Part shown: one piece after another, positions 1-55,689 of the stretch
Layout: the number at the start of each line of letters is the position of its first letter
How positions within the stretch are numbered: position 1 is the first letter of the stretch
Source: Alphaproteobacteria bacterium
GTDB lineage: Bacteria; Pseudomonadota; Alphaproteobacteria; Caulobacterales; Aquidulcibacteraceae
NCBI GenBank assembly: GCA_030430715.1
Contig: JAUIJZ010000010.1
Span: forward strand, 1-55,689
Length of the DNA stretch: 55,689 bases
Direction: 5' to 3'
The notes under the pieces: generated by a model
What the model saw: only the letters and a program-made list of their open reading frames with translations
What the model was told of the DNA's origin: nothing
The model's database searches: none
Translations under genes and position numbers: made by a program

Positions 1-2910
1 CTGCCCATCGTCCGAAACCGCCAGCGCAAAACCGCTGGCCGATTGAGACGCACCGAGCATACGCGTGAAAACGAGTTGGCCGGCGCTATTGTATTTGATC
101 AACGCAACGTCGCGCGCGCCCTTGATGGCGCTGGTGGCGCTGTCGCCATTGAGATCCGCGAGCACGTAAACCGAGCCGTCCGCGCCGGTCGCAACGGCTT
201 GCGCGGTGGCGACCTTGGCGCCGCCGCCAATGCTCACATCGAAGGCGCGGCCCGGAAACCAATTGCTGACGCCGCTTGAAGGCAGCGTGAAGGGCGATAT
301 GCCCGGCGACGTCTCGATGATCGAGGCGCCGCGCGCCGCCCGCTCGCTGACGCGCAACGCGCCCGGCGGATTAGCGCCAAAGGTCTGCGAATCCGTTGGA
401 TCAAGCGTAACAGCATGGCTCACGCCGCCCAGCGAGATATCGGCAACGCCGCGCACGCTATGCGAGGTGCCTGTGACGATGCGCAGACCTGCGCCGCCGC
501 CGGAAAGATCGGTCGCGACCAGTCCAAGATCGTAGCCCTGCGCCGCCAGCGCTTCGTTCAAACGCAGCGCGGCGCTTTCCAAGGTCCGCGGATCGGCCGG
601 CTGCAGCGCCGCCGAAACGGTGCGTGCACCCCACGCCGTATCGAACGTGATGGAGACGTTCTGATCCGCGAGCAGCGCGGCCACATCGTCATCAACGGCT
701 GTCGCCGCGTTCGCGCTGGTGAAACTACGCTCGGCCGTGAACGCGCCGCCGATCCCAAAGGACGGCGCATCGCCCTCCAGGCTAAGCGCATCGCCATTCA
801 CGGTGACGGAAACGATGCGATGACCAGCGCCCTCTGCGGCCGACCATTGCGTCAGATCGTTGCTGGCCGAAACATAGACGCCAGCCTGATTAAGCGCTTC
901 ATCGAGGCGCCCCTGGAACGCGGCGCTCCATTGGCCCGGCGACGGATCGGGATCGCCGGCGCGCTCAAGCGCGCTCACGGAAACAGTGATGGTTTGCTCA
1001 CCCGCTGGCGTCGCCACCACCACCGAAATATCGAGCGCGTCCGTATGTGTCAGGAGCGGTGAGCTAGCGGCGGCCGACGTGCGAATGGCGTCGCCAAACG
1101 GTTCACCCGCGGAGGCGGAAGGCAGGCCGCCCGCAGCCCACGCGCCTGGCGCTTGCAGCGCTGCATCGAAATCCGCTTCGTTAAAGGTCGCATCAACCGC
1201 AAGCACGCTGTGCAAAGCGTCGATACGCAGCGTGAGCGCGCCGCCAACATCAACCAGATCGGCCGATGCCGCGATGCCTTTGTTTTGCAATTGTTGGTTC
1301 AGTTGCGCGGCAAGGGCCGCCGCGTCGATGCCGTCTTCGCCGCCATCGACCGTAAGCGTGTGCGAGCCCGCCGCCGTGGTGATCTGAACGGTTTGTTCGC
1401 CTGTGAAGAGGTCACTGGCGCCCGCCACCGCCGCCGCTTCAAAACGCCGGGCGAACACGCCATCCCGCAAGCCGCCGACCATGCCGGCGGGGTTGACCGT
1501 CTCCAAGGCGGCGGACTTGCCGCTAATGGTGAGGCTGGAAACACGGACAAAATCGCCAGCATTTACCGAGAGGCCGTAATCGCCGCCATCCTGCCACGCG
1601 CTCACACTGGCGGCGACGCCTTGCTCGTGCAGCAATTGGGTCAAACGTTCAGCGAGGTCGCCGGCAAGGGCGGCGTCTTCATCCTCGCCGCCCAATGCGC
1701 GCCACGCTTCCAGATCGTCGCTGCGCCAAGCTGTGCTGACGCTGAGCGTGCGCCCATCCGCGAACTCCAGCTTAAGCACCGCTTCGCCCGCAGCGCGCAA
1801 TTTGTCTTCAAACGTGTTGGCGCCGCTCGACAATAAAGCGCCTGTGCGCTGCTCATACGCGCCCGCGCCAGCCTGCCAGCCTGCGACAACGTTCGCCCCA
1901 ATCGGATCGGCCGTCGCGGACGGCCGCGTGAGCCAAACCGGCTGCGCCTCGGCGCCGCTAGTATCTTCAAGCTTGATCAGACGCGCGCCGCCATTGACGT
2001 TTCCAACGGCATAGAATGCTGGCGTCGCGCTGACCGGCTCGAAGGCGACGCGCTCATTGGCGCGCACATCAACCTTCAGCGCATATTGCTTGGGACCGGT
2101 ATAGCGCGTGGAAACAGTGCGCCCGCCGACAACAACCGTGCTCTCCTTGGGCGTCTTGTCGACGGCTTCCAAACGTGACGCGGCGCCGGCGGCGGCAAGC
2201 TTGTTGTTGACGAAGCCGATCACGTTCGACAGCGTCCGCGGGATCGAGCCCATTTCACTCAAATTGATGCCGACGCGCCGTTCTGTTCCCGCCGCCGACG
2301 TTGCTACAATTTCAAACTGCGCATCCGAGGCGAGGCCGGTCAGCGTTTGGTAGAGGCCGCCGCGGTGGATGACGCCTGTCACGTAATCTTCCGACTTCAC
2401 AGGCAGCGCGAGCGTCGTCTGCGCCGCTTCCACACGGTCGGCCTGCACCATCCGCAAATCTTCAAACTGTTCTTGCGCGAAGAACGCCTCAAGCTCGGTA
2501 AGACCCCGCGCGAACGCCGCCTGCGCCTTGGCCTTATCGGCGTTTGAAATATCGGCGCCGGCGGAATGGTCGGCCAGCGCCTGCAGCGTGGTGAGGCCTG
2601 AATAGAGTGCAAAGAGGCGCTTATAATCCCCCGTGGCGCCGAGGTCGGCGTAAAGCTTCGCATTGGTGTCGAAGAACGCCTTGTTGCTCAGCGCGCGCTG
2701 AACAAGCGCCGCAGCTTGAGGCGAAACACCTGGCGTCCAAACCGGAGCGATCGGCGCGTTGGGATCTTGGGTCAGAGCGCTCGTGTCCACGCCCACGCCC
2801 GCTTTGGCGGTCGCCCAAGCCGAAATAAGATCCGCGCCGACGCCAACCGTCGTCGTCGAGCTCTGGCCGAACCAGGCGCTCAGAAAGGCGCTGTTAATCG
2901 TATTTACCAA
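1..2910 (-). CDS. Large beta-rich protein with beta-propeller repeats, FlaEY-like (partial)
   Basis: An open frame of 970 codons runs without a stop from a TTG at 2908-2910 to the left edge, so the C-terminus is missing. TTG is preferred because GGAG lies about nine bases upstream and the ATG codons nearby are out of frame; the first residues read L/MVNTINSAFLSAWFGQ. The N-terminal 150 residues are alpha-helical (ALSNKAFFDTNAKLYADLG). After that come several beta-rich modules of roughly 100-150 residues, each with a DISVVVAT- or VQITTAAG-like strand followed by a helix such as LNQQLQNKGIAAS. The last part has SBBP-type propeller motifs (GSVYVLADLNGD, ALIKYNSAGQLVFTR). This layout recalls the Caulobacter flagellar regulatory protein FlaEY; that family name is from memory and unverified. 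No signal peptide is visible. No flagellin gene lies within the window. Confidence 0.6.
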   Translation of the reverse strand, partial: MVNTINSAFLSAWFGQSSTTTVGVGADLISAWATAKAGVGVDTSALTQDPNAPIAPVWTPGVSPQAAALVQRALSNKAFFDTNAKLYADLGATGDYKRLFALYSGLTTLQALADHSAGADISNADKAKAQAAFARGLTELEAFFAQEQFEDLRMVQADRVEAAQTTLALPVKSEDYVTGVIHRGGLYQTLTGLASDAQFEIVATSAAGTERRVGINLSEMGSIPRTLSNVIGFVNNKLAAAGAASRLEAVDKTPKESTVVVGGRTVSTRYTGPKQYALKVDVRANERVAFEPVSATPAFYAVGNVNGGARLIKLEDTSGAEAQPVWLTRPSATADPIGANVVAGWQAGAGAYEQRTGALLSSGANTFEDKLRAAGEAVLKLEFADGRTLSVSTAWRSDDLEAWRALGGEDEDAALAGDLAERLTQLLHEQGVAASVSAWQDGGDYGLSVNAGDFVRVSSLTISGKSAALETVNPAGMVGGLRDGVFARRFEAAAVAGASDLFTGEQTVQITTAAGSHTLTVDGGEDGIDAAALAAQLNQQLQNKGIAASADLVDVGGALTLRIDALHSVLAVDATFNEADFDAALQAPGAWAAGGLPSASAGEPFGDAIRTSAAASSPLLTHTDALDISVVVATPAGEQTITVSVSALERAGDPDPSPGQWSAAFQGRLDEALNQAGVYVSASNDLTQWSAAEGAGHRIVSVTVNGDALSLEGDAPSFGIGGAFTAERSFTSANAATAVDDDVAALLADQNVSITFDTAWGARTVSAALQPADPRTLESAALRLNEALAAQGYDLGLVATDLSGGGAGLRIVTGTSHSVRGVADISLGGVSHAVTLDPTDSQTFGANPPGALRVSERAARGASIIETSPGISPFTLPSSGVSNWFPGRAFDVSIGGGAKVATAQAVATGADGSVYVLADLNGDSATSAIKGARDVALIKYNSAGQLVFTRMLGASQSASGFALAVSDDGQ

Positions 2911-2972
2911 GGCGCTGCTCCGCAGCAGGCACCCTTGCCTACAAGAGGTAAACGCCCGGTTCGTCCGCCCGG

Positions 2973-3833
2973 TTAGTGGGCGAACGCCATTTCCGTGAGG
3001 CGCCCGAAGATCGGGTATTCGAGCAGGCGCGGCCAAAGCTGCACGCCCTGCCAAATCGAAAGCGCAATGACCAGAACGGCGGCCATGCCGAGCAGAATGC
3101 GCGCCGGTGCAATCTTGGTGACGTAGCCGGCAAGCGGCGCGGCCACCACGCCGCCGAGAATCAATCCGCCCAAAGCCGCGCCGGCGGTGGCGACGCCACC
3201 CTCAATCTCAAGCCGCCCCGCCAGCATCGTCCAGATGAAGGCGGCGGATATGGCGACAGTGACGAAAAACTCCGCCGAATTGACCGAGCCGATTACGTAA
3301 CGCGGCGCGTGCCCGCGCCCCAATAAGGTCGATGTCACGATCGGGCCCCAGCCGCCGCCGCCGCTGGCGTCCAGAAAGCCGCCGACGACCCCAAGCGGCA
3401 CGACATGCTTCAAATGCGGCGGCTCTTCCTTGAGGCCGCGCGCGGCGCGCCACAGCATCCACAGCCCGAGCGTGCCGAGATAGGCGATCACCACGGCCTT
3501 GATGAAAGTGGGATCAAATCCGGTGAGCACATACGCGCCGAGCACGCCGCCAACGATGCCGGCGGGCGCGAGGCGGAAAAACAAGCGCCAATCCACATTG
3601 CGATGAATGAGATGCGAGACGCCCGAAGCGCCTGTCGTGAAGCATTCAGCCGCGTGGATGGTCGCCGAAGCCTGAGCCGGAGAAACGCCGAACGCCAGCA
3701 ACACGCTCGACGAGATCACGCCATAGGCCATGCCCACCGCGCCATCCACGAGTTGCGCGAAGAAGCCAACCAATAGGAAGAGGCCGAAGGTCGTCGCGAC
3801 GACATGCGCGAGGTCGGGGTCAATAAACTCCAT
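2973..3833 (-). CDS. TauE/SafE-family sulfite/anion exporter
   Basis: A 286-residue membrane protein with seven to eight hydrophobic helices and the family hallmarks in each half: VDGAVGMAYGV near the N-terminus and GGFLDASGGGGWGP in the second half. Members of TauE/SafE export sulfite, sulfoacetate or related anions across the inner membrane. It lies downstream of cysteine synthase on the same strand with a gap of about 236 bases, which fits a role in sulfur handling, although the substrate is not shown by the sequence. The length is somewhat above the usual 250-270 residues but the fold appears complete. The ATG start is followed by a short polar stretch before the first helix (ATTFGLFLLVGFFAQ). 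Confidence 0.85.
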   Translation of the reverse strand: MEFIDPDLAHVVATTFGLFLLVGFFAQLVDGAVGMAYGVISSSVLLAFGVSPAQASATIHAAECFTTGASGVSHLIHRNVDWRLFFRLAPAGIVGGVLGAYVLTGFDPTFIKAVVIAYLGTLGLWMLWRAARGLKEEPPHLKHVVPLGVVGGFLDASGGGGWGPIVTSTLLGRGHAPRYVIGSVNSAEFFVTVAISAAFIWTMLAGRLEIEGGVATAGAALGGLILGGVVAAPLAGYVTKIAPARILLGMAAVLVIALSIWQGVQLWPRLLEYPIFGRLTEMAFAH

Positions 3834-4015
3834 GCATCCTCGCCGCCGCGTCCAACCAGGCTTACCTTATCGCGGCGTAGTCCAATGCGGCCAGCGTGTT
3901 GCTGAAAACAGGCCTCACGGACATTCCGTATCCAGCCCATGTTGCGGCATCAAGGCCCGGCATGGGAATGCCCCAGAGGCTGCGAAGATTGCAGGTCTGT
4001 TATGCGAAGCAAGCG

Positions 4016-4037
4016 GGACGCCCCTTAACGGGCGTCC
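4016..4037 (-). terminator. Hairpin after cysK
   Basis: GGACGCCC and GGGCGTCC form an 8-bp stem with a short loop, about 30 bases downstream of the cysK stop. There is no clear T run, so this is a weak terminator candidate. The rest of the 3834-4069 gap shows nothing else. Confidence 0.35.
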
Positions 4038-4069
4038 GACAGGCGAATTTTCCGGGCTAGCCGCACCGC

Positions 4070-5071
4070 TTAAGCGAGCCAGGGGGGCGCAGGCAGATCC
4101 TTGGACCTCAAGAAGTCCGGATTGAAGAGCTTCGACATATACCGGTTGCCGTAATCGCACAGCACCGTGACGATGGTCTTGCCTGGCCCCAGCTTCTTAG
4201 CCAACTCGATCGCGCCGAGCACGTTAAGCGCGGACGAGCCGCCTACGCACAGACCTTCTTCTTGCACAAGATTGTACAGAACTGGCAGCCAATCGCGATC
4301 CTCGACGCGAAAGGATTCGTCCACCTTCACATCCAGAAGGTTCGCCGTGACGCGCCCCTGGCCGATGCCTTCCGTGATCGATGTGCCTTCCGATTTCAGG
4401 ATGCCGTTCTTGTACCATTCATATAGCGCAGCGCCGCCGGGATCGGCGATGCCGATAACGACGTCCTTGTTTTTCGCCTTCAGGCCCATACTGACGCCGC
4501 CCAGCGTCCCGCCTGAACCGACAGCGCAAATGAAGCCATCGACCTTGCCATCCGTCTGCGCCCAGATTTCCGCGGCCGTCGTATCGATATGCCCCTGACG
4601 ATTGGCGACGTTATCGAATTGGTTGGCCCAGATCGCACCGTGCTTTTCCGTCTTCGCCTTTTCCTCGGCGATACGTTTGGCCACTTTAGGATAATGATTG
4701 TCGCTCGAGGCGGGGGCCGCATCGACTTCGACAAGCTCCGCGCCGAGCGCGATCACCGCATCCTTCTTTTCCTGACTTTGCGTACGCGGCATCACGACGA
4801 TGGTGCGATAGCCTTTGGCCGCGCCGACAAGCGCAAGACCGATCCCGGTGTTGCCAGCTGTGCCTTCAACGACAACGCCGCCGCGTTCGATCTGACGCTT
4901 GGCCTCGGCGTCATTGATGATGGCGAGCGCTGCGCGATCCTTCACCGATTGGCCCGGATTAAGGAATTCAGCCTTGGCGAGAATGGTGCAGCCCGTCTCT
5001 TCCGAGGCGCGCTTGAGTTTCACCAGCGGCGTGTTGCCGATGCTGTCGAGAACCGAATTGTAGAATTTCAT
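4070..5071 (-). CDS. cysK: Cysteine synthase A (O-acetylserine sulfhydrylase)
   Basis: The enzyme makes L-cysteine from O-acetylserine and sulfide using PLP, in the cytoplasm. From the ATG at 5069-5071 it has 333 residues; this start has GGAG five bases upstream, so I prefer it over an in-frame GTG seven codons earlier. The PLP-binding lysine is K44 in NPGQSVKDRA. The asparagine loop reads TAGNTG, where many family members have TSGNTG, and a phosphate-binding GSGGTLGG follows. The tail (LRSKDLPAPPWL) is slightly longer than in enteric CysK. It lies 45 bases downstream of the ferredoxin reductase gene on the same strand and upstream of the TauE-type exporter, which suggests a sulfur-linked transcription unit. 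Distinguishing it from cystathionine beta-synthase rests on length and lack of a CBS domain. Confidence 0.92.
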   Translation of the reverse strand: MKFYNSVLDSIGNTPLVKLKRASEETGCTILAKAEFLNPGQSVKDRAALAIINDAEAKRQIERGGVVVEGTAGNTGIGLALVGAAKGYRTIVVMPRTQSQEKKDAVIALGAELVEVDAAPASSDNHYPKVAKRIAEEKAKTEKHGAIWANQFDNVANRQGHIDTTAAEIWAQTDGKVDGFICAVGSGGTLGGVSMGLKAKNKDVVIGIADPGGAALYEWYKNGILKSEGTSITEGIGQGRVTANLLDVKVDESFRVEDRDWLPVLYNLVQEEGLCVGGSSALNVLGAIELAKKLGPGKTIVTVLCDYGNRYMSKLFNPDFLRSKDLPAPPWLA

Positions 5072-5116
5072 ACGTACTCCATGAACCCGCACTCGTCCGC
5101 CTGGGCCCGGCTCGGG

Positions 5117-6229
<1,113 letters not shown>

Positions 6230-6283
6230 TCAGCCCCCAGGTCCGCACGCGCATAGCTCAGCTACAGCCTATGGCGCGGCCGC

Positions 6284-6374
6284 TGGCGGAGACGCAGGGA
6301 TTCGAACCCTGGGTACCCGGTTAAGGTACGCTCCCTTAGCAAGGGAGTGCCTTCAGCCACTCGGCCACGTCTCC
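6284..6374 (-). tRNA. tRNA-Ser(GCU)
   Basis: On the minus strand a 7-bp acceptor stem (GGAGACG/CGTCTCC) encloses a cloverleaf with a long variable arm, as expected of serine tRNAs. The anticodon stem CTCCC/GGGAG holds the loop TTGCTAA, giving anticodon GCU. The T arm contains GGTTCGAATCC. A CCA end is encoded (TGG at 6284-6286 on the plus strand). Confidence 0.95.
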
Positions 6375-6502
6375 AGCGGGCGCCACGCTTAGCCTTACCC
6401 GCCCCGCCGCCGCAAGCAGCGATTCCGCCCATCGCCAAGGTTAACTGGCGCCGCGTTTGCGCGAGACGGCCCAACGAAATTAGTCCGAGGGGCGAAAAAC
6501 TG

Positions 6503-8140
6503 ATGTCGCAAGCCGCCTTGCAGCGCCATTGCACCGATTTGGAGCAGGTCGAGTCCTGCGCTGAGCCTACCGCCGAAGCGCGAGAAGCCCAGCGCATCGT
6601 GGATCAGGCCGCCAATTTCTGCCTGTTTGGCCTGCGGGTCGTCCAGGATTGGCCCACCGACGCCAGCGCTCCCTATCTTGTCGAGGGCCCCGCCCCTGAA
6701 CCTGCGAACGATTCTGAGCCAGGCTTCGCATTCCCTGAACTCGCTCAGCGCGGCTTCCACCTCCACGCCACCACGCCCATCCGCCTCATCCAGGCCATCG
6801 ACTGGCTGGTTGTGCTCGTAGCGGCCCAGGTCGCCGCGCTCTGGGGCGCCGGCGCCGGTCTCGTCAGTCTGAACCTTGGCCAGTCAGCAGCCTTCATCGC
6901 CGCAGCGCTTTCGCTGAAGGCAGGATTGTGGGTGACAGGCTCCTATCGCGTCAGCCCAGGCCGCATCACCGCCGAACGCGGCATTGGCGGACTTGCGCTC
7001 GGCGTGATCCTCGCTTTGGGCGTCGCTCTTCTGCTCGCTCCGGACGCACGCGCCACCGCCGCTATTTCCGCAACGCTTCCTGTCACGGCGCTTTTTCTTG
7101 CCGGTGTGCACGCCGCGCTCGCAGTGTGGATCCGCGCTGCGCACAAGAAAGGCGTGTTCTCCGAAAATATCGTTCTGATCGGCGCCACAGAAGCGGCCGC
7201 ACGCCTTGCCCAACGGGCAGCCAAGAGCGGCGACGCACGCATTGTCGCCGTAGTTGACGATCGCCTCTCACGTTCTCCGACGCGCATTGGCGGCACACCT
7301 GTTAGCGGCGACCTTGAAGCGCTCTTGACCTGGGAAGGTCTGCCGAACGTTGACCGCATCGTCATCACCGTCACGCAAAAGGCCGAAGCGCGTGTGCGCA
7401 CCATGATCGAACGCATGCGCATCGCGCCGAACCGCGTAGATCTATTGCTCGACTATTCCGTGCAAGGCGTGCGCGGCGCCGGCGTTGAGCGCCTCGGCGG
7501 CGCTGCCGTAGCCTGTGTGTCGGGCCGCCCATTCAATCCGCTGCGGGCAGCGCTGAAGCGCGCGCAAGATATCGTCATCGGCTCGGCGCTGACCGCGTTG
7601 TTCGCGTTGCCGATGCTTCTCATAGCGGCAGCGGTAAAGCTCGACAGCAAAGGCCCGGTGCTCTACCGCCAGCGTAGGCATGGTTTCAACAACCGCCCGA
7701 TCACCGTGCTCAAATTCCGCAGCATGCGCCACGAGCCACATGCGCCACTGGCGCAGGTGCAAGCATCCGATCCGCGCGTCACGCGTGTGGGCGCCTTCCT
7801 GCGCAGCACCAGTCTCGACGAACTGCCGCAGCTGCTGAACGTGTTGCGTGGCGAGATGAGCCTTGTGGGCCCGCGCCCGCACGCCATCGGCATGAAAACC
7901 GCCGACCGTGAACTCACGCACATCGTCGCCGAATATGCGCACCGCCACCGCGTGAAGCCGGGCCTCACCGGCTGGGCGCAAGTGAATGGCTCGCGCGGGC
8001 CTGTGCATGCCGCAGCCGATTTGCGCCGCCGTGTGCGTTATGACCTCGAATATGTCGCACGCGCTTCACTCTGGCTCGACCTCATCATTCTGATGCGGAC
8101 CGTGCCGGTGCTGCTCGGCGACACCAAGGCACAGCGGTGA
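6503..8140 (+). CDS. hfsE: Undecaprenyl-phosphate sugar-1-phosphate transferase (HfsE-like)
   Basis: This polyprenyl-phosphate hexose-1-phosphate transferase would start the holdfast repeat unit on the lipid carrier at the inner membrane. The ATG at 6503 follows GAGGGGC and gives 545 residues; a longer frame back to 6347 would run through the tRNA-Ser. A hydrophobic N-terminal half (helices from about residue 90 to 210) is followed by a Rossmann-like CoA-binding-type region ([13 protein letters not shown]). The catalytic Bac_transf domain starts with [12 protein letters not shown], then [36 protein letters not shown] and [12 protein letters not shown]. It begins a row of tightly linked genes in the same order as Caulobacter hfsE-F-G-H, which is why I use that name; PssY/PssZ are close paralogues and cannot be excluded by eye. 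Confidence 0.8.
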
Positions 8141-9633
8141 GCGCCCGGCGCATCCTTACCGTAGCGCCGCTGCAAATCGCACAAGCGCTGATCGGCTTCG
8201 GCGCCATCGCCGTTTTCACCCGGCTGATGAGCCCGGAGGAATTCGGCCGCTACGCGCTGGCTTTGTCAGCGTCGATGGCCGCGCACACAATGCTGTTTAC
8301 GTGGGCCGAAGCGGCGGCATTCCGCTTTTTCTCGGCGGCAAAATCCGAACGGCGCCTACGCGATCATTACGCGACTTTGCTCGCGCTCGTGTTTGGGCTT
8401 GGCGCAAGCGCGCTTGTCGTTACCGCAGCATTGCTTTGGCTGATTGGCTTCCAGAGCGAGATCGCCGCGCTATCCGCGTTCGCGGCGGCAGCGGCTGTGT
8501 TCCGCTTTCTCACCCGCATAACGCGCGAAAGCGATCGCGCGGCGCTCGAACTCGGCCGCTTCGCAACCTTGGAAACGGCATATGTCGTGGTGGGCTTTGC
8601 CGCCGGCGTCGCGTTCCTGACGACAACCGATTTCGGCGCCGCGGCACCCTTTGCCGGATTGATGGTCGCTGGACTTGTCGTCGCGCTCATCGACGCCCCC
8701 CGTCTCATTAAGCGCGCGCGCGGCGGCATCGTTTCGCCGCAACGCGCCTTTACCTACGCATCCTATGGCGCGCCGCTAGCGCTTGCCCTTGGCGTGGATC
8801 TCATTGTGCAAACTATTGCACGTTTCATCCTCGCGCATCAGGCTGGCGCGGCCGAACTCGGCGCCTACGCCGCCGCCTTCGGTTTGGCGCGGCCGCTGGA
8901 TCTTGTTTTCATGGCCGCCGGCGCAGCGCTCTCGCCATTGCTGTTGACGGCTTACGAAAGCCAAGGGCGCGATGCAGCTCGCGAAGCGGCGCGCAAAGCC
9001 TTCGCACTGCTTGCCGTGCTCGCATTGCCTGCGGCGACCGGGCTCGCTTTAGTCGCAGAGCCTCTCACCGCACTCATGCTGGGAGACGGCTTACGCACTG
9101 GCGCAAACGCTGCACTGCCGTGGCTCGCACTCGCCGGGCTCGCCTCGGGGTTCAATCTCTATTTCTTCTCCGAAGCCTTTCAGCTCACGCGCCGCACCGG
9201 ACTGCGCGCGCTGATCATGCTCGCGCCTGGGGCCGTACAACTCGTGCTGACTACTATGCTCGCGCCCTCCTACGGCGCGATGGGCGCCGCCATAGCCGCA
9301 TGCACCGCGGCTATCACCGGAACGGTTCTGCTCGCCATCGCAGGCCGCAAGCTCATCGTCCTTCCGATCGCCTGGCCTACACTGCTCGGCGCCAGCGCAG
9401 CCAGCGCCCTTATGGCATGCGCCATACTTGCGCTGCCGCAGAACGCCGGTGTGGCCGGATTAATCGCTTCGGTCGCCACCGGCGCCGCCGCCTACGCCAT
9501 CGCCGCCCTTGGCATCAACCTTCTGGGCGCACGCCCCCATACGTCAGCGGTTCTGAAACGTCTTTCGATTAGAGTCCGCGCATTCTTTCATACTTCATTC
9601 ACGGATCGCGCTCATGTCCGCCGCTCTTGGTGA
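8137..9633 (+). CDS. hfsF: Polysaccharide flippase, Wzx/MOP superfamily (HfsF-like)
   Basis: A 498-residue integral membrane protein with 12-14 hydrophobic helices, expected to move lipid-linked repeat units across the inner membrane. It starts with GTG that overlaps the TGA of the preceding gene (GTGA), so translation is probably coupled. The N-terminus (TVAPLQIAQALIGFGAIAVF, then TRLMSPEEFGRYAL) is the classic start of polysaccharide-transport MOP proteins. The last 20 bases overlap the next gene in another frame. Its position directly after the initiating transferase and before the GT2 enzyme matches hfsF of Caulobacter. No catalytic motif is expected for this family, so the assignment rests on topology and context. 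Confidence 0.78.
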   Translation: MSARRILTVAPLQIAQALIGFGAIAVFTRLMSPEEFGRYALALSASMAAHTMLFTWAEAAAFRFFSAAKSERRLRDHYATLLALVFGLGASALVVTAALLWLIGFQSEIAALSAFAAAAAVFRFLTRITRESDRAALELGRFATLETAYVVVGFAAGVAFLTTTDFGAAAPFAGLMVAGLVVALIDAPRLIKRARGGIVSPQRAFTYASYGAPLALALGVDLIVQTIARFILAHQAGAAELGAYAAAFGLARPLDLVFMAAGAALSPLLLTAYESQGRDAAREAARKAFALLAVLALPAATGLALVAEPLTALMLGDGLRTGANAALPWLALAGLASGFNLYFFSEAFQLTRRTGLRALIMLAPGAVQLVLTTMLAPSYGAMGAAIAACTAAITGTVLLAIAGRKLIVLPIAWPTLLGASAASALMACAILALPQNAGVAGLIASVATGAAAYAIAALGINLLGARPHTSAVLKRLSIRVRAFFHTSFTDRAHVRRSW

Positions 9634-10552
9634 ACGGATTGTTTCCACTGGCCCACGCGCGCAGCAGGCGCCGCGCCTCAGCGTGCTTACGCCCTTTTAC
9701 AAGGACAATCCCTCGGACCTGATTGCGCGGTTGGCGCCTGTCCGCAGGGATGTCGAATTTGTACTGGTAGATGACGGCGCCAATTCCGCCACGCTGGCCG
9801 CCAACGTCTTGAGCGCACTTGAGCGCAGCGGCGCTTCAGCACGGCTCATCATTTGGGGCGCCAATCGCGGCCGCGCTGCGGCGCGCAACCGCCTGCTACA
9901 AGAGGCCCGCGGAGAGTACGCCCTTTTTCTTGACGCCGACATGCTGCCCGACGCGCCAGATTTCTTAAACCGCTGGCTTTCAGTCATCGAAACACAGCGC
10001 CCTGAGATCGCATTTGGCGGGCTTTCTCTGACACACGCCGTCACTTCGCCGGATACGGCGCTACACCACGACCTCTTTGCGAACTCCGATTGCGCGTCCG
10101 CTCATATCCGCCAGCGCCGGCCAGCCCAGAGCGTCGCCACCGCCAACCTGCTTGTACGACGCGCTTTTCTCGAGCGCCTTCCTTTCGACAACGGCTTTGT
10201 CGGCTGGGGTTTTGAAGATGTCGACTGGGCGCTTACCGCCGCGCAGCACACTGAAATCCTGCACATTGACAACCCCGCGACGCACGCAGGGCTCGACGAT
10301 GTCGACACGCTGATGCGCAAAAGCGCCGAAGCGGGACCAAACTTCGCGCGTCTTGCCGCAAAGCATCCGCAAGTCACGCATTTCGCTGCGCACCGCATCG
10401 CACGCGCACTTAGGCTCGCGCCCGCCCGCGCACACTTGCAGAACCTCTTTGCCTGGCTCGCGCGCGATCCAATGGGCGCCGCGCCCATGAAACTACGCCG
10501 TATCGCCTTCAAACTCTATCGCGCCAGCCATTATGCAGAGCATTTGGCGTGA
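9614..10552 (+). CDS. hfsG: GT2 glycosyltransferase (HfsG-like)
   Basis: A 312-residue GT-A fold glycosyltransferase that would add a sugar to the lipid-linked holdfast intermediate in the cytoplasm. Visible motifs are the nucleotide-binding LSVLTPFYKDN and LVDDGA, an NRGRAAARN loop, the metal-binding DAD in LFLDADMLPD, and GWGFEDVDWA, the acceptor/C-terminal motif seen in GT2 and galactosyltransferase-type enzymes. It overlaps hfsF by 20 bases and is followed by the deacetylase at a GTGA overlap. Placement between flippase and deacetylase matches Caulobacter hfsG, which is reported to transfer N-acetylglucosamine; the donor here cannot be read from sequence. Confidence 0.75.
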   Translation: MSAALGERIVSTGPRAQQAPRLSVLTPFYKDNPSDLIARLAPVRRDVEFVLVDDGANSATLAANVLSALERSGASARLIIWGANRGRAAARNRLLQEARGEYALFLDADMLPDAPDFLNRWLSVIETQRPEIAFGGLSLTHAVTSPDTALHHDLFANSDCASAHIRQRRPAQSVATANLLVRRAFLERLPFDNGFVGWGFEDVDWALTAAQHTEILHIDNPATHAGLDDVDTLMRKSAEAGPNFARLAAKHPQVTHFAAHRIARALRLAPARAHLQNLFAWLARDPMGAAPMKLRRIAFKLYRASHYAEHLA

Positions 10553-11304
10553 CCGTCGCTTACGAACCTCCGCGCGATCTCGCGAGCAAACTCGGCCGCA
10601 GACTAACGCAATGGCGCGCCGCTCGCCCCGCAACGCTGCGTTTCGCCCAGCCGATGCTTTCGGTGTGCTTTGACGACTTTCCCGCGAGCGCCGCATTAAA
10701 TGGCGCACGCATTCTCGAAGCGCGGGGCGCGCGCGGGACCTTCTTCGCAGCAGCGGGGCTCGCCGAGCAAGACGGTCCATGCGGACGCAATTTCTCCGCC
10801 GCCGATCTCTTGCGCCTCGCGAAAGTAGGCCACGAGATCGCCTGCCATACCTACGCGCACAAGGATTGCGCGCGTAGCGAAACCTATGAGGTTCTAAAAG
10901 ATATAGCGGCAAACCGCGACGCACTGGCGCTCATGGGCGCCTCCGCGCCGAACACGCTCGCCTATCCCTATGGCGAGACCACGACCGCACTGAAAAACGC
11001 TCTCCCGCCAAGATTCAGCTGCGCGCGCGGCGTTCTGCCAGGCCTCAATATTGGCCGGACGGATCTTGCGCAATTGCGCGCCTACCCGTTGTTTGGCGTC
11101 AATGCGATGGACCGCGCACAAGCATCACTCAAACGCGCAGCCCGGATGAATGCATGGATGATCGCTTTCACGCATGACGTCGAAACGACGCCATCGCTCT
11201 ACGGCACATCCTGCAATGATCTTGAAGCATTTTTGAGCGCGGCCCAGACAATGGGATTTGAGATCGCGCCCATGAATGAAGTCCTGGGGCAAAGACTGCC
11301 ATGA
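10549..11304 (+). CDS. hfsH: Polysaccharide deacetylase, NodB-type (HfsH-like)
   Basis: This 251-residue protein belongs to the NodB/carbohydrate-esterase 4 group, which removes N-acetyl groups from polysaccharide. The metal and base aspartates sit in SVCFDDFPAS, and the metal-binding histidines in CHTYAHKD (HTxxH pattern). The later AYPYGE and IAFTHDVET motifs complete the active site. The start is a GTG overlapping the previous stop, and its own stop overlaps the next ATG (ATGA). No signal peptide is present, so it would act in the cytoplasm on lipid-linked sugars. In Caulobacter the homologous HfsH is needed for holdfast cohesion and adhesion; the same role is inferred here. Confidence 0.82.
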   Translation: MTVAYEPPRDLASKLGRRLTQWRAARPATLRFAQPMLSVCFDDFPASAALNGARILEARGARGTFFAAAGLAEQDGPCGRNFSAADLLRLAKVGHEIACHTYAHKDCARSETYEVLKDIAANRDALALMGASAPNTLAYPYGETTTALKNALPPRFSCARGVLPGLNIGRTDLAQLRAYPLFGVNAMDRAQASLKRAARMNAWMIAFTHDVETTPSLYGTSCNDLEAFLSAAQTMGFEIAPMNEVLGQRLP

Positions 11305-12209
11305 ACAAAGTCAGCGTCCTCATCCCTACATTCCGCCGCCCGGATGCGTTTCTACGCGCAGCGCGGAGTGTGCTAGCGCAACAGAACGCGCCCACATTTG
11401 AACTCATCGCCATCGACAATGCCCCCGATCACTCGGCGCGTGATGCCCTTGCTCAAATCTCATCAGAAGCGCAGATATCCTTCCGCTACGCCCATGAAGC
11501 GCGGCCGGGCGTCTCGCACGCCCGCAACGCCGCGCTGGCGCTGGCCAAGGGAGAGCTCATCGCGTGGCTGGACGATGACGAAGAAGCTACGCCGCACTGG
11601 CTCGCCAGCCTCGTCGCCGCGCGCCGCGAAACCGGCGCACAAAGCGTTTTCGGTCCGGTGCGCGCGCGCGCGGCGGCAGACACGCCAAACGCCGGTTTTT
11701 TTGAGAGCCTCTATACGCGCGAAGGCCCAGCCGAATTTGGGCTTTGCCCAGACTATTTCGGCATCGGCAATTCGCTACAGCCGCGCACCATGTTTGAGGA
11801 TGCGCCGTTTGACGTCAGCGCCAACGAAAGCGGCGGCGAGGACGACAAGCTCTTCACTTCATGGGCTGAAGCCGGCGCCACCTTCGCCTGGGCCCCCCAG
11901 GCCCTGGTCATTGAGCATCTCGGGACTGAGCGGCTCAACCTCGCACATGGTTTGAAGCGCGCCTTCGCCTACGGCCAAGGCCCCAGTGAGACCGCTTGGA
12001 CCCAGCGCAAATACGCAACGCTCGCTCGCCATATGAGCATTGGCGCACTGCAAGCGCCCGCATGCGCACTGGCGAGCGCACTAGTAGCGACCACTTCCCC
12101 GCCGCGCGCAATGGCTCTTGCCGACCGCGCGGCACGCGGCGCGGGCAAAGTCTTTTGGTTTTTCACGCAACGCTTCTACGGCGAACGGCTCGTACGAAAC
12201 GCGGCTTAG
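11301..12209 (+). CDS. Second GT2 glycosyltransferase of the holdfast locus
   Basis: A 302-residue family 2 glycosyltransferase with VSVLIPTFRRPDAFLRAA at the N-terminus, ARPGVSHARNAAL, and an acidic metal site AWLDDDEEATPHW. The later GIGNSLQPRTMF and GGEDDKLF supply the catalytic-base region. A hydrophobic segment near the C-terminus (ACALASALVATTSPP) may anchor it to the membrane. It overlaps hfsH by four bases, so it is part of the same operon, in the slot where Caulobacter carries the polymerase gene hfsC. It could be the counterpart of the GT2 HfsL, but I cannot tell this from sequence alone. Its TAG stop overlaps the TAA stop of convergent hfsB. Confidence 0.8.
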   Translation: MNKVSVLIPTFRRPDAFLRAARSVLAQQNAPTFELIAIDNAPDHSARDALAQISSEAQISFRYAHEARPGVSHARNAALALAKGELIAWLDDDEEATPHWLASLVAARRETGAQSVFGPVRARAAADTPNAGFFESLYTREGPAEFGLCPDYFGIGNSLQPRTMFEDAPFDVSANESGGEDDKLFTSWAEAGATFAWAPQALVIEHLGTERLNLAHGLKRAFAYGQGPSETAWTQRKYATLARHMSIGALQAPACALASALVATTSPPRAMALADRAARGAGKVFWFFTQRFYGERLVRNAA

Positions 12210-12886
12210 GCGCTCTTGCGCAACATGCGGTCGATCATGAGCACAGGCTCGGTTACGCCTGCATAGACCAAACCGATCAGATTGGCGCCAGCGCGGAGCA
12301 AATCAGCTTTGGCCGTCAGCGCGGCCGGCGCCGCCCCAGCATCCGCGCCAACGACAAGCACGACCCCGTCCATGTGACGCGCGATACGCAAAGCCGCTTT
12401 GCTGCGATCAAGCGAGGGCGCAGCCACAACCATAGTCGCGCCGCTCGCGCGGACTGCGTCCCAATACCCCGAGCGATCAGACATCCAAACGCGCCATTGC
12501 GGCGCAAGTGCGGAATTGTCGAATTCACCTACAAACAGGTTTTTTGTTCCAACACGCCGGAAGTAATAACTTGGCGGCGCCTCTGAAACGATGCGCTTTT
12601 GATCATCTACAGGCGCGTAAAAGCGCGTGCCTCCAAGCACACTTGTCGCGCGCGGCCCTAGCTGGCGATCATACATCGCCAACCATGCATTGCGCTTGAG
12701 ATCCAAATCAATGGCGTAAGCCGCGCGCGTGCCGCTCGCTTGCGCCTCGGCGACGCCCCGCGCAACCGTGGTTACGCCTTGGCCTCGCTGACCCGCAACA
12801 ATCATAATAGCGCGGCCGGCGCCGGCCGATTTTGTCGGTTGCACGCGAAGGGCGTCTAGAATGCCCGATACGGAAAACGCGCTCAT
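12206..12886 (-). CDS. hfsB: HfsB-like BY-kinase-fold protein with degenerate P-loop
   Basis: A 226-residue protein with the MinD/CpsD-type fold that normally partners the chain-length regulator in capsule and holdfast export. The P-loop position reads AGQRGQGVTT: the lysine of the Walker A motif is replaced by valine, and the strand AAYAIDLDLKRNAW takes the place of Walker A'. No C-terminal tyrosine cluster is present. It is therefore probably not an active tyrosine kinase, which agrees with the reduced HfsB of Caulobacter. Its start overlaps the stop of hfsA by four bases, so the two are translationally coupled, and its stop overlaps the stop of the convergent glycosyltransferase. Confidence 0.72.
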   Translation of the reverse strand: MSAFSVSGILDALRVQPTKSAGAGRAIMIVAGQRGQGVTTVARGVAEAQASGTRAAYAIDLDLKRNAWLAMYDRQLGPRATSVLGGTRFYAPVDDQKRIVSEAPPSYYFRRVGTKNLFVGEFDNSALAPQWRVWMSDRSGYWDAVRASGATMVVAAPSLDRSKAALRIARHMDGVVLVVGADAGAAPAALTAKADLLRAGANLIGLVYAGVTEPVLMIDRMLRKSA

Positions 12887-14403
12887 GCGCCGCCCTCGAC
12901 AAGGGTGAGTGTCGGCCTGGCTTTTGTGTGCGGCTTCTTCCCGGACCCGCGCTGTTTAGGGGAGCGCGGCATTACCGCCAGAACAGGCGCATCCAGTGTT
13001 CGCGCCGCGCTCGTTGGCGTTGGGAAGCCTCGCCGCATCAACGCACGCGATAGTCCAGCAGCAATCGCGATGATGCCAGCGATTAGAAGCGTTGCGATCA
13101 TGATTGGCCAACGCATGCTTTCCCCCTGGCTCGGCGGCATCGCGCGCTCAAGCGGAGTGATGTTATCTGTCGCCCGCCCCAGCATTTGCGTTCGCGCGCG
13201 CGCTTCTTCCGCACGCGTCGCGAAATTCTGCGCGTTTGTTTCAACAACACTACGTTCACGCTGTAGCTGTCGGAATTGCGGCTCAAGGCCCTGCATAACG
13301 CGAAGACGCTCGCGAACCTCCGCGCGCTGACTTGCAAGCGCCGTCTCGCGTCCTCGTTGCGCACGAGCCTCCGCCTCCATTGCGTAGAGTTGGCTGGCCA
13401 CATCCTGGCGCACCGGGTTCGGCCCACGGCGCGTCACACTGGCAGGATCACCGCCCTCTAAGAATAGGTTCAATTGAGCGATGCGCCGATCGACTTCGCG
13501 GACTGGCGCTGCGTCATCATTATAGCGCGAAAGCAGACGCTCACGTTCTAGCTGTGCCGACACCAAATCCCGCCGCGCATCGGATTCCGAGTAAAGTTCG
13601 ATTTCGGCCGGCTCAGCCGCATGACGCTGACGCAACGCCGCGGCGCGCGCCTGCGCTTCGCGCCTGCTTGTTTCAGCTTCCAATGCTTCGGTTTCAATTG
13701 TCGCGGCCCTCGCCGCCAGCGCCGACATTTCCGCTTCGAAATCGCTGATCTGATGCTCGGTCAGGAATGCCGCCAAGGCTTCGCTTGCTGCGCCAGCGCG
13801 CGTGCTCAAATCCGCACTTTCCTGCGACAGCACCGCATATTCATCGCCAACGAGAACATCACGGCGATGCGCAAGATAGGCATCGATCAGACCATTGAGC
13901 GCAAGCGCCGCGACCTCGGGGTCACGGTGCGCAAAGGACATGGCTATCGAAGGCGTTTGCGGCGCGGTTTCCAATGTAAGATGCCGGGCGAACGCACGCT
14001 CAGCCGACGCCAATTTTCGCGCCTCCGAGCCTGGCGCGAGATCGATCGCCGGATAGAGGTTGGCCAAACCGATATCCGAAATAGCGCGCCGCACCACCGC
14101 GCCTGAAGCAAGCATGCGCATTTCCGCGTTCACAACAGCTTGCATGTCAGGTGTGGCGCCAGCACCGGCGCCCCCAGCCGTAGGCTGATACACGTATTCC
14201 TCGCCCAGCCGCACCAATAGCTCAGCGCGCGCGGTATAGCTTCGTGGAGCCGCCAACGCCGCAACGAGCCCGAGCGCGCAAATCGCCGCGCCTACGGCCA
14301 GCACAACCGTCCGCTCGGCCCAGAGCATCGCCGCCAAATCGGCAAAACTCATACGCGGCGCTTCCGACCAGGCGAACCAAGCTTGTTTGGCGCTCGTCTT
14401 CAT
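12883..14403 (-). CDS. hfsA: Polysaccharide chain-length/co-polymerase protein, Wzz/Wzc type (HfsA-like)
   Basis: A 506-residue inner-membrane protein of the polysaccharide co-polymerase group. The first membrane helix is at about residues 34-52 (VVLAVGAAICALGLVAAL), then the Wzz beta-alpha domain (PRSYTARAELLVRLGEEYVY). A long, arginine- and glutamate-rich coiled-coil periplasmic region covers roughly residues 190-420, with the second helix at about 433-455 (WPIMIATLLIAGIIAIAAG). There is no fused kinase domain; the partner is the separate HfsB. The cytoplasmic tail is basic (KQRGSGKKPHTKARP). It faces hfsD across a 133-base divergent promoter region, the same arrangement as Caulobacter hfsD / hfsA-hfsB. 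Confidence 0.8.
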   Translation of the reverse strand: MKTSAKQAWFAWSEAPRMSFADLAAMLWAERTVVLAVGAAICALGLVAALAAPRSYTARAELLVRLGEEYVYQPTAGGAGAGATPDMQAVVNAEMRMLASGAVVRRAISDIGLANLYPAIDLAPGSEARKLASAERAFARHLTLETAPQTPSIAMSFAHRDPEVAALALNGLIDAYLAHRRDVLVGDEYAVLSQESADLSTRAGAASEALAAFLTEHQISDFEAEMSALAARAATIETEALEAETSRREAQARAAALRQRHAAEPAEIELYSESDARRDLVSAQLERERLLSRYNDDAAPVREVDRRIAQLNLFLEGGDPASVTRRGPNPVRQDVASQLYAMEAEARAQRGRETALASQRAEVRERLRVMQGLEPQFRQLQRERSVVETNAQNFATRAEEARARTQMLGRATDNITPLERAMPPSQGESMRWPIMIATLLIAGIIAIAAGLSRALMRRGFPTPTSAARTLDAPVLAVMPRSPKQRGSGKKPHTKARPTLTLVEGGA

Positions 14404-14536
14404 CGTGGCTCCAGTAGCGTTTCCGCAATTCTGAGCCGAAGCATGATCCCATTTGGTAAAGGATCATTCACTAGATTGGCTCAGCTTCACCGCAGAGCCC
14501 TAAAGAGGGCGCCCTAACAAAGAGTTGGAGCGCGAT
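14404..14536. promoter_or_regulatory. Divergent control region between hfsA and hfsD
   Basis: This gap must hold the promoters for both arms of the export module. It contains an inverted repeat ATGATCC-N11-GGATCAT (14443-14449 and 14461-14467) and, closer to hfsD, the palindrome AGGGCGCCCT (14506-14515), which also can pair with the upstream GCCC. These are operator-like, but no known regulator motif is recognised. GGAG at 14527-14530 is the ribosome-binding site of hfsD. Confidence 0.4.
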
Positions 14537-15238
14537 ATGCGCGCGGCAGTCATTTTCACCGCCCTTGCGGCTTTTTGCGTTGCGAGCAGCAGCGCGGCGC
14601 AGGACGCACCGGCGCCAGCGCCGGCGCCAATGACCTATTCGACCGAGACTCCACAATATCGGTTCTATCCAGGCGATGAGATTGAGATCACCGTCTTTTC
14701 GGCGCCGGAACTAAACCGCATCGTCACGGTGGGGCCGGATGGCCGCATAGCACTGCCCCTATTGCCACGCATCACCGCCGCCGATCTGAGCGCCGATGAA
14801 TTGCATGACGCGCTTGTCGCCGCCTACGCCACACATCTGCGCATGCCAGAACTGGCCGTTACGCCCCGCAGCTACGCCTCGCGGCAAGTTTTTGTCGGCG
14901 GTGAAGTCGCGCGGCCTGGCATCTATGAGATGCCGGCTAATATCGACGCATTCCAAGCCGTTGCGCTAGCCGGCGGGTTCCTCCCCAGCGCGCGCCGGGG
15001 CGAAGTCTTGGTGCTCTCACGCGCCAGGGGCGAAGCGGCGGTAACGCCGGTCGATCTATCCACGCGCGCCATGCGCGGCGGCTTCCCAAGTGCGCAACCG
15101 CTGCAGCGCTATGATGTCGTGTTTGTGCCTCGCTCGCGCATTAGCCAAGTGAACCTCTTCATGCAGCAATATGTGCGCGACGCGCTGCCAGTACAATTCA
15201 GCTTCTATTACGACCTCCGCGGCGACAGGAATAATTAG
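14537..15238 (+). CDS. hfsD: Polysaccharide export secretin-like protein, Wza family (HfsD-like)
   Basis: A 233-residue outer-membrane/periplasmic export protein. The ATG at 14537 is chosen because GGAG lies six bases upstream; an in-frame TTG at 14525 is part of that site. A signal peptide (residues about 1-21, ending ASSSAAQD) is followed by an Ala-Pro linker, then the Poly_export domain (YRFYPGDEIEITVFSAPELN, VGPDGRIALPLL) and an SLBB domain (VFVGGEVARPGIYEMP, FQAVALAGGFL). The signal peptide lacks a proper lipobox cysteine, unlike E. coli Wza. Together with hfsA and hfsB on the opposite strand it makes up the export module. Confidence 0.82.
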   Translation: MRAAVIFTALAAFCVASSSAAQDAPAPAPAPMTYSTETPQYRFYPGDEIEITVFSAPELNRIVTVGPDGRIALPLLPRITAADLSADELHDALVAAYATHLRMPELAVTPRSYASRQVFVGGEVARPGIYEMPANIDAFQAVALAGGFLPSARRGEVLVLSRARGEAAVTPVDLSTRAMRGGFPSAQPLQRYDVVFVPRSRISQVNLFMQQYVRDALPVQFSFYYDLRGDRNN

Positions 15239-15271
15239 AAAAACGGGCCGCCAGCTTTCGCCAGCGGCCCG
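15237..15271 (-). terminator. Rho-independent terminator of the pstS-like gene
   Basis: On the minus strand a CGGGCCGC/GCGGCCCG stem (15244-15271) with a GAAA-containing loop is followed by a run of five T. It lies 28 bases after the stop of the phosphate-binding protein and just beyond the hfsD stop. Confidence 0.8.
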
Positions 15272-15299
15272 CTCATCATTTCCGTTTTTGCGCGTGCGC

Positions 15300-16319
15300 T
15301 TAGTGCGCAGCCGCCTCGTTCGAGAGCGGACGCGCGACAAGTTCCTCTATGCTCAGGCCCACTTCGTTGTGCCCACCGAATGCGGTCCCGGTTTCATTGT
15401 TCGCAACGCGCTGGCGATAAGCCTCATACGCAGCTGGCGGCAGACCGACATAGCCAACGCGCGGCGCCAAAGAAGCCGCATTGTTGAGGTAGAAATCAAC
15501 AAAGCGGCGCACTTGTGGACGACGCAGCGCCTCAGCGCTCACATACATGAACATCGGACGCGCTAGCGGATACGAGCCGTCGGCGATCGTTTCCGGCGAA
15601 GGCGCGATACCGTTCACGGTGAGCGCATTGATGCGTTCTTGGTTCTGTTCGTAATAAGCATAACCAAAATAACCCATGCCGCCGGTGTTTGTAGCGACAC
15701 CCTGCACCAGAACGTTGTCGTCCTCGCTCGGCGTGAAGTCCGTGCGCGACGAACCGCTTTCGCCCATCACCGCTTCAGTGAAGAAATCGAACGTGCCCGA
15801 GGCCGTGCCCGGACCAAACAATTGCATCGGCGCGTCCGGCCCTTCTGAATAAACTTGGCGCCAACGCGTGATCGAGCCCTCAGCGTCCGGCCCCCACACT
15901 CGGCGCAGTTCGTCCATCGTGGTATCGGTCAGCGGATTTTCCGGATGCACGACGACGCTGATGCCGTCGAACGCAATCGGGATTTCCACATAGTCAACGC
16001 CGCCCGCTGCGCAGGCTTCCATCTCGGACGTCTTGATCGGACGCGAAGCATTGGTGATTTGAGTCTCACCCCGGCAGAATTTGCCGAAACCGCCCCCCGT
16101 GCCACTCTCTCCAACGGTTACGCGCGCGCCGCCTGTCACCTCGCGGGTAAAAGCTTCCGCAGCCGCTTCGGCCAGGGGGAACACAGTCGAAGACCCATCA
16201 ATCGCGATCGACTCGGAAGACGAGCCGCCGCTGGCGGGCGTATTCTCGCCGCTGCCGCATGCCGCAAGGGCTACGCTAAATGCCGCCGCCAAAACGACGC
16301 GCACCTTATTCGTGATCAT
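15300..16319 (-). CDS. Phosphate ABC transporter substrate-binding lipoprotein (PstS family)
   Basis: The mature protein would bind phosphate in the periplasm. The ATG at 16317-16319 is chosen: AGGAA lies about seven bases upstream and the next residues form a lipoprotein signal peptide ending in the lipobox LAAC (cysteine about residue 20), giving 339 residues. Longer starts upstream would add a polar, non-signal stretch. The PBP domain begins IDGSSTVFPLAEAAAEAF, with the phosphate-contacting GESGTGGGFGKFC and later GPGTASGTFDFF, all typical of PstS-like proteins. No pstC, pstA, pstB or phoU is next to it, so it is an orphan binding protein; a role in sensing or storage instead of transport is possible. 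A strong terminator follows. Confidence 0.88.
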   Translation of the reverse strand: MITNKVRVVLAAAFSVALAACGSGENTPASGGSSSESIAIDGSSTVFPLAEAAAEAFTREVTGGARVTVGESGTGGGFGKFCRGETQITNASRPIKTSEMEACAAGGVDYVEIPIAFDGISVVVHPENPLTDTTMDELRRVWGPDAEGSITRWRQVYSEGPDAPMQLFGPGTASGTFDFFTEAVMGESGSSRTDFTPSEDDNVLVQGVATNTGGMGYFGYAYYEQNQERINALTVNGIAPSPETIADGSYPLARPMFMYVSAEALRRPQVRRFVDFYLNNAASLAPRVGYVGLPPAAYEAYRQRVANNETGTAFGGHNEVGLSIEELVARPLSNEAAAH

Positions 16320-16416
16320 GGCCACATTCCTTATTTTCGCCTGCTTTGCCTCAGTAGCCGCCTCTTGCCCTTGGAACATGACAAACATGTTGCAGCCCTC
16401 ATCGCCTGCGGCAATT

Positions 16417-16548
16417 TCACGTCTCGTTTGTACCTTCCGGACGTTCATGAGGCGGCGTCAATTGCAAATTGAGCTTCCACAAAGCCCAAATGAGCCCTGC
16501 GGAAATCAGGATGCTGGCGCCCGCGGCAAGAACGATCCAGAGAGGCAT
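16417..16548 (-). CDS. Small single-helix membrane protein (43 aa)
   Basis: A short frame begins MPLWIVLAAGASILISAGL and continues IWALWKLNLQLTPP before ending in a polar tail. AGAGG sits about seven bases before the ATG. One membrane helix (residues about 3-25) followed by a lysine and a polar C-terminus is typical of real small membrane proteins. It lies between purQ (divergent) and the pstS-like gene, about 97 bases upstream of the latter on the same strand, so both may share a transcript. I do not recognise a family. The rest of the 16320-16634 gap shows no other gene. Confidence 0.5.
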   Translation of the reverse strand: MPLWIVLAAGASILISAGLIWALWKLNLQLTPPHERPEGTNET

Positions 16549-16634
16549 CGCTTCGCCTCTAGCCCGTCATTTGACCCCTGTGAAGCCGTCCTAACGCCCT
16601 TGGCCGGAATCATCCGGGGCTCTAGAAGAGCCCC

Positions 16635-17297
16635 ATGAAATCCGCCGTCATCGTCTTCCCAGGCTCGAATTGCGACCGCGACGCAGCCCGCGCGTTGCAG
16701 CGCATCACGAACACCCCAGCGCACATGGTCTGGCACAAGGAGACATCCCTTCCCGGCGGGCTGGACTTGGTCGTGCTGCCCGGCGGCTTCTCCTATGGGG
16801 ATTATCTCCGCTCTGGCGCGATGGCGGCGAAAAGCCCTGTTGTACGCGCCGTTATCGCCCACGCCGAGCGCGGCGGCCTCGTTCTTGGCATATGCAACGG
16901 CTTCCAGGTTCTAACCGAGACAAGATTGCTGCCCGGCGCGCTCGCACGCAATGCCGGTCTGAAATTCGTCTGTAAGGACGTTCCGCTCGCCATCGACAAT
17001 GCCGATACCGCCTTCACCCGGGCCTATCGCTCTCGGACCGAAACCGAAATTCCCATTGCACATGGCGACGGCCGCTTTGTCGCCGACGAAGAAGAACTCA
17101 ACCGCATCGAAGGCGAAGGACGCGTTGTGTTCCGCTACAAAGCCAATCCAAACGGCTCAGCCCGCGACATCGCCGGACTCATCAATGATCGCGGCAACGT
17201 CTTGGGGATGATGCCCCACCCTGAGCGCGCAACAGATATCGCGCTGGGCCGCACGGGCGGACGCGCCGTATTCGAAAGCCTGATGGACGCGGCATGA
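16635..17297 (+). CDS. purQ: Phosphoribosylformylglycinamidine synthase subunit PurQ
   Basis: The glutaminase subunit supplies ammonia for formylglycinamidine ribonucleotide synthesis in purine biosynthesis. At 220 residues it has the full class-I amidotransferase triad: nucleophile C87 in GICNGFQ and the HPE histidine-glutamate pair in MMPHPERAT near the C-terminus. The N-terminus [14 protein letters not shown] and [13 protein letters not shown] are diagnostic of bacterial PurQ. The partner genes purS and purL are not in this window. Its stop overlaps the start of the following acidic hypothetical protein by four bases, so the two are co-translated. Confidence 0.96.
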
Positions 17298-17698
17298 GCG
17301 CCAAGAAACAACCTAACGCCGCCGGTTCCGATTTCGATGCCGAAGTCGATGCCGCACGCAACCGCTTGGAAAAAGCGATCCACGAAGAAACCGGCTTCGA
17401 TGACTTGGCCGCGTTGCAAGCAATAACGCCCCTATTAGAAAAGAAGATCGCCTCGCGGCGGCTCGCTTTTGCATTGGGCGACGAGGACGACGACGAAACG
17501 CAAGTTTCTGTTATCCATGTTCAGACCGACGAAGAGCTTGGCTTCATCTTCGCCGAAGATGGCGAGTATGTTTTTGAATCCAACCACCCCGATTATTTCG
17601 ACGATTTCGTCGATGACGATCCGGATCGCTTCGTAGAACGTCTGTACGAGACATTGCGCGCCGACCTTCCCAAATATGAGGTCGAGTACAAGAATTGA
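17294..17698 (+). CDS. Acidic protein of unknown function downstream of purQ
   Basis: A 134-residue soluble, strongly acidic protein that I do not recognise. The N-terminal 60 residues are probably helical ([17 protein letters not shown]), followed by an Asp/Glu cluster (GDEDDDETQ) and a beta-rich part, then [14 protein letters not shown]. There are no cysteines, signal peptide or membrane helices. It overlaps purQ by four bases (ATGA), so it is expressed with it. The length and composition look like a genuine conserved gene, but no function can be given. Confidence 0.7.
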
Positions 17699-17704
17699 CG
17701 CCTT

Positions 17705-17726
17705 TTGGTGACTGCAAGTTCACCAA
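17705..17726. repeat. Inverted repeat in front of the CpaE-Sel1 gene
   Basis: TTGGTGA-N8-TCACCAA is a perfect 7-bp inverted repeat just after the preceding gene. It could be a weak terminator or an operator for the gene at 17797. A second, looser dyad (TTGT...ACAA around the palindrome ACACATGTG) follows at about 17738-17762. Confidence 0.35.
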
Positions 17727-17796
17727 TCTTGCTAAATTGTTTGCAACACATGTGCGACAAAAATAGCGCCGGGTAGGGATTTCGGCGCAGGTCTTC

Positions 17797-20301
17797 GTGA
17801 TCGACAGCACATCAATAAAGAACGCACGGGCGCGCGCCCGCATGCGCAAAATGGCGCCACCACAAGAGAAACCGCGCATTCGCGTCAGGGCCGCTACGGC
17901 GCCGTCCCCGATCGCAATCGAAACGCCTCGCGAGGACGAAGAAGCGCCGTTTGATCCCCCGGATGCGGACGAAATCGCCGCTATGGGCGCTTGGACCGGC
18001 GAAGAGGACGCCGGCGACGAGCATGCATGCGCGTTCTCTTGGCATGAATCGGCGCCTGTAGAGGCTGAGCACCAATGCATCACGCATGCAGAATGCGCAG
18101 CGGATGATGCCGAGCCAGTGTTTGCCCCCGAGACAACACCCGTTTTGACCACGCCACCAATCAGCTCAGCGCAACAACGCTTTGAAGCCGACGCGATTTC
18201 AATGATCGCTTCTCATGCCTCCGCACATGCGCCAGTTGCGGAGAACGAACTAGAGCTTACGCAGCAACAACCTGCCGGGAGATCAAATGATCCAGCCTAC
18301 GAGCAGCCTGCACCGCCAATCACGATTCATGGCAGTTGGGATCGCCAAGAAATCAGCGGCATGCTGGACGCCTTCGCGTCCGACCGCCGTATGGCGCGCG
18401 CATCGATCACCATTGAACGCGGCGGCGTAGACGCCGCCCTGGCGCGTTTCGATCACCAGCCACCGCCCGATCTGCTCATCCTGGACAGCACGCTACGGGC
18501 ACGCGAATTATTAGACGGCGTCGATCATCTGCTCACTAGGATGGGTGAGAAGGGAAAAATTTTCGTCGTCGGCGCTGTCAACGATATCGGCCTACTACGC
18601 GAACTTGCAGCCAGGGGCGTGAAATACGTTGTGCCGCCCATCCGCGAAGATGATCTCGTTCGCGCGGTCTGCGGCCTTTATGCAGAGGCGGACACTTCGC
18701 ATGTCATCGCAATCATGGGTGCACGCGGCGGCGTCGGCGCATCTACGCTGGCGCACAACCTGGCCTGGTCCCTCGCCGAAAGACACGGCGCCGAAACCAC
18801 TTTGATCGATCTCGACATTGGCTTCGGCGCGGCGGCTTTCAATGTTCAACGCCCAGCGACGCTTACATTCGCAGATGCGGCTGGCGCTCAAGACATCGGC
18901 GCCATTGAGCGCGCCGCAGTCCACCATACGCCGCGCCTGCAAATTCTCGCCGCGCCGACAGAACTCAATCCCGCATACGAAATTGACATTCCGACACTTG
19001 AACATCTGGTCACGCGTGCGCGCCGCGCCACTTCGTTCGTGGTGCTGGACTTGCCGCATGCTTGGCATCCTTGGGTTCGACGCGCACTCACCCTCGCTGA
19101 TGAAGCCGTTATTGTGGCCGCCCCCGAACTCGCCAGCCTGCGCAACACCGACAATATTCTGAAAGATCTCAAAAACGAACGCGGCACTAGTGACCCTCTA
19201 CTTGTTATGTCGATGTGTGGTGTACCGAAACGGCCGGAAATCTCAGCCAAAGAGTTCGCACAGGCTCTAGACACCAAACCAATCGCCACGCTCGCCTATG
19301 AGCCCGCCTTATTCGGCGCCGCCGCGCTAGCAGGGCAAATGCTGGGTGAAGCGGCGCCACGCGCGAAAGCGACGCGAACCATTGACGCGCTCGCACACGC
19401 ACTCACAGGTCTTCCGCCAATAAAAAACACGAAGACGCTAACGTTGAAAGACACGGCGCACGCCATGAAGGCCGCCGCACACCGTATGCAAAGCAACGCT
19501 GATCAAACAGTGGACGACGCCCCGCTGGAATTGCTTCCAGTCGAAGATGAGTACATCGCCAAAGCCCGCGGAGCGACAGAAGCCAGCCTCGACACACCGG
19601 CAGCCGCCCCACCGCGGGCAAAGTCTTGGCTGCCCTTGCGCGTCGCCTGTTATGTCGCCGCGATCCTTTTGCTAAGCTCGGTGTGGCGCCTCCAAAATGA
19701 CAGCAGTGCCGAGGCTCATGCGCCCACGCCGCCCGCTTCGGCTGCTGAGCTCTCAGATGATACCCGCGCCGCTTGGGGCTTGCTCTTGGATGGGCGCGAG
19801 CGCGAAGCCGCGGCACGCCTACGTATCCTCAGCGAACAAGGGTTTGCGCCAGCGCAATACTTTCTCGCGAACGCTTATCTGCGCGGAACGGGCCTGTCAG
19901 CAAATCGCGCGCAGGCACGGCTTTGGACCGAACGCGCGGCGCAATCTGGACATGCGCGGGCGATGCATGATCTTGGCGTTTATTATGCCAGCGGCGACAG
20001 CGCATCCGCCGATGACGCGGCGGCTTTGCTTTGGTTCCGCCGCGCAGCCGAGCGAGATGTCGCCGATAGCCAATATAATCTCGGCGTCTTCTACCAAGAA
20101 GGACGCGGCGTCACCGCCGACGCAAGCGAAAGCTTGTTCTGGCTGCGGCTCGCCGCACGACGAGGCGGAGAGGACGCCGCCGCACGCATCCGTGCCGTGG
20201 AAGCGCAATTAAGCGCTGACGAAATTGCCCGCGTTCATGCCCGCGTGCATGCGTTTCAGCCCCGCATGACGATGGCCTCGCTTGAGGTCAGCGGACGCTG
20301 A
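17797..20301 (+). CDS. CpaE/TadZ-like ATPase fused to a membrane helix and Sel1 repeats
   Basis: This 834-residue protein has an unusual layout. Residues 1-170 are acidic, Pro/Ala-rich and probably disordered. Residues about 175-300 resemble a degenerate receiver domain (DLLILDSTLRARELLDG, GKIFVVGAVNDIGLLRELAARG). From about 305 there is a MinD-type ATPase with atypical P-loop MGARGGVGASTLAHNLAWSL, in which the usual lysine is alanine, as in CpaE/TadZ, and a TLIDLDIGFG strand. A membrane helix lies at about 612-632 (LPLRVACYVAAILLLSSVW). The rest (about 660-800) carries at least four Sel1 repeats, e.g. PAQYFLANAYLRGTGL and DSQYNLGVFYQEGRG. A GTG at 17797 is used; an ATG 15 codons later is possible. 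No other pilus-assembly genes are near. The C-terminal 14 bases overlap the convergent sppA. Confidence 0.82.
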   Translation: MIDSTSIKNARARARMRKMAPPQEKPRIRVRAATAPSPIAIETPREDEEAPFDPPDADEIAAMGAWTGEEDAGDEHACAFSWHESAPVEAEHQCITHAECAADDAEPVFAPETTPVLTTPPISSAQQRFEADAISMIASHASAHAPVAENELELTQQQPAGRSNDPAYEQPAPPITIHGSWDRQEISGMLDAFASDRRMARASITIERGGVDAALARFDHQPPPDLLILDSTLRARELLDGVDHLLTRMGEKGKIFVVGAVNDIGLLRELAARGVKYVVPPIREDDLVRAVCGLYAEADTSHVIAIMGARGGVGASTLAHNLAWSLAERHGAETTLIDLDIGFGAAAFNVQRPATLTFADAAGAQDIGAIERAAVHHTPRLQILAAPTELNPAYEIDIPTLEHLVTRARRATSFVVLDLPHAWHPWVRRALTLADEAVIVAAPELASLRNTDNILKDLKNERGTSDPLLVMSMCGVPKRPEISAKEFAQALDTKPIATLAYEPALFGAAALAGQMLGEAAPRAKATRTIDALAHALTGLPPIKNTKTLTLKDTAHAMKAAAHRMQSNADQTVDDAPLELLPVEDEYIAKARGATEASLDTPAAAPPRAKSWLPLRVACYVAAILLLSSVWRLQNDSSAEAHAPTPPASAAELSDDTRAAWGLLLDGREREAAARLRILSEQGFAPAQYFLANAYLRGTGLSANRAQARLWTERAAQSGHARAMHDLGVYYASGDSASADDAAALLWFRRAAERDVADSQYNLGVFYQEGRGVTADASESLFWLRLAARRGGEDAAARIRAVEAQLSADEIARVHARVHAFQPRMTMASLEVSGR

Positions 20302-22048
20302 TGCGCGGCGCCTCGGCGCGCACATTCACATCCTCTTCGCGTATTGCCTCCAGAGCCTGCTGCACGCGCGGGTTTGAGAGCGCCGCATTAAGACGAGCCA
20401 GCCCCTCCACCGCCTCGGCCGAGACGCCAAACAGACGCCCCAGAGACGCAAACGCATTCTGCTGCATTGGGTAATGTCGCAATTGCACGCGGGCATCTGC
20501 TTCGATGCCCGCCAATTCGCGCGCACGCGCCACCGCGACAGAGAAACCGCCCAGATGATCGACGAGCCCGCGCTCTAGCGCTTGCCGGCCTGTCCAGACT
20601 CGTCCCCGCGCAACCTCCCGCACTTGTTCTGGCGTCATATCTCGGCCTTCAGCGACCAGACTGACGAAATCGGCGTAGGCGCGGTCGATAAATGCCGAGA
20701 ACGCGGCGCGCTCAGCTTGGTTGAAAGGCCGTTCGGTGCTGAACATTTCCGTCATCGGAGAGCCCACGGACAGCATCTCCGTGTTGACGGAGAAATAGTG
20801 CTGCAGCGCCGGCCCAAGAATGAGCTTGCCGCCGACAACGCCGATTGACCCGGTGATTGTCGAGGGCGAGGCAATGATTTCGTCGGCATCGGCCGAGACG
20901 TAATAGCCGCCTGACGCCGCGACTTCGCCCATCGACACCACGACAGGTTTTCCACGCTCACGCGCGGTGCGCAGAGCAGCCAGGATTTGGTCCGAAGCGA
21001 CTACCGATCCGCCAGGGCTTGAAACGCGGAAGACAATCGCCGCGACATCCTCGTCGTCCGATGCGTCAAGCAGCGCCTGGGCGATGAGGTCGCTGGTCAT
21101 ATTCGAAGCACCGCCAAGCAGGTCGACGGTTTCCGGTCCGGACACAATCGCGCCCTCGCCTTGAACCACTGCAATAACACGACCGCCCGTTGAGATGCGG
21201 GGCTGATACGCTGCAAAATCGATCATTTGCGCGCTATTGTTATTGGCGCGGTCGAGCGCTGCGACTTCGGCGTCCTCAGGCCGGCCGAGCCGGTCGACCA
21301 ATCGCAATTCGACGGCGCGCTGCCCCGTGAAAGGCGTAGCCTCGATCGCCGCGGCCAAGTCGGCGACCTGGATCTCTCTGTCGGCTGCGATATTGGCAAG
21401 CATGTTGTCATACATGCTCTGCATTAACGCGACCGTGGATTCACGATGCGCTTCAGTGAACCCTCGCTCTGTGTATTGGTTGGCGTAGGTTTTATATTCC
21501 TCACGCGCCTCAAACTGAGCCTGAACGCGATAACGCTGCAGCGCGCCGCCGAGGAATATTCCCTCCGAGGTTACGCCCATCGGCATGAACTCACTCGCAC
21601 CTTGCAGCCAAAGCTCGTCGGCGTCAGCGACCGCCATGTAGCCCGGCATAGACATGCGCACGCCGTCATTTTGCAAATGCGCGACCACGAACTTGCCTTC
21701 CTCGCGGAACGCGGCAAGCGCTGTGCGAATTTCCTCGGCCTGCGCGGCCGCCATGCCCGTTGTGTTGGCGCGCACGTAAAGACCGCGCACGCGATCGTCA
21801 TGGGCGGCGGATTCGATACGGCTGAGCACGTTGAGCAAGGACGGCGCGGCGCTGAGCGAGGCGAATGGATTTTGCGGCGGCTGATCCGGCATCGCCGTGC
21901 GCATATCTAACGATAGAACCATCTGTGCTGGCTGCGCTGGCGGCTGGGCCGCGCCCAGTATCATTGAAAACAACAACACTGGCGCAACGAAGACGAACAG
22001 CGCCAAGCCAACCAGTACGCCCGCCACCGTGATGAGGAATTGCTTCAC
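20288..22048 (-). CDS. sppA: Signal peptide peptidase SppA, 67-kDa type
   Basis: A 586-residue inner-membrane serine protease that degrades cleaved signal peptides. An N-terminal membrane anchor (TVAGVLVGLALFVFVAPVLL) is followed by two tandem ClpP-like domains. The catalytic dyad is visible: general-base lysine K186 in EEYKTYANQYTERG and nucleophile S379 in GEVAASGGYY. The double-domain length agrees with the E. coli-type enzyme and not with the short SppA36K. The C-terminus overlaps the end of the convergent CpaE-like gene by 14 bases. Confidence 0.93.
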   Translation of the reverse strand: MKQFLITVAGVLVGLALFVFVAPVLLFSMILGAAQPPAQPAQMVLSLDMRTAMPDQPPQNPFASLSAAPSLLNVLSRIESAAHDDRVRGLYVRANTTGMAAAQAEEIRTALAAFREEGKFVVAHLQNDGVRMSMPGYMAVADADELWLQGASEFMPMGVTSEGIFLGGALQRYRVQAQFEAREEYKTYANQYTERGFTEAHRESTVALMQSMYDNMLANIAADREIQVADLAAAIEATPFTGQRAVELRLVDRLGRPEDAEVAALDRANNNSAQMIDFAAYQPRISTGGRVIAVVQGEGAIVSGPETVDLLGGASNMTSDLIAQALLDASDDEDVAAIVFRVSSPGGSVVASDQILAALRTARERGKPVVVSMGEVAASGGYYVSADADEIIASPSTITGSIGVVGGKLILGPALQHYFSVNTEMLSVGSPMTEMFSTERPFNQAERAAFSAFIDRAYADFVSLVAEGRDMTPEQVREVARGRVWTGRQALERGLVDHLGGFSVAVARARELAGIEADARVQLRHYPMQQNAFASLGRLFGVSAEAVEGLARLNAALSNPRVQQALEAIREEDVNVRAEAPRISVR

Positions 22049-22207
22049 AGGTCAGACCCTCCATCCTCGGCATACCGCCGCAGCCCCCGAGAAGTGATAT
22101 GCGCGGGACCGGAAGGCAAGCTGTAGCCCCCGCAACTGCCACTGGCGATGGACGGGGGGCGGACGCCGCGCCATGTTATGCCAGTGGGACCTGGAGGAAT
22201 ATGGCGC

Positions 22208-22672
22208 ATGGACGGGCGGCGCACGCTTGGCCCCCCCAGCGACGACTGGATGCATGAGCAGCAGCGGCGCGCCGAGGCAGAGGCGGAGGCGTGGCGCAGC
22301 CTTCGCTATGCCTTGGGCCGGGCGCCGGCATTACCGCCATCTGGAGCGCCTGCGGCAATTGAGCCGCCCCATACCCCTCCTCCACGCGCCGAAAATCCTC
22401 ATCGCACCGGCAGCACCATCCTCAAGGGCTTGGTCAGGGTATGCCTGGGCGGCCTTGGCGCATTCTTAGGCTATATCTCGGCCACGGATAGCAGCCTGGG
22501 GGAATTTGAGGTCTGGCTCGCCACCATGGCCGGCTTTGCCGTCGCCCTGTCCCTCTCCATGTTCGATCCGTTTCGACGCATGGTCCACATGCTGGCGGAA
22601 ACCACGCGCTGGACGCTAATCCTGGCCGTCTGCTTCGGCGGCCTATGGCTATTCCTGCACGGACAAGGCTAG
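22208..22672 (+). CDS. Membrane protein of unknown function (two helices)
   Basis: From the ATG at 22208 (GGAGGA about ten bases upstream) it has 154 residues; an earlier in-frame ATG at 22148 would add a stretch of low quality. The first 75 residues are polar, rich in Glu/Ala/Pro (EQQRRAEAEAEAWRSL, PPHTPPPRAENP). Two or three hydrophobic segments follow (GLVRVCLGGLGAFLGYIS, WLATMAGFAVALSLSMF, WTLILAVCFGGLWLFL). It is divergent from sppA and directly followed by tRNA genes on the other strand. No family recognised. Confidence 0.65.
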   Translation: MDGRRTLGPPSDDWMHEQQRRAEAEAEAWRSLRYALGRAPALPPSGAPAAIEPPHTPPPRAENPHRTGSTILKGLVRVCLGGLGAFLGYISATDSSLGEFEVWLATMAGFAVALSLSMFDPFRRMVHMLAETTRWTLILAVCFGGLWLFLHGQG

Positions 22673-22695
22673 CGGACCTGGTTTTCCGCAAAAAA

Positions 22696-22772
22696 TGGTC
22701 GGAGCAGCAAGATTCGAACTTACGACCCCCACGTCCCGAACGTGGTGCTCTACCAGGCTGAGCTATGCTCCG
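22696..22772 (-). tRNA. tRNA-Pro(CGG)
   Basis: A 77-base cloverleaf on the minus strand with acceptor CGGAGCA/TGCTCCG, anticodon stem CCACG/CGTGG and loop TTCGGGA, giving anticodon CGG. The T arm carries GTTCGAATC and CCA is encoded at the 3' end. Confidence 0.95.
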
Positions 22773-22832
22773 AGGAGCGCGGCTTATAGACCGCGCCCAC
22801 GGCCCGCGCAACGCGCCGATAAGCGCGAAGGG

Positions 22833-22907
22833 TGGCTGGGGTGCTAGGATTCGAACCTAGGAATGGCGGTACCAAAAACCGCTGCCTTACCGCTTGGCTA
22901 CACCCCA
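22833..22907 (-). tRNA. tRNA-Gln(UUG)
   Basis: A 75-base cloverleaf on the minus strand with acceptor TGGGGTG/CACCCCA, anticodon stem GCGGT/ACCGC and loop TTTTGGT, giving anticodon UUG. The T arm has GGTTCGAATCC and the CCA end is encoded. It lies 60 bases upstream of tRNA-Pro on the same strand. Confidence 0.95.
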
Positions 22908-23015
22908 AATCACGGGTCGCGCTACTTAATGGCGCCCGCTATCCGATGCAACAGCGTCGGTGAGACGCAAGGCTGTGCAGTTGATCAGCCAGACCGCCTC
23001 GCCTAGCCCTTTGGC

Positions 23016-24941
23016 ATGGATGCTTCACCCCCCGTAGAAATCGTGGTTGTCGCCCCGCCCCGGCTCGGAGAAGCCGCTCGGGACGAGGCTTTCAGCACTG
23101 TCCGCATCGATCCGAATGAGCTGGCCGTTGTCCCGCGCGTCGATGAGGCGCTCCGCGCTGCCCCAGGCGCCAGCCTGTTTCGGCGCTCCACATCGCTGGT
23201 CGCCAATGCCACCATCCAGGGCGCGAGCCTACGGGCGATCGCGCCATCCGGCGCGGGCCGCGCTTTGGTCACGCTGGAAGGCGCTCCGCTAAACGATCCG
23301 TTCGGCGGTTGGGTCATTTGGAGCGCTATTCCACGCGAGAGCATCGATCAGATCGACATCGTGCGCGGCGCTGGCGCAGGCCCTTATGGCGCGGGCGCGC
23401 TGACTGGCGTGATCGCACTCCGCGAAGCGGAAACTCCCGACGCGCTTACACTCAATGTCGCTGCTGGCGAGGGCGGATACGCGCGCGCAGGTTTGCACGC
23501 AGGCGCAGGCCAGCTCAGCTTCGCTGCGGCCGGTGAGCATTATGATGGCGACGTGCCCATACGCGCAGGGCGCGCTGCCGCCGACACGGAAGCTTATTTC
23601 GATAGCGCCGCCGCAAGCACACGCTGGATTAGCGCCAGCGGCCACGCCTCTTTACGCTTTGGCATTTACGAGGAAACGCGCGGCGCCGGCCTTGTCGGCG
23701 CCGAGAGCCGTTCCCGCGGCGCTACGCTCGCACTGACATACGCGCAATCCACCGATGATCGCGGTTGGCGTGCGCAGGGCTGGGTGGTGCAATCCGATTT
23801 CGCAAATAGTTCTGCCGCAGTTAGCGCAGATCGAAGCTCGACCAATGTCGTGAACGATCAGTACGAGACGCCAGCCTTGGGCGTTGGCGGCAACGTCGCC
23901 TATCGCGCCCATAGCGACGACACGCAATGGGAATGGGGCGCGGACGTGCGCTATGCCGATGGCGAAACACGCGAACGTTCTGGCTTCGGCCTGACCAACG
24001 GACGCATCGCCGGCGGATCCACCGCAATCGCTGGACTTTATGGCGAAGTCAGCCATCAAGCTGGCCCGTGGCTCGCCACCGGCGGCCTGCGTGCTGACTA
24101 TTCCGCAGCTTTTGATGGACATCGGCACGATTACGTTGTCGCCACCGGCGCGGCCCTGCCACTCGCGCCGGACGTCGCCGCGCCACCGGACGCCGACGAA
24201 GTCGTGCCCAGTGCGCGTCTTGGCTTGCGCCGCGATATGGGCGGCTTTGCGCTCCGGACTGCGGCTTACACCAGCTTTCGCGCGCCGAATTTGAACGAGT
24301 TGCATCGTCCATTTCGCGTCGGCAGCGACACCACGCTCGCCAATCCGGCGCTCGAAGCCGAACGGCTTTATGGCGCCGAAATTGGCGCCAGTGGCGACAA
24401 TTGGAGCGTCACTCTGTTTTACAATGAACTCGATGATGCGATTGGCAATGTAACCATCAGTTCGAGCGCATCGGGCGATATTCGCCAGCGCCAAAATCTC
24501 GGGCGCATCGAAGCGTTGGGGCTCGAAGCCGACACCCGTTGGCGCCTCGCCCCAAATATCGATCTGCGGGCCGGCATCGCCGCAACCGACGCCGAAGTCG
24601 CAAGCGCGCCAAACGCACCGCAATTGATCGGGCTACAGCCCGCGCAAGCGCCCGAGCTGACCGCAACGCTCGGCGCGATTTGGCGTGTGCTGCCAAACAC
24701 AACGCTTTTCACTGACGCACGCTGGGAAAGCGCGCGTTGGGAAGACGATCTCAACACCCGCCGGCTTAGCGCCGCGCTCAATGTCGATGCGCGCCTGTCG
24801 ATCAGCCTTACGCAACATCTCGCGGTCGAATTCTCAGCGGAAAACCTGTTGGACGAAGAGATTGAAGTGCGTGAGGACGGCGCAGGCCTTGAAAGCTTCG
24901 CGCCTTCGCAACGCTTCACAATTGGGCTGTCAGTGCGATAA
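23016..24941 (+). CDS. TonB-dependent receptor, BtuB-like size, no signal peptide visible
   Basis: A 641-residue outer-membrane receptor with the plug domain at the N-terminus (VPRVDEALRAAPGASLFRRS, then GAPLNDPFGGWVIW, and the IDIVRGAGAGPYGAGALTGVI motif) and a beta-barrel ending in aromatic-spaced strands and FTIGLSVR. The size is similar to BtuB. The frame opens at ATG 23016 with residues MDASPPVEIVVVAPP, which resemble a mature TonB-box start; an in-frame TAG lies four codons upstream and no signal peptide or clear ribosome site is seen before it. The gene may be 5'-truncated, or its true start may be altered by a frameshift. The substrate is unknown. Confidence 0.8.
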   Translation: MDASPPVEIVVVAPPRLGEAARDEAFSTVRIDPNELAVVPRVDEALRAAPGASLFRRSTSLVANATIQGASLRAIAPSGAGRALVTLEGAPLNDPFGGWVIWSAIPRESIDQIDIVRGAGAGPYGAGALTGVIALREAETPDALTLNVAAGEGGYARAGLHAGAGQLSFAAAGEHYDGDVPIRAGRAAADTEAYFDSAAASTRWISASGHASLRFGIYEETRGAGLVGAESRSRGATLALTYAQSTDDRGWRAQGWVVQSDFANSSAAVSADRSSTNVVNDQYETPALGVGGNVAYRAHSDDTQWEWGADVRYADGETRERSGFGLTNGRIAGGSTAIAGLYGEVSHQAGPWLATGGLRADYSAAFDGHRHDYVVATGAALPLAPDVAAPPDADEVVPSARLGLRRDMGGFALRTAAYTSFRAPNLNELHRPFRVGSDTTLANPALEAERLYGAEIGASGDNWSVTLFYNELDDAIGNVTISSSASGDIRQRQNLGRIEALGLEADTRWRLAPNIDLRAGIAATDAEVASAPNAPQLIGLQPAQAPELTATLGAIWRVLPNTTLFTDARWESARWEDDLNTRRLSAALNVDARLSISLTQHLAVEFSAENLLDEEIEVREDGAGLESFAPSQRFTIGLSVR

Positions 24942-25004
24942 CCACCGCCAAAGGCCTTGCCAAACACACTAAATTTGCGGCTTTAAAAGCGTATCCCGCA
25001 CAAG

Positions 25005-25517
25005 ATGGATTCGTTCATGACGAGACTGAGCTACAAGCCCGGAGATTTCGACCTCGCTGTTCGCCGCTCGCGCACGGGACTTGGCCTCTACGCCAATGAG
25101 CCAATCCCAAAAGGTTCTTGCGTGATTGAATATACGGGCGTGGAAATCACCAAGGAGCAGGAAGAAAAAAGCCGCTCCAAGTATCTTTTCGAGATCCATT
25201 CGCGGAAAACCATCGACGGCGCGCCGCGCTGGAATACGGCGCGCTACATCAATCATTCCTGCCGTCCGAATTGCGAGCCCAACATCCACAAGGGCCGGGT
25301 TTATATCCACGCCAAGCGCAACATTAAGCCGGGCGAGGAACTGGCCTATGATTACGGCAAGAATTACTTCAATCAGTACCTGAAGGACATCTGCGCCTGC
25401 CCCAAATGCAAGCCGGAAAAGCCCGCCGCAACACGCGCGGCAGCAGCACGGGTTTCAGCGAAAACCGTCCGCAAAACTGCAAAAAAAGCAGAGGCCAAGC
25501 CGCGCAAACGCGCCTAA
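25005..25517 (+). CDS. SET-domain lysine methyltransferase with basic tail
   Basis: A 170-residue protein with a compact SET domain: GLGLYANEPIPKGSCVIEYTG (N-part), RYINHSCRPNCEPN, the cofactor/knot motif, and GEELAYDYG. A cysteine cluster CACPKCKP looks like a post-SET zinc site. These enzymes transfer a methyl group from S-adenosylmethionine to lysine; the bacterial substrate is not known. The last 35 residues are rich in Lys, Ala and Arg (SAKTVRKTAKKAEAKPRKRA), like histone H1 or HU-tail sequences, which suggests nucleoid or nucleic acid binding. A second ATG four codons downstream is an alternative start. It stands alone on its strand between the TonB receptor and a VOC-family gene. Confidence 0.88.
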   Translation: MDSFMTRLSYKPGDFDLAVRRSRTGLGLYANEPIPKGSCVIEYTGVEITKEQEEKSRSKYLFEIHSRKTIDGAPRWNTARYINHSCRPNCEPNIHKGRVYIHAKRNIKPGEELAYDYGKNYFNQYLKDICACPKCKPEKPAATRAAAARVSAKTVRKTAKKAEAKPRKRA

Positions 25518-25615
25518 GCGATATTTCAATTTCGCAGACCTTGGCTGCATTGTCATCGCGCCGTCCCCAGGCTTAAATCCTCACAAGGATAATCCTGAGC
25601 GGAGGGAAACGCGTC

Positions 25616-25990
25616 ATGTTCACCAATGTCGTACTGGGCTCGAACGACGCCAAGCGCAGCAAGCAATTCTATGATGCGGTTCTCGGAGCGCTAGGCCACG
25701 GCGAAGGTCAAATGTTCGATCCGGATCACGTGCTCTACATGACGGAAGGCGGCATGCTCATTGCCGGCAAACCGCGCAATGGTGAGCCGATGACGATCTC
25801 AAACGGACTCACGATCGGACTTCGCGCCTCCAGCAAGGAGGCGGTCGGCGCCGCTCACGCCGCCGCTCTTGCCAATGGCGGCACTTGCGAAGGCCCTCCA
25901 GGACCGCGCGAATTCGCCCGCGGCGCCGAGGGCGCGTATTTTCGCGATCCCGACGGCAACAAGTTCAGCGTCTATTGCTTCACAGGCTAA
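25616..25990 (+). CDS. VOC-superfamily (glyoxalase/bleomycin-resistance-like) protein
   Basis: A 124-residue single-domain vicinal oxygen chelate fold protein. The start MFTNVVLGSNDAKRSKQFYDAVLGALG is typical of the family, and the end AYFRDPDGNKFSVYCF provides a canonical closing strand with the metal-ligand region. GGAGGG precedes the ATG. The reaction or ligand cannot be told: the family includes lyases, dioxygenases and binding proteins. Its stop lies one base from the stop of convergent rpiA. Confidence 0.82.
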   Translation: MFTNVVLGSNDAKRSKQFYDAVLGALGHGEGQMFDPDHVLYMTEGGMLIAGKPRNGEPMTISNGLTIGLRASSKEAVGAAHAAALANGGTCEGPPGPREFARGAEGAYFRDPDGNKFSVYCFTG

Positions 25991-25991
25991 G

Positions 25992-26693
25992 CTAGAGTCG
26001 CTTCACTTCTGCGCCCTTGGCTTTGCCGAGTATCACAGTGCGCGACAGGCCGATGAACAGGCCGTGCTCCACCACGCCGGGAATTTGACTGAGCGCGAAT
26101 GCGATCGCTTCAGGATCGCATAGGCGCTCGGCGTGCGCGTCGAGCACATAATTGCCACCGTCGGTAATCACAGGCTCGTTCGACTTGCCAGCGACGCGCA
26201 GCACGACCTTATCGCCGGCGCATCCCGTGTCGCGCATTACCTGATGCACGCGCTCAAGCGTCAGATTGAAACCAAAGCGAGTCACTTCCACCGGCAGCGG
26301 AAAAGCGCCCAGCGTATCGACCCACTTCGTCTCATCGGCGATGGTCACCATTTCCTTGCTGGCTGCGGCGACAATCTTCTCGCGCAAGAGCGCGCCGCCG
26401 CCGCCTTTCACGAGGCGGAAAGCGGGATCGATCTCATCGGCGCCGTCAACATCGACATCAATCGACGTGACTTGGCTGATCTCCAACAGCGGCACGCCGA
26501 CCTGCTCGGCCAATTGCTTCGTCGCTTCTGAGGTCGGCACGCCTTTGACGCGCAAACCCTCACGCACACGCTCGCCCAGAAGCCGCACGAAATGGGCGGA
26601 AGTCGAACCGGTGCCGAGGCCGACAACCATGCCGTCCTTGATGAAATCGAGCGCGGCGCGCGCCGCATTCAGCTTGGCGAGATCGGCGCTCAC
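25992..26693 (-). CDS. rpiA: Ribose-5-phosphate isomerase A
   Basis: A 233-residue enzyme that interconverts ribose-5-phosphate and ribulose-5-phosphate in the pentose phosphate pathway. Recognised by the N-terminal GMVVGLGTGSTSAHFV, DVDGADEIDPAF, and GGGGALLREKIVA (substrate loop with catalytic acid and lysine). The size and motif order match bacterial RpiA. Its ATG overlaps the stop of glmU by four bases, so the two are in one operon. Confidence 0.96.
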   Translation of the reverse strand: MSADLAKLNAARAALDFIKDGMVVGLGTGSTSAHFVRLLGERVREGLRVKGVPTSEATKQLAEQVGVPLLEISQVTSIDVDVDGADEIDPAFRLVKGGGGALLREKIVAAASKEMVTIADETKWVDTLGAFPLPVEVTRFGFNLTLERVHQVMRDTGCAGDKVVLRVAGKSNEPVITDGGNYVLDAHAERLCDPEAIAFALSQIPGVVEHGLFIGLSRTVILGKAKGAEVKRL

Positions 26694-28051
26694 TTCTTGG
26701 CGTCCTTTTCGGCTTTTTCCTTCAACTTCTGTTCGCGATTGGCGTCGGCCCAGCCTTCAATGTTCGCCTGACGCCCACGCGCAACAGCGAGCCCGCCGTC
26801 AGGAACATCCTTGGTGATGACGCTGCCCGACCCCGTATAGGCGCGCGCGCCGACCTTCACCGGCGCGACCAAAGCAGTGTCCGAACCGATGAAGGCCTCC
26901 TCGCCAATCGTAGTGCGATATTTGAAGAAGCCGTCATAATTGCAGGTGATCGTGCCAGCGCCGACATTGGCGCGCGCGCCCACATCGGCATCGCCAATAT
27001 AGCTGAGGTGATTGACCTTGGCGCCAGGCCCGAGATTAGCGTTCTTGATCTCAACGAAATTGCCAACCTTGGCCTTGTCGGCGAGCTTTGTGCCCGGGCG
27101 GAAACGCGCGAATGGGCCAACATTTGCGTTGGGCCCGATTTCAGCCTGCTCGAAGTGACAATTCGCGTAAATGTGCGCGCCCTTGCCGACCTTACAGCCC
27201 AGCCCAAAAAACACATTCGGTTCGATCACAACGTCAGGCGCGAGTTCGGTGTCATAGGAAAAATATACGGTCGCGGGGTCGATCATCGTCACGCCAGCTT
27301 CCATCGCCGCCTTGCGCGTACGTGCCTGAAAAATCGTTTCCGCAGCCGCAAGCTCGACGCGGGAATTGACGCCGAGCGCGTCAGCTTCCTCGCCAATGAG
27401 CACATGCGTCGCGCTGCCATTGGCACGGCCGACCGCAACGACGTCCGTCAGATAATATTCGCCCTTGGCATTGTCGTTGCCGATCTGCGCCAGCAACTTG
27501 AACAGCGTCCGCGCATCGGCGCATAGCACGCCCGAATTCACCAACTTCACCGCGCGTTCGGTTTCGTTTGCGTCTTTTTGCTCAACGATGCGATCAACAC
27601 TGCCATCATCGCCGCGCACAATGCGCCCATAGCCGGTTGGATCGGCGGCCTCGAAACCAAGCACGACGAGATTGCCGCCAGAGCGCTGCGTGAACAGACG
27701 CTCTAGCCTGTCGGCCGGAACGAAGGGCGCGTCACCATAAAGGACGACCACATCGCCATCGAAATCGGCCAGCGCGCCCTCCGCTGCGCGCACAGCGTGC
27801 GCAGTTCCGAGGGGCGGATCCTGAACCGCGACGGCGTCTGAGCCCAGCTTGGCGGTGACGTGGGACCCGACCGCCGGCGCGTGGGCGCCAGTCACCACCA
27901 CAATCCGCGCGGCGCCAATCTCGGAGGCCGCCGCTATGGCCCAATCGATCATCGGACGGCCGCCTACCGCATGGAGCACCTTTGGCAGGTCGGACTTCAT
28001 CCGCGTGCCTTGTCCCGCCGCCAGAATGATCGCAGCTCGCGCTCGACTCAT
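26690..28051 (-). CDS. glmU: Bifunctional UDP-N-acetylglucosamine pyrophosphorylase / glucosamine-1-phosphate acetyltransferase
   Basis: GlmU makes UDP-GlcNAc, the precursor of peptidoglycan, LPS and holdfast sugars. From the ATG at 28049-28051 it has 453 residues; the longer frame to 28267 would add a stretch that overlaps gph in antisense and looks unreal. The uridyltransferase half begins AAIILAAGQGTRMKS and has a VLYGDAPFVP metal site. The C-terminal left-handed beta helix shows hexapeptide repeats (IGPNANVGPFARFRPG, then NFVEIKNANLGPGAKVNHLSYIGD), where the histidine of VNHLSY is the acetyltransferase base. Followed by rpiA at a four-base overlap. Confidence 0.96.
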   Translation of the reverse strand: MSRARAAIILAAGQGTRMKSDLPKVLHAVGGRPMIDWAIAAASEIGAARIVVVTGAHAPAVGSHVTAKLGSDAVAVQDPPLGTAHAVRAAEGALADFDGDVVVLYGDAPFVPADRLERLFTQRSGGNLVVLGFEAADPTGYGRIVRGDDGSVDRIVEQKDANETERAVKLVNSGVLCADARTLFKLLAQIGNDNAKGEYYLTDVVAVGRANGSATHVLIGEEADALGVNSRVELAAAETIFQARTRKAAMEAGVTMIDPATVYFSYDTELAPDVVIEPNVFFGLGCKVGKGAHIYANCHFEQAEIGPNANVGPFARFRPGTKLADKAKVGNFVEIKNANLGPGAKVNHLSYIGDADVGARANVGAGTITCNYDGFFKYRTTIGEEAFIGSDTALVAPVKVGARAYTGSGSVITKDVPDGGLAVARGRQANIEGWADANREQKLKEKAEKDAKK

Positions 28052-28076
28052 GTGTGTTTGACCTGCTTGTCCGAAT

Positions 28077-28098
28077 CCTGGGCTAGTCTTAGCCCAGG
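28077..28098. repeat. Perfect dyad in the glmU/gph divergent gap
   Basis: CCTGGGCTA-GTCT-TAGCCCAGG is a perfect 9-bp inverted repeat in the 67-base region between glmU and gph. It could be an operator shared by both promoters or a hairpin in the leader. No known regulator is recognised. Confidence 0.45.
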
Positions 28099-28118
28099 AG
28101 CGCTTTGCGGGACCATCC

Positions 28119-28811
28119 ATGACCAGCGGCGAACTAGCCGACGCGACCATTGTCTTCGATCTGGACGGCACTTTGGTGGATTCCGCCCCTGATTTGGTGC
28201 GAGCGCTCAACCAGGTGATGGACCTTGAGGGGTTGCCACACGCTTCTCTGGACGCGACCAGGCGCATGGTAGGCCAAGGCGCCCGCGTGCTGATCGAGCG
28301 CGCCTCGACCCTGGCCGGTGTGAATTATTCACCTGCCCGGCTGGATCAGCTCACCAACGCCTTCATCGACTTTTACCGCGCCGACATCGCCGCACGGTCG
28401 GCCCCATTTCCCGGGGTGCTCGAGGCACTCGATGACCTCGCCAGCGCAGGAGCCAAACTCGCGGTCTGCACCAATAAGCGCACAGAACTCTCCAGTCAGC
28501 TGCTTGAAGCGCTGGGCCTTGCTTCACGCTTTTCCGCTATTGTCGGCGCCGATGCCGTGACCCAGCGCAAGCCGCATCCGGAACATTATCGCGCCGCCGT
28601 CACGCGCGCTGGCGGGTCTGTGCGCAGGTCCGTCATGATTGGCGACACCGCCGCCGATATCGGTGCTGCGCGCGGCGCTGGCGCACCCGTTGTGCTGGTT
28701 CGCTTTGGCTATAGCGAAGAGGACGTCGAACGCATGGGCGCCGACGTCCTCATAGATCATTTCACGCAATTAGCGCCGGCGTGCCGCCGTCTTTTGTCGG
28801 CTCGCCCCTAA
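28119..28811 (+). CDS. gph: Phosphoglycolate phosphatase (HAD family)
   Basis: A 230-residue HAD-superfamily hydrolase that would remove phosphate from 2-phosphoglycolate. Motif I is VFDLDGTLVDSAPDL with the nucleophile and acid aspartates; motif II is AVCTNK; motif III lysine lies in QRKPHPEHY; motif IV is MIGDTAADIGAARGAG. The cap domain is of the Gph/PGP helical type. Assignment within the HAD family is by overall resemblance, so another small phosphate ester cannot be excluded. It is divergent from glmU. Confidence 0.85.
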   Translation: MTSGELADATIVFDLDGTLVDSAPDLVRALNQVMDLEGLPHASLDATRRMVGQGARVLIERASTLAGVNYSPARLDQLTNAFIDFYRADIAARSAPFPGVLEALDDLASAGAKLAVCTNKRTELSSQLLEALGLASRFSAIVGADAVTQRKPHPEHYRAAVTRAGGSVRRSVMIGDTAADIGAARGAGAPVVLVRFGYSEEDVERMGADVLIDHFTQLAPACRRLLSARP

Positions 28812-28829
28812 CCCTTGAGCCGCAGGCGC

Positions 28830-29072
28830 TTACGCGACCTCCATCAAGCCGCGATGACTAGGGCGCGAGCGTTCGTGCTCTTCTTCGTCCTGGCGTGTTG
28901 GCAGACCGTTGACCATGTCGCTTCGCACGTCCGTCCGTGCTGAGCGCATCGCCGCGACAAAGCCTGCTTCGACGAGTTTCACTTCAACCTCGTAGCCTCG
29001 TTCGCGCCAATATTCCTCGATCCGCTGCTTGAGGCGCCGGGCGCCGTCCACATTGCAGAAGTCGTGATCCAT
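28830..29072 (-). CDS. Small conserved-looking protein of unknown function
   Basis: An 80-residue soluble protein. A helix with RRLKQRIEEYWRERGYEV is followed by a strand EVKLVEAGFVAAMRSARTDV and the motif SDMVNGLPTR, ending in an acidic/polar tail. I recall similar small proteins in alphaproteobacteria but cannot name a function. Its stop lies 18 bases from the gph stop (convergent). The 29073-29310 stretch upstream shows no further gene. Confidence 0.65.
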   Translation of the reverse strand: MDHDFCNVDGARRLKQRIEEYWRERGYEVEVKLVEAGFVAAMRSARTDVRSDMVNGLPTRQDEEEHERSRPSHRGLMEVA

Positions 29073-29310
29073 TCGGCTAACACCTACTCATTGCGGTCCG
29101 GACTAGGCTCAATCGCCCGGAACGGGTTCGCGCGAGATTCGCTTCGCGCATCGCGTCAGCCCCACTAACGCCCGCCACTGACACACATAGTGAATGGCAA
29201 GCGAGGCGCGGATGTGGCGGCGCGATGGCGGATCGACAACCAACCTTCACGACAAACTGAATGAAAGCGCCGCTACACCACAACCGGTTGCCGCAGCGGC
29301 TCAAGCTCAA

Positions 29311-29631
29311 TGGTGCGGGCGGCCGGACTTGAACCGGCACGAGTCTTTCGACCCTACGGATTTTCATACCACTTCGGCTTTCGCCGCCCGCGCCCCGGCG
29401 CCAAAACGCCAAGGCGGGTTCGTGGTCTGGACTATCCCTTCGCCGTGCTTCGCTTGAAGCGAAGTTTAGGCGCCGCCCGTCTAGTCTCTACACCTTCCTT
29501 CGATATGAAGGCTTGGCTCGGGATCACCAGCGAAGGCTCCCCCGAATTTGAGCGGTTCTGCACCGCGCGTTTCCGCGCGGGCACTCAATTTTGCTCAAGT
29601 CCGTTGCGTCTACCTATTTCGCCACGCCCGC
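29311..29631 (-). tRNA. tRNA-Leu(UAA), interrupted by a group I intron
   Basis: Minus strand. The 5' exon is 29597-29631 (35 nt: acceptor GCGGGCG, D arm, and anticodon-stem strand ending ACGGACTT). The 3' exon is 29311-29364 (54 nt: AAAATCCGT, a variable arm, T arm GGTTCAAGTCC, acceptor CGCCCGC, encoded CCA). Joining them gives anticodon stem ACGGA/TCCGT with the seven-base loop CTTAAAA, anticodon UAA, and an 89-nt class II leucine tRNA. The intron falls between U34 and A35, the same site as the well-known cyanobacterial and plastid tRNA-Leu intron. ORFs running over this region are artefacts. Confidence 0.9.
29365..29596 (-). ncRNA. Self-splicing group I intron in tRNA-Leu(UAA)
   Basis: The 232-nt insert has group I core elements on the minus strand: an R-like element GTAGAGACTAGA (29480-29491) and an S-like element GGGATAGTCCAGACC (29424-29438), whose ACTA/TAGT bases form P7. 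Between them CTTCGCT-TCA-AGCGAAG makes a P8-like hairpin. P1 can form between the end of the 5' exon (ACTT) and GAGT in the internal guide, placing the conserved U-G wobble at the 5' splice site. The last intron base is G, as required. There is no homing endonuclease frame, so it is likely immobile and inherited with the tRNA. Confidence 0.88.
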
Positions 29632-29688
29632 ATGAGCGACGCGAATGTAGCGGCGACCGTCTCGCACGCCAAGCAGGCTGGGGTGCGG

Positions 29689-32397
29689 CTAGAGGCGCTC
29701 GCCAGTCACTTTAGAGGTGCCGAAAATGCCCATCTTCACCTTGCCGCTGAGCTTATCGCCCTCGATCTTGAGGTCGTATTTCAGCGTCAGCGAAACGGGC
29801 TTGGTGACCTTCATCTCCCAGGCGACCGTATCGCCGGCAGCCCGGCCCTCAAATTCCTGATCGCCCTGATCACTCATGAGCTTGCCCGTAAGGCGCCCGC
29901 CCTCAGTGGAGAAACGCGCCTTCATTTCCTGGGCGCCCATTTGCGAATGAATTGTCATCGCCCAATCGCCATCAGCCGAAACTGCGGTTGCGCTTGGCGC
30001 CGCCGCGGCCGCCGGCTGAGGCGCAGATGGCGGAGGAGATGCAGGCGTCGGAGGCGCACGTTTGGCCTCTTTCGGTTTGCGAACCGGACGCCCCTCAATG
30101 AAGTCCAACAATTTCGAGGGCGTCAGCGGCAAATCCACCGGCAATTCGCCAAATTGGCTTAGCGCGTCGGCGATCGCATTCACCAGCGTTGGCGGCCCAA
30201 TAATCGCGCCGCCTTCGCCTACCCCACGTATGCCGCCGACCGATTTTGACGGCGTATTGGCATGCAGAAACTCAAATGTCGGCACATCGGAAATCGCCGG
30301 GAGCATGTAATCCTTGTACGTCGCCGCAGTTGGATTGCCTCGATCATCGAAGGACATTTCCTCCAGCAATACAGTGCCGATCGCTTGCGCGAGCCCGCCC
30401 GCAATTTGTCCTTCCACCACGGCGGGGTGAATGACTGTCCCGCAGTCTTCCGAAGAAATCCAACGCTGGATTTTCACGAAGCCGGTATCAATATCAACTT
30501 CAACCACACACGCATGCGCGGCGCTGGTGAACGTGACCGGCGGAGGCGTGTAACGATACTGCGCCTCAAGACCCGCCTCGAAATCCTGCGGCAGCTTATC
30601 GGGCTCGCCATAAGCGGTCTCAGCAATACTACGTAGAGTACGCGACATCTCCGGCGCGCCCTCGACATGGACCATGCCCGCCTCAATGCGGATGCTTTCC
30701 GTATTCGCGTTGAGCAAGTGAGCGGCCAAACGTTTGACTTTGTCCGCCAACAGCTCCGACGCTTTAATCGCAGCCCCACCGCCGATCACGCCCTGACGAC
30801 TGCCCGCCGCGCCAGGCGTATAGCCGCCGCGTGAGCTATCGCCTTCGAATACGGTGACATCGTCGTACGGCACGCCAAGCCTATCCGCGATTACCTGCGC
30901 CATTGTTGTTTGCGTGCCGTGGCCTTGGCTATGCGTGCTCATCATCGCCGTGACCTTACCGGTCGGCTCAATGCGCAATTGTGCGAGTTCCCCGGTCATC
31001 ACGCTGATCGAGCCCGCAGCACCTGTCGGCTCGATATAGGTTGCGATGCCTAGGCCGAGATAGCGTCCCTCTTTGCGCGCCGCCGCCTGCTCAGCGCGGA
31101 AAGCTGCAACGTCGAAATTCTGCAGAAGCTTTTCCAGACATTCCGCCGGTGTGATGTCATCGACATAGACGCCAAGGCCCGACGTGGCCGGCTGATCCTT
31201 CAGCGAAATTAGGTTGCGGCGGCGGATCTCGATTGGATCGACCCCAATTTTGCGAGCGGCAGCATCAAGCGCCGTTTCTCGCGCCAGAGATTCCATCGCC
31301 CATGGGCCGCGATACGCCGCAAGCCCGATCGTGTTCGTGTACCAGCCGCGCGAAAGGAAGCTGTAGGCAGGCATTTTGTACGCCGGCCAGATGAACATAT
31401 GGACCGCGATGTTGGCGTCAGCGCCAAGCGGGTAAGCGCCGTTGTTGACGCTGTAATCGCCGTGCGACGCGACTAGTTTGGCTTCCGCGTCGAACGCAAC
31501 GCGTAAAGTCATTTCCTGCTCTCGCGCCTGATTGGCCGCGGTAAGGTTTTCGAGCCGATCCTCTATCCATTTGATCGGCCTGCCCAGCTTTCTTGCCGCC
31601 AGGATCGCGGATGTTTCTTCACGCCACGGATGATTCTTAAGGCCGAATGAGCCGCCCACATCCTTGGCGATGACGCGGATGCTTCCCTGCGGCATCCCAA
31701 GCACGAGCGATAGCCAACGCGCCACAGCGTGCGGGCTCTGGCACGTGATGTACACAGTAAGCTCTTCGGGGCCTTCGGGCACAGCGACAACGCCACGCGT
31801 TTCCATCGGCGATTGTGAGATACGCTGGTGTATCACCTTGTGGGTGATCAGATGCGGCGCGTTATCGAGAAGGGCCTGAAGGTTATCGTCTATATCCTCA
31901 TCACCCATATCCGCGGCGATGTTTGACTCCGCATCCGGGTGAATAGACGGATTGTTGCGGGCGTCATCGAGCGTGACCACCGGGTCTTCTTCTTCGTACG
32001 CAACTTCGATCAGGGAAACCGCATCCTCGGCAACATAGCGGTCCTGGGCGACAACAAGCGCCACCGGGTCGCCGACGTGCGCGACACGCCCATCGGCCAG
32101 AGGCGTTACGCGAACCTCGATTGGCGCCAAATAGAAGCTCAGAAAGTCGGCCTGCTGATCCTTAATGTCTTCATATGTGAAGACCGCATGCACACCCGGC
32201 AAATCACGCGCAGCACTCGTATCGATCGAAACAATACGCCCACGCGCTATCGGACTGCGCGCAAAGGCGATGTGCAGCATGCCAGGCACGGCAACATCAT
32301 CGACAAACTGGCCACGCCCCGTGAGCAAGCGCGCATCTTCCTTGCGCGGCACGCGCTGGCCGATATAGCGCGCGGCGCCAGTGCCGGGCGCGCTCAT
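29689..32397 (-). CDS. Molybdenum hydroxylase large subunit (xanthine dehydrogenase / CoxL family) with C-terminal extension
   Basis: A 902-residue molybdopterin-binding subunit. N-terminal GQRVPRKEDARLLTGRGQFVDD and the later DVGGSFGLKNHPW, GAAGSRQGVIGGGAA and GVGEGGAIIGPPT (active-site glutamate) identify the family. The loop that carries the catalytic cysteine in true CO dehydrogenase (VAYRC) reads AAYRGPWAMES here, so CO oxidation is unlikely; the substrate is probably an organic ring or aldehyde. After about residue 780 there is a Pro/Ala-rich linker and an extra domain of about 80 residues (DGDWAMTIHSQMGAQEM to GTSKVTGERL) not usual in the family. Its start overlaps the small-subunit stop by four bases. 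Confidence 0.9.
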   Translation of the reverse strand: MSAPGTGAARYIGQRVPRKEDARLLTGRGQFVDDVAVPGMLHIAFARSPIARGRIVSIDTSAARDLPGVHAVFTYEDIKDQQADFLSFYLAPIEVRVTPLADGRVAHVGDPVALVVAQDRYVAEDAVSLIEVAYEEEDPVVTLDDARNNPSIHPDAESNIAADMGDEDIDDNLQALLDNAPHLITHKVIHQRISQSPMETRGVVAVPEGPEELTVYITCQSPHAVARWLSLVLGMPQGSIRVIAKDVGGSFGLKNHPWREETSAILAARKLGRPIKWIEDRLENLTAANQAREQEMTLRVAFDAEAKLVASHGDYSVNNGAYPLGADANIAVHMFIWPAYKMPAYSFLSRGWYTNTIGLAAYRGPWAMESLARETALDAAARKIGVDPIEIRRRNLISLKDQPATSGLGVYVDDITPAECLEKLLQNFDVAAFRAEQAAARKEGRYLGLGIATYIEPTGAAGSISVMTGELAQLRIEPTGKVTAMMSTHSQGHGTQTTMAQVIADRLGVPYDDVTVFEGDSSRGGYTPGAAGSRQGVIGGGAAIKASELLADKVKRLAAHLLNANTESIRIEAGMVHVEGAPEMSRTLRSIAETAYGEPDKLPQDFEAGLEAQYRYTPPPVTFTSAAHACVVEVDIDTGFVKIQRWISSEDCGTVIHPAVVEGQIAGGLAQAIGTVLLEEMSFDDRGNPTAATYKDYMLPAISDVPTFEFLHANTPSKSVGGIRGVGEGGAIIGPPTLVNAIADALSQFGELPVDLPLTPSKLLDFIEGRPVRKPKEAKRAPPTPASPPPSAPQPAAAAAPSATAVSADGDWAMTIHSQMGAQEMKARFSTEGGRLTGKLMSDQGDQEFEGRAAGDTVAWEMKVTKPVSLTLKYDLKIEGDKLSGKVKMGIFGTSKVTGERL

Positions 32398-32867
32398 GAG
32401 TTTTCTCCCGCAAGCTTACGCGCGGCGCGCCGAATGCCCTGATATCCTGTGCAGCGGCAGATGTGTCCGGACATCGCGTCCAACAAGGTCTCCGAACTGG
32501 GACGGGCGCCGTCTTGCGTCAGTGCAGCCAATGTCATCACCACGCCTGGCGTACAAAAGCCGCATTGCAGCGCATGTTCATCGCGCATCGCCTGCTGCAC
32601 GGGATGAAGCGCGCCATCAGGTGAAGCCAGACCTTCCACCGTCGTGATTTTTGCGCCATCGGCCTGCACCGCGAGCATCAGGCACGACCGGACAGCCTTG
32701 CCATCCACAATCACAGTGCATGCGCCGCAAACGCCGTGCTCACAGCCAAGGTGCACGCCGGTATAGCCGCAATTTACGCGCAAAAAATCGCCTAGCGTGA
32801 GGCGCCCTTCGATGGTCGCATGTTGCTGGCGACCGTTGACTTCCACATTGATGCGATGCTCGCTCAT
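32394..32867 (-). CDS. Molybdenum hydroxylase small subunit, two [2Fe-2S] clusters (CoxS type)
   Basis: A 157-residue iron-sulfur subunit. The plant-ferredoxin-type cluster motif is CEHGVCGACTVIVDG followed by a cysteine in VRSCLML; the second, helical cluster uses CGFCTPG and CRCTGYQG. The N-terminal INVEVNGRQQHATIE is standard. It passes electrons from the Mo site to FAD. Both ends overlap its neighbours by four bases (ATGA), consistent with one polycistronic message in the order G-M-S-L. Confidence 0.94.
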   Translation of the reverse strand: MSEHRINVEVNGRQQHATIEGRLTLGDFLRVNCGYTGVHLGCEHGVCGACTVIVDGKAVRSCLMLAVQADGAKITTVEGLASPDGALHPVQQAMRDEHALQCGFCTPGVVMTLAALTQDGARPSSETLLDAMSGHICRCTGYQGIRRAARKLAGENS

Positions 32868-33733
32868 GCCGCCTGCCTTATGTCGAGCGCTTCTGCCAAA
32901 GCGCGCGCGAATACGCGCTTGCCCACACGCTGGCGATAATCCGCGCTGGCATGGTGATCATCGAATGGTGCGGTATCGGCCACAGCAAGTTCGGCGATTG
33001 CCTGAACATCAATGCCGGATACGGATTGGCCTAAGAGCGCCTGTTCGGCTTGCCGCGCCTTAATCGGGGTCGCCCCCATGCCGAACCAGCCCAGCCCCGC
33101 ACGTGTGATCCGGCCGTCTTCGACCCCCAAAGCGCCCACCAATCCGATCAACGCAAAATCACCGGGCCGGCGCGCCACTTCACGAAATACCGGCGTCGTG
33201 CCCGCTGGCCATTCGGGATAGTCGATGCCTGTAACCAGTTCGTCCGGTTCAAGCGTTGTCATGTACGGGCCGAGATACAGATCCTCTGCGGCAATGCTGC
33301 GCACGCCGCGCACCGAACGCGCCTCAATCTTGGCGCCAAGCGCAACGGCAGTCGCCGGCATTTCGGCCGCCGGTTCGCCAAGCGCGATCGAACCACCAAT
33401 AGTGCCGCGATTACGCGTTTGATGATGGCCGACATGGCTGAGCGCCGTCACCAAAACAGGCAGCGCTTGCTTCAAGGTTGGATCGACAAGCGCATCATTC
33501 TGCCGCGTGACCGGCCCAATGCGGGTTCCGCCGGAAACCTTGGAAACGCCCTGCAGCGCTGCAATGCGGTTGATATCAACAATGATGAAAGGCTGGCTCA
33601 TGCGCAGCGCCAGCAACGGCATCAGAGTCTGCCCACCCGCAAGCACAGTCGCACCGCCGCCAGCTTCACTCAGCAACTGACAGGCTTCTTCGACAGTGCG
33701 CGGCGCGACATAGTCGAACGGCGCCGGCTTCAC
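32864..33733 (-). CDS. Molybdenum hydroxylase medium subunit, FAD-binding (CoxM type)
   Basis: The start is GTG at 33731-33733, overlapping the TGA of the CoxG-like gene, giving 289 residues beginning MKPAPFDYVAPRTVEEACQLL; a longer frame to 33940 has an arginine-rich, unlikely extension. FAD-binding motifs are ATVLAGGQTLMPLLALR and RNRGTIGGSIALGEPAAEMP. Size and order fit the medium subunit of three-subunit Mo hydroxylases. Confidence 0.93.
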   Translation of the reverse strand: MKPAPFDYVAPRTVEEACQLLSEAGGGATVLAGGQTLMPLLALRMSQPFIIVDINRIAALQGVSKVSGGTRIGPVTRQNDALVDPTLKQALPVLVTALSHVGHHQTRNRGTIGGSIALGEPAAEMPATAVALGAKIEARSVRGVRSIAAEDLYLGPYMTTLEPDELVTGIDYPEWPAGTTPVFREVARRPGDFALIGLVGALGVEDGRITRAGLGWFGMGATPIKARQAEQALLGQSVSGIDVQAIAELAVADTAPFDDHHASADYRQRVGKRVFARALAEALDIRQAA

Positions 33734-34470
33734 TTGCGGTTCTCCGCGCCAAGCCGCGCAAGCAGCGCTTGATCGAGATGCACGATCGGCGCGCCCAAGC
33801 GGCGCCCCATATGGAAGGCGCCTGCTGCTACGACAACGAGCAGCAAACCGATGGCGAGTCCCATCCAATCGGAACTGCCTCCTTGGCCGCGTCCGATCAA
33901 ATAACCGATCAGCGCGCCGGAAAGCACGGCCAGTAGCCACACGATTGGGATACCGCCAGATGCGCCAGACGCAGCGGCGCCCGAAGCGGCGCGCGATGCG
34001 GTCGCACCCGTAGAAGTGCTTGTTGCCGCGCCCGGTGCGAGCACTTCGCCAAGTTGCTGAAAGAATTTTCCAGCCAGCTGCTTGGCGGTGGCGTCGATCA
34101 TCGGCCCGCCCAACTGTGCGAGGCGGCCACCGACTTGCGCGTCGACATCGTATGAAAGGAGCGTGCCGCCATTGTCGTCGGCGAGCCGAACCTTCGCGCC
34201 GCCCTTGGCAAAGCCAGCCGTGCCGCCCTGTCCCTCGCCAGTAATGGTGTAGCCATTTGGCGCATCGAGATCGGACAACGTCACCACGCCGTTGAAGCGC
34301 GCGCCGATTGGCCCGATCTTGACTTCCACCACCGCGCGCAAGCGCTCATCCGACTCTTTTTCAAGAGACTGACAGCCCGGAATGCAGCGCTTGAGCACTT
34401 CCGGATCGTTGAGCGCCGCCCACACGCGCTGACGCGGCGCGGCAATGCGCTGCTCTCCACTCATCTGCAT
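33730..34470 (-). CDS. CoxG-like SRPBCC membrane-anchored protein
   Basis: A 246-residue protein with an N-terminal SRPBCC/CoxG domain (SGEQRIAAPRQRVWAALNDPEVLKRCIPGC, then VEVKIGPIGARFNGVVTL). A Ser/Ala/Thr-rich linker follows, and two hydrophobic helices near the C-terminus (IPIVWLLAVLSGALIGYLIG and GLAIGLLLVVVAAGAFHMG). In CO dehydrogenase systems CoxG recruits the enzyme to the membrane; a similar role for this Mo hydroxylase is inferred. It is the first gene of the operon, with ATG at 34470 (or two codons later). The 225-base divergent gap to 34696 would hold promoters for both directions; no motif was recognised there. Confidence 0.85.
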   Translation of the reverse strand: MQMSGEQRIAAPRQRVWAALNDPEVLKRCIPGCQSLEKESDERLRAVVEVKIGPIGARFNGVVTLSDLDAPNGYTITGEGQGGTAGFAKGGAKVRLADDNGGTLLSYDVDAQVGGRLAQLGGPMIDATAKQLAGKFFQQLGEVLAPGAATSTSTGATASRAASGAAASGASGGIPIVWLLAVLSGALIGYLIGRGQGGSSDWMGLAIGLLLVVVAAGAFHMGRRLGAPIVHLDQALLARLGAENRK

Positions 34471-34695
34471 GGTGTGAAGAATCCTCTCCCTTAGCGGACA
34501 CGCGCGCGCTGGAACCCCTCGTCGCGGCGTCTCTCGTGACGGCCTTTGACCATTCGCCTAGAGGAAGGCTGAGCACGTGTCCAGCGTTCCGCCAATGAGT
34601 AAGCGTCGCCTCGGCGATATCCGGCGCATTGAGCAAGTCGCGCCGGAACCCTATCATCACGAACAAACATAAGCTGAGCATTGGGAGGAAGCGCC

Positions 34696-35178
34696 ATGAG
34701 CGTAGAAGAGCGGCTGGCGGCGCTGGAAAAGCGCGTCCAGACGGCTGAAGATCAGCTAGAAATCATCCGGCTGCTGAATACGTATGGCCCCGCGGTCGAT
34801 AGCGGCGCCAATCATGAAGCAGCGGCCCTCTGGATCGAAGGCGGCGCCTACGATGCCGGCGGTGTCGCGCGCTTCATAGCCCCCAAAGACTTGATCGCCA
34901 TGTATGAGAGCCAGGGGCAGATCGATCTCATTCGAACCGGCTCGGCCCATCTCACCGCAACGCCGCACATCACGCTGAAGGGCGACGCGGCAGAGGCCGT
35001 GGCCTATTCGTTCGTGATCAAACGCGAAGGCGACCGCTGGTTCGTTTGGCGCGCCGCAGCAAATCATTGGTCCCTCGTTCGCACAGCCGATGGCTGGCGC
35101 ATCAAGGAACGATTTAACCGCACCATCGATGGCTCTGACACCTCCCATGAAACACTGCGGCGAGCGCTGAAATCATGA
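34696..35178 (+). CDS. NTF2-like / SnoaL-like protein
   Basis: A 160-residue protein of the NTF2-like superfamily, which includes enzymes and small-molecule binding proteins. GGGAGGA lies about seven bases before the ATG at 34696. The N-terminal helix with heptad pattern (EERLAALEKRVQTAEDQLEI) precedes IIRLLNTYGPAVDSG and the cone-fold strands ending WFVWRAAANHWSLVR and RTADGWRIKERFNR, the usual closing motif of the family. It overlaps the following SDR gene by four bases. Substrate unknown. Confidence 0.82.
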   Translation: MSVEERLAALEKRVQTAEDQLEIIRLLNTYGPAVDSGANHEAAALWIEGGAYDAGGVARFIAPKDLIAMYESQGQIDLIRTGSAHLTATPHITLKGDAAEAVAYSFVIKREGDRWFVWRAAANHWSLVRTADGWRIKERFNRTIDGSDTSHETLRRALKS

Positions 35179-35954
35179 GACGCTTTGAAAATAAGATCGC
35201 CATCATCACCGGCGCCAGCACGGGACTTGGACCTGTCATGGCGAAGATGATGGCTGAGGAAGGGGCTAAGCTCGTGCTGGCTGCGCGACGCGTCGAACTC
35301 GTGGAGGACGTCGCCAAGGAGATCGGCCCACAAGCCATCGCAGTCAAAGCCGATGTCACGCGCGAAGATGACGTCGCGGCGATGGTCGAAACCGCAATGG
35401 GTCGCTGGGGCCAAGTCGATGTGATGATGAACAACGCCGCCGTACCAGGCCAAGATAAGTTCATCTGGGAACAGACGCTCGACAATTGGAATAATACGAT
35501 CGCTGTCGATGTCACCGCCGCGATGCTATGCAGCCGCGAAGTGCTGCGTCGCTCCATGCTGGAACGGAAAACCGGCTCTATCGTCAATTTTTCATCCGCG
35601 GCCGGTTGGAACGGCATGCCAAGCAAGAGCCACTACTCTGTCGCCAAAGCTGGCCTGCGTGTTCTGACGAAAGTGATCGCGACAGAGGCAGGCGAGTATG
35701 GCGTGCGCTGCAATTGCATCGTGCCGGGTGCGATCGATACGGATCTGATGCGCGGCTACATGCAGCGCATCGCTAAGGAAAAGGGCGTGAGCTACGACGA
35801 TGTGCGAGCCGCCAACGTCGCCGGCGTGCCGCTCAAAACAATGAGCACGCCCGAAGATGTGGCGCACATGGCGCTGTTCCTCGCCTCAGACCAAGCGCGC
35901 ACCATCACTGGCCAGTCGATCAATGTCGACGCTGGACTTGTCATGGTGGGCTAA
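35175..35954 (+). CDS. Short-chain dehydrogenase/reductase
   Basis: A 259-residue classical SDR. The nucleotide-binding motif is TGASTGLG near residue 13, NNAA in the middle, and the catalytic Ser-Tyr-Lys set lies in NFSSAAGWNGMPSKSHYSVAKAG. The C-terminus QSINVDAGLVMVG is typical. It would oxidise or reduce an alcohol/ketone with NAD(P). Between two NTF2-like genes with four-base and one-base spacing, it forms a compact operon divergent from the Mo hydroxylase, so both sides may act on the same unknown compound. Confidence 0.93.
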   Translation: MRRFENKIAIITGASTGLGPVMAKMMAEEGAKLVLAARRVELVEDVAKEIGPQAIAVKADVTREDDVAAMVETAMGRWGQVDVMMNNAAVPGQDKFIWEQTLDNWNNTIAVDVTAAMLCSREVLRRSMLERKTGSIVNFSSAAGWNGMPSKSHYSVAKAGLRVLTKVIATEAGEYGVRCNCIVPGAIDTDLMRGYMQRIAKEKGVSYDDVRAANVAGVPLKTMSTPEDVAHMALFLASDQARTITGQSINVDAGLVMVG

Positions 35955-35955
35955 G

Positions 35956-36432
35956 ATGCATTCCGATGAAATGCTGGCGCGCGAAGCCATTCGGCAAACG
36001 ATTGCGGCCTATACCGCGGCGGGCGATCGGCTACGCGTCGATGATTTCGTCACGGTTTTCACTGAAGACGCCATTCTCGAAACCGATGGCGTGCCGGCTG
36101 ACGACGCCTTTCGCTACGAAGGCAAACAGCAAATTCGAGCTTGGATGGAGCGCTGGCTGCGCCCGTCAGAACCGGGGCAAAGGCCGCATGCGGCAAGCTT
36201 CATCCGCCACCACCTCTCGACCTGCCACATAGAAATCACTGGCCAGAACAGTGCGCGAGCACGCACGTATTGGTCTGCCTGGACCGATATCGGCGTCGAT
36301 CATATCGGCTATTATGTCGATACCTTTCGAAAGGTTGGCGAAAGCTGGCTGCTTGCGCATCGCAAAATCCGGATGGATTGGCGCGCCAACAACAGCCTCT
36401 ATTATAACGCGGTCAAACGCACGAGCGCTTAG
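35956..36432 (+). CDS. NTF2-like / SnoaL-like protein (second copy)
   Basis: A 158-residue protein starting at ATG 35956, one base after the SDR stop; the longer frame back to 35857 lies inside the SDR gene. The opening EMLAREAIRQTIAAYTAAGDRLRVDDFVTVFTEDAILE and GKQQIRAWMERWL, then SWLLAHRKIRMDW near the end, are typical of SnoaL-like domains found in degradation clusters. It is not a close duplicate of the gene at 34696. Its TAG stop overlaps the TAA stop of the convergent MoCF-domain gene. Confidence 0.85.
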   Translation: MHSDEMLAREAIRQTIAAYTAAGDRLRVDDFVTVFTEDAILETDGVPADDAFRYEGKQQIRAWMERWLRPSEPGQRPHAASFIRHHLSTCHIEITGQNSARARTYWSAWTDIGVDHIGYYVDTFRKVGESWLLAHRKIRMDWRANNSLYYNAVKRTSA

Positions 36433-37190
36433 ACGTCCTCGATCTCTTCAGGCTCGGCGCCGGACGCGCGCACAAGAGCGATCAAATCCTCGCGCGCTTT
36501 TGCCAGCGCCTCGGGATCGGGCGAGCGCGCCACCAAATGCACGCCAACGCCCGCAGCATCAAACCACGGATAAGAGCCGAAGGTCACGGATTGTGCGGCA
36601 AGTTCTAACGCTTCGAGGCTCGCCGCGATTTCTCCTTCGCGTAAACCCTTCCCGCGTATCGTCACTGTCCGCACAATTGCACCGCCCTCGATGCGATGGC
36701 CGACATCTTCCAGCATGCCCCGCACGATGGACGGCACCCCGGCAAGCACGAAAACGTTTCCGAGCTGAAAGCCAGGCGCGCGTGAGACTGGATTGGCGAT
36801 TAAAGACGCACCGTCCGGAATACGCGCCATACGCAAGCGCGCAGCGTTAAGACCATCGCGAGACAGGTAATGCGCCTCAAGGATTTGACGCGCATCCTCG
36901 CGGACATCGATTTTCACACCGAACGCCGCCGCAACCGCGTCAGCGGTTTTGTCGTCATGGGTTGGACCGATGCCGCCCGTAGTGAATAGATAATCGTACT
37001 TGCCGCGCAGCGCATTAACCGCTTCGGCTATCACGTCCGGCGTGTCGGAAACGACGCGCGCCTCTGCGAGCTGCACACCAAGCGGCGCGAGAAACTTGGC
37101 GATGGCGCGCAGGTTCACATCCTGCGTCCGCCCCGAGAGCAGTTCATCGCCGATTAAAAGGACAGCGGCTTTGACGCGCCTGAAACTCAT
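36429..37190 (-). CDS. CinA-type molybdopterin-binding (MoCF) domain protein
   Basis: A 253-residue protein with the MoCF_biosynth fold: AAVLLIGDELLSGRTQDVN, then DYLFTTGGIGPTHDDKTADAVAAAF, as in MoaB/MogA and the N-terminal half of CinA. The deamidase half of full-length CinA is missing, so it is the short competence/damage-inducible protein A type. Its role is not established; a nucleotide pyrophosphatase has been described for related proteins. It follows rpmG on the same strand with a gap of 40 bases. Confidence 0.85.
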   Translation of the reverse strand: MSFRRVKAAVLLIGDELLSGRTQDVNLRAIAKFLAPLGVQLAEARVVSDTPDVIAEAVNALRGKYDYLFTTGGIGPTHDDKTADAVAAAFGVKIDVREDARQILEAHYLSRDGLNAARLRMARIPDGASLIANPVSRAPGFQLGNVFVLAGVPSIVRGMLEDVGHRIEGGAIVRTVTIRGKGLREGEIAASLEALELAAQSVTFGSYPWFDAAGVGVHLVARSPDPEALAKAREDLIALVRASGAEPEEIEDV

Positions 37191-37203
37191 GGCTGCATCT
37201 TAT

Positions 37204-37222
37204 CAGCAGCACGAGGCTGCTG
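37204..37222. terminator. Small hairpin after rpmG
   Basis: CAGCAGC-ACGAG-GCTGCTG is a perfect 7-bp stem between rpmG and the downstream gene. There is no T run, so it may only reduce read-through. Confidence 0.3.
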
Positions 37223-37230
37223 GGCAAACT

Positions 37231-37398
37231 CTACTTAATTTTGCCTTCGACAAACTCGACGTGCTTCTTGGCAATCGGGTCGTACTTGTTGAACTTGAGC
37301 TTCTCGGTCTTGGTGCGCGGGTTCTTCTTCGTCACGTAGAAGTAGCCCGTGTCCGCCGTCGAGTTCAGGCGAATTTTGATGACGGTCGGCTTAGCCAT
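37231..37398 (-). CDS. rpmG: 50S ribosomal protein L33
   Basis: A 55-residue ribosomal protein too short for many ORF finders. It reads [19 protein letters not shown], with a following [15 protein letters not shown], which is the standard L33 sequence. It lacks the four zinc-binding cysteines, so it is the zinc-free form common in proteobacteria. It lies between the NUDIX gene and the CinA-type gene on the same strand. Confidence 0.96.
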
Positions 37399-37493
37399 GG
37401 CGCGCTCGGATGCAGCTCAGTTAAGAGGGTTTAGGGTCCAAAGAAGCGCGCGAAAATACGGGCGCCCAGGCCAAAGTCAATCCAAACCTCTGC

Positions 37494-38141
37494 TCAGCCC
37501 AGCCTTTCCATGGTCTGAGCCCCACGGCTGTAGCGTAAAAACGGCGGCTGCAGCTTCTCCCCTCCCAGCCGGGCGCGGACTTCCTTCAATATAAAGCGGG
37601 TAATGGTAGGCAAATCCTGCTGTTCGGCCTCGTCCAGGCTTAGCCAACGGACATGCAGAAGCTCCTCACTGGCATTGGCAGGGCGATCATCAAACAGGAC
37701 CGCTTCGGCGTCCGCGATAAAAAAGCGAGCATCGAACCTACGCGGCCGGTAAGGGGGTGTGACAGCACGAGCCACCAGGGAGAATTTCGATAAATCCGGC
37801 CCATCAGGGCCCCCAACTTGGAGCCCAGTTTCTTCGAGGGTCTCGCGGGCGGCAGCCAGAGCAAAGGCCCTGGGGGGCCGGCGCACCACCCCGCCCTGCT
37901 GAAGCAGCCATTCCGTTTCAGCAGTTAGCTCAGCGGCGGCAGGCAGTCGCGAATCCGTAGGATCCACCCGCCCCCCGGGAAACACCCACTTATCAGGCAT
38001 GAAGACATGCCCCTTGCCACGCTGCCCCATCATGACCTCGCGCCCGCCGCGCACCAAAATGAGCGTGGCGGCGTCGCGTGGCCGCACCAGTTTCGGTCTT
38101 ACAGCAGGAGGCGGATCAAACGGCCCTTGGTCTGAACTCAT
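37494..38141 (-). CDS. NUDIX hydrolase
   Basis: A 215-residue protein that would hydrolyse a nucleoside-diphosphate-linked compound. The Nudix signature is split around residues 100-125: AAARETLEETGLQV supplies the REXXEE-type core (RETLEE). An N-terminal RDAATLILVRGGREVMMGQRGKGHVFMPDKWVFPGG leads into it. It resembles the CoA-pyrophosphatase or general MutT-like groups but the substrate cannot be told. It starts at ATG 38139-38141, divergent from the HIT gene across a 104-base gap. Confidence 0.88.
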   Translation of the reverse strand: MSSDQGPFDPPPAVRPKLVRPRDAATLILVRGGREVMMGQRGKGHVFMPDKWVFPGGRVDPTDSRLPAAAELTAETEWLLQQGGVVRRPPRAFALAAARETLEETGLQVGGPDGPDLSKFSLVARAVTPPYRPRRFDARFFIADAEAVLFDDRPANASEELLHVRWLSLDEAEQQDLPTITRFILKEVRARLGGEKLQPPFLRYSRGAQTMERLG

Positions 38142-38245
38142 GGCCGCATTCTAGTCCGCTAGCTGGACGGCGAACATGCCCTGCGCGTTCGCGGCCTTTT
38201 CGGGACCGCCCTGCTCCCCTAGGTTCCCTCGAAAGGAGCTGCAGC

Positions 38246-38680
38246 ATGAGCCTTCACGGAAGCTACGACGACAACAATCTGTTCGCCAAAATTCTGCGCG
38301 GCGAAGTGCCTTCCGTGAAAGTCTTTGAAGACGACGACGTGCTCGCCTTCATGGACATCTTCCCGCAAGCGCGCGGCCATTTGCTGGTCGTCCCAAAGAA
38401 GGCGAAGGCGCGTAACTTTCTCGAACTCCCCCCCGAGCAAGTTGGGCCACTATTGAATCAAGTGCAGCGCTTGGCGGTCGCCACCGAAAAGGCGCTCAAA
38501 CCGGACGGCGTTGCGGTCGTATCTTTTTGCGGCGCACCGGCAGGGCAGACAATTTTCCATCTGCATTGGCACGTCATCCCCCGCTACGAGGGCCAAAGAT
38601 TGGCGGGGCACAGTCACGGCGAGAGAGCCGACATCGGTGAGCTTGAGACTATCGCCAAGCAGATAGCAGCCGCGCTCTAG
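38246..38680 (+). CDS. HIT-family protein (nucleotide hydrolase/transferase)
   Basis: A 144-residue histidine-triad protein. GAAAGGAG precedes the ATG at 38246; the frame further upstream is not supported. The motif FHLHWHVIPRY holds the HxHxH triad whose middle histidine is nucleophilic. NNLFAKILRGEVPSVKVFEDDDVLAFMDI is the typical HIT N-terminus. Similar proteins hydrolyse adenosine 5'-phosphoramidate or Ap4A. Confidence 0.93.
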   Translation: MSLHGSYDDNNLFAKILRGEVPSVKVFEDDDVLAFMDIFPQARGHLLVVPKKAKARNFLELPPEQVGPLLNQVQRLAVATEKALKPDGVAVVSFCGAPAGQTIFHLHWHVIPRYEGQRLAGHSHGERADIGELETIAKQIAAAL

Positions 38681-38755
38681 TCACGACGCCAAATGAGTTA
38701 AGTGCTCAGATGCCGCTGCTAATTTGCAAGCACCAGCTTCGCGCCCCACGCTCAA

Positions 38756-39835
38756 ATGCTCGACACAACAGGCGCCGCCTGCCAGGGTTTCGCCCGGAGT
38801 AGGCGCGGCGTCTTGAGACAGTTTGGGGAAATTGATCTGCGCGACATGTTCGCGCCGGCTTTGCCTCGCGCCGTTACAGCGCTGGGCTTCGCCATCATTT
38901 GCGCAGGCGGGTTTCTAGCTTTGCGCACGCTGTTGGACATGGCTTGGCCAGGCGCAGGCCCTTACGCGCTCTGCTATCCTGCGGTTCTTGTCGCGACGCT
39001 ATTTTCCGGGGCCGTTTCCGGATGGACGACTCTGGCGCTGACCGTGCTCTATGCTTGGTATGTCGTACTGCCCTTCCCAAACAGCTTTGCCTTCGAAAAC
39101 CCGCTCGACGTCCCCCGCACGATCATCAATGCCGGGGCCGGCGCGCTTGTTGTGCTCGTGACGCAAGCCTTTCGCGACAGCGCCCGCGCAGCGCGCATTG
39201 CTCGGGAGGAAAAGCTCGCCGAGCGCGAACTTTTCTTGCGTGAACTCGACCACCGTGTCGCCAATAATTTCGCCACTGTGGCAGCAGTGCTGCGTCTTCA
39301 ACAGAGCCGCGTAAAAGACGCAGACACCAAGACCGCGTTGGGTGATGTCGCTACGCGCGTCAGCTCGATCGCGTCGGCGCACCGTCAACTCTACGCCACC
39401 ACGGGCCTCACCGATGTCGTCGATATGAGCGCCTACTTGCCCGCGCTGTGCAGCGCGCTTGAGAAAGGCATTCTCAGCGCAAGTGGGATCGCGCTGTCGT
39501 GCCAATCCGAAAATTGCGCCCTGCCCCGCGACCGCGCGATTACGTTCGGCGTCATCGTCAACGAGCTTGTCACCAACGCAGCTAAGCACGCCTTTCCAGA
39601 GCCCCAAGATTCCGCGCGCATCGAAGTTTCGCTCACATGCAAAGCCGATCAATGGCGCTTAGAGGTCCGCGACAATGGCGTGGGCATGCAAGAGAGCCGC
39701 GGCAACGGCCTTGGGCGCACGCTGCTTGAAGGGCTAGCCCAACAAGTGCGCGCGACCATGCACGTCGAAAGCGCGCCGGGTGAGGGCACGAATTATGCGT
39801 TCACCCTCAGCCCGGACGCCGATTCCCGCGCTTAA
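38756..39835 (+). CDS. Membrane sensor histidine kinase, HWE/HisKA_2 type
   Basis: A 359-residue kinase with four hydrophobic helices in residues about 38-140 (like the DUF4118 region of KdpD), then a short coiled linker and the dimerisation helix FLRELDHRVANNFATVAAVLRLQ, where the histidine is the phosphorylation site of the HisKA_2 family. The ATPase part has NELVTNAAKHAFP (N box) and RDNGVGMQ (G1), ending in GEGTNYAFTL. No response regulator is adjacent. The TAA stop overlaps the stop of convergent clpA. An in-frame ATG at 38846 is an alternative start. Confidence 0.88.
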   Translation: MLDTTGAACQGFARSRRGVLRQFGEIDLRDMFAPALPRAVTALGFAIICAGGFLALRTLLDMAWPGAGPYALCYPAVLVATLFSGAVSGWTTLALTVLYAWYVVLPFPNSFAFENPLDVPRTIINAGAGALVVLVTQAFRDSARAARIAREEKLAERELFLRELDHRVANNFATVAAVLRLQQSRVKDADTKTALGDVATRVSSIASAHRQLYATTGLTDVVDMSAYLPALCSALEKGILSASGIALSCQSENCALPRDRAITFGVIVNELVTNAAKHAFPEPQDSARIEVSLTCKADQWRLEVRDNGVGMQESRGNGLGRTLLEGLAQQVRATMHVESAPGEGTNYAFTLSPDADSRA

Positions 39836-42144
39836 GCCTTCTCCGGCTTCTTGCCGAAGGACAGCAAACCGCGCTGCTCCGGCGTATAGCTGAACTTCAG
39901 CTCATCCTTCGCCGCATCAAGGTCAATCTTGACGATGCCGCCATTCTTGAGCTTGCCGAACAACAGCTCGTCAGCCATCGGCTTCTTGACCTTTTCCTGG
40001 ATCAGACGCGCCAGCGGCCGTGCGCCGAAGCTCTCATCATAGCCCTTCACAGCGAGCCAATCGGCAGCCTTGTCCGTGATCTCGATCTGGACGTTGCGCT
40101 CCGAAAGCTGCGCTTCGAGTTGTATGATGAATTTCTGCACGACATTGCGCACCACTTCCGCCGGCAGGCCGCCGAAGTGGATGACCGCATCGAGCCGGTT
40201 GCGGAACTCAGGCGTGAAGAGCCGCTTGATCGCCTCTTCGTTTTCCTCGTCCTTGCGGCCGCGCCCAAAGCCGATCCCTTGCCGCGCCGCATCCGCAGCA
40301 CCGGCATTGGTGGTCATGATCAGAATGACATTGCGGAAATCGACCTTCTTGCCATTCGCATCGGTCAACGAGCCGTGATCCATGACCTGCAACAGAATGT
40401 TGAACAGATCCGGATGCGCCTTCTCGATTTCATCGAGCAGCAGCACGCAATGGGGATGCTGATCGACGCCGTCCGTCAGCAGGCCGCCCTGATCGTAACC
40501 GACATAGCCCGGAGGCGCGCCGATGAGACGGCTCACCGTGTGCCGCTCCATATATTCGGACATATCGAAACGGAGCAGCTCGATGCCCATAATGTTCGAT
40601 AGCGAACGCGCGACCTCGGTTTTACCGACGCCGGTCGGGCCGGCAAACAGGTAGCAACCGATCGGCTTTTGCGGTTCGCGCAAACCGGCGCGCGCCATCT
40701 TGATCGCGGCGGTCAACTGATCGATTGCGTCGTTCTGACCGAACACAACCCGCTTCAGATCGCCCCCAAGCGAGGCGAGCATCTCGGCGTCGTTCTTCGA
40801 GACGGATTTCGGGGGAATCCGCGCCATACGCGAGACCACGTCCTCGACCTCGGCGACGTCGATCTCCTTTTTACGTTGATCCGCCGCCAGCAGCATTTGC
40901 GAAGCGCCGCTTTCGTCGATCACATCGATGGCTTTGTCCGGAAGCTTACGGTCGCCCATATGCCGCGCCGACAACTCGACCGCCGCCTTCACGGCGTCGT
41001 CCGTATATTTCACCTTATGATAGTCCTCGAAATACGGCTTAAGCCCCATGAGGATCTTGATCGCATCCGGGATCGACGGTTCGTTCACGTCGATCTTCTG
41101 GAAGCGCCGCGCCAGCGCACGGTCCTTCTCAAAGTGCTGCCGGTATTCCTTATAGGTCGTGGAGCCCATGCAGCGGAGCTGACCACTTTGCAGCGCCGGC
41201 TTCAGCAGGTTCGAGGCGTCCATAGCACCGCCGCTCGTCGCGCCAGCACCGATAACAGTGTGGATTTCGTCGATAAACAGAACCGCCTTGGGGTGGTTCT
41301 CCAACTCCTTCATCACGCTCTTTAGGCGTTCTTCGAAATCGCCGCGATAGCGGGTGCCGGCCAGCAACGCGCCCATGTCGAGCGAGAAGATGGTCGCATC
41401 GGCCAGAACTTCGGGCACCTGCTTCTCATTGATCTTGCGCGCCAGGCCCTCAGCAATGGCGGTCTTGCCGACGCCCGGATCACCTACAAGGAGCGGATTG
41501 TTCTTCTGGCGGCGGCAGAGAATCTGGATCGCCCGCAGCACCTCCGCCTCGCGCCCGATCAGCGGATCGATCTTACCTTCGGCGGCCTTCTTATTGAGGT
41601 TCACACAATAGGCGGCGAGCGCTTCGCTGCCTTGCTTGACCACCCGCTCGCCTTCTTCCTCGGCCGCGCCGCGCACAGGACGCGGTTGCGCGGCGCCCGC
41701 GCGCTTAGGCAAGCCGTGCGCGATGAAATTCACCGCGTCATAGCGGGTCATATCCTGCTCTTGCAGGAAGTAGGCGGCGTGACTCTCCCGCTCCGAGAAC
41801 AACGCGACCAGCACATTGGCGCCCGTGACTTCGCGGCCACCTGATGAATCGACATGGAGCATGGCGCGCTGGAGCACGCGCTGAAAGCCGGCCGTCGGGC
41901 GCGGCTCCTCATGCTGTCGCTCTGTGACGACCAGACTATCAAGTTCATTCTCGAGATAGGAATCGAGATTGAAACGCAGCTTGTCCAAATCGACCTTGCA
42001 CGCCTGCATCACCTGCGCGGCGTCATCGTCGTCGATCAGCGAGAGCAGCAGATGCTCAAGCGTCACATATTCGTGACGGTGATCGTTGGCGAATGCGAGC
42101 GCGCGGCGAAGCGTGGTCTCGAGCGTGCGGGAGAATGTCGCCAT
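39832..42144 (-). CDS. clpA: ATP-dependent Clp protease ATP-binding subunit ClpA
   Basis: A 770-residue AAA+ unfoldase that feeds proteins to ClpP. It has the N-terminal repeat domain (FSRTLETTLRRALAFANDHRHEYVTLEHLL), AAA1 with GDPGVGKTAIAEGLA and the Walker B LFIDEIHTVIGAG, and AAA2 with GPTGVGKTEVARSL and LLLDEIEKAHPD. There is no coiled-coil M domain, which distinguishes it from ClpB. It lies seven bases after clpS, the standard clpS-clpA arrangement. Confidence 0.97.
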   Translation of the reverse strand: MATFSRTLETTLRRALAFANDHRHEYVTLEHLLLSLIDDDDAAQVMQACKVDLDKLRFNLDSYLENELDSLVVTERQHEEPRPTAGFQRVLQRAMLHVDSSGGREVTGANVLVALFSERESHAAYFLQEQDMTRYDAVNFIAHGLPKRAGAAQPRPVRGAAEEEGERVVKQGSEALAAYCVNLNKKAAEGKIDPLIGREAEVLRAIQILCRRQKNNPLLVGDPGVGKTAIAEGLARKINEKQVPEVLADATIFSLDMGALLAGTRYRGDFEERLKSVMKELENHPKAVLFIDEIHTVIGAGATSGGAMDASNLLKPALQSGQLRCMGSTTYKEYRQHFEKDRALARRFQKIDVNEPSIPDAIKILMGLKPYFEDYHKVKYTDDAVKAAVELSARHMGDRKLPDKAIDVIDESGASQMLLAADQRKKEIDVAEVEDVVSRMARIPPKSVSKNDAEMLASLGGDLKRVVFGQNDAIDQLTAAIKMARAGLREPQKPIGCYLFAGPTGVGKTEVARSLSNIMGIELLRFDMSEYMERHTVSRLIGAPPGYVGYDQGGLLTDGVDQHPHCVLLLDEIEKAHPDLFNILLQVMDHGSLTDANGKKVDFRNVILIMTTNAGAADAARQGIGFGRGRKDEENEEAIKRLFTPEFRNRLDAVIHFGGLPAEVVRNVVQKFIIQLEAQLSERNVQIEITDKAADWLAVKGYDESFGARPLARLIQEKVKKPMADELLFGKLKNGGIVKIDLDAAKDELKFSYTPEQRGLLSFGKKPEKA

Positions 42145-42150
42145 TCGGTG

Positions 42151-42489
42151 CTATTCCTTTTCCATCGTGCACTGCAGAGGATGCTCGTGCCGCCGCGCCA
42201 GATCCAGGACCTGCGCAACCTTGGTCTCGGCCACTTCGTACGTAAATGTGCCGCATACGCCGACGCCGTGATTGTGAACATGGAGCATGATGGTGGTCGC
42301 CTCGTCCCGCGTTTTGCTGAAGAAGCGCTCCAACACGTAGACCACGAACTCCATCGGCGTGTAGTCGTCGTTCAACAGGAGTACACGATAGAGCGACGGC
42401 TTCTTGGTGCGCGTCAGCGTTTCCGTGCCGGTGCGGCCGTCAGCCCCACCGTTCACATCATCGCCTTCATCCCAAGTCCCGCCACTCAT
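42151..42489 (-). CDS. clpS: ATP-dependent Clp protease adaptor ClpS
   Basis: A 112-residue N-end-rule adaptor that binds N-degron substrates and delivers them to ClpA. The core [24 protein letters not shown] contains the Asp-Asp pocket residues and is the family signature; [21 protein letters not shown] follows. The N-terminal extension (about 30 residues, rich in Gly/Asp/Thr) is flexible. It is co-transcribed with clpA. Confidence 0.96.
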
Positions 42490-42566
42490 CGAGAATATTT
42501 GCTCCTACGCGACTCGCCAGAACAATGGTGCGGTCGCGATCCGCATTAATCTATGGATTGAATTCG

Positions 42567-42592
42567 GCGATGGAAGGGTTTCGTCCCTCAAG
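42567..42592 (-). promoter_or_regulatory. Possible heat-shock-type promoter upstream of clpS
   Basis: On the minus strand CTTGAGG and CCATCGC are separated by 12 bases, which resembles the sigma-32 consensus (CTTGAA, CCCAT). The site lies about 80 bases upstream of clpS. Only a resemblance by eye. Confidence 0.3.
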
Positions 42593-42627
42593 GAGACAGT
42601 TGCGCCCTATTTCCGGGCGCCAGACGC

Positions 42628-42663
42628 AAAGACGGGCCCGTCTCACTGAGGCGGGCCCGTCTT
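42628..42663 (-). terminator. Strong Rho-independent terminator after the phasin gene
   Basis: GACGGGCCCG and CGGGCCCGTC (42631-42640 and 42652-42661) form a 10-bp GC-rich stem with an 11-base loop. Read on the minus strand it is followed by TTT. It separates the phasin gene from clpS. Confidence 0.82.
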
Positions 42664-42708
42664 AATGTTTCTACGCCGGGGCCCAAAAGGCCCGCGACTC
42701 AGTGTGGT

Positions 42709-43158
42709 TTAGCGCGTTTGAATGAGCTGGCCGACGGCCGTCACGCGATCATTGATCGGCGCGAGCGCGTCTTTGGCGACGCCGGCGACGAGGTCAGACA
42801 TGCTGGAAAGCTCAGCGACATAAGCTTCAAACGAAGTCTTGGCGTAATCGTTTTGCTTTTCCACGAATTCTTGAACGCTCTTCGAAGTCATCAGCGACTT
42901 CGCAGCCGCGACATGGCTTTCAAGAGCTTGGCGTTGGAAAGCAACCGTACGCGCCGACAGCGTTTCCATGCCCTTTTGCGCGGCAGCAGCGGAAGCAATC
43001 CACGCTTCGACATTCTGCTTACCGAAGGCTGACGCTTCGGAAATAGCGGCCATTCCGCGGTCGATATTGTCACGAACGGCATCAGAAGACGCGGCGGTGG
43101 CTTGTTCAAAAGCTTCAGTCGCCGACTTGGCGACCCGGGCGGTTTTGGCGGTTGCCAT
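42709..43158 (-). CDS. Phasin-family protein
   Basis: A 149-residue helical, Ala-rich protein. The pattern GKQNVEAWIASAAAAQKGMETLSARTVAFQRQALE and later SVQEFVEKQNDYAKTSFEAYV match the phasin family, which coats polyhydroxyalkanoate granules. It has no membrane segment or signal peptide. AAGGAG lies just before the ATG. The upstream region carries TGC-rich motifs like the binding sites of the phasin repressor PhaR (see that entry), which supports a PHA role. Confidence 0.86.
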   Translation of the reverse strand: MATAKTARVAKSATEAFEQATAASSDAVRDNIDRGMAAISEASAFGKQNVEAWIASAAAAQKGMETLSARTVAFQRQALESHVAAAKSLMTSKSVQEFVEKQNDYAKTSFEAYVAELSSMSDLVAGVAKDALAPINDRVTAVGQLIQTR

Positions 43159-43502
43159 ATTCGATTTCTCCTTTTGGGCGAAAACCCAGAATTGCTCGCT
43201 CGGTCGCCGCTTTTGGGCGAGTCCACAATCACTATCTTATGCTGCACTTGCGAAGTCAACAGGATTTTGCTGCATCGCAACATGCACAGCGATTAAGCCG
43301 CTCAGCAGCTGCGGGGCTTGCCGTTCATCCCCGATTCACCGAATTCTCCACAGCGTTGATCTGCTCAGGTCCGCCAATGGGGAAACACAACTCAGTGCAG
43401 CGGGCGCCATGAAAACGGTCGCTTAACCGGCTCTAATGAATCTGTAAGCTGCACGGCACGCGATTTGCCTGAAAAAGTGCGGTTACTGCGGGTAGGACGC
43501 CA
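43159..43502. promoter_or_regulatory. Divergent intergenic region, phasin and carboxypeptidase promoters, TGC-type sites
   Basis: A 344-base region without a gene. For the phasin (minus strand) a promoter TTGACT-N17-GATAGT spans 43231-43259. Two TGC-rich dyads, GCAAGTGCAGCA inside the spacer (43240-43252) and TTGCTGCATCGCAA (43267-43280), resemble known PhaR operators (TGC-N-GCA type). For the carboxypeptidase (plus) no clear promoter is recognised; TTAACCGGCTCTAAT at about 43424 resembles half a CtrA box. Confidence 0.5.
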
Positions 43503-44537
43503 ATGACGCTAACTGGACGACTTTCGGCTCAGATTGCAGCAGCTTTCGCGGTTGTGTTTCTGAGCATAGGGCTGGCAGGCCCCGCCGCCGCCCAAGATCG
43601 GTACGCCGCCATCGTGATGGATGCGCGGACCAACGAGGTATTGCTTGAAGATCAAGCCGACGAGCACCGGTTTCCGGCGTCGCTGACCAAGATGATGACG
43701 CTCTATATGCTCTTCGAGGCTATGGAGCGCGGCGATCTTAGCATGGACAGCCGCCTGACCGCGTCACGCAACGCGTCACGCCAGCCCCCGTCCCGCCTTG
43801 GCCTGCGCCGGGGTGATACAATTACGGTCGATCAGGCCATCCGGGCCCTCGCGGTCCAGTCCGCCAACGATGTCGCCACCATGATCGGCGAACGCCTCGG
43901 CGGCACCGAAGCCCGCTTCGCGGCCAATATGACGGCGCGGGCGCGCGAGCTCGGCCTGACGGATACACGTTTCGCCAATGCCAGCGGCCTTCCGGACAAT
44001 CGTCACCGCACGACTGCGCGTGACATGGCCCGCCTCAGCCAGGCGATCTGGTATGATTTCCCACAATATTATCATTACTTCCGCACCGAGAGCTTCAGCT
44101 GGCGACGTAGCCACGGCCGCAACCACAATCGCTTGCTCGGTTCGGTAGATGGCGTTGACGGCATCAAGACCGGCTACACGCGCGCCTCTGGCTTCAATCT
44201 CGCAACCATGACCGAGCGGCACGGCCGGCGCGTTATCGTCGTGGTGCTCGGCGGCGCAACGTCAGCGGCGCGGGATGCACAGGTCGCCCATCTCATTGAG
44301 GGCGCCTACGAAGAATATGCCCGCCGCGAAGACGCCAACACCGTCACCTACGCCAACATGCCTACGCGGCGCTTGGATGTGCAGCTAACGCCTCCGGCCG
44401 TCACGGAAACCGCACGCTCGGCGACACCGAGCACCCCCTATTCCACATATCAGGGCATGGTGGTCGAGACGTTGTCACCGGTCCGCGTTCCGCTGGAAGC
44501 ACCGGTTGGCGAAGGCGACGGCTCAGCGTTCGAGTAA
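43503..44537 (+). CDS. D-alanyl-D-alanine carboxypeptidase (PBP5/6 family)
   Basis: A 344-residue periplasmic peptidoglycan enzyme that trims the terminal D-Ala from stem pentapeptides. Signal peptide about residues 1-30 (cleavage after PAAAQ). Active site: S60-x-x-K63 in PASLTK, S120-A-N122 in VQSANDV, and K222-T-G in GIKTGYTRASG. The long, repeat-like C-terminal tail (RSATPSTPYSTYQG) is not a standard PBP5 amphipathic anchor, so membrane binding is uncertain. Confidence 0.92.
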   Translation: MTLTGRLSAQIAAAFAVVFLSIGLAGPAAAQDRYAAIVMDARTNEVLLEDQADEHRFPASLTKMMTLYMLFEAMERGDLSMDSRLTASRNASRQPPSRLGLRRGDTITVDQAIRALAVQSANDVATMIGERLGGTEARFAANMTARARELGLTDTRFANASGLPDNRHRTTARDMARLSQAIWYDFPQYYHYFRTESFSWRRSHGRNHNRLLGSVDGVDGIKTGYTRASGFNLATMTERHGRRVIVVVLGGATSAARDAQVAHLIEGAYEEYARREDANTVTYANMPTRRLDVQLTPPAVTETARSATPSTPYSTYQGMVVETLSPVRVPLEAPVGEGDGSAFE

Positions 44538-44555
44538 TGCAATGGTAAGAACGGT

Positions 44556-45002
44556 TCAGCGGCCGCGCTTTAACAGCCGGTCGCGCGCCGCGGTTAGCCG
44601 CGCCGCCTCTGCGTTGCTCCCTCCGCGGTCTGGGTGCGCCGAACTCATCTTTTCGCGGTAAGCACTGCGAATCTCGGCCTCACTCGCACCGCTTCTGACA
44701 TTCAAAACCGCACGCGCCTCAGCATCGGCGGCTTCTTCCTGGCTCGTGCGCACGCGACGCCGGAAGGTTGCGCCCGCACGGCGACGGCCCTGCGAGCTTG
44801 GAGTGAGTATCCAAGCAATCGCGGCAGCCGCACCAAGGCCCAACGCCACCCAATAACTGCCGCGCGCGAGCGAATAGAGCGCCGCGCCCCCCAACAGAAG
44901 AATTGGCAATTGCGCCGCCAGCGCCGCCCGTCGCGCACCCGCCATCCGGCCCAAAAACAAGAGCACAAACAGGCACGATACGATGAGAATAACCGGGAGC
45001 AC
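44556..45002 (-). CDS. Membrane-anchored J-domain (DnaJ-like) protein
   Basis: A 148-residue protein starting at GTG 45000-45002. Two or three hydrophobic helices occupy residues 1-66, then a basic linker. The C-terminal J domain carries the HPD motif (SSAHPDRGGS) with helix EIRSAYREKM. It would stimulate a DnaK partner at the membrane, like DjlA-type or TIM14-like co-chaperones. It is convergent with the carboxypeptidase gene (gap 18 bases). Confidence 0.85.
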   Translation of the reverse strand: MLPVILIVSCLFVLLFLGRMAGARRAALAAQLPILLLGGAALYSLARGSYWVALGLGAAAAIAWILTPSSQGRRRAGATFRRRVRTSQEEAADAEARAVLNVRSGASEAEIRSAYREKMSSAHPDRGGSNAEAARLTAARDRLLKRGR

Positions 45003-45093
45003 GCGAGACGGGCCTCGTCAGGGAAATTTCAGAGGCGCGCCGCCTCAAGTCAGTTTTGCCCTCAATAGGCGCCGCAGGCCAACGGTTAGCGGG

Positions 45094-45957
45094 TCAAAAC
45101 TTTAACGGCTCGCCCTCGAGGCCCGGCAATTTCAAGGTGAGGAAGAGGTCGCGCAGCTCCTGGCGCGCCGCGAGATGGCTCATCCGCATGTCGCCCGCCG
45201 CCCCCGGCGCGTCGAGATCGAGCAGCGTCAGGCCCTGCGGAAATAGCTCTCGGTAGATCACACGCTCTGACAAGCCGGGCGCCAGACGAAATCCGATACG
45301 GTTGGACAGCGTTTTTAGAGCCTCGCCGACACGCTGCTTGTTCTTGGCCTCGATCCGACTCACGGATGTGCGGTTGCGCAGCACCACCCAATCGATCGGT
45401 GTGCGCCGCTCCTGCGCTTTGCGCTTGCGGCTATCCCAGACCATTTCGCTATAGACCGAAGGACGGACCACTTCGCTGCAATTTGGATCGATGTCGCCTA
45501 GCAGGTCGAAATCGACGAAGCTGTCATTGAGCGGTGTCACCAGCGTATCGGCGCGCGCATGCGCGAGACGGGAAAAATGAGAGTCGCCGCCAGGACTGTC
45601 GATGACAATATAATCGCATGTCTCCGACAAACGGCGCAGGGCTGTATGGAATGCGGCTTCATCTTCCGCCTCGGCGGCGTCGATACTGCGCTGCCGGCTC
45701 TCCTGCAGCTCCAACACCTGCGGGGCGGGCAATTGCGCACCGCGGTGGGCAATCCAACGGCCGCGATTCTCTATGTAGCGAAGTAGCGAACGCTGACGAA
45801 CATCGAGATCCAGCGCGCCGGTCCGCCGCCCCATGCGCATAAGCGCCACGATAAGATGCATGGCGACTGTGGATTTGCCGGCGCCGCCCTTTTGATTGCC
45901 GACAACAATGACGTGGGCCTGGCGCAACGCGGGTTCGTAGGCGTGCGCAAGGCTCAT
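45094..45957 (-). CDS. mipZ: Division-plane positioning ATPase MipZ
   Basis: MipZ forms a polar gradient with ParB and blocks FtsZ assembly near the poles. Using the ATG at 45955-45957 gives 287 residues; the deviant Walker A is GNQKGGAGKST (K23, K28). ALDLDVRQRSLLRYIENR (Walker A') and SDTPGGD-type YIVIDSPGGD complete the nucleotide site. The segment DFDLLGDIDPN is specific to MipZ compared with ParA. An in-frame GTG 20 codons upstream exists, but the closest residues match MipZ from MSLAHAYEP. The short leader forms a GC hairpin (45960-45983) two bases before this ATG, hiding any Shine-Dalgarno. Confidence 0.95.
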   Translation of the reverse strand: MSLAHAYEPALRQAHVIVVGNQKGGAGKSTVAMHLIVALMRMGRRTGALDLDVRQRSLLRYIENRGRWIAHRGAQLPAPQVLELQESRQRSIDAAEAEDEAAFHTALRRLSETCDYIVIDSPGGDSHFSRLAHARADTLVTPLNDSFVDFDLLGDIDPNCSEVVRPSVYSEMVWDSRKRKAQERRTPIDWVVLRNRTSVSRIEAKNKQRVGEALKTLSNRIGFRLAPGLSERVIYRELFPQGLTLLDLDAPGAAGDMRMSHLAARQELRDLFLTLKLPGLEGEPLKF

Positions 45958-45959
45958 CG

Positions 45960-45983
45960 GCGCCCGCTCATACTGGCGGGCGC
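45960..45983 (-). promoter_or_regulatory. Hairpin in the mipZ leader
   Basis: GCGCCCGC-N8-GCGGGCGC is an 8-bp GC stem that ends two bases before the mipZ ATG. No separate Shine-Dalgarno is visible, so translation initiation is probably weak or controlled. Confidence 0.45.
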
Positions 45984-45997
45984 TGCAACCGATTTTC

Positions 45998-46058
45998 GAG
46001 TCACAACGCCAAGACACATAGGCTCAACATTCGTAGATTGAGGTTAAGGCACACTTAA
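45998..46058. promoter_or_regulatory. GANTC site and CtrA-type box in the mipZ/panC gap
   Basis: GAGTC (a CcrM methylation site, GANTC) at 45998-46002 lies in the mipZ leader or promoter. TTAAGGCACACTTAA at 46044-46058 is an exact TTAA-N7-TTAA CtrA box. In Caulobacter mipZ is reported to be controlled by GcrA and CcrM methylation, which fits. Confidence 0.6.
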
Positions 46059-46098
46059 GCGGCTTGACCTGGAACTGCCGCCACGGGATGCGAACGTC

Positions 46099-46950
46099 AT
46101 GGCCGATTCACCGCTCCGCACCCTCCGAGATGTCGCCACGTTGCGCGCCACAACCGCGGCGGCGCGCGCCAAGGGCCACACCGTCGGTCTCGTACCGACA
46201 ATGGGGGCGCTACACGATGGACACCTTTCCCTGGTTCGCGCAGCCAAGCAGCGCTGCGACCTCGTGATCGCCAGCTTGTTCGTCAATCCCAAGCAGTTCG
46301 CGCCGAACGAGGATTTCGGGCGTTATCCGCGTGATGAGGCTGGCGATGCCGCCATGTTGGCGCAAGCGGGGTGCGACCTGCTTTACGCGCCCGGCGCCGA
46401 GATCATGTACCCGGAGGGCTTCGCCACAACCGTCGAAGTGACCGATGTTTCTAGACCGCTTGAGGGCGAGAGCCGCCCGCACTTTTTCGGCGGCGTGGCG
46501 ACGGTCGTGACCAAGTTGTTGCTGCAATGCCTCCCGGACTGCGGCTTCTTTGGCGAGAAGGATTACCAGCAACTTCTCGTCATCAAAAAACTTGCCCGCG
46601 ACTTGGACATCCCAACAGAGATCGTCGGCTGCCCAACCATGCGTGAAAGCGATGGTTTGGCGATGTCCTCGCGCAATGCGTATCTGTCACCAGAAGAGCG
46701 CCGCATCGCCGCGCGTCTCAATCTCGTGCTGCACGATGCGATCAAGGAAGCGCGTGCGGGAGAAGCTATCGCCGAGGCTGAAGCGGAGGCTGCACGCCAT
46801 CTACTGGCAGCGGGATTCTCGCGCATAGATTATGTCGCGATGCGCGACGCCGAGACGCTCGCCCCCATTAGCGCTCTTTCCCGCCCCGCACGCATCTTCG
46901 CTGCAGCGTGGCTCGGGAAAACGCGCCTTATCGACAACATGGAAGTGTGA
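46099..46950 (+). CDS. panC: Pantothenate synthetase
   Basis: A 283-residue enzyme that joins pantoate and beta-alanine with ATP to make pantothenate (vitamin B5 / CoA pathway). Signature motifs: LVPTMGALHDGHLSLVR (HxGH ATP site), FVNPKQFAPNEDF, FFGEKDYQQLLVI, and SSRNAYLSPEER (KMSKS-like loop). panB is not in the window. Followed by a hairpin terminator. Confidence 0.96.
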   Translation: MADSPLRTLRDVATLRATTAAARAKGHTVGLVPTMGALHDGHLSLVRAAKQRCDLVIASLFVNPKQFAPNEDFGRYPRDEAGDAAMLAQAGCDLLYAPGAEIMYPEGFATTVEVTDVSRPLEGESRPHFFGGVATVVTKLLLQCLPDCGFFGEKDYQQLLVIKKLARDLDIPTEIVGCPTMRESDGLAMSSRNAYLSPEERRIAARLNLVLHDAIKEARAGEAIAEAEAEAARHLLAAGFSRIDYVAMRDAETLAPISALSRPARIFAAAWLGKTRLIDNMEV

Positions 46951-46957
46951 AACGGAA

Positions 46958-46985
46958 AAGGGCCGCGACGGATGCCGCGGCCCTT
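46958..46985. terminator. Bidirectional terminator between panC and the SRPBCC-like gene
   Basis: AAGGGCCGCG and CGCGGCCCTT form a 10-bp stem with an 8-base loop. On the minus strand it is followed by TTTTCC, so it is a good terminator for the gene at 47013 and a usable one for panC. Confidence 0.78.
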
Positions 46986-47012
46986 CACCTTCATTGCAAA
47001 GCAGACCAGCGC

Positions 47013-48134
47013 CTAAGGCGTCGCGGGTGCTTCAGCGCCTTCTGCCGGCGCCTCGGCCGCACCAGCGGCTTCAGGCTCAGCAGGTTCTTCCGGCGTTTCC
47101 GGCGCTGCTTCCGCTGCAGGATCAGCAGCCGGCGCGGTCGCGGCAACAGGAGCTTCCGCAGCAGCAACCGGCGGCACAGCACGGGTCAATGCGTTGATAT
47201 CGCCATCCACGACGTAGAAGATTTCGCGATTGCGCGAACCGCCGGCTTGGCCCGGATCGTCATGATAGACTTCGTAATTGGCCCAATCGTCGGTGTTGGT
47301 CGCCGGATCGTCGAGGTGCGCAGCAGCGAGCAGCGCATCCATCGGATTGTAGATCTGATCCCAGACCTCTTCTTCCGTGCCGGTATAGACCATGCGCAAT
47401 TGCGTGCCGCCCGGCAACGTGCCAGCCGAACCCACCGCCAGAACGCGCGGCGGCTCACCCGTGTAGGGATAGCCGATGCGATAGCAATATTCGTTGTTCT
47501 CGACGCGCGGCTCATACGCGATCGGCGGGCCAGCAATCTGCAGATTGTGGCGCGTCATGATCGGACGCAGCGCAAGCAAGCTGTCCGTCACCACCGACTT
47601 CACCGCTTCGGCATCCGTTGGCGAGCAATTCTGAATGTAGAAGAACGGACGCTCTTCGACCTGCACGACCGAATATTGCAGACCACCGAAATCCGCCGTC
47701 GGCAGAACATTCAAATCGGTCGACAATGCCGTCGTCGCGCCTTCCATCAGCGGCGCAACCGGGCCACCGCCGATTGCGCTGAAACGAGCCATCGGATTGG
47801 CGCCGACGCTCTGCTCCAGACGCACACGCACGCTGGCGCCTTCGCCTTCGGGCGTCACGGTGTAGGTGACGCGGCCGGTTTCGCCTTCAGCAAACGTAAC
47901 ATTGCCGACGACAGTGTCGTTCTCAGCCGACGTAATTTCCGTGAGCGTAACGCCTTGGCCTAAGCTCGTGCCCGCAGGCGTCGACGCCAAACGCGCAAAC
48001 ACAGTCTGCGCTGGCCGCTCAACATTGATCGTTTCTGTACGGCTCGCGCTCGACGGAAGCAGGAAATATCCCACGCCCGCAACAACTAGCACGATGACCA
48101 CAACAATAAGAAGGATGCGTCCCACGGCGCCCAT
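47013..48134 (-). CDS. Membrane-anchored SRPBCC/GyrI-like protein with Ala/Pro/Glu-rich tail
   Basis: A 373-residue protein. An N-terminal helix (ILLIVVVIVLVVAGVGYFLLP) anchors it, followed by a beta-rich SRPBCC-like domain (SRTETINVERPAQTVFARLAS) and a part resembling the GyrI effector-binding fold (QVEERPFFYIQNCSP, then NEYCYRIGYPYTG). The last 60 residues are low-complexity Ala/Pro/Glu and probably disordered. No enzyme motif is visible; it may bind a small ligand in the periplasm. Function unknown. Confidence 0.65.
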   Translation of the reverse strand: MGAVGRILLIVVVIVLVVAGVGYFLLPSSASRTETINVERPAQTVFARLASTPAGTSLGQGVTLTEITSAENDTVVGNVTFAEGETGRVTYTVTPEGEGASVRVRLEQSVGANPMARFSAIGGGPVAPLMEGATTALSTDLNVLPTADFGGLQYSVVQVEERPFFYIQNCSPTDAEAVKSVVTDSLLALRPIMTRHNLQIAGPPIAYEPRVENNEYCYRIGYPYTGEPPRVLAVGSAGTLPGGTQLRMVYTGTEEEVWDQIYNPMDALLAAAHLDDPATNTDDWANYEVYHDDPGQAGGSRNREIFYVVDGDINALTRAVPPVAAAEAPVAATAPAADPAAEAAPETPEEPAEPEAAGAAEAPAEGAEAPATP

Positions 48135-48316
48135 AGCCTACCCTCCGTTGGCTTCTGCCTATTGGGCTGCTCCTAGCAAATCGCGGCGCGAGACCAAACG
48201 GAAAATCGACGCCCGTTTTTCGGCGCAACCGTCATCCACAAGGTAAGTGCTTGATTCCAACCTAAAACGACGCGGAGCAGTAAAATTGCGTCACCAATAT
48301 TACGGCGATGAAACGC

Positions 48317-48748
48317 CTACCATGCACCCAATTCCACGAGCTGGCGTCGCAAATGTTCCGGCAAATCAGCACCGCCTTGTGCTTCACTGAGATCGGCGGG
48401 CGCATCTTTTGGATCAAGGTAACGCCAGCCCTGAAACGCGCGCCGCGGTTGCGGCGCCGTACGTTGCAATTGCGGATCAAGAAAAATTCCGCATCGCTCG
48501 CCATGATGATCAGTGACGTGGTCGATCGCGACAATGCGCTGCCGGACACTGATCACGCCCTTGATCACCCAGTACAAAGAACCGCCAGCCAACACCTCAT
48601 CCACGCGTTTGGGCCACATGCGCGTGCCGCACACAGGCCGTTCCGGCAAACTGGCGCGCTTAGCGATTTTCATCTGCTCAATCTGCCAGGCGGCAAGATC
48701 ATCGACATGATCGACGCCGACGCAGAGTTTGACGATATGTACAGTCAC
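48317..48748 (-). CDS. DUF1489-family protein
   Basis: A 143-residue protein that matches the DUF1489 pattern: MTVHIVKLCVGVDHVDDLAAW at the start, TRMWPKRVDEVLAGGSLYWVIKG, and GWRYLDPKDAPADL near the C-terminus. The family is conserved in alphaproteobacteria, function unknown. It lies five bases after the preceding gene on the same strand and is the last gene of the operon beginning at 51097. Confidence 0.9.
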   Translation of the reverse strand: MTVHIVKLCVGVDHVDDLAAWQIEQMKIAKRASLPERPVCGTRMWPKRVDEVLAGGSLYWVIKGVISVRQRIVAIDHVTDHHGERCGIFLDPQLQRTAPQPRRAFQGWRYLDPKDAPADLSEAQGGADLPEHLRRQLVELGAW

Positions 48749-48753
48749 GCGTG

Positions 48754-49149
48754 CTAAGCGCGCGCGTCGCGATGCGATGCGCCCCCTGCGACCGCGCCAG
48801 CATCCAACCGCGGCAGAAAACCAAGCGCCGTGCGCGCCACAGCCGCCGGTTCACGGCGCGGCGGTGCAGCTGGTGGATGCTTCATCGCGTCGGCCGTGAG
48901 CGTCAACATGCCCTCGGCCTCTATCGCCAATGTCGCCAGCGCCTCAGCTTCTTCAACAGTGCGCGCCCAAACAAAAACCGCCGCAACCGCGGATTCAAAA
49001 CGCTCAGGCCAAGCCTTTACGCGACGATCAAGCTGCGCCTCCACCACGACGCGCCAGAATGGCATGCGCGCACGTGCGAAACCGCTGCGATACAAGAATG
49101 CCCAGAACTTACTCTCGCCGCGCTTGCGCTTCAGCTTCACGAATTCCAC
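48754..49149 (-). CDS. Hypothetical protein in TIR/enoyl-CoA hydratase operon
   Basis: A 131-residue soluble protein. The start is FVKLKRKRGESKFWAFLYRSGFARARMPFWRVVVEAQLDRRVKAW, a basic amphipathic stretch, with an Ala/Glu-rich helix (TVEEAEALATLAIEAEGML) and a proline-rich tail. Its ATG at 49147-49149 lies 13 bases inside the enoyl-CoA hydratase gene, so translation is coupled. No family recognised. Confidence 0.6.
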   Translation of the reverse strand: MEFVKLKRKRGESKFWAFLYRSGFARARMPFWRVVVEAQLDRRVKAWPERFESAVAAVFVWARTVEEAEALATLAIEAEGMLTLTADAMKHPPAAPPRREPAAVARTALGFLPRLDAGAVAGGASHRDARA

Positions 49150-49934
49150 TCCGGCTTGCGCTTTTCTACGAAAGCGGCGAGGCCCTCCCTGCCTTCCGCC
49201 GAAGCACGACGCTGCGCCAGACGCCGCGCGGTTTCCTTGGCCAAGGCATCGTCAATCTTATGCCCATTGACGAACCGCACCAGCGCTTTTGCATCTGAAA
49301 CGGCGCCGGGCGCAGCTGCAAGCGCGTGTTCTGTGAGTTGTTCCATTGTGCTTTGCAGCGCGGCCTCATCCGCAACAGCAAAATGCACAAGGCCGATTTT
49401 TTCAGCAAACGCGGCATCGAAAACTTTGCCGGTCGCGAATAGCGCTTTGGCCCAACGCGGCCCGATCGCTTCGATCACGTAAGGTGAGATGATAGCGGGG
49501 ATCAGCCCCAAACGTACTTCGGAAAAACAAAACCGCGCATCGTCCAGGGCCACCGCGACATCGCACGCTGCCGCAAGACCGGCGCCGCCGCCAATCGCCG
49601 AACCGTGAACCAGCGCGACGGTAAGCTGTGGCAGGTCGTGTAGATGACGCAGCATCCGCGCCAATGTCAGAGAGTCCGTCTCGTTGTCGGTTTCCGCAAG
49701 ATGCGCCGAGCGACGCAACCACTCGATATCGCCGCCAGCGCAAAAATTATCGCCGGCGCCGCGCAGGAACACGATCCGGACATGATCAGCGGCGCGTAGG
49801 GTCTCAAACGTGTCAGAGAGGCCGGCAATCATCAATTCGTCGAAGGCGTTGCGCTTCTCAGGGCGGTTGAGCGTGACGACCGCCACGCCAGCGGGCGAGA
49901 CTTCAAGCGAAACCGGATCGGGCGTCTGACTCAT
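49137..49934 (-). CDS. Enoyl-CoA hydratase/isomerase family protein, methylglutaconyl-CoA hydratase-like
   Basis: A 265-residue crotonase-fold enzyme. Oxyanion-hole strands are GDNFCAGGDIEWL and GSAIGGGAGLAAACDVAVA; FSEVRLGLIPAIISPYVI is especially close to LiuC-type methylglutaconyl-CoA hydratases of leucine/isovalerate breakdown. Other liu genes are not present, so the exact acyl-CoA is not certain. Its ATG overlaps the stop of the upstream TIR gene by four bases. Confidence 0.85.
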   Translation of the reverse strand: MSQTPDPVSLEVSPAGVAVVTLNRPEKRNAFDELMIAGLSDTFETLRAADHVRIVFLRGAGDNFCAGGDIEWLRRSAHLAETDNETDSLTLARMLRHLHDLPQLTVALVHGSAIGGGAGLAAACDVAVALDDARFCFSEVRLGLIPAIISPYVIEAIGPRWAKALFATGKVFDAAFAEKIGLVHFAVADEAALQSTMEQLTEHALAAAPGAVSDAKALVRFVNGHKIDDALAKETARRLAQRRASAEGREGLAAFVEKRKPEWNS

Positions 49935-51097
49935 GCGGGCGTTCCTAAAATACGCGCCAGCGCCTGCGCGCGTTCGGGCTCTGGCGTTTCGAACAATCTC
50001 AAATGCTGAACTCCGGAGAAGAAATACTCGAAATCTTCCGGCGGCTCGGCATCCTCAATGTAGACCGGGATCAATTTTCGGCGATAGCGATCAGCAAGAT
50101 AGACTTCGCGCTTCACATGGTCGCTCTCGAAGGCCGCTTTTGAGCACATGACCAGAACACCGCCGGCATTCCGTATCGCGCGCACGATTTCACCGGCCCA
50201 ACCATCGCCAGCCGCAATGCCCTTCTTGTCCAGCCAGAAACGGCAGCCATCTTTTTGCGCCGCCTCGATCACCGGCAATACCGCCTTTGCGTTGGCGCTG
50301 GCATAGGAGACAAACACAGCGCTTTGGCCGGATAGCGCCGATGCTTCGGCGCTCATTTCCTCGCGTGCGCGGGATGCGCTTGGCGATTGAGACGCACGCA
50401 AGCGCGCAACGAGCGCGACAATCGCCACGACCAGCATCAGCGCAATCGCAATTGCGAACAATGTCGGCGTGACGCCTGCGGCAAGACCAATACGCCCGCC
50501 CAGCGCGTCGATGCCGGCGACCAGATCGGCTAACGTTCCCGGCGCTGGCCCGATCCGGTTGGCGAGCCAAATTGAGGCGATCGCCGCCAATGCGCCGAGG
50601 CCTGGCAGCACCGCCAAGGCGCCGACTAGCGCCGGTCCAATACCGCCGCCGCGAGACTGCGTACTCTCTATGCCGCGATCCGGCCCCTCCTCTGATGGCG
50701 TGGCGCCGCCAGGCGGTGGGGCCCGCATGCTTGCCTGCAGCACGCCGCGGATCGAATTTGAAAGTTCCAGCCATTTGAAACTGCGCTGGGCCGCGAAACT
50801 GGCGTCGATCGCGGGTAAGTCGCGCAGGCCGACAGGTGCGATGCCATGATCCAGCTTGACCACGAGCAACCGGCCATCGGCCCAAGCGTCGAGGGCGCGC
50901 TGCTCCAGGCGCAGGCGCATTGGCGCAAACAGCAAGTCCTTTGATACCAGCAACACCAGTACGTCATGTGGCGTCACCGGCCGGAGCGCGGTCTGCCCAT
51001 CATCCAATTCTACAAAATGGCCCCGGCGCTCCAGCACCGTTTCCAATTCTTGGGCGACCTCTTGGTCGGCGGGTGCATGGGAAATGAATACGCTCAT
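49931..51097 (-). CDS. Membrane protein with two TIR domains
   Basis: From ATG 51095-51097 it has 388 residues. TIR-like domain 1 covers residues 1-110 (SVFISHAPADQEVAQELETVL) and looks degenerate. Membrane helices lie at about 153-179 and 205-232. TIR domain 2 covers 260-388 (AVFVSYASANAKAVLPVIEAA, FWLDKKGIAAGDGW, AGEIVRAI with E303, VLVMCSKAAFESDHVKREVYL) and looks intact. TIR domains act as NADases in some immune systems and as adaptors in others; E303 is a candidate catalytic residue, but the alignment is by eye. It is divergent from a cNMP-binding patatin gene (gap 103 bases) and translationally coupled to an enoyl-CoA hydratase. Confidence 0.8.
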   Translation of the reverse strand: MSVFISHAPADQEVAQELETVLERRGHFVELDDGQTALRPVTPHDVLVLLVSKDLLFAPMRLRLEQRALDAWADGRLLVVKLDHGIAPVGLRDLPAIDASFAAQRSFKWLELSNSIRGVLQASMRAPPPGGATPSEEGPDRGIESTQSRGGGIGPALVGALAVLPGLGALAAIASIWLANRIGPAPGTLADLVAGIDALGGRIGLAAGVTPTLFAIAIALMLVVAIVALVARLRASQSPSASRAREEMSAEASALSGQSAVFVSYASANAKAVLPVIEAAQKDGCRFWLDKKGIAAGDGWAGEIVRAIRNAGGVLVMCSKAAFESDHVKREVYLADRYRRKLIPVYIEDAEPPEDFEYFFSGVQHLRLFETPEPERAQALARILGTPA

Positions 51098-51200
51098 AGG
51101 CGGGCCTCTTAACACGCCCGGCCCGTCTGCAAACGGCCCAAGCCCTACGATCACCACAGGCTCTCATTGCGCCTTAACCGGGGGCGCCTATCCTGGGCAG

Positions 51201-52997
51201 ATGCAGCCGAGCTTGTCCGAAATCCCCATATTGCGCGACGCGGCGCCGGAGCTGCTCGCCGCGATCGATGCGGAGACGGAATGGTTATCCGTTCCGTCCG
51301 GATGGCCGCTGCTGCGGGCGGGCGAGCCGCCCGAAGGCGTCTGGTTCCTCATGTCGGGGTCGCTTGGCGCATTCAAGGCCGACGAACGCGGCGGATATCA
51401 ATTGCTCGGCTATGTCCGGCCCGGCGAGCCCGTCGGCGAGATGGCCATGATCGCACGCGAACCGCACTCGGCCAGCGTGTTCGCCATGCGCGACAGCGAA
51501 TTGCTCAAATTGGCGCCGGACGCATTCGACCGGCTGGTGCAAGAGCACCCGGACTTCATGCGTCACGTTGCGCGGCTCATGCTCACGCGCTCACGGTCAG
51601 GCGGCGCGGCGAGCCCGCGATCGGACCCTAAAGTTTATGCGCTGATTGCCACCTCGCCGACCATCGACCTGAAACTTCGCGCGCGCACGTTGCAAGCGGC
51701 GCTGCGCAGACTTGGCTGTAAGGCGGCTATGATCACGGACGCCGACGAAGCCGCGCTCACCGGTGAAGGGATGAACAGCGCTTGGTTCGATGCGCTCGAG
51801 CAAAAGAACGACGCCGTCTTTCTCGTATCGCCGATCGCGGACACGCCCTGGTTTCGCACGTGCCTGCGTCAGGCGGACCGCATCTGGTTTTTCGCGCGCG
51901 CCGATGCGCGGCCATCTTTTCCATTGCTGCCGCCGGAAGAACCCTCGCCCGCGCGCCAGTTCCGCCTCGTGGACGTTGTTCTGTTGCATCACGGCATGGA
52001 TCGCAAAGCCGCGACCACAGACGAATGGCGCCTGGCGTGCGATGCATCGCGTTTGTTTCACTGGCGCGGATTGGAAGACGAAGACGCCGCGCGCCTAGCG
52101 CGAGTCATTGCCCGGCGTTCAATAGGCTTGGTGTTGTCAGGCGGAGGCGCGCGCGCTTATGCGCATCTGGGTGTCGTGCGTGCATTGCGCGAAGCGGGAC
52201 TGCCCTTCGACGCCTTGGGCGGCACATCGATGGGCGCGGTCGTCGCCGCATGCGTGGCGATGGGCTGGGACGACGATGAAATAGAATTGCGCATCCGCAA
52301 AGCGTTCGTCGAAAGCAATCCGCTTGGTGATTACGTACTGCCCGTTGTCGGCCTTGTGCGCGGGCGCCGCGTCGAAGAGCGGCTGTTTGATAATTTTGGC
52401 GATACGCTGATCGAAGATCTCAGCGTACCGTTCTTCGCCGTTTCGACAGATCTCGTCGCTGGCGCACCGCGCGTGCATCGCGCCGGCATGCTGCGCAAGG
52501 CGCTGCGGGCGTCCATATCGCTGCCGGGCATTCTGCCGCCAGTGGTCGAAGGCGCACATAGCCTTCTGGTGGACGGCGCAGTGCTCAAAAATTTTCCCGT
52601 CGACGTGCTGAAGGACATGCATCGTGGCCCGATCATCGGCGTCGATGTCGCGCGGCGCGAGGGCATCGATCCCGAAGATTTCCGCGATCCGCCCGGCTTC
52701 ATGGGCTGGGTAGCCGCACATGGGCTCCAATCGGCGCCGCCTATCGCGTCTTTGCTGATGCGCGCAGCCACGCTTGCTGTCGATCCCTGGCAAGGACGTT
52801 CCGGCGCCGATTTGCTAATCGTCCCCGAAATGGCCGATCTCGACCTACGCGATTGGAAGCGCTTCGATGAGGCTGTGGCCTCAGGCTATGAAGCTGCGGT
52901 CGCGGCGCTTCAGCGTCCTCATGGTCTGTTCCAGAGCCCGCACTCTGACCTGCTGACGAATCTTTCACCCGGCGGGCCGCTCGAAATCGCGGAATAA
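51201..52997 (+). CDS. Cyclic-nucleotide-binding patatin-like phospholipase (NTE type)
   Basis: A 598-residue protein starting at ATG 51201 (an earlier frame overlaps the divergent TIR gene and is unlikely). Residues about 1-125 are a cNMP-binding domain (GEPPEGVWFLMSGSLGAF, PGEPVGEMAMI). The patatin domain begins around 308: oxyanion GGGARAYAHLG, nucleophile elbow GTSMG with S343, and catalytic Asp in VDGAVLKNFP (about 466). The middle (about 145-290) resembles the corresponding region of neuropathy-target-esterase proteins. It would be a lysophospholipase gated by a cyclic nucleotide or other ligand. No cyclase gene is adjacent. Confidence 0.9.
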   Translation: MQPSLSEIPILRDAAPELLAAIDAETEWLSVPSGWPLLRAGEPPEGVWFLMSGSLGAFKADERGGYQLLGYVRPGEPVGEMAMIAREPHSASVFAMRDSELLKLAPDAFDRLVQEHPDFMRHVARLMLTRSRSGGAASPRSDPKVYALIATSPTIDLKLRARTLQAALRRLGCKAAMITDADEAALTGEGMNSAWFDALEQKNDAVFLVSPIADTPWFRTCLRQADRIWFFARADARPSFPLLPPEEPSPARQFRLVDVVLLHHGMDRKAATTDEWRLACDASRLFHWRGLEDEDAARLARVIARRSIGLVLSGGGARAYAHLGVVRALREAGLPFDALGGTSMGAVVAACVAMGWDDDEIELRIRKAFVESNPLGDYVLPVVGLVRGRRVEERLFDNFGDTLIEDLSVPFFAVSTDLVAGAPRVHRAGMLRKALRASISLPGILPPVVEGAHSLLVDGAVLKNFPVDVLKDMHRGPIIGVDVARREGIDPEDFRDPPGFMGWVAAHGLQSAPPIASLLMRAATLAVDPWQGRSGADLLIVPEMADLDLRDWKRFDEAVASGYEAAVAALQRPHGLFQSPHSDLLTNLSPGGPLEIAE

Positions 52998-53049
52998 GCT
53001 GACGCGCCGGGATGGTGCCGCTATACGGTCCGCAATTGAGGGACAATCC

Positions 53050-53610
53050 ATGCGGCCAATCATATTCGCGGTCGCCGCGCTCGCCTTGAGCGCGTGCGAC
53101 ACACCTTCACAACACCAAGCTGCGGGCTGCGCCCAAAGCGCAACGCATAACGTTATGTGGAGTCGGTCCGGTGAGCCGGACACTCTGACAACTTGGTCCG
53201 ACGGCCCCACCTGCAAACAGGCCGCGGTGGTTCTGGTGGCGCGAAACGCCCAAGGCGACCCGCTTTGGACGTTCGCCTCCACCCATTACGACATGACAGT
53301 CGGCGGCGCGGCGCCGCCCGACGCGGACAATGTGACACAAGAGCAAATGCAGAGCTTCCTCGCCTCATGGGCCAATGTCAGCTTGAGATCGACGGCCGAT
53401 CTGCCCGCATGGAGCGAAAACATGAGCCGGCCCGGCGAAGGCGTTGAGACGCTCGCCTATGAGAGCGCGCTCGATCGCGAGGCGTATGAAACGCTGCGCG
53501 GGCGCGGCCTGCCGATCATCTGCTACGCCGCGGCCGCGGCGGCTGTTCAGTGTCTCGCGATCGAGCCCGGCACGCGCGCGCCAATACTGATTGCGGCCTA
53601 CGGTTCGTGA
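53050..53610 (+). CDS. Lipoprotein, tandem copy 1
   Basis: A 186-residue lipoprotein with signal peptide ending in lipobox LSAC (Cys about residue 16). Conserved features shared with the next two genes: a cysteine in AAGCAQSATH, a second cysteine in DGPTCKQAAVVLVARNAQGDP, an aromatic strand LWTFAST, and a closing part with LPIICYAAAAAAVQC. The internal cysteines could form disulfides in the periplasm. No known family recognised. Its stop overlaps the GTG of the next copy. Confidence 0.7.
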   Translation: MRPIIFAVAALALSACDTPSQHQAAGCAQSATHNVMWSRSGEPDTLTTWSDGPTCKQAAVVLVARNAQGDPLWTFASTHYDMTVGGAAPPDADNVTQEQMQSFLASWANVSLRSTADLPAWSENMSRPGEGVETLAYESALDREAYETLRGRGLPIICYAAAAAAVQCLAIEPGTRAPILIAAYGS

Positions 53611-54125
53611 GAATCGCACTGCTCTTGCTGCCGCTAGCGCTTCTGGCTTGCGGGCAGGAGCGCATTGCCGGCTGCGAGCTTACAGCGACGCGCGAGATTT
53701 CTTTCTCAAGCATCGAAACCGATGACGTCATCACGGCGCGCAGCTTCGGCCAAGCATGCCGTGATGCGATTGGCCTTATCACGGTGACCACGGCGGACGG
53801 CGCGCCCGCTTGGGCCTGGACGGCGCCGCTGCACCGCGCATTCGGTGATGGCTTCATCGAAGGCGAACCGGAGACTATGCAAGCGTTTCTGGAGCGATGG
53901 ATCGAAACCGATCTCTCCTCCACGTCCGCTGCGCCGGAATGGAGCCAATTACAGGAGGGCCGCACGACCTTGGACGCCCTAACCTATGAAGACGTCCGGG
54001 CGCGCGATCTGCCTATGCTCTGCCATTTTGCGGGAACGGCCCGGCAAGCCTGCGTGTTTTGGGAGCCGGCGGCGGGGGGCGCCGGTCATTTCTTCGACCG
54101 CGAAATTACCGAGGGGACATTATGA
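53607..54125 (+). CDS. Lipoprotein, tandem copy 2
   Basis: A 172-residue relative of the previous gene, starting at GTG 53607 (GTGA overlap with the previous stop); the signal peptide ends LALLAC. Parallel features: IAGCELTATREI, FGQACRDAIGLITVTTADGAP, AWAWTAPL and MLCHFAGTARQAC. Sequence identity is moderate, so the copies are old. Ends four bases into the third copy. Confidence 0.7.
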   Translation: MRIALLLLPLALLACGQERIAGCELTATREISFSSIETDDVITARSFGQACRDAIGLITVTTADGAPAWAWTAPLHRAFGDGFIEGEPETMQAFLERWIETDLSSTSAAPEWSQLQEGRTTLDALTYEDVRARDLPMLCHFAGTARQACVFWEPAAGGAGHFFDREITEGTL

Positions 54126-54691
54126 AGCGTTTGGCGATCGCATTGACCGCACTCTCACTGGCGGCGGGCTGCTCACCGCCGCCGCCCGAAAGCGCCAGCG
54201 TTCCTATCGACCAATTGCCCATTCAAGCCGCGGGCTGCAACGCGCAAGCGGCGCGCGATTGGTCGGCCGTCGGCAGCCAATATTATGTGATCGAAGCCGA
54301 GGCGCACGGGCCGACCTGCGGCGAAGCCATCGCCACAATCCGCATCAAATCGCGCGACGGCGTGGTGCTGTTCACGCGCGACTATCCGACAGCGGAAGTT
54401 CCGCTCGCATTCAGTCCGCATAGCGGCGAAACCGGTCTGCGGATCGAACTCGATGCATGGGCGCAGAACGCCGCGCTGGTGCAAACAGCGGATTGGCTTC
54501 CGGCATGGCCATCGGGCGCGCCGAGACCGCCGCGCTTTCAGCCGGAAGTCTCACGGACGCAGTACGAATCCGCGCGCGGTGCGCAAGGTCCGCTGTTCTG
54601 CTTTCCAGATGGCGGCGAGAGCAATGCCTGCATCGCCATGGCCGGCAATCGTGCGCTTCTGCTCGGCTCGCTCACGCCAGAGCGCTTATAG
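54122..54691 (+). CDS. Lipoprotein, tandem copy 3
   Basis: A 189-residue third relative starting at ATG 54122, with lipobox LAAGC followed by a Pro-rich stretch. Parallel features: QAAGCNAQAARDW, HGPTCGEAIATIRIKSRDG, LFTRDYP and LFCFPDGGESNAC. All three genes are translationally coupled, and all conserve the four cysteines in the mature part. Function unknown; the pattern suggests small secreted binding domains. Confidence 0.7.
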   Translation: MKRLAIALTALSLAAGCSPPPPESASVPIDQLPIQAAGCNAQAARDWSAVGSQYYVIEAEAHGPTCGEAIATIRIKSRDGVVLFTRDYPTAEVPLAFSPHSGETGLRIELDAWAQNAALVQTADWLPAWPSGAPRPPRFQPEVSRTQYESARGAQGPLFCFPDGGESNACIAMAGNRALLLGSLTPERL

Positions 54692-54766
54692 AAGCGCCGC
54701 ATTTTCGCCTCATCCGCGACGATGCGGGCGCCCGCGCACGCATGCAGCCAAGTTAGCCACCACGCT

Positions 54767-54794
54767 TTGCAGACGCGGCAATGCACCCTATCTT
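54767..54794 (+). promoter_or_regulatory. Possible promoter of the mini-ORF transcript
   Basis: TTGCAG (54767-54772) and TATCTT (54789-54794) are spaced by 16 bases, a reasonable -35/-10 pair. Transcription would begin near 54801, about 40 bases before the mini-ORF. Confidence 0.4.
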
Positions 54795-54825
54795 TCTAGT
54801 CCGGCAATTGGCGCCGGGATTTAAG

Positions 54826-54876
54826 AAAGGAGGTGATCCATGTCTCATGTGTCTGCTGAGGGGATGCGCCTCCTTT
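54826..54876 (+). promoter_or_regulatory. SD / anti-SD hairpin across the mini-ORF
   Basis: AAAGGAGG at 54826-54833 is exactly complementary to CCTCCTTT at 54869-54876; with T-G and G-C pairs the stem reaches 10 bp. It would hide the ribosome-binding site when folded, and the downstream arm covers the last codons and stop of the mini-ORF. Confidence 0.65.
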
Positions 54877-54878
54877 AA
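54840..54878 (+). CDS. 12-codon mini-ORF with a full-length Shine-Dalgarno
   Basis: ATG at 54840 begins a frame encoding MSHVSAEGMRLL and ending at TAA 54876-54878. Immediately before it AGAAAGGAGGTGATCCA (54824-54840) is identical to the reverse complement of the expected 3' end of alphaproteobacterial 16S rRNA (GGATCACCTCCTTTCT), a pairing far longer than normal sites. Whether the peptide is functional or the frame is only a ribosome-binding decoy cannot be told by eye. Confidence 0.6.
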   Translation: MSHVSAEGMRLL

Positions 54879-54925
54879 AACAGGGCTTTGGCCTTGTTAG
54901 GGACATCCCTAGGCTCGGCATATGC

Positions 54926-54959
54926 ACGGGGCGGTCGGAAGGCCGCCCCGTTTTGCTTT
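54926..54959 (+). terminator. Strong terminator of the mini-ORF transcript
   Basis: CGGGGCGGTC-GGAA-GGCCGCCCCG is a 10-bp stem with a GNRA-like GGAA loop followed by TTTTGCTTT. It defines the 3' end of a short transcript of about 150 bases from 54801. Confidence 0.85.
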
Positions 54960-54967
54960 CTGCGCTC

Positions 54968-55057
54968 CTACTCCTCCACGCTGAACGATCCCCAAGGCGC
55001 AAGGTTGAGCCTCCTGCGGTTGTTCTTGTACGAAGCGTGGCGTTCCTTGCGGCTCAT
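54968..55057 (-). CDS. Possible small basic protein (29 aa)
   Basis: A short frame starts MSRKERHASYKNNRRRLN and continues LAPWGSFSVEE. AGAGGTGG lies about seven bases before its ATG. It is basic with a tryptophan, like some small regulatory proteins, but is supported only by its ribosome site and open frame. The remaining stretch 55058-55210 shows no other clear gene, and 54692-54766 shows nothing. Confidence 0.3.
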   Translation of the reverse strand: MSRKERHASYKNNRRRLNLAPWGSFSVEE

Positions 55058-55210
55058 TCCCGCCACCTCTTTGGCGCAGCCAGTAGATATTAAAACGAAG
55101 CTTCCGAGCACTCGATCAAACAGCAATCGCTCTTCGCACCGCCGTATCTGTTTGTAGACTTCGCTGTGTTTGTGTTCATGAGTCCATTTTGGGATGGTCG
55201 GGAGCTGACC

Positions 55211-55689
55211 TCACCGGAACTCCGCGTACGTCTCCGGGAATTTCTCGCGAACCCATTCGACATAAGCTGGCCTGTCCGACATCGAACGCTTTTTTTCTTT
55301 CGCCCACTGATGGAACGCGACGCTCGCATCGAAAAAATCGCTAAAGCCGAACTTTGTCGGGTTCTTTTCAATGTGTCCTTGGAGCAACCAACTAAGTTGC
55401 TCGTCGGTTTGGCAGTACGTGAGTGTGCGGAACGTTCCGAAGTTTCGACGCTTCCCCTTGGTGTGATACGGAAGACGGCCGAGTAGGAGAAACACTAGCC
55501 GGAAGAGCGAGGCGATAGCCGCTGCATTTATCTCGTCCTTCGCCTTGGCCACTTTGAGCATACTGAGCGCGTGGTTCAGTTCATCCTCAATGGCTTTTCG
55601 ATGCTGTCTGTCCACAGAGCCTATCGAACTGAACACCGACGCCCGCAACACCTCGAAGGCGGAGACGTAAAGGCCCTCCCAGAACGGCA
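55211..55689 (-). CDS. Unrecognised protein, 5' part outside the window
   Basis: The frame is open to the right edge without a start in doubt-free position; an internal TTG/GTG-type start at 55651 would give 146 residues, but the upstream in-frame residues PFWEGLYVSAFEVLRASVF look like real protein, so it is probably the C-terminal 158 residues of a longer gene. Features: a helical EDELNHALSMLKVAKAKDEI, a Cys-Gln (YCQTDEQL) and a Trp-rich C-terminus (FHQWAKEKKRSMSDRPAYVEWVREKF). GC content is visibly lower than in the rest of the window, which suggests acquisition by transfer. Family not recognised. Confidence 0.6.
   Translation of the reverse strand, partial: PFWEGLYVSAFEVLRASVFSSIGSVDRQHRKAIEDELNHALSMLKVAKAKDEINAAAIASLFRLVFLLLGRLPYHTKGKRRNFGTFRTLTYCQTDEQLSWLLQGHIEKNPTKFGFSDFFDASVAFHQWAKEKKRSMSDRPAYVEWVREKFPETYAEFR

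Follow-up and report, generated by a model that had tools for sequence, protein, structure and literature searches.

In the known insertions into tRNA and tmRNA genes, as far as the available parts of their descriptions go, a small RNA gene is split at a short core sequence and is partly restored by the insert. The locus described here resembles them in these respects, and it differs from them in three others: its target is an sRNA gene, the break lies near the 5' end of this gene, and no recombinase is seen at the junction. It also differs from the insertions made by the dusA-targeting integrases, whose target, according to the accessible portion of their description (PMC4482086), is a protein gene and whose integrases have been identified.

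We analyzed a stretch of 55,689 nucleotides (hereafter, the window) of an Alphaproteobacteria bacterium, i.e., contig JAUIJZ010000010.1 (C109) of assembly GCA_030430715.1 (G000). The RNA concerned is closest to CC2171, which reportedly goes back to Landt in 2008. Rfam types this family (RF01867) as an sRNA, whereas its members here have a mini-ORF behind a Shine-Dalgarno sequence (SD). Rfam 15 lists one added covarying pair for RF01867 in the part of the article that was available (PMC11701678). Most Caulobacter ncRNAs are reported to originate in intergenic regions for which ribosome profiling showed no translation, CC2171 not necessarily being among them (Schrader 2014, PMC4117421, in the sections at hand). 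At the level of titles and abstracts, and within a limited library, we noticed no account of a CC2171 mini-ORF or of an attachment site, and the accessible portions of PMC5082802 and PMC11476347 hold nothing bearing on CC2171-type RNA.

The locus at the end of the window is very probably a CC2171-type RNA gene that was split after its start codon by foreign DNA and partly rebuilt. The observations comprise the split itself, a core shared by both junctions, a change in composition, homology across the joined site, and fold predictions. The insertion junction would lie inside the host's CC2171-type gene, with the break at TGTCTCAT, directly 3' of the start codon. The host would have kept the upstream block together with the extended SD and the initial codons, and the foreign DNA would provide the remaining ORF, the anti-SD, the terminator, and probably one strand of a long-range stem, P1. 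The native back half, with the genus-typical lysozyme gene after it, would be carried on another contig, C55.

The extended SD, AGAAAGGAGGTGATCCA (54824..54840, forward strand), is complementary over 17 bases to the 3' tail of 16S rRNA, and its core recurs class-wide. Its final A is the A of the ATG, so that 16 bases stand 5' of the start codon. The initial annotation had relied on an expected 16S tail; the sequence is a perfect reverse complement of TGGATCACCTCCTTTCT, with which three 16S copies from the same order terminate (two in G456 and one in G563), and the claim holds for these copies. No 16S gene was found in the window strain's own assembly, nor in genomes of the same genus by a 16S family search (0/5) or by a tail pattern (0/11), the single-contig genomes G027, G023, and G020 included; this absence within the genus is probably a search miss or a gap in the available sequence. 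The 12-mer AGGAGGTGATCC has one mismatch-free occurrence in the 3.24-Mb genome, and by simple arithmetic the chance expectation for the exact 17-mer in a genome of this size is about 0.0004. The frame that follows is the 12-residue one already proposed: the mini-ORF at 54840..54878 (forward strand) encodes MSHVSAEGMRLL, its codons 1-3 coming from the host and the remainder from foreign DNA. Upstream, a conserved block, presumed to hold the promoter and the 5' end of the RNA (54783..54823, forward strand), aligns partially in relatives, and parts of the stretch 54783-54853 are conserved there. Of the transcript limits suggested earlier, the intrinsic terminator was confirmed (54926..54951, forward strand, supplied by foreign DNA); the promoter-like pair was not, as a promoter scan gave no sigma-70 consensus pair upstream of the mini-ORF.

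RF01867 matches the window over model positions 1-159 of 159, with E 6.3e-7 in a 171-base search, and the alignment takes in the SD, the start region, P1, and the terminator hairpin. Its score of 37.6 bits is half of the gathering cutoff (75), so we name this copy CC2171-like, a hybrid, and not a certified member. The front half (upstream block, SD, and ATGTCTCAT) is the host's CC2171-type RNA copy; alone, it scores 18.3 bits as a truncated match. This lower score, set against that of the whole hybrid, suggests that a terminator and a P1 strand compatible in part come from the foreign DNA, part of the gain being generic to any GC-rich hairpin. The second RF01867 match in the genome lies at C55:43-196 (50.5 bits), and relatives of the same genus score from 45.8 to 72.8 bits, G005 reaching only 30.6. 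Second matches in G058, G551, G042, G528, and G589 were taken as chance, their flanks carrying no family-like SD-start motif. In the loci examined, 217 of the 218 places with the SD-start motif are followed by an ORF of less than 70 codons, and the remaining one (L093) runs off its contig. The split gene probably encodes a small ribosome-binding RNA. The earlier view, that of a small structured RNA carrying a strong ribosome site, is supported, and the family that could not be named at that stage can be: it is a divergent CC2171-like RNA.

In relatives, the RNA is flanked by small lipoprotein genes and by a lysozyme gene. Among 22 relatives' loci, many of them short and two of them (L059 and L078) the same place, 20 have an upstream homologue of 54122-54691 or 53550-54125, 15 have the lysozyme gene downstream, and 14 have both. 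The window carries three small lipoprotein-like ORFs without a Pfam family (53050..54691, forward strand), the upstream neighbours of the RNA gene in the genus. In G000, these two flanks are found on separate contigs, the lipoprotein side in the window and the lysozyme side on C55 (locus L057). The genome position is the one common to relatives, the upstream lipoprotein genes being shared and the downstream half being found with the lysozyme gene on C55. An 8-base core, TGTCTCAT, is common to both junctions: it occupies 54841..54848 (forward strand) on the attL-like side and is repeated at C55:59-66. When the flanks are joined at this core, the genus-typical RNA is restored, with a 26-codon ORF, MSHCHSVGALFQAWSTSSVSSIGVRA. 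Among the matches listed, 12 of 12 align across the junction of the joined site (for instance L004, 82% over 203 bp), and with the window as query 12 of 12 stop at position 125, five bases beyond the core end at 120. Hence, TGTCTCAT gives what is expected of an integrative element, i.e., a short direct repeat, present at each junction, and an empty site that can be restored. Beyond the junction, the GC content falls from 0.64 to about 0.52, and it stays at about 0.52-0.55 up to the contig end (54849..55689), in DNA that is single copy in the genome. The GC drop, together with homology that ends approximately at the core, indicates that the back half of the window is foreign, and that the anti-SD and the terminator therefore arrived with the insertion. 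Of the insert's other end, only 58 bases are known.

Because the assembly is a draft of 172 contigs, a mis-join or a mixture of strains has to be weighed: C109 could have been mis-joined near its end, the strain having one intact CC2171 gene. The distance from the junction to the contig end is 0.84 kb, and C55 starts 58 bases before the core, these first 58 bases being without SD. This explanation seems to us improbable, because different non-native DNA stands on each side of the same 8-base core, which would be short for a chance join, and because in two viral loci, L263 and L269, this RNA is broken next to a recombinase gene.

These loci come from a motif search of IMG/VR, which returned nine stretches. 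Five are CC2171-type RNA, and L264, L265, L267, and L268 are longer ORFs of 71 to 134 codons. A recombinase gene lies at most 350 bp from the RNA in three of the five copies. In L263, the homology to relatives takes in the SD and is lost within TGTCTCATTGTC or just after it, and a recombinase-like gene is located 201 bp from the RNA, its Pfam Phage_integrase score (21.3 bits) being below the cutoff of 27.1. In L269, the homology starts within a few bases of the SD, and a serine recombinase is found 144 bp away. The integrase beside the RNA of L266 was not counted as support, since a tRNA-Gly gene sits between them. A tRNA-Gly gene adjoins the RNA in both L266 and L261, and in L266 the integrase gene comes next. 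A tblastn search with nine recombinases against 240 motif loci, many with short flanks, gave beyond L263, L266, and L269 only XerC-like genes at four loci (L151 and L212-L214); we did not count them, because they resemble a recombinase of the window's genome that we take for the chromosomal XerC/D. Within the genus, the locus L007 (contig C45 of G005) has after the SD a back half unlike that of its relatives, which carries an exact copy of the 16S tail, GGATCACCTCC; further downstream, its DNA matches relatives again.

At the locus itself, the foreign side holds no recombinase gene in the 0.84 kb up to the contig end. It carries an ORF of 158 aa (55211..55687, reverse strand), open at the contig end and without useful relatives: searches of Pfam, PHROGs, and NCBIfam gave no family, no plasmid or phage sequence matches it at E 1e-3, the relatives' loci hold no match, and three viral contigs match it over 24 residues only. 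None of the six integrase matches in the genome could be linked to the insert. We found no end word of at least 14 bases shared between the insert and the integrase contigs C153, C45, C8, and C31, i.e., four of the six contigs (C8 and C31 in part), C83 and C155 having been left out of this comparison. On C45 of G000, an integrase-like gene (16819-18081, L244) lies directly 3' of a guaA-like gene, presumably guaA, in what is likely a separate island.

The RNA extends far beyond the genus. RF01867 at E<=0.001 is found in 101 of 200 genomes of the order, 30 of them above the cutoff, and in one of 14 control genomes, that of Caulobacter vibrioides. The relatives' search covered 61 genomes, that of the window among them, and 35 of these give a DNA match to the block; 10 of 13 further same-genus genomes match, none above the cutoff. 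The genus-typical ORF starts with MSHCH and has 22 to 27 codons, the exceptions being L007 (14) and the window (12). For a wide scan, we used as motif AAAGGAGGTGATCC followed by RTGTC. Scanning genome contigs in this way gave at least 117 stretches; among the 80 matches listed, 75 have names assigned to Alphaproteobacteria and three to Proteobacteria only. One Acidobacteria MAG and one Woeseiaceae MAG (L089, L138) carry the strict motif outside Alphaproteobacteria among the matches listed, and the Acidobacteria copy has a 13-codon ORF. Within the class, the strict motif occurs in 46 of 290 genomes, with one match each, and a reversed control gave 0. In 18 such loci, RF01867 reaches its cutoff in four (Methylobacterium, Bosea, Brevundimonas, and Roseiarcus), and a laxer search, made on eight loci of which six belong to the same 18, gave sub-cutoff matches of full length in all eight (28 to 41.7 bits, E 2.2e-5 to 0.051). 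As the motif served to collect those sets, their SD and MS start are a product of this selection; of 68 loci retrieved through a DNA match or the RNA model, 66 have a looser motif, L057 (the split half) and L062 being without it. The SD varies slightly within the order (GGTGACC, GGTGGTC). In several Rhodobacterales loci, including L077, L090, L101, and L119, the RNA lies 3' of one particular gene and is sometimes followed by another. The upstream gene resembles a queuosine-precursor transporter gene, and the occasional downstream one seems to be an ArfB-like ribosome-rescue gene. A Rhodobacter UpsM-like mraZ leader, as outlined in the available part of PMC5089854, was rejected as a candidate, since an mraZ pattern gave none in loci L077 and up.

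The conserved features of the family were studied on 211 members, 208 of them unique, with duplicates, three unrelated genes, L093 (which runs off its contig), and the G037 copy excluded. An ORF of 12 to 31 codons is kept in 200 of the 208, against 32% in shuffled sequences and 27% and 33% in the other frames (kinship being ignored), and its length is kept in all 65 members found without the strict motif. The later tests were made on these 200 members, the eight with longer ORFs, some perhaps ordinary genes, being excluded. A terminator-like hairpin lies downstream in 174 of the 200. P1 opens just 3' of the start codon and closes just 5' of this hairpin. In the four main groups, the own strands of P1 beat strands taken from other groups in 77/81, 27/31, 20/22, and 21/22 cases; in a wider test, own strands exceed swapped ones within groups in 74/94, 32/35, 17/22, and 19/30, and across groups in 179/200. 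P1 thus covaries across the family. A leader role, which the initial annotation had left open, is not borne out: the terminator-like hairpin ends most members, and the neighbour genes vary between groups among the loci listed.

Near the end of the mini-ORF, the anti-SD noticed earlier, CCTCCTTT, is present at 54869-54876. It is part of a longer copy of the 16S tail, GGAU-G-CGCCUCCUUU (54862..54876, forward strand), for which a 14-bp pairing with the SD that leaves a G bulged is predicted. No shuffle out of 1000 of the window's foreign part paired as well with the SD; for other back halves, the same count was 0/1000 for L007, 95/1000 for the native one, and 218/1000 for L263. In the minimum fold of the window RNA, the entire SD lies inside this 14-bp hairpin, and P1 is absent from that fold. 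The possible strands of P1 in the hybrid (54846..54860, partly paired in the RF01867 alignment, and 54914..54924, supplied by foreign DNA, both on the forward strand) form a duplex of -15.9 kcal/mol; among 1000 shuffles 16 are as good, and so are 5 of the 237 other 21-mers in the insert. The hybrid P1 is thus only moderately better than chance, and the SD:anti-SD hairpin is the predicted minimum. The mean probability that the SD is unpaired is predicted at 0.02 in the hybrid (0.08 with other transcript ends) and at 0.61 in the joined native form. Since the hybrid SD is predicted to be almost fully paired, ribosome loading on it should be low, the joined native form being more open. The predicted group means are 0.40, 0.45, and 0.39, and 0.18 in the Rhodobacterales group, so that the family does not as a rule have a mostly open native SD; by prediction, partial masking of the SD is common in the family.

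This closure could be read, as it first was, as a ribosome-sensing switch, i.e., a separate and intact regulatory RNA with an anti-SD hairpin that ribosomes or 30S subunits open. The complementarity between SD and anti-SD far exceeds chance, and in the family a stretch pairing with the SD is enriched, being found at p<=0.05 in 37 of 200 members (10 expected) and at the lowest possible p, 0.01, in 12 (2 expected). However, the median p is 0.21 and most members have no mimic so strong, the anti-SD lies in DNA absent from the locus in the compared relatives, and the native back half is found on C55. We consider such a switch highly improbable, and an anti-SD as a class-wide rule was rejected, the enrichment being only mild. 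The check in relatives proposed earlier gave a divided answer, the SD and the long-range stem being conserved and CCTCCTTT being only mildly enriched in the family.

A related alternative is a trans-acting base-pairing sRNA, whose CCUCC-like loops would bind the SDs of target mRNAs and whose own SD would mask the loop. An anti-SD-like motif is described for the Caulobacter sRNAs SisA-D in the part of PMC12559287 at hand, and CCTCC occurs in 13 of 22 members of the Rhodobacterales group (about 26% expected). In the other three groups, however, the excess is only mild (26/94, 8/35, and 4/30, for about 20%, 15%, and 8% expected), and we regard this role as unlikely.

The preferred reading, that of a split CC2171-type gene, leaves the question of what the native RNA does. 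It could be a small mRNA that encodes a useful micropeptide, with the extended SD serving only to ensure high translation. The start and the stop after 12 to 31 codons are widely kept, as seen above, and in the window's genus N/S is 1.37 for a neutral 2.65, about half, so the peptide may matter there; one other set shows 2.31 for a neutral 2.97, and third codon positions are slightly more variable in the window's genus (0.65 vs 0.61-0.62 bits). However, N/S exceeds the neutral value in three other sets (3.12 vs 2.37, 2.77 vs 2.42, and 3.31 vs 2.52), pairs being non-independent in all these comparisons, no close pairs were available in a sixth set, and in each of the five other sets the third positions vary least. 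The peptide seems weakly constrained across the family, except mildly in the window's genus, and we hold a micropeptide function to be rather doubtful. We lean, with somewhat less than even confidence, toward a native RNA that is gated by the translation of its mini-ORF and acts via ribosome binding and short translation more than via its peptide; a ribosome on the mini-ORF would need to melt P1.

More speculatively, and as a possibility in which we place less confidence still, Alphaproteobacteria would widely share this usually single-copy RNA, with about 11 to 17 bases complementary to the 16S tail and a translated ORF of 12 to 31 codons, the act of translation counting for more than the peptide. 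Mobile elements may use its start region as an attachment site, as they do with tRNA genes, because this region is so conserved, bringing with them a replacement back half; here, and perhaps in L007, a near-perfect copy of the 16S tail would shut the SD and so act as a cap, keeping host ribosomes from loading at the junction.

The naive reading of the locus is corrected, since the insert brought the striking anti-SD closure of the mini-ORF. To the sites where mobile DNA seems to insert, the split gene adds one that encodes a small RNA other than tRNA and tmRNA. The analysis also indicates that much of Alphaproteobacteria shares the family that Rfam knows as a Caulobacter sRNA, its mini-ORF standing behind an extreme SD. 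The family offers a testable case of an RNA in which selection may act on translation and mostly not on the product.
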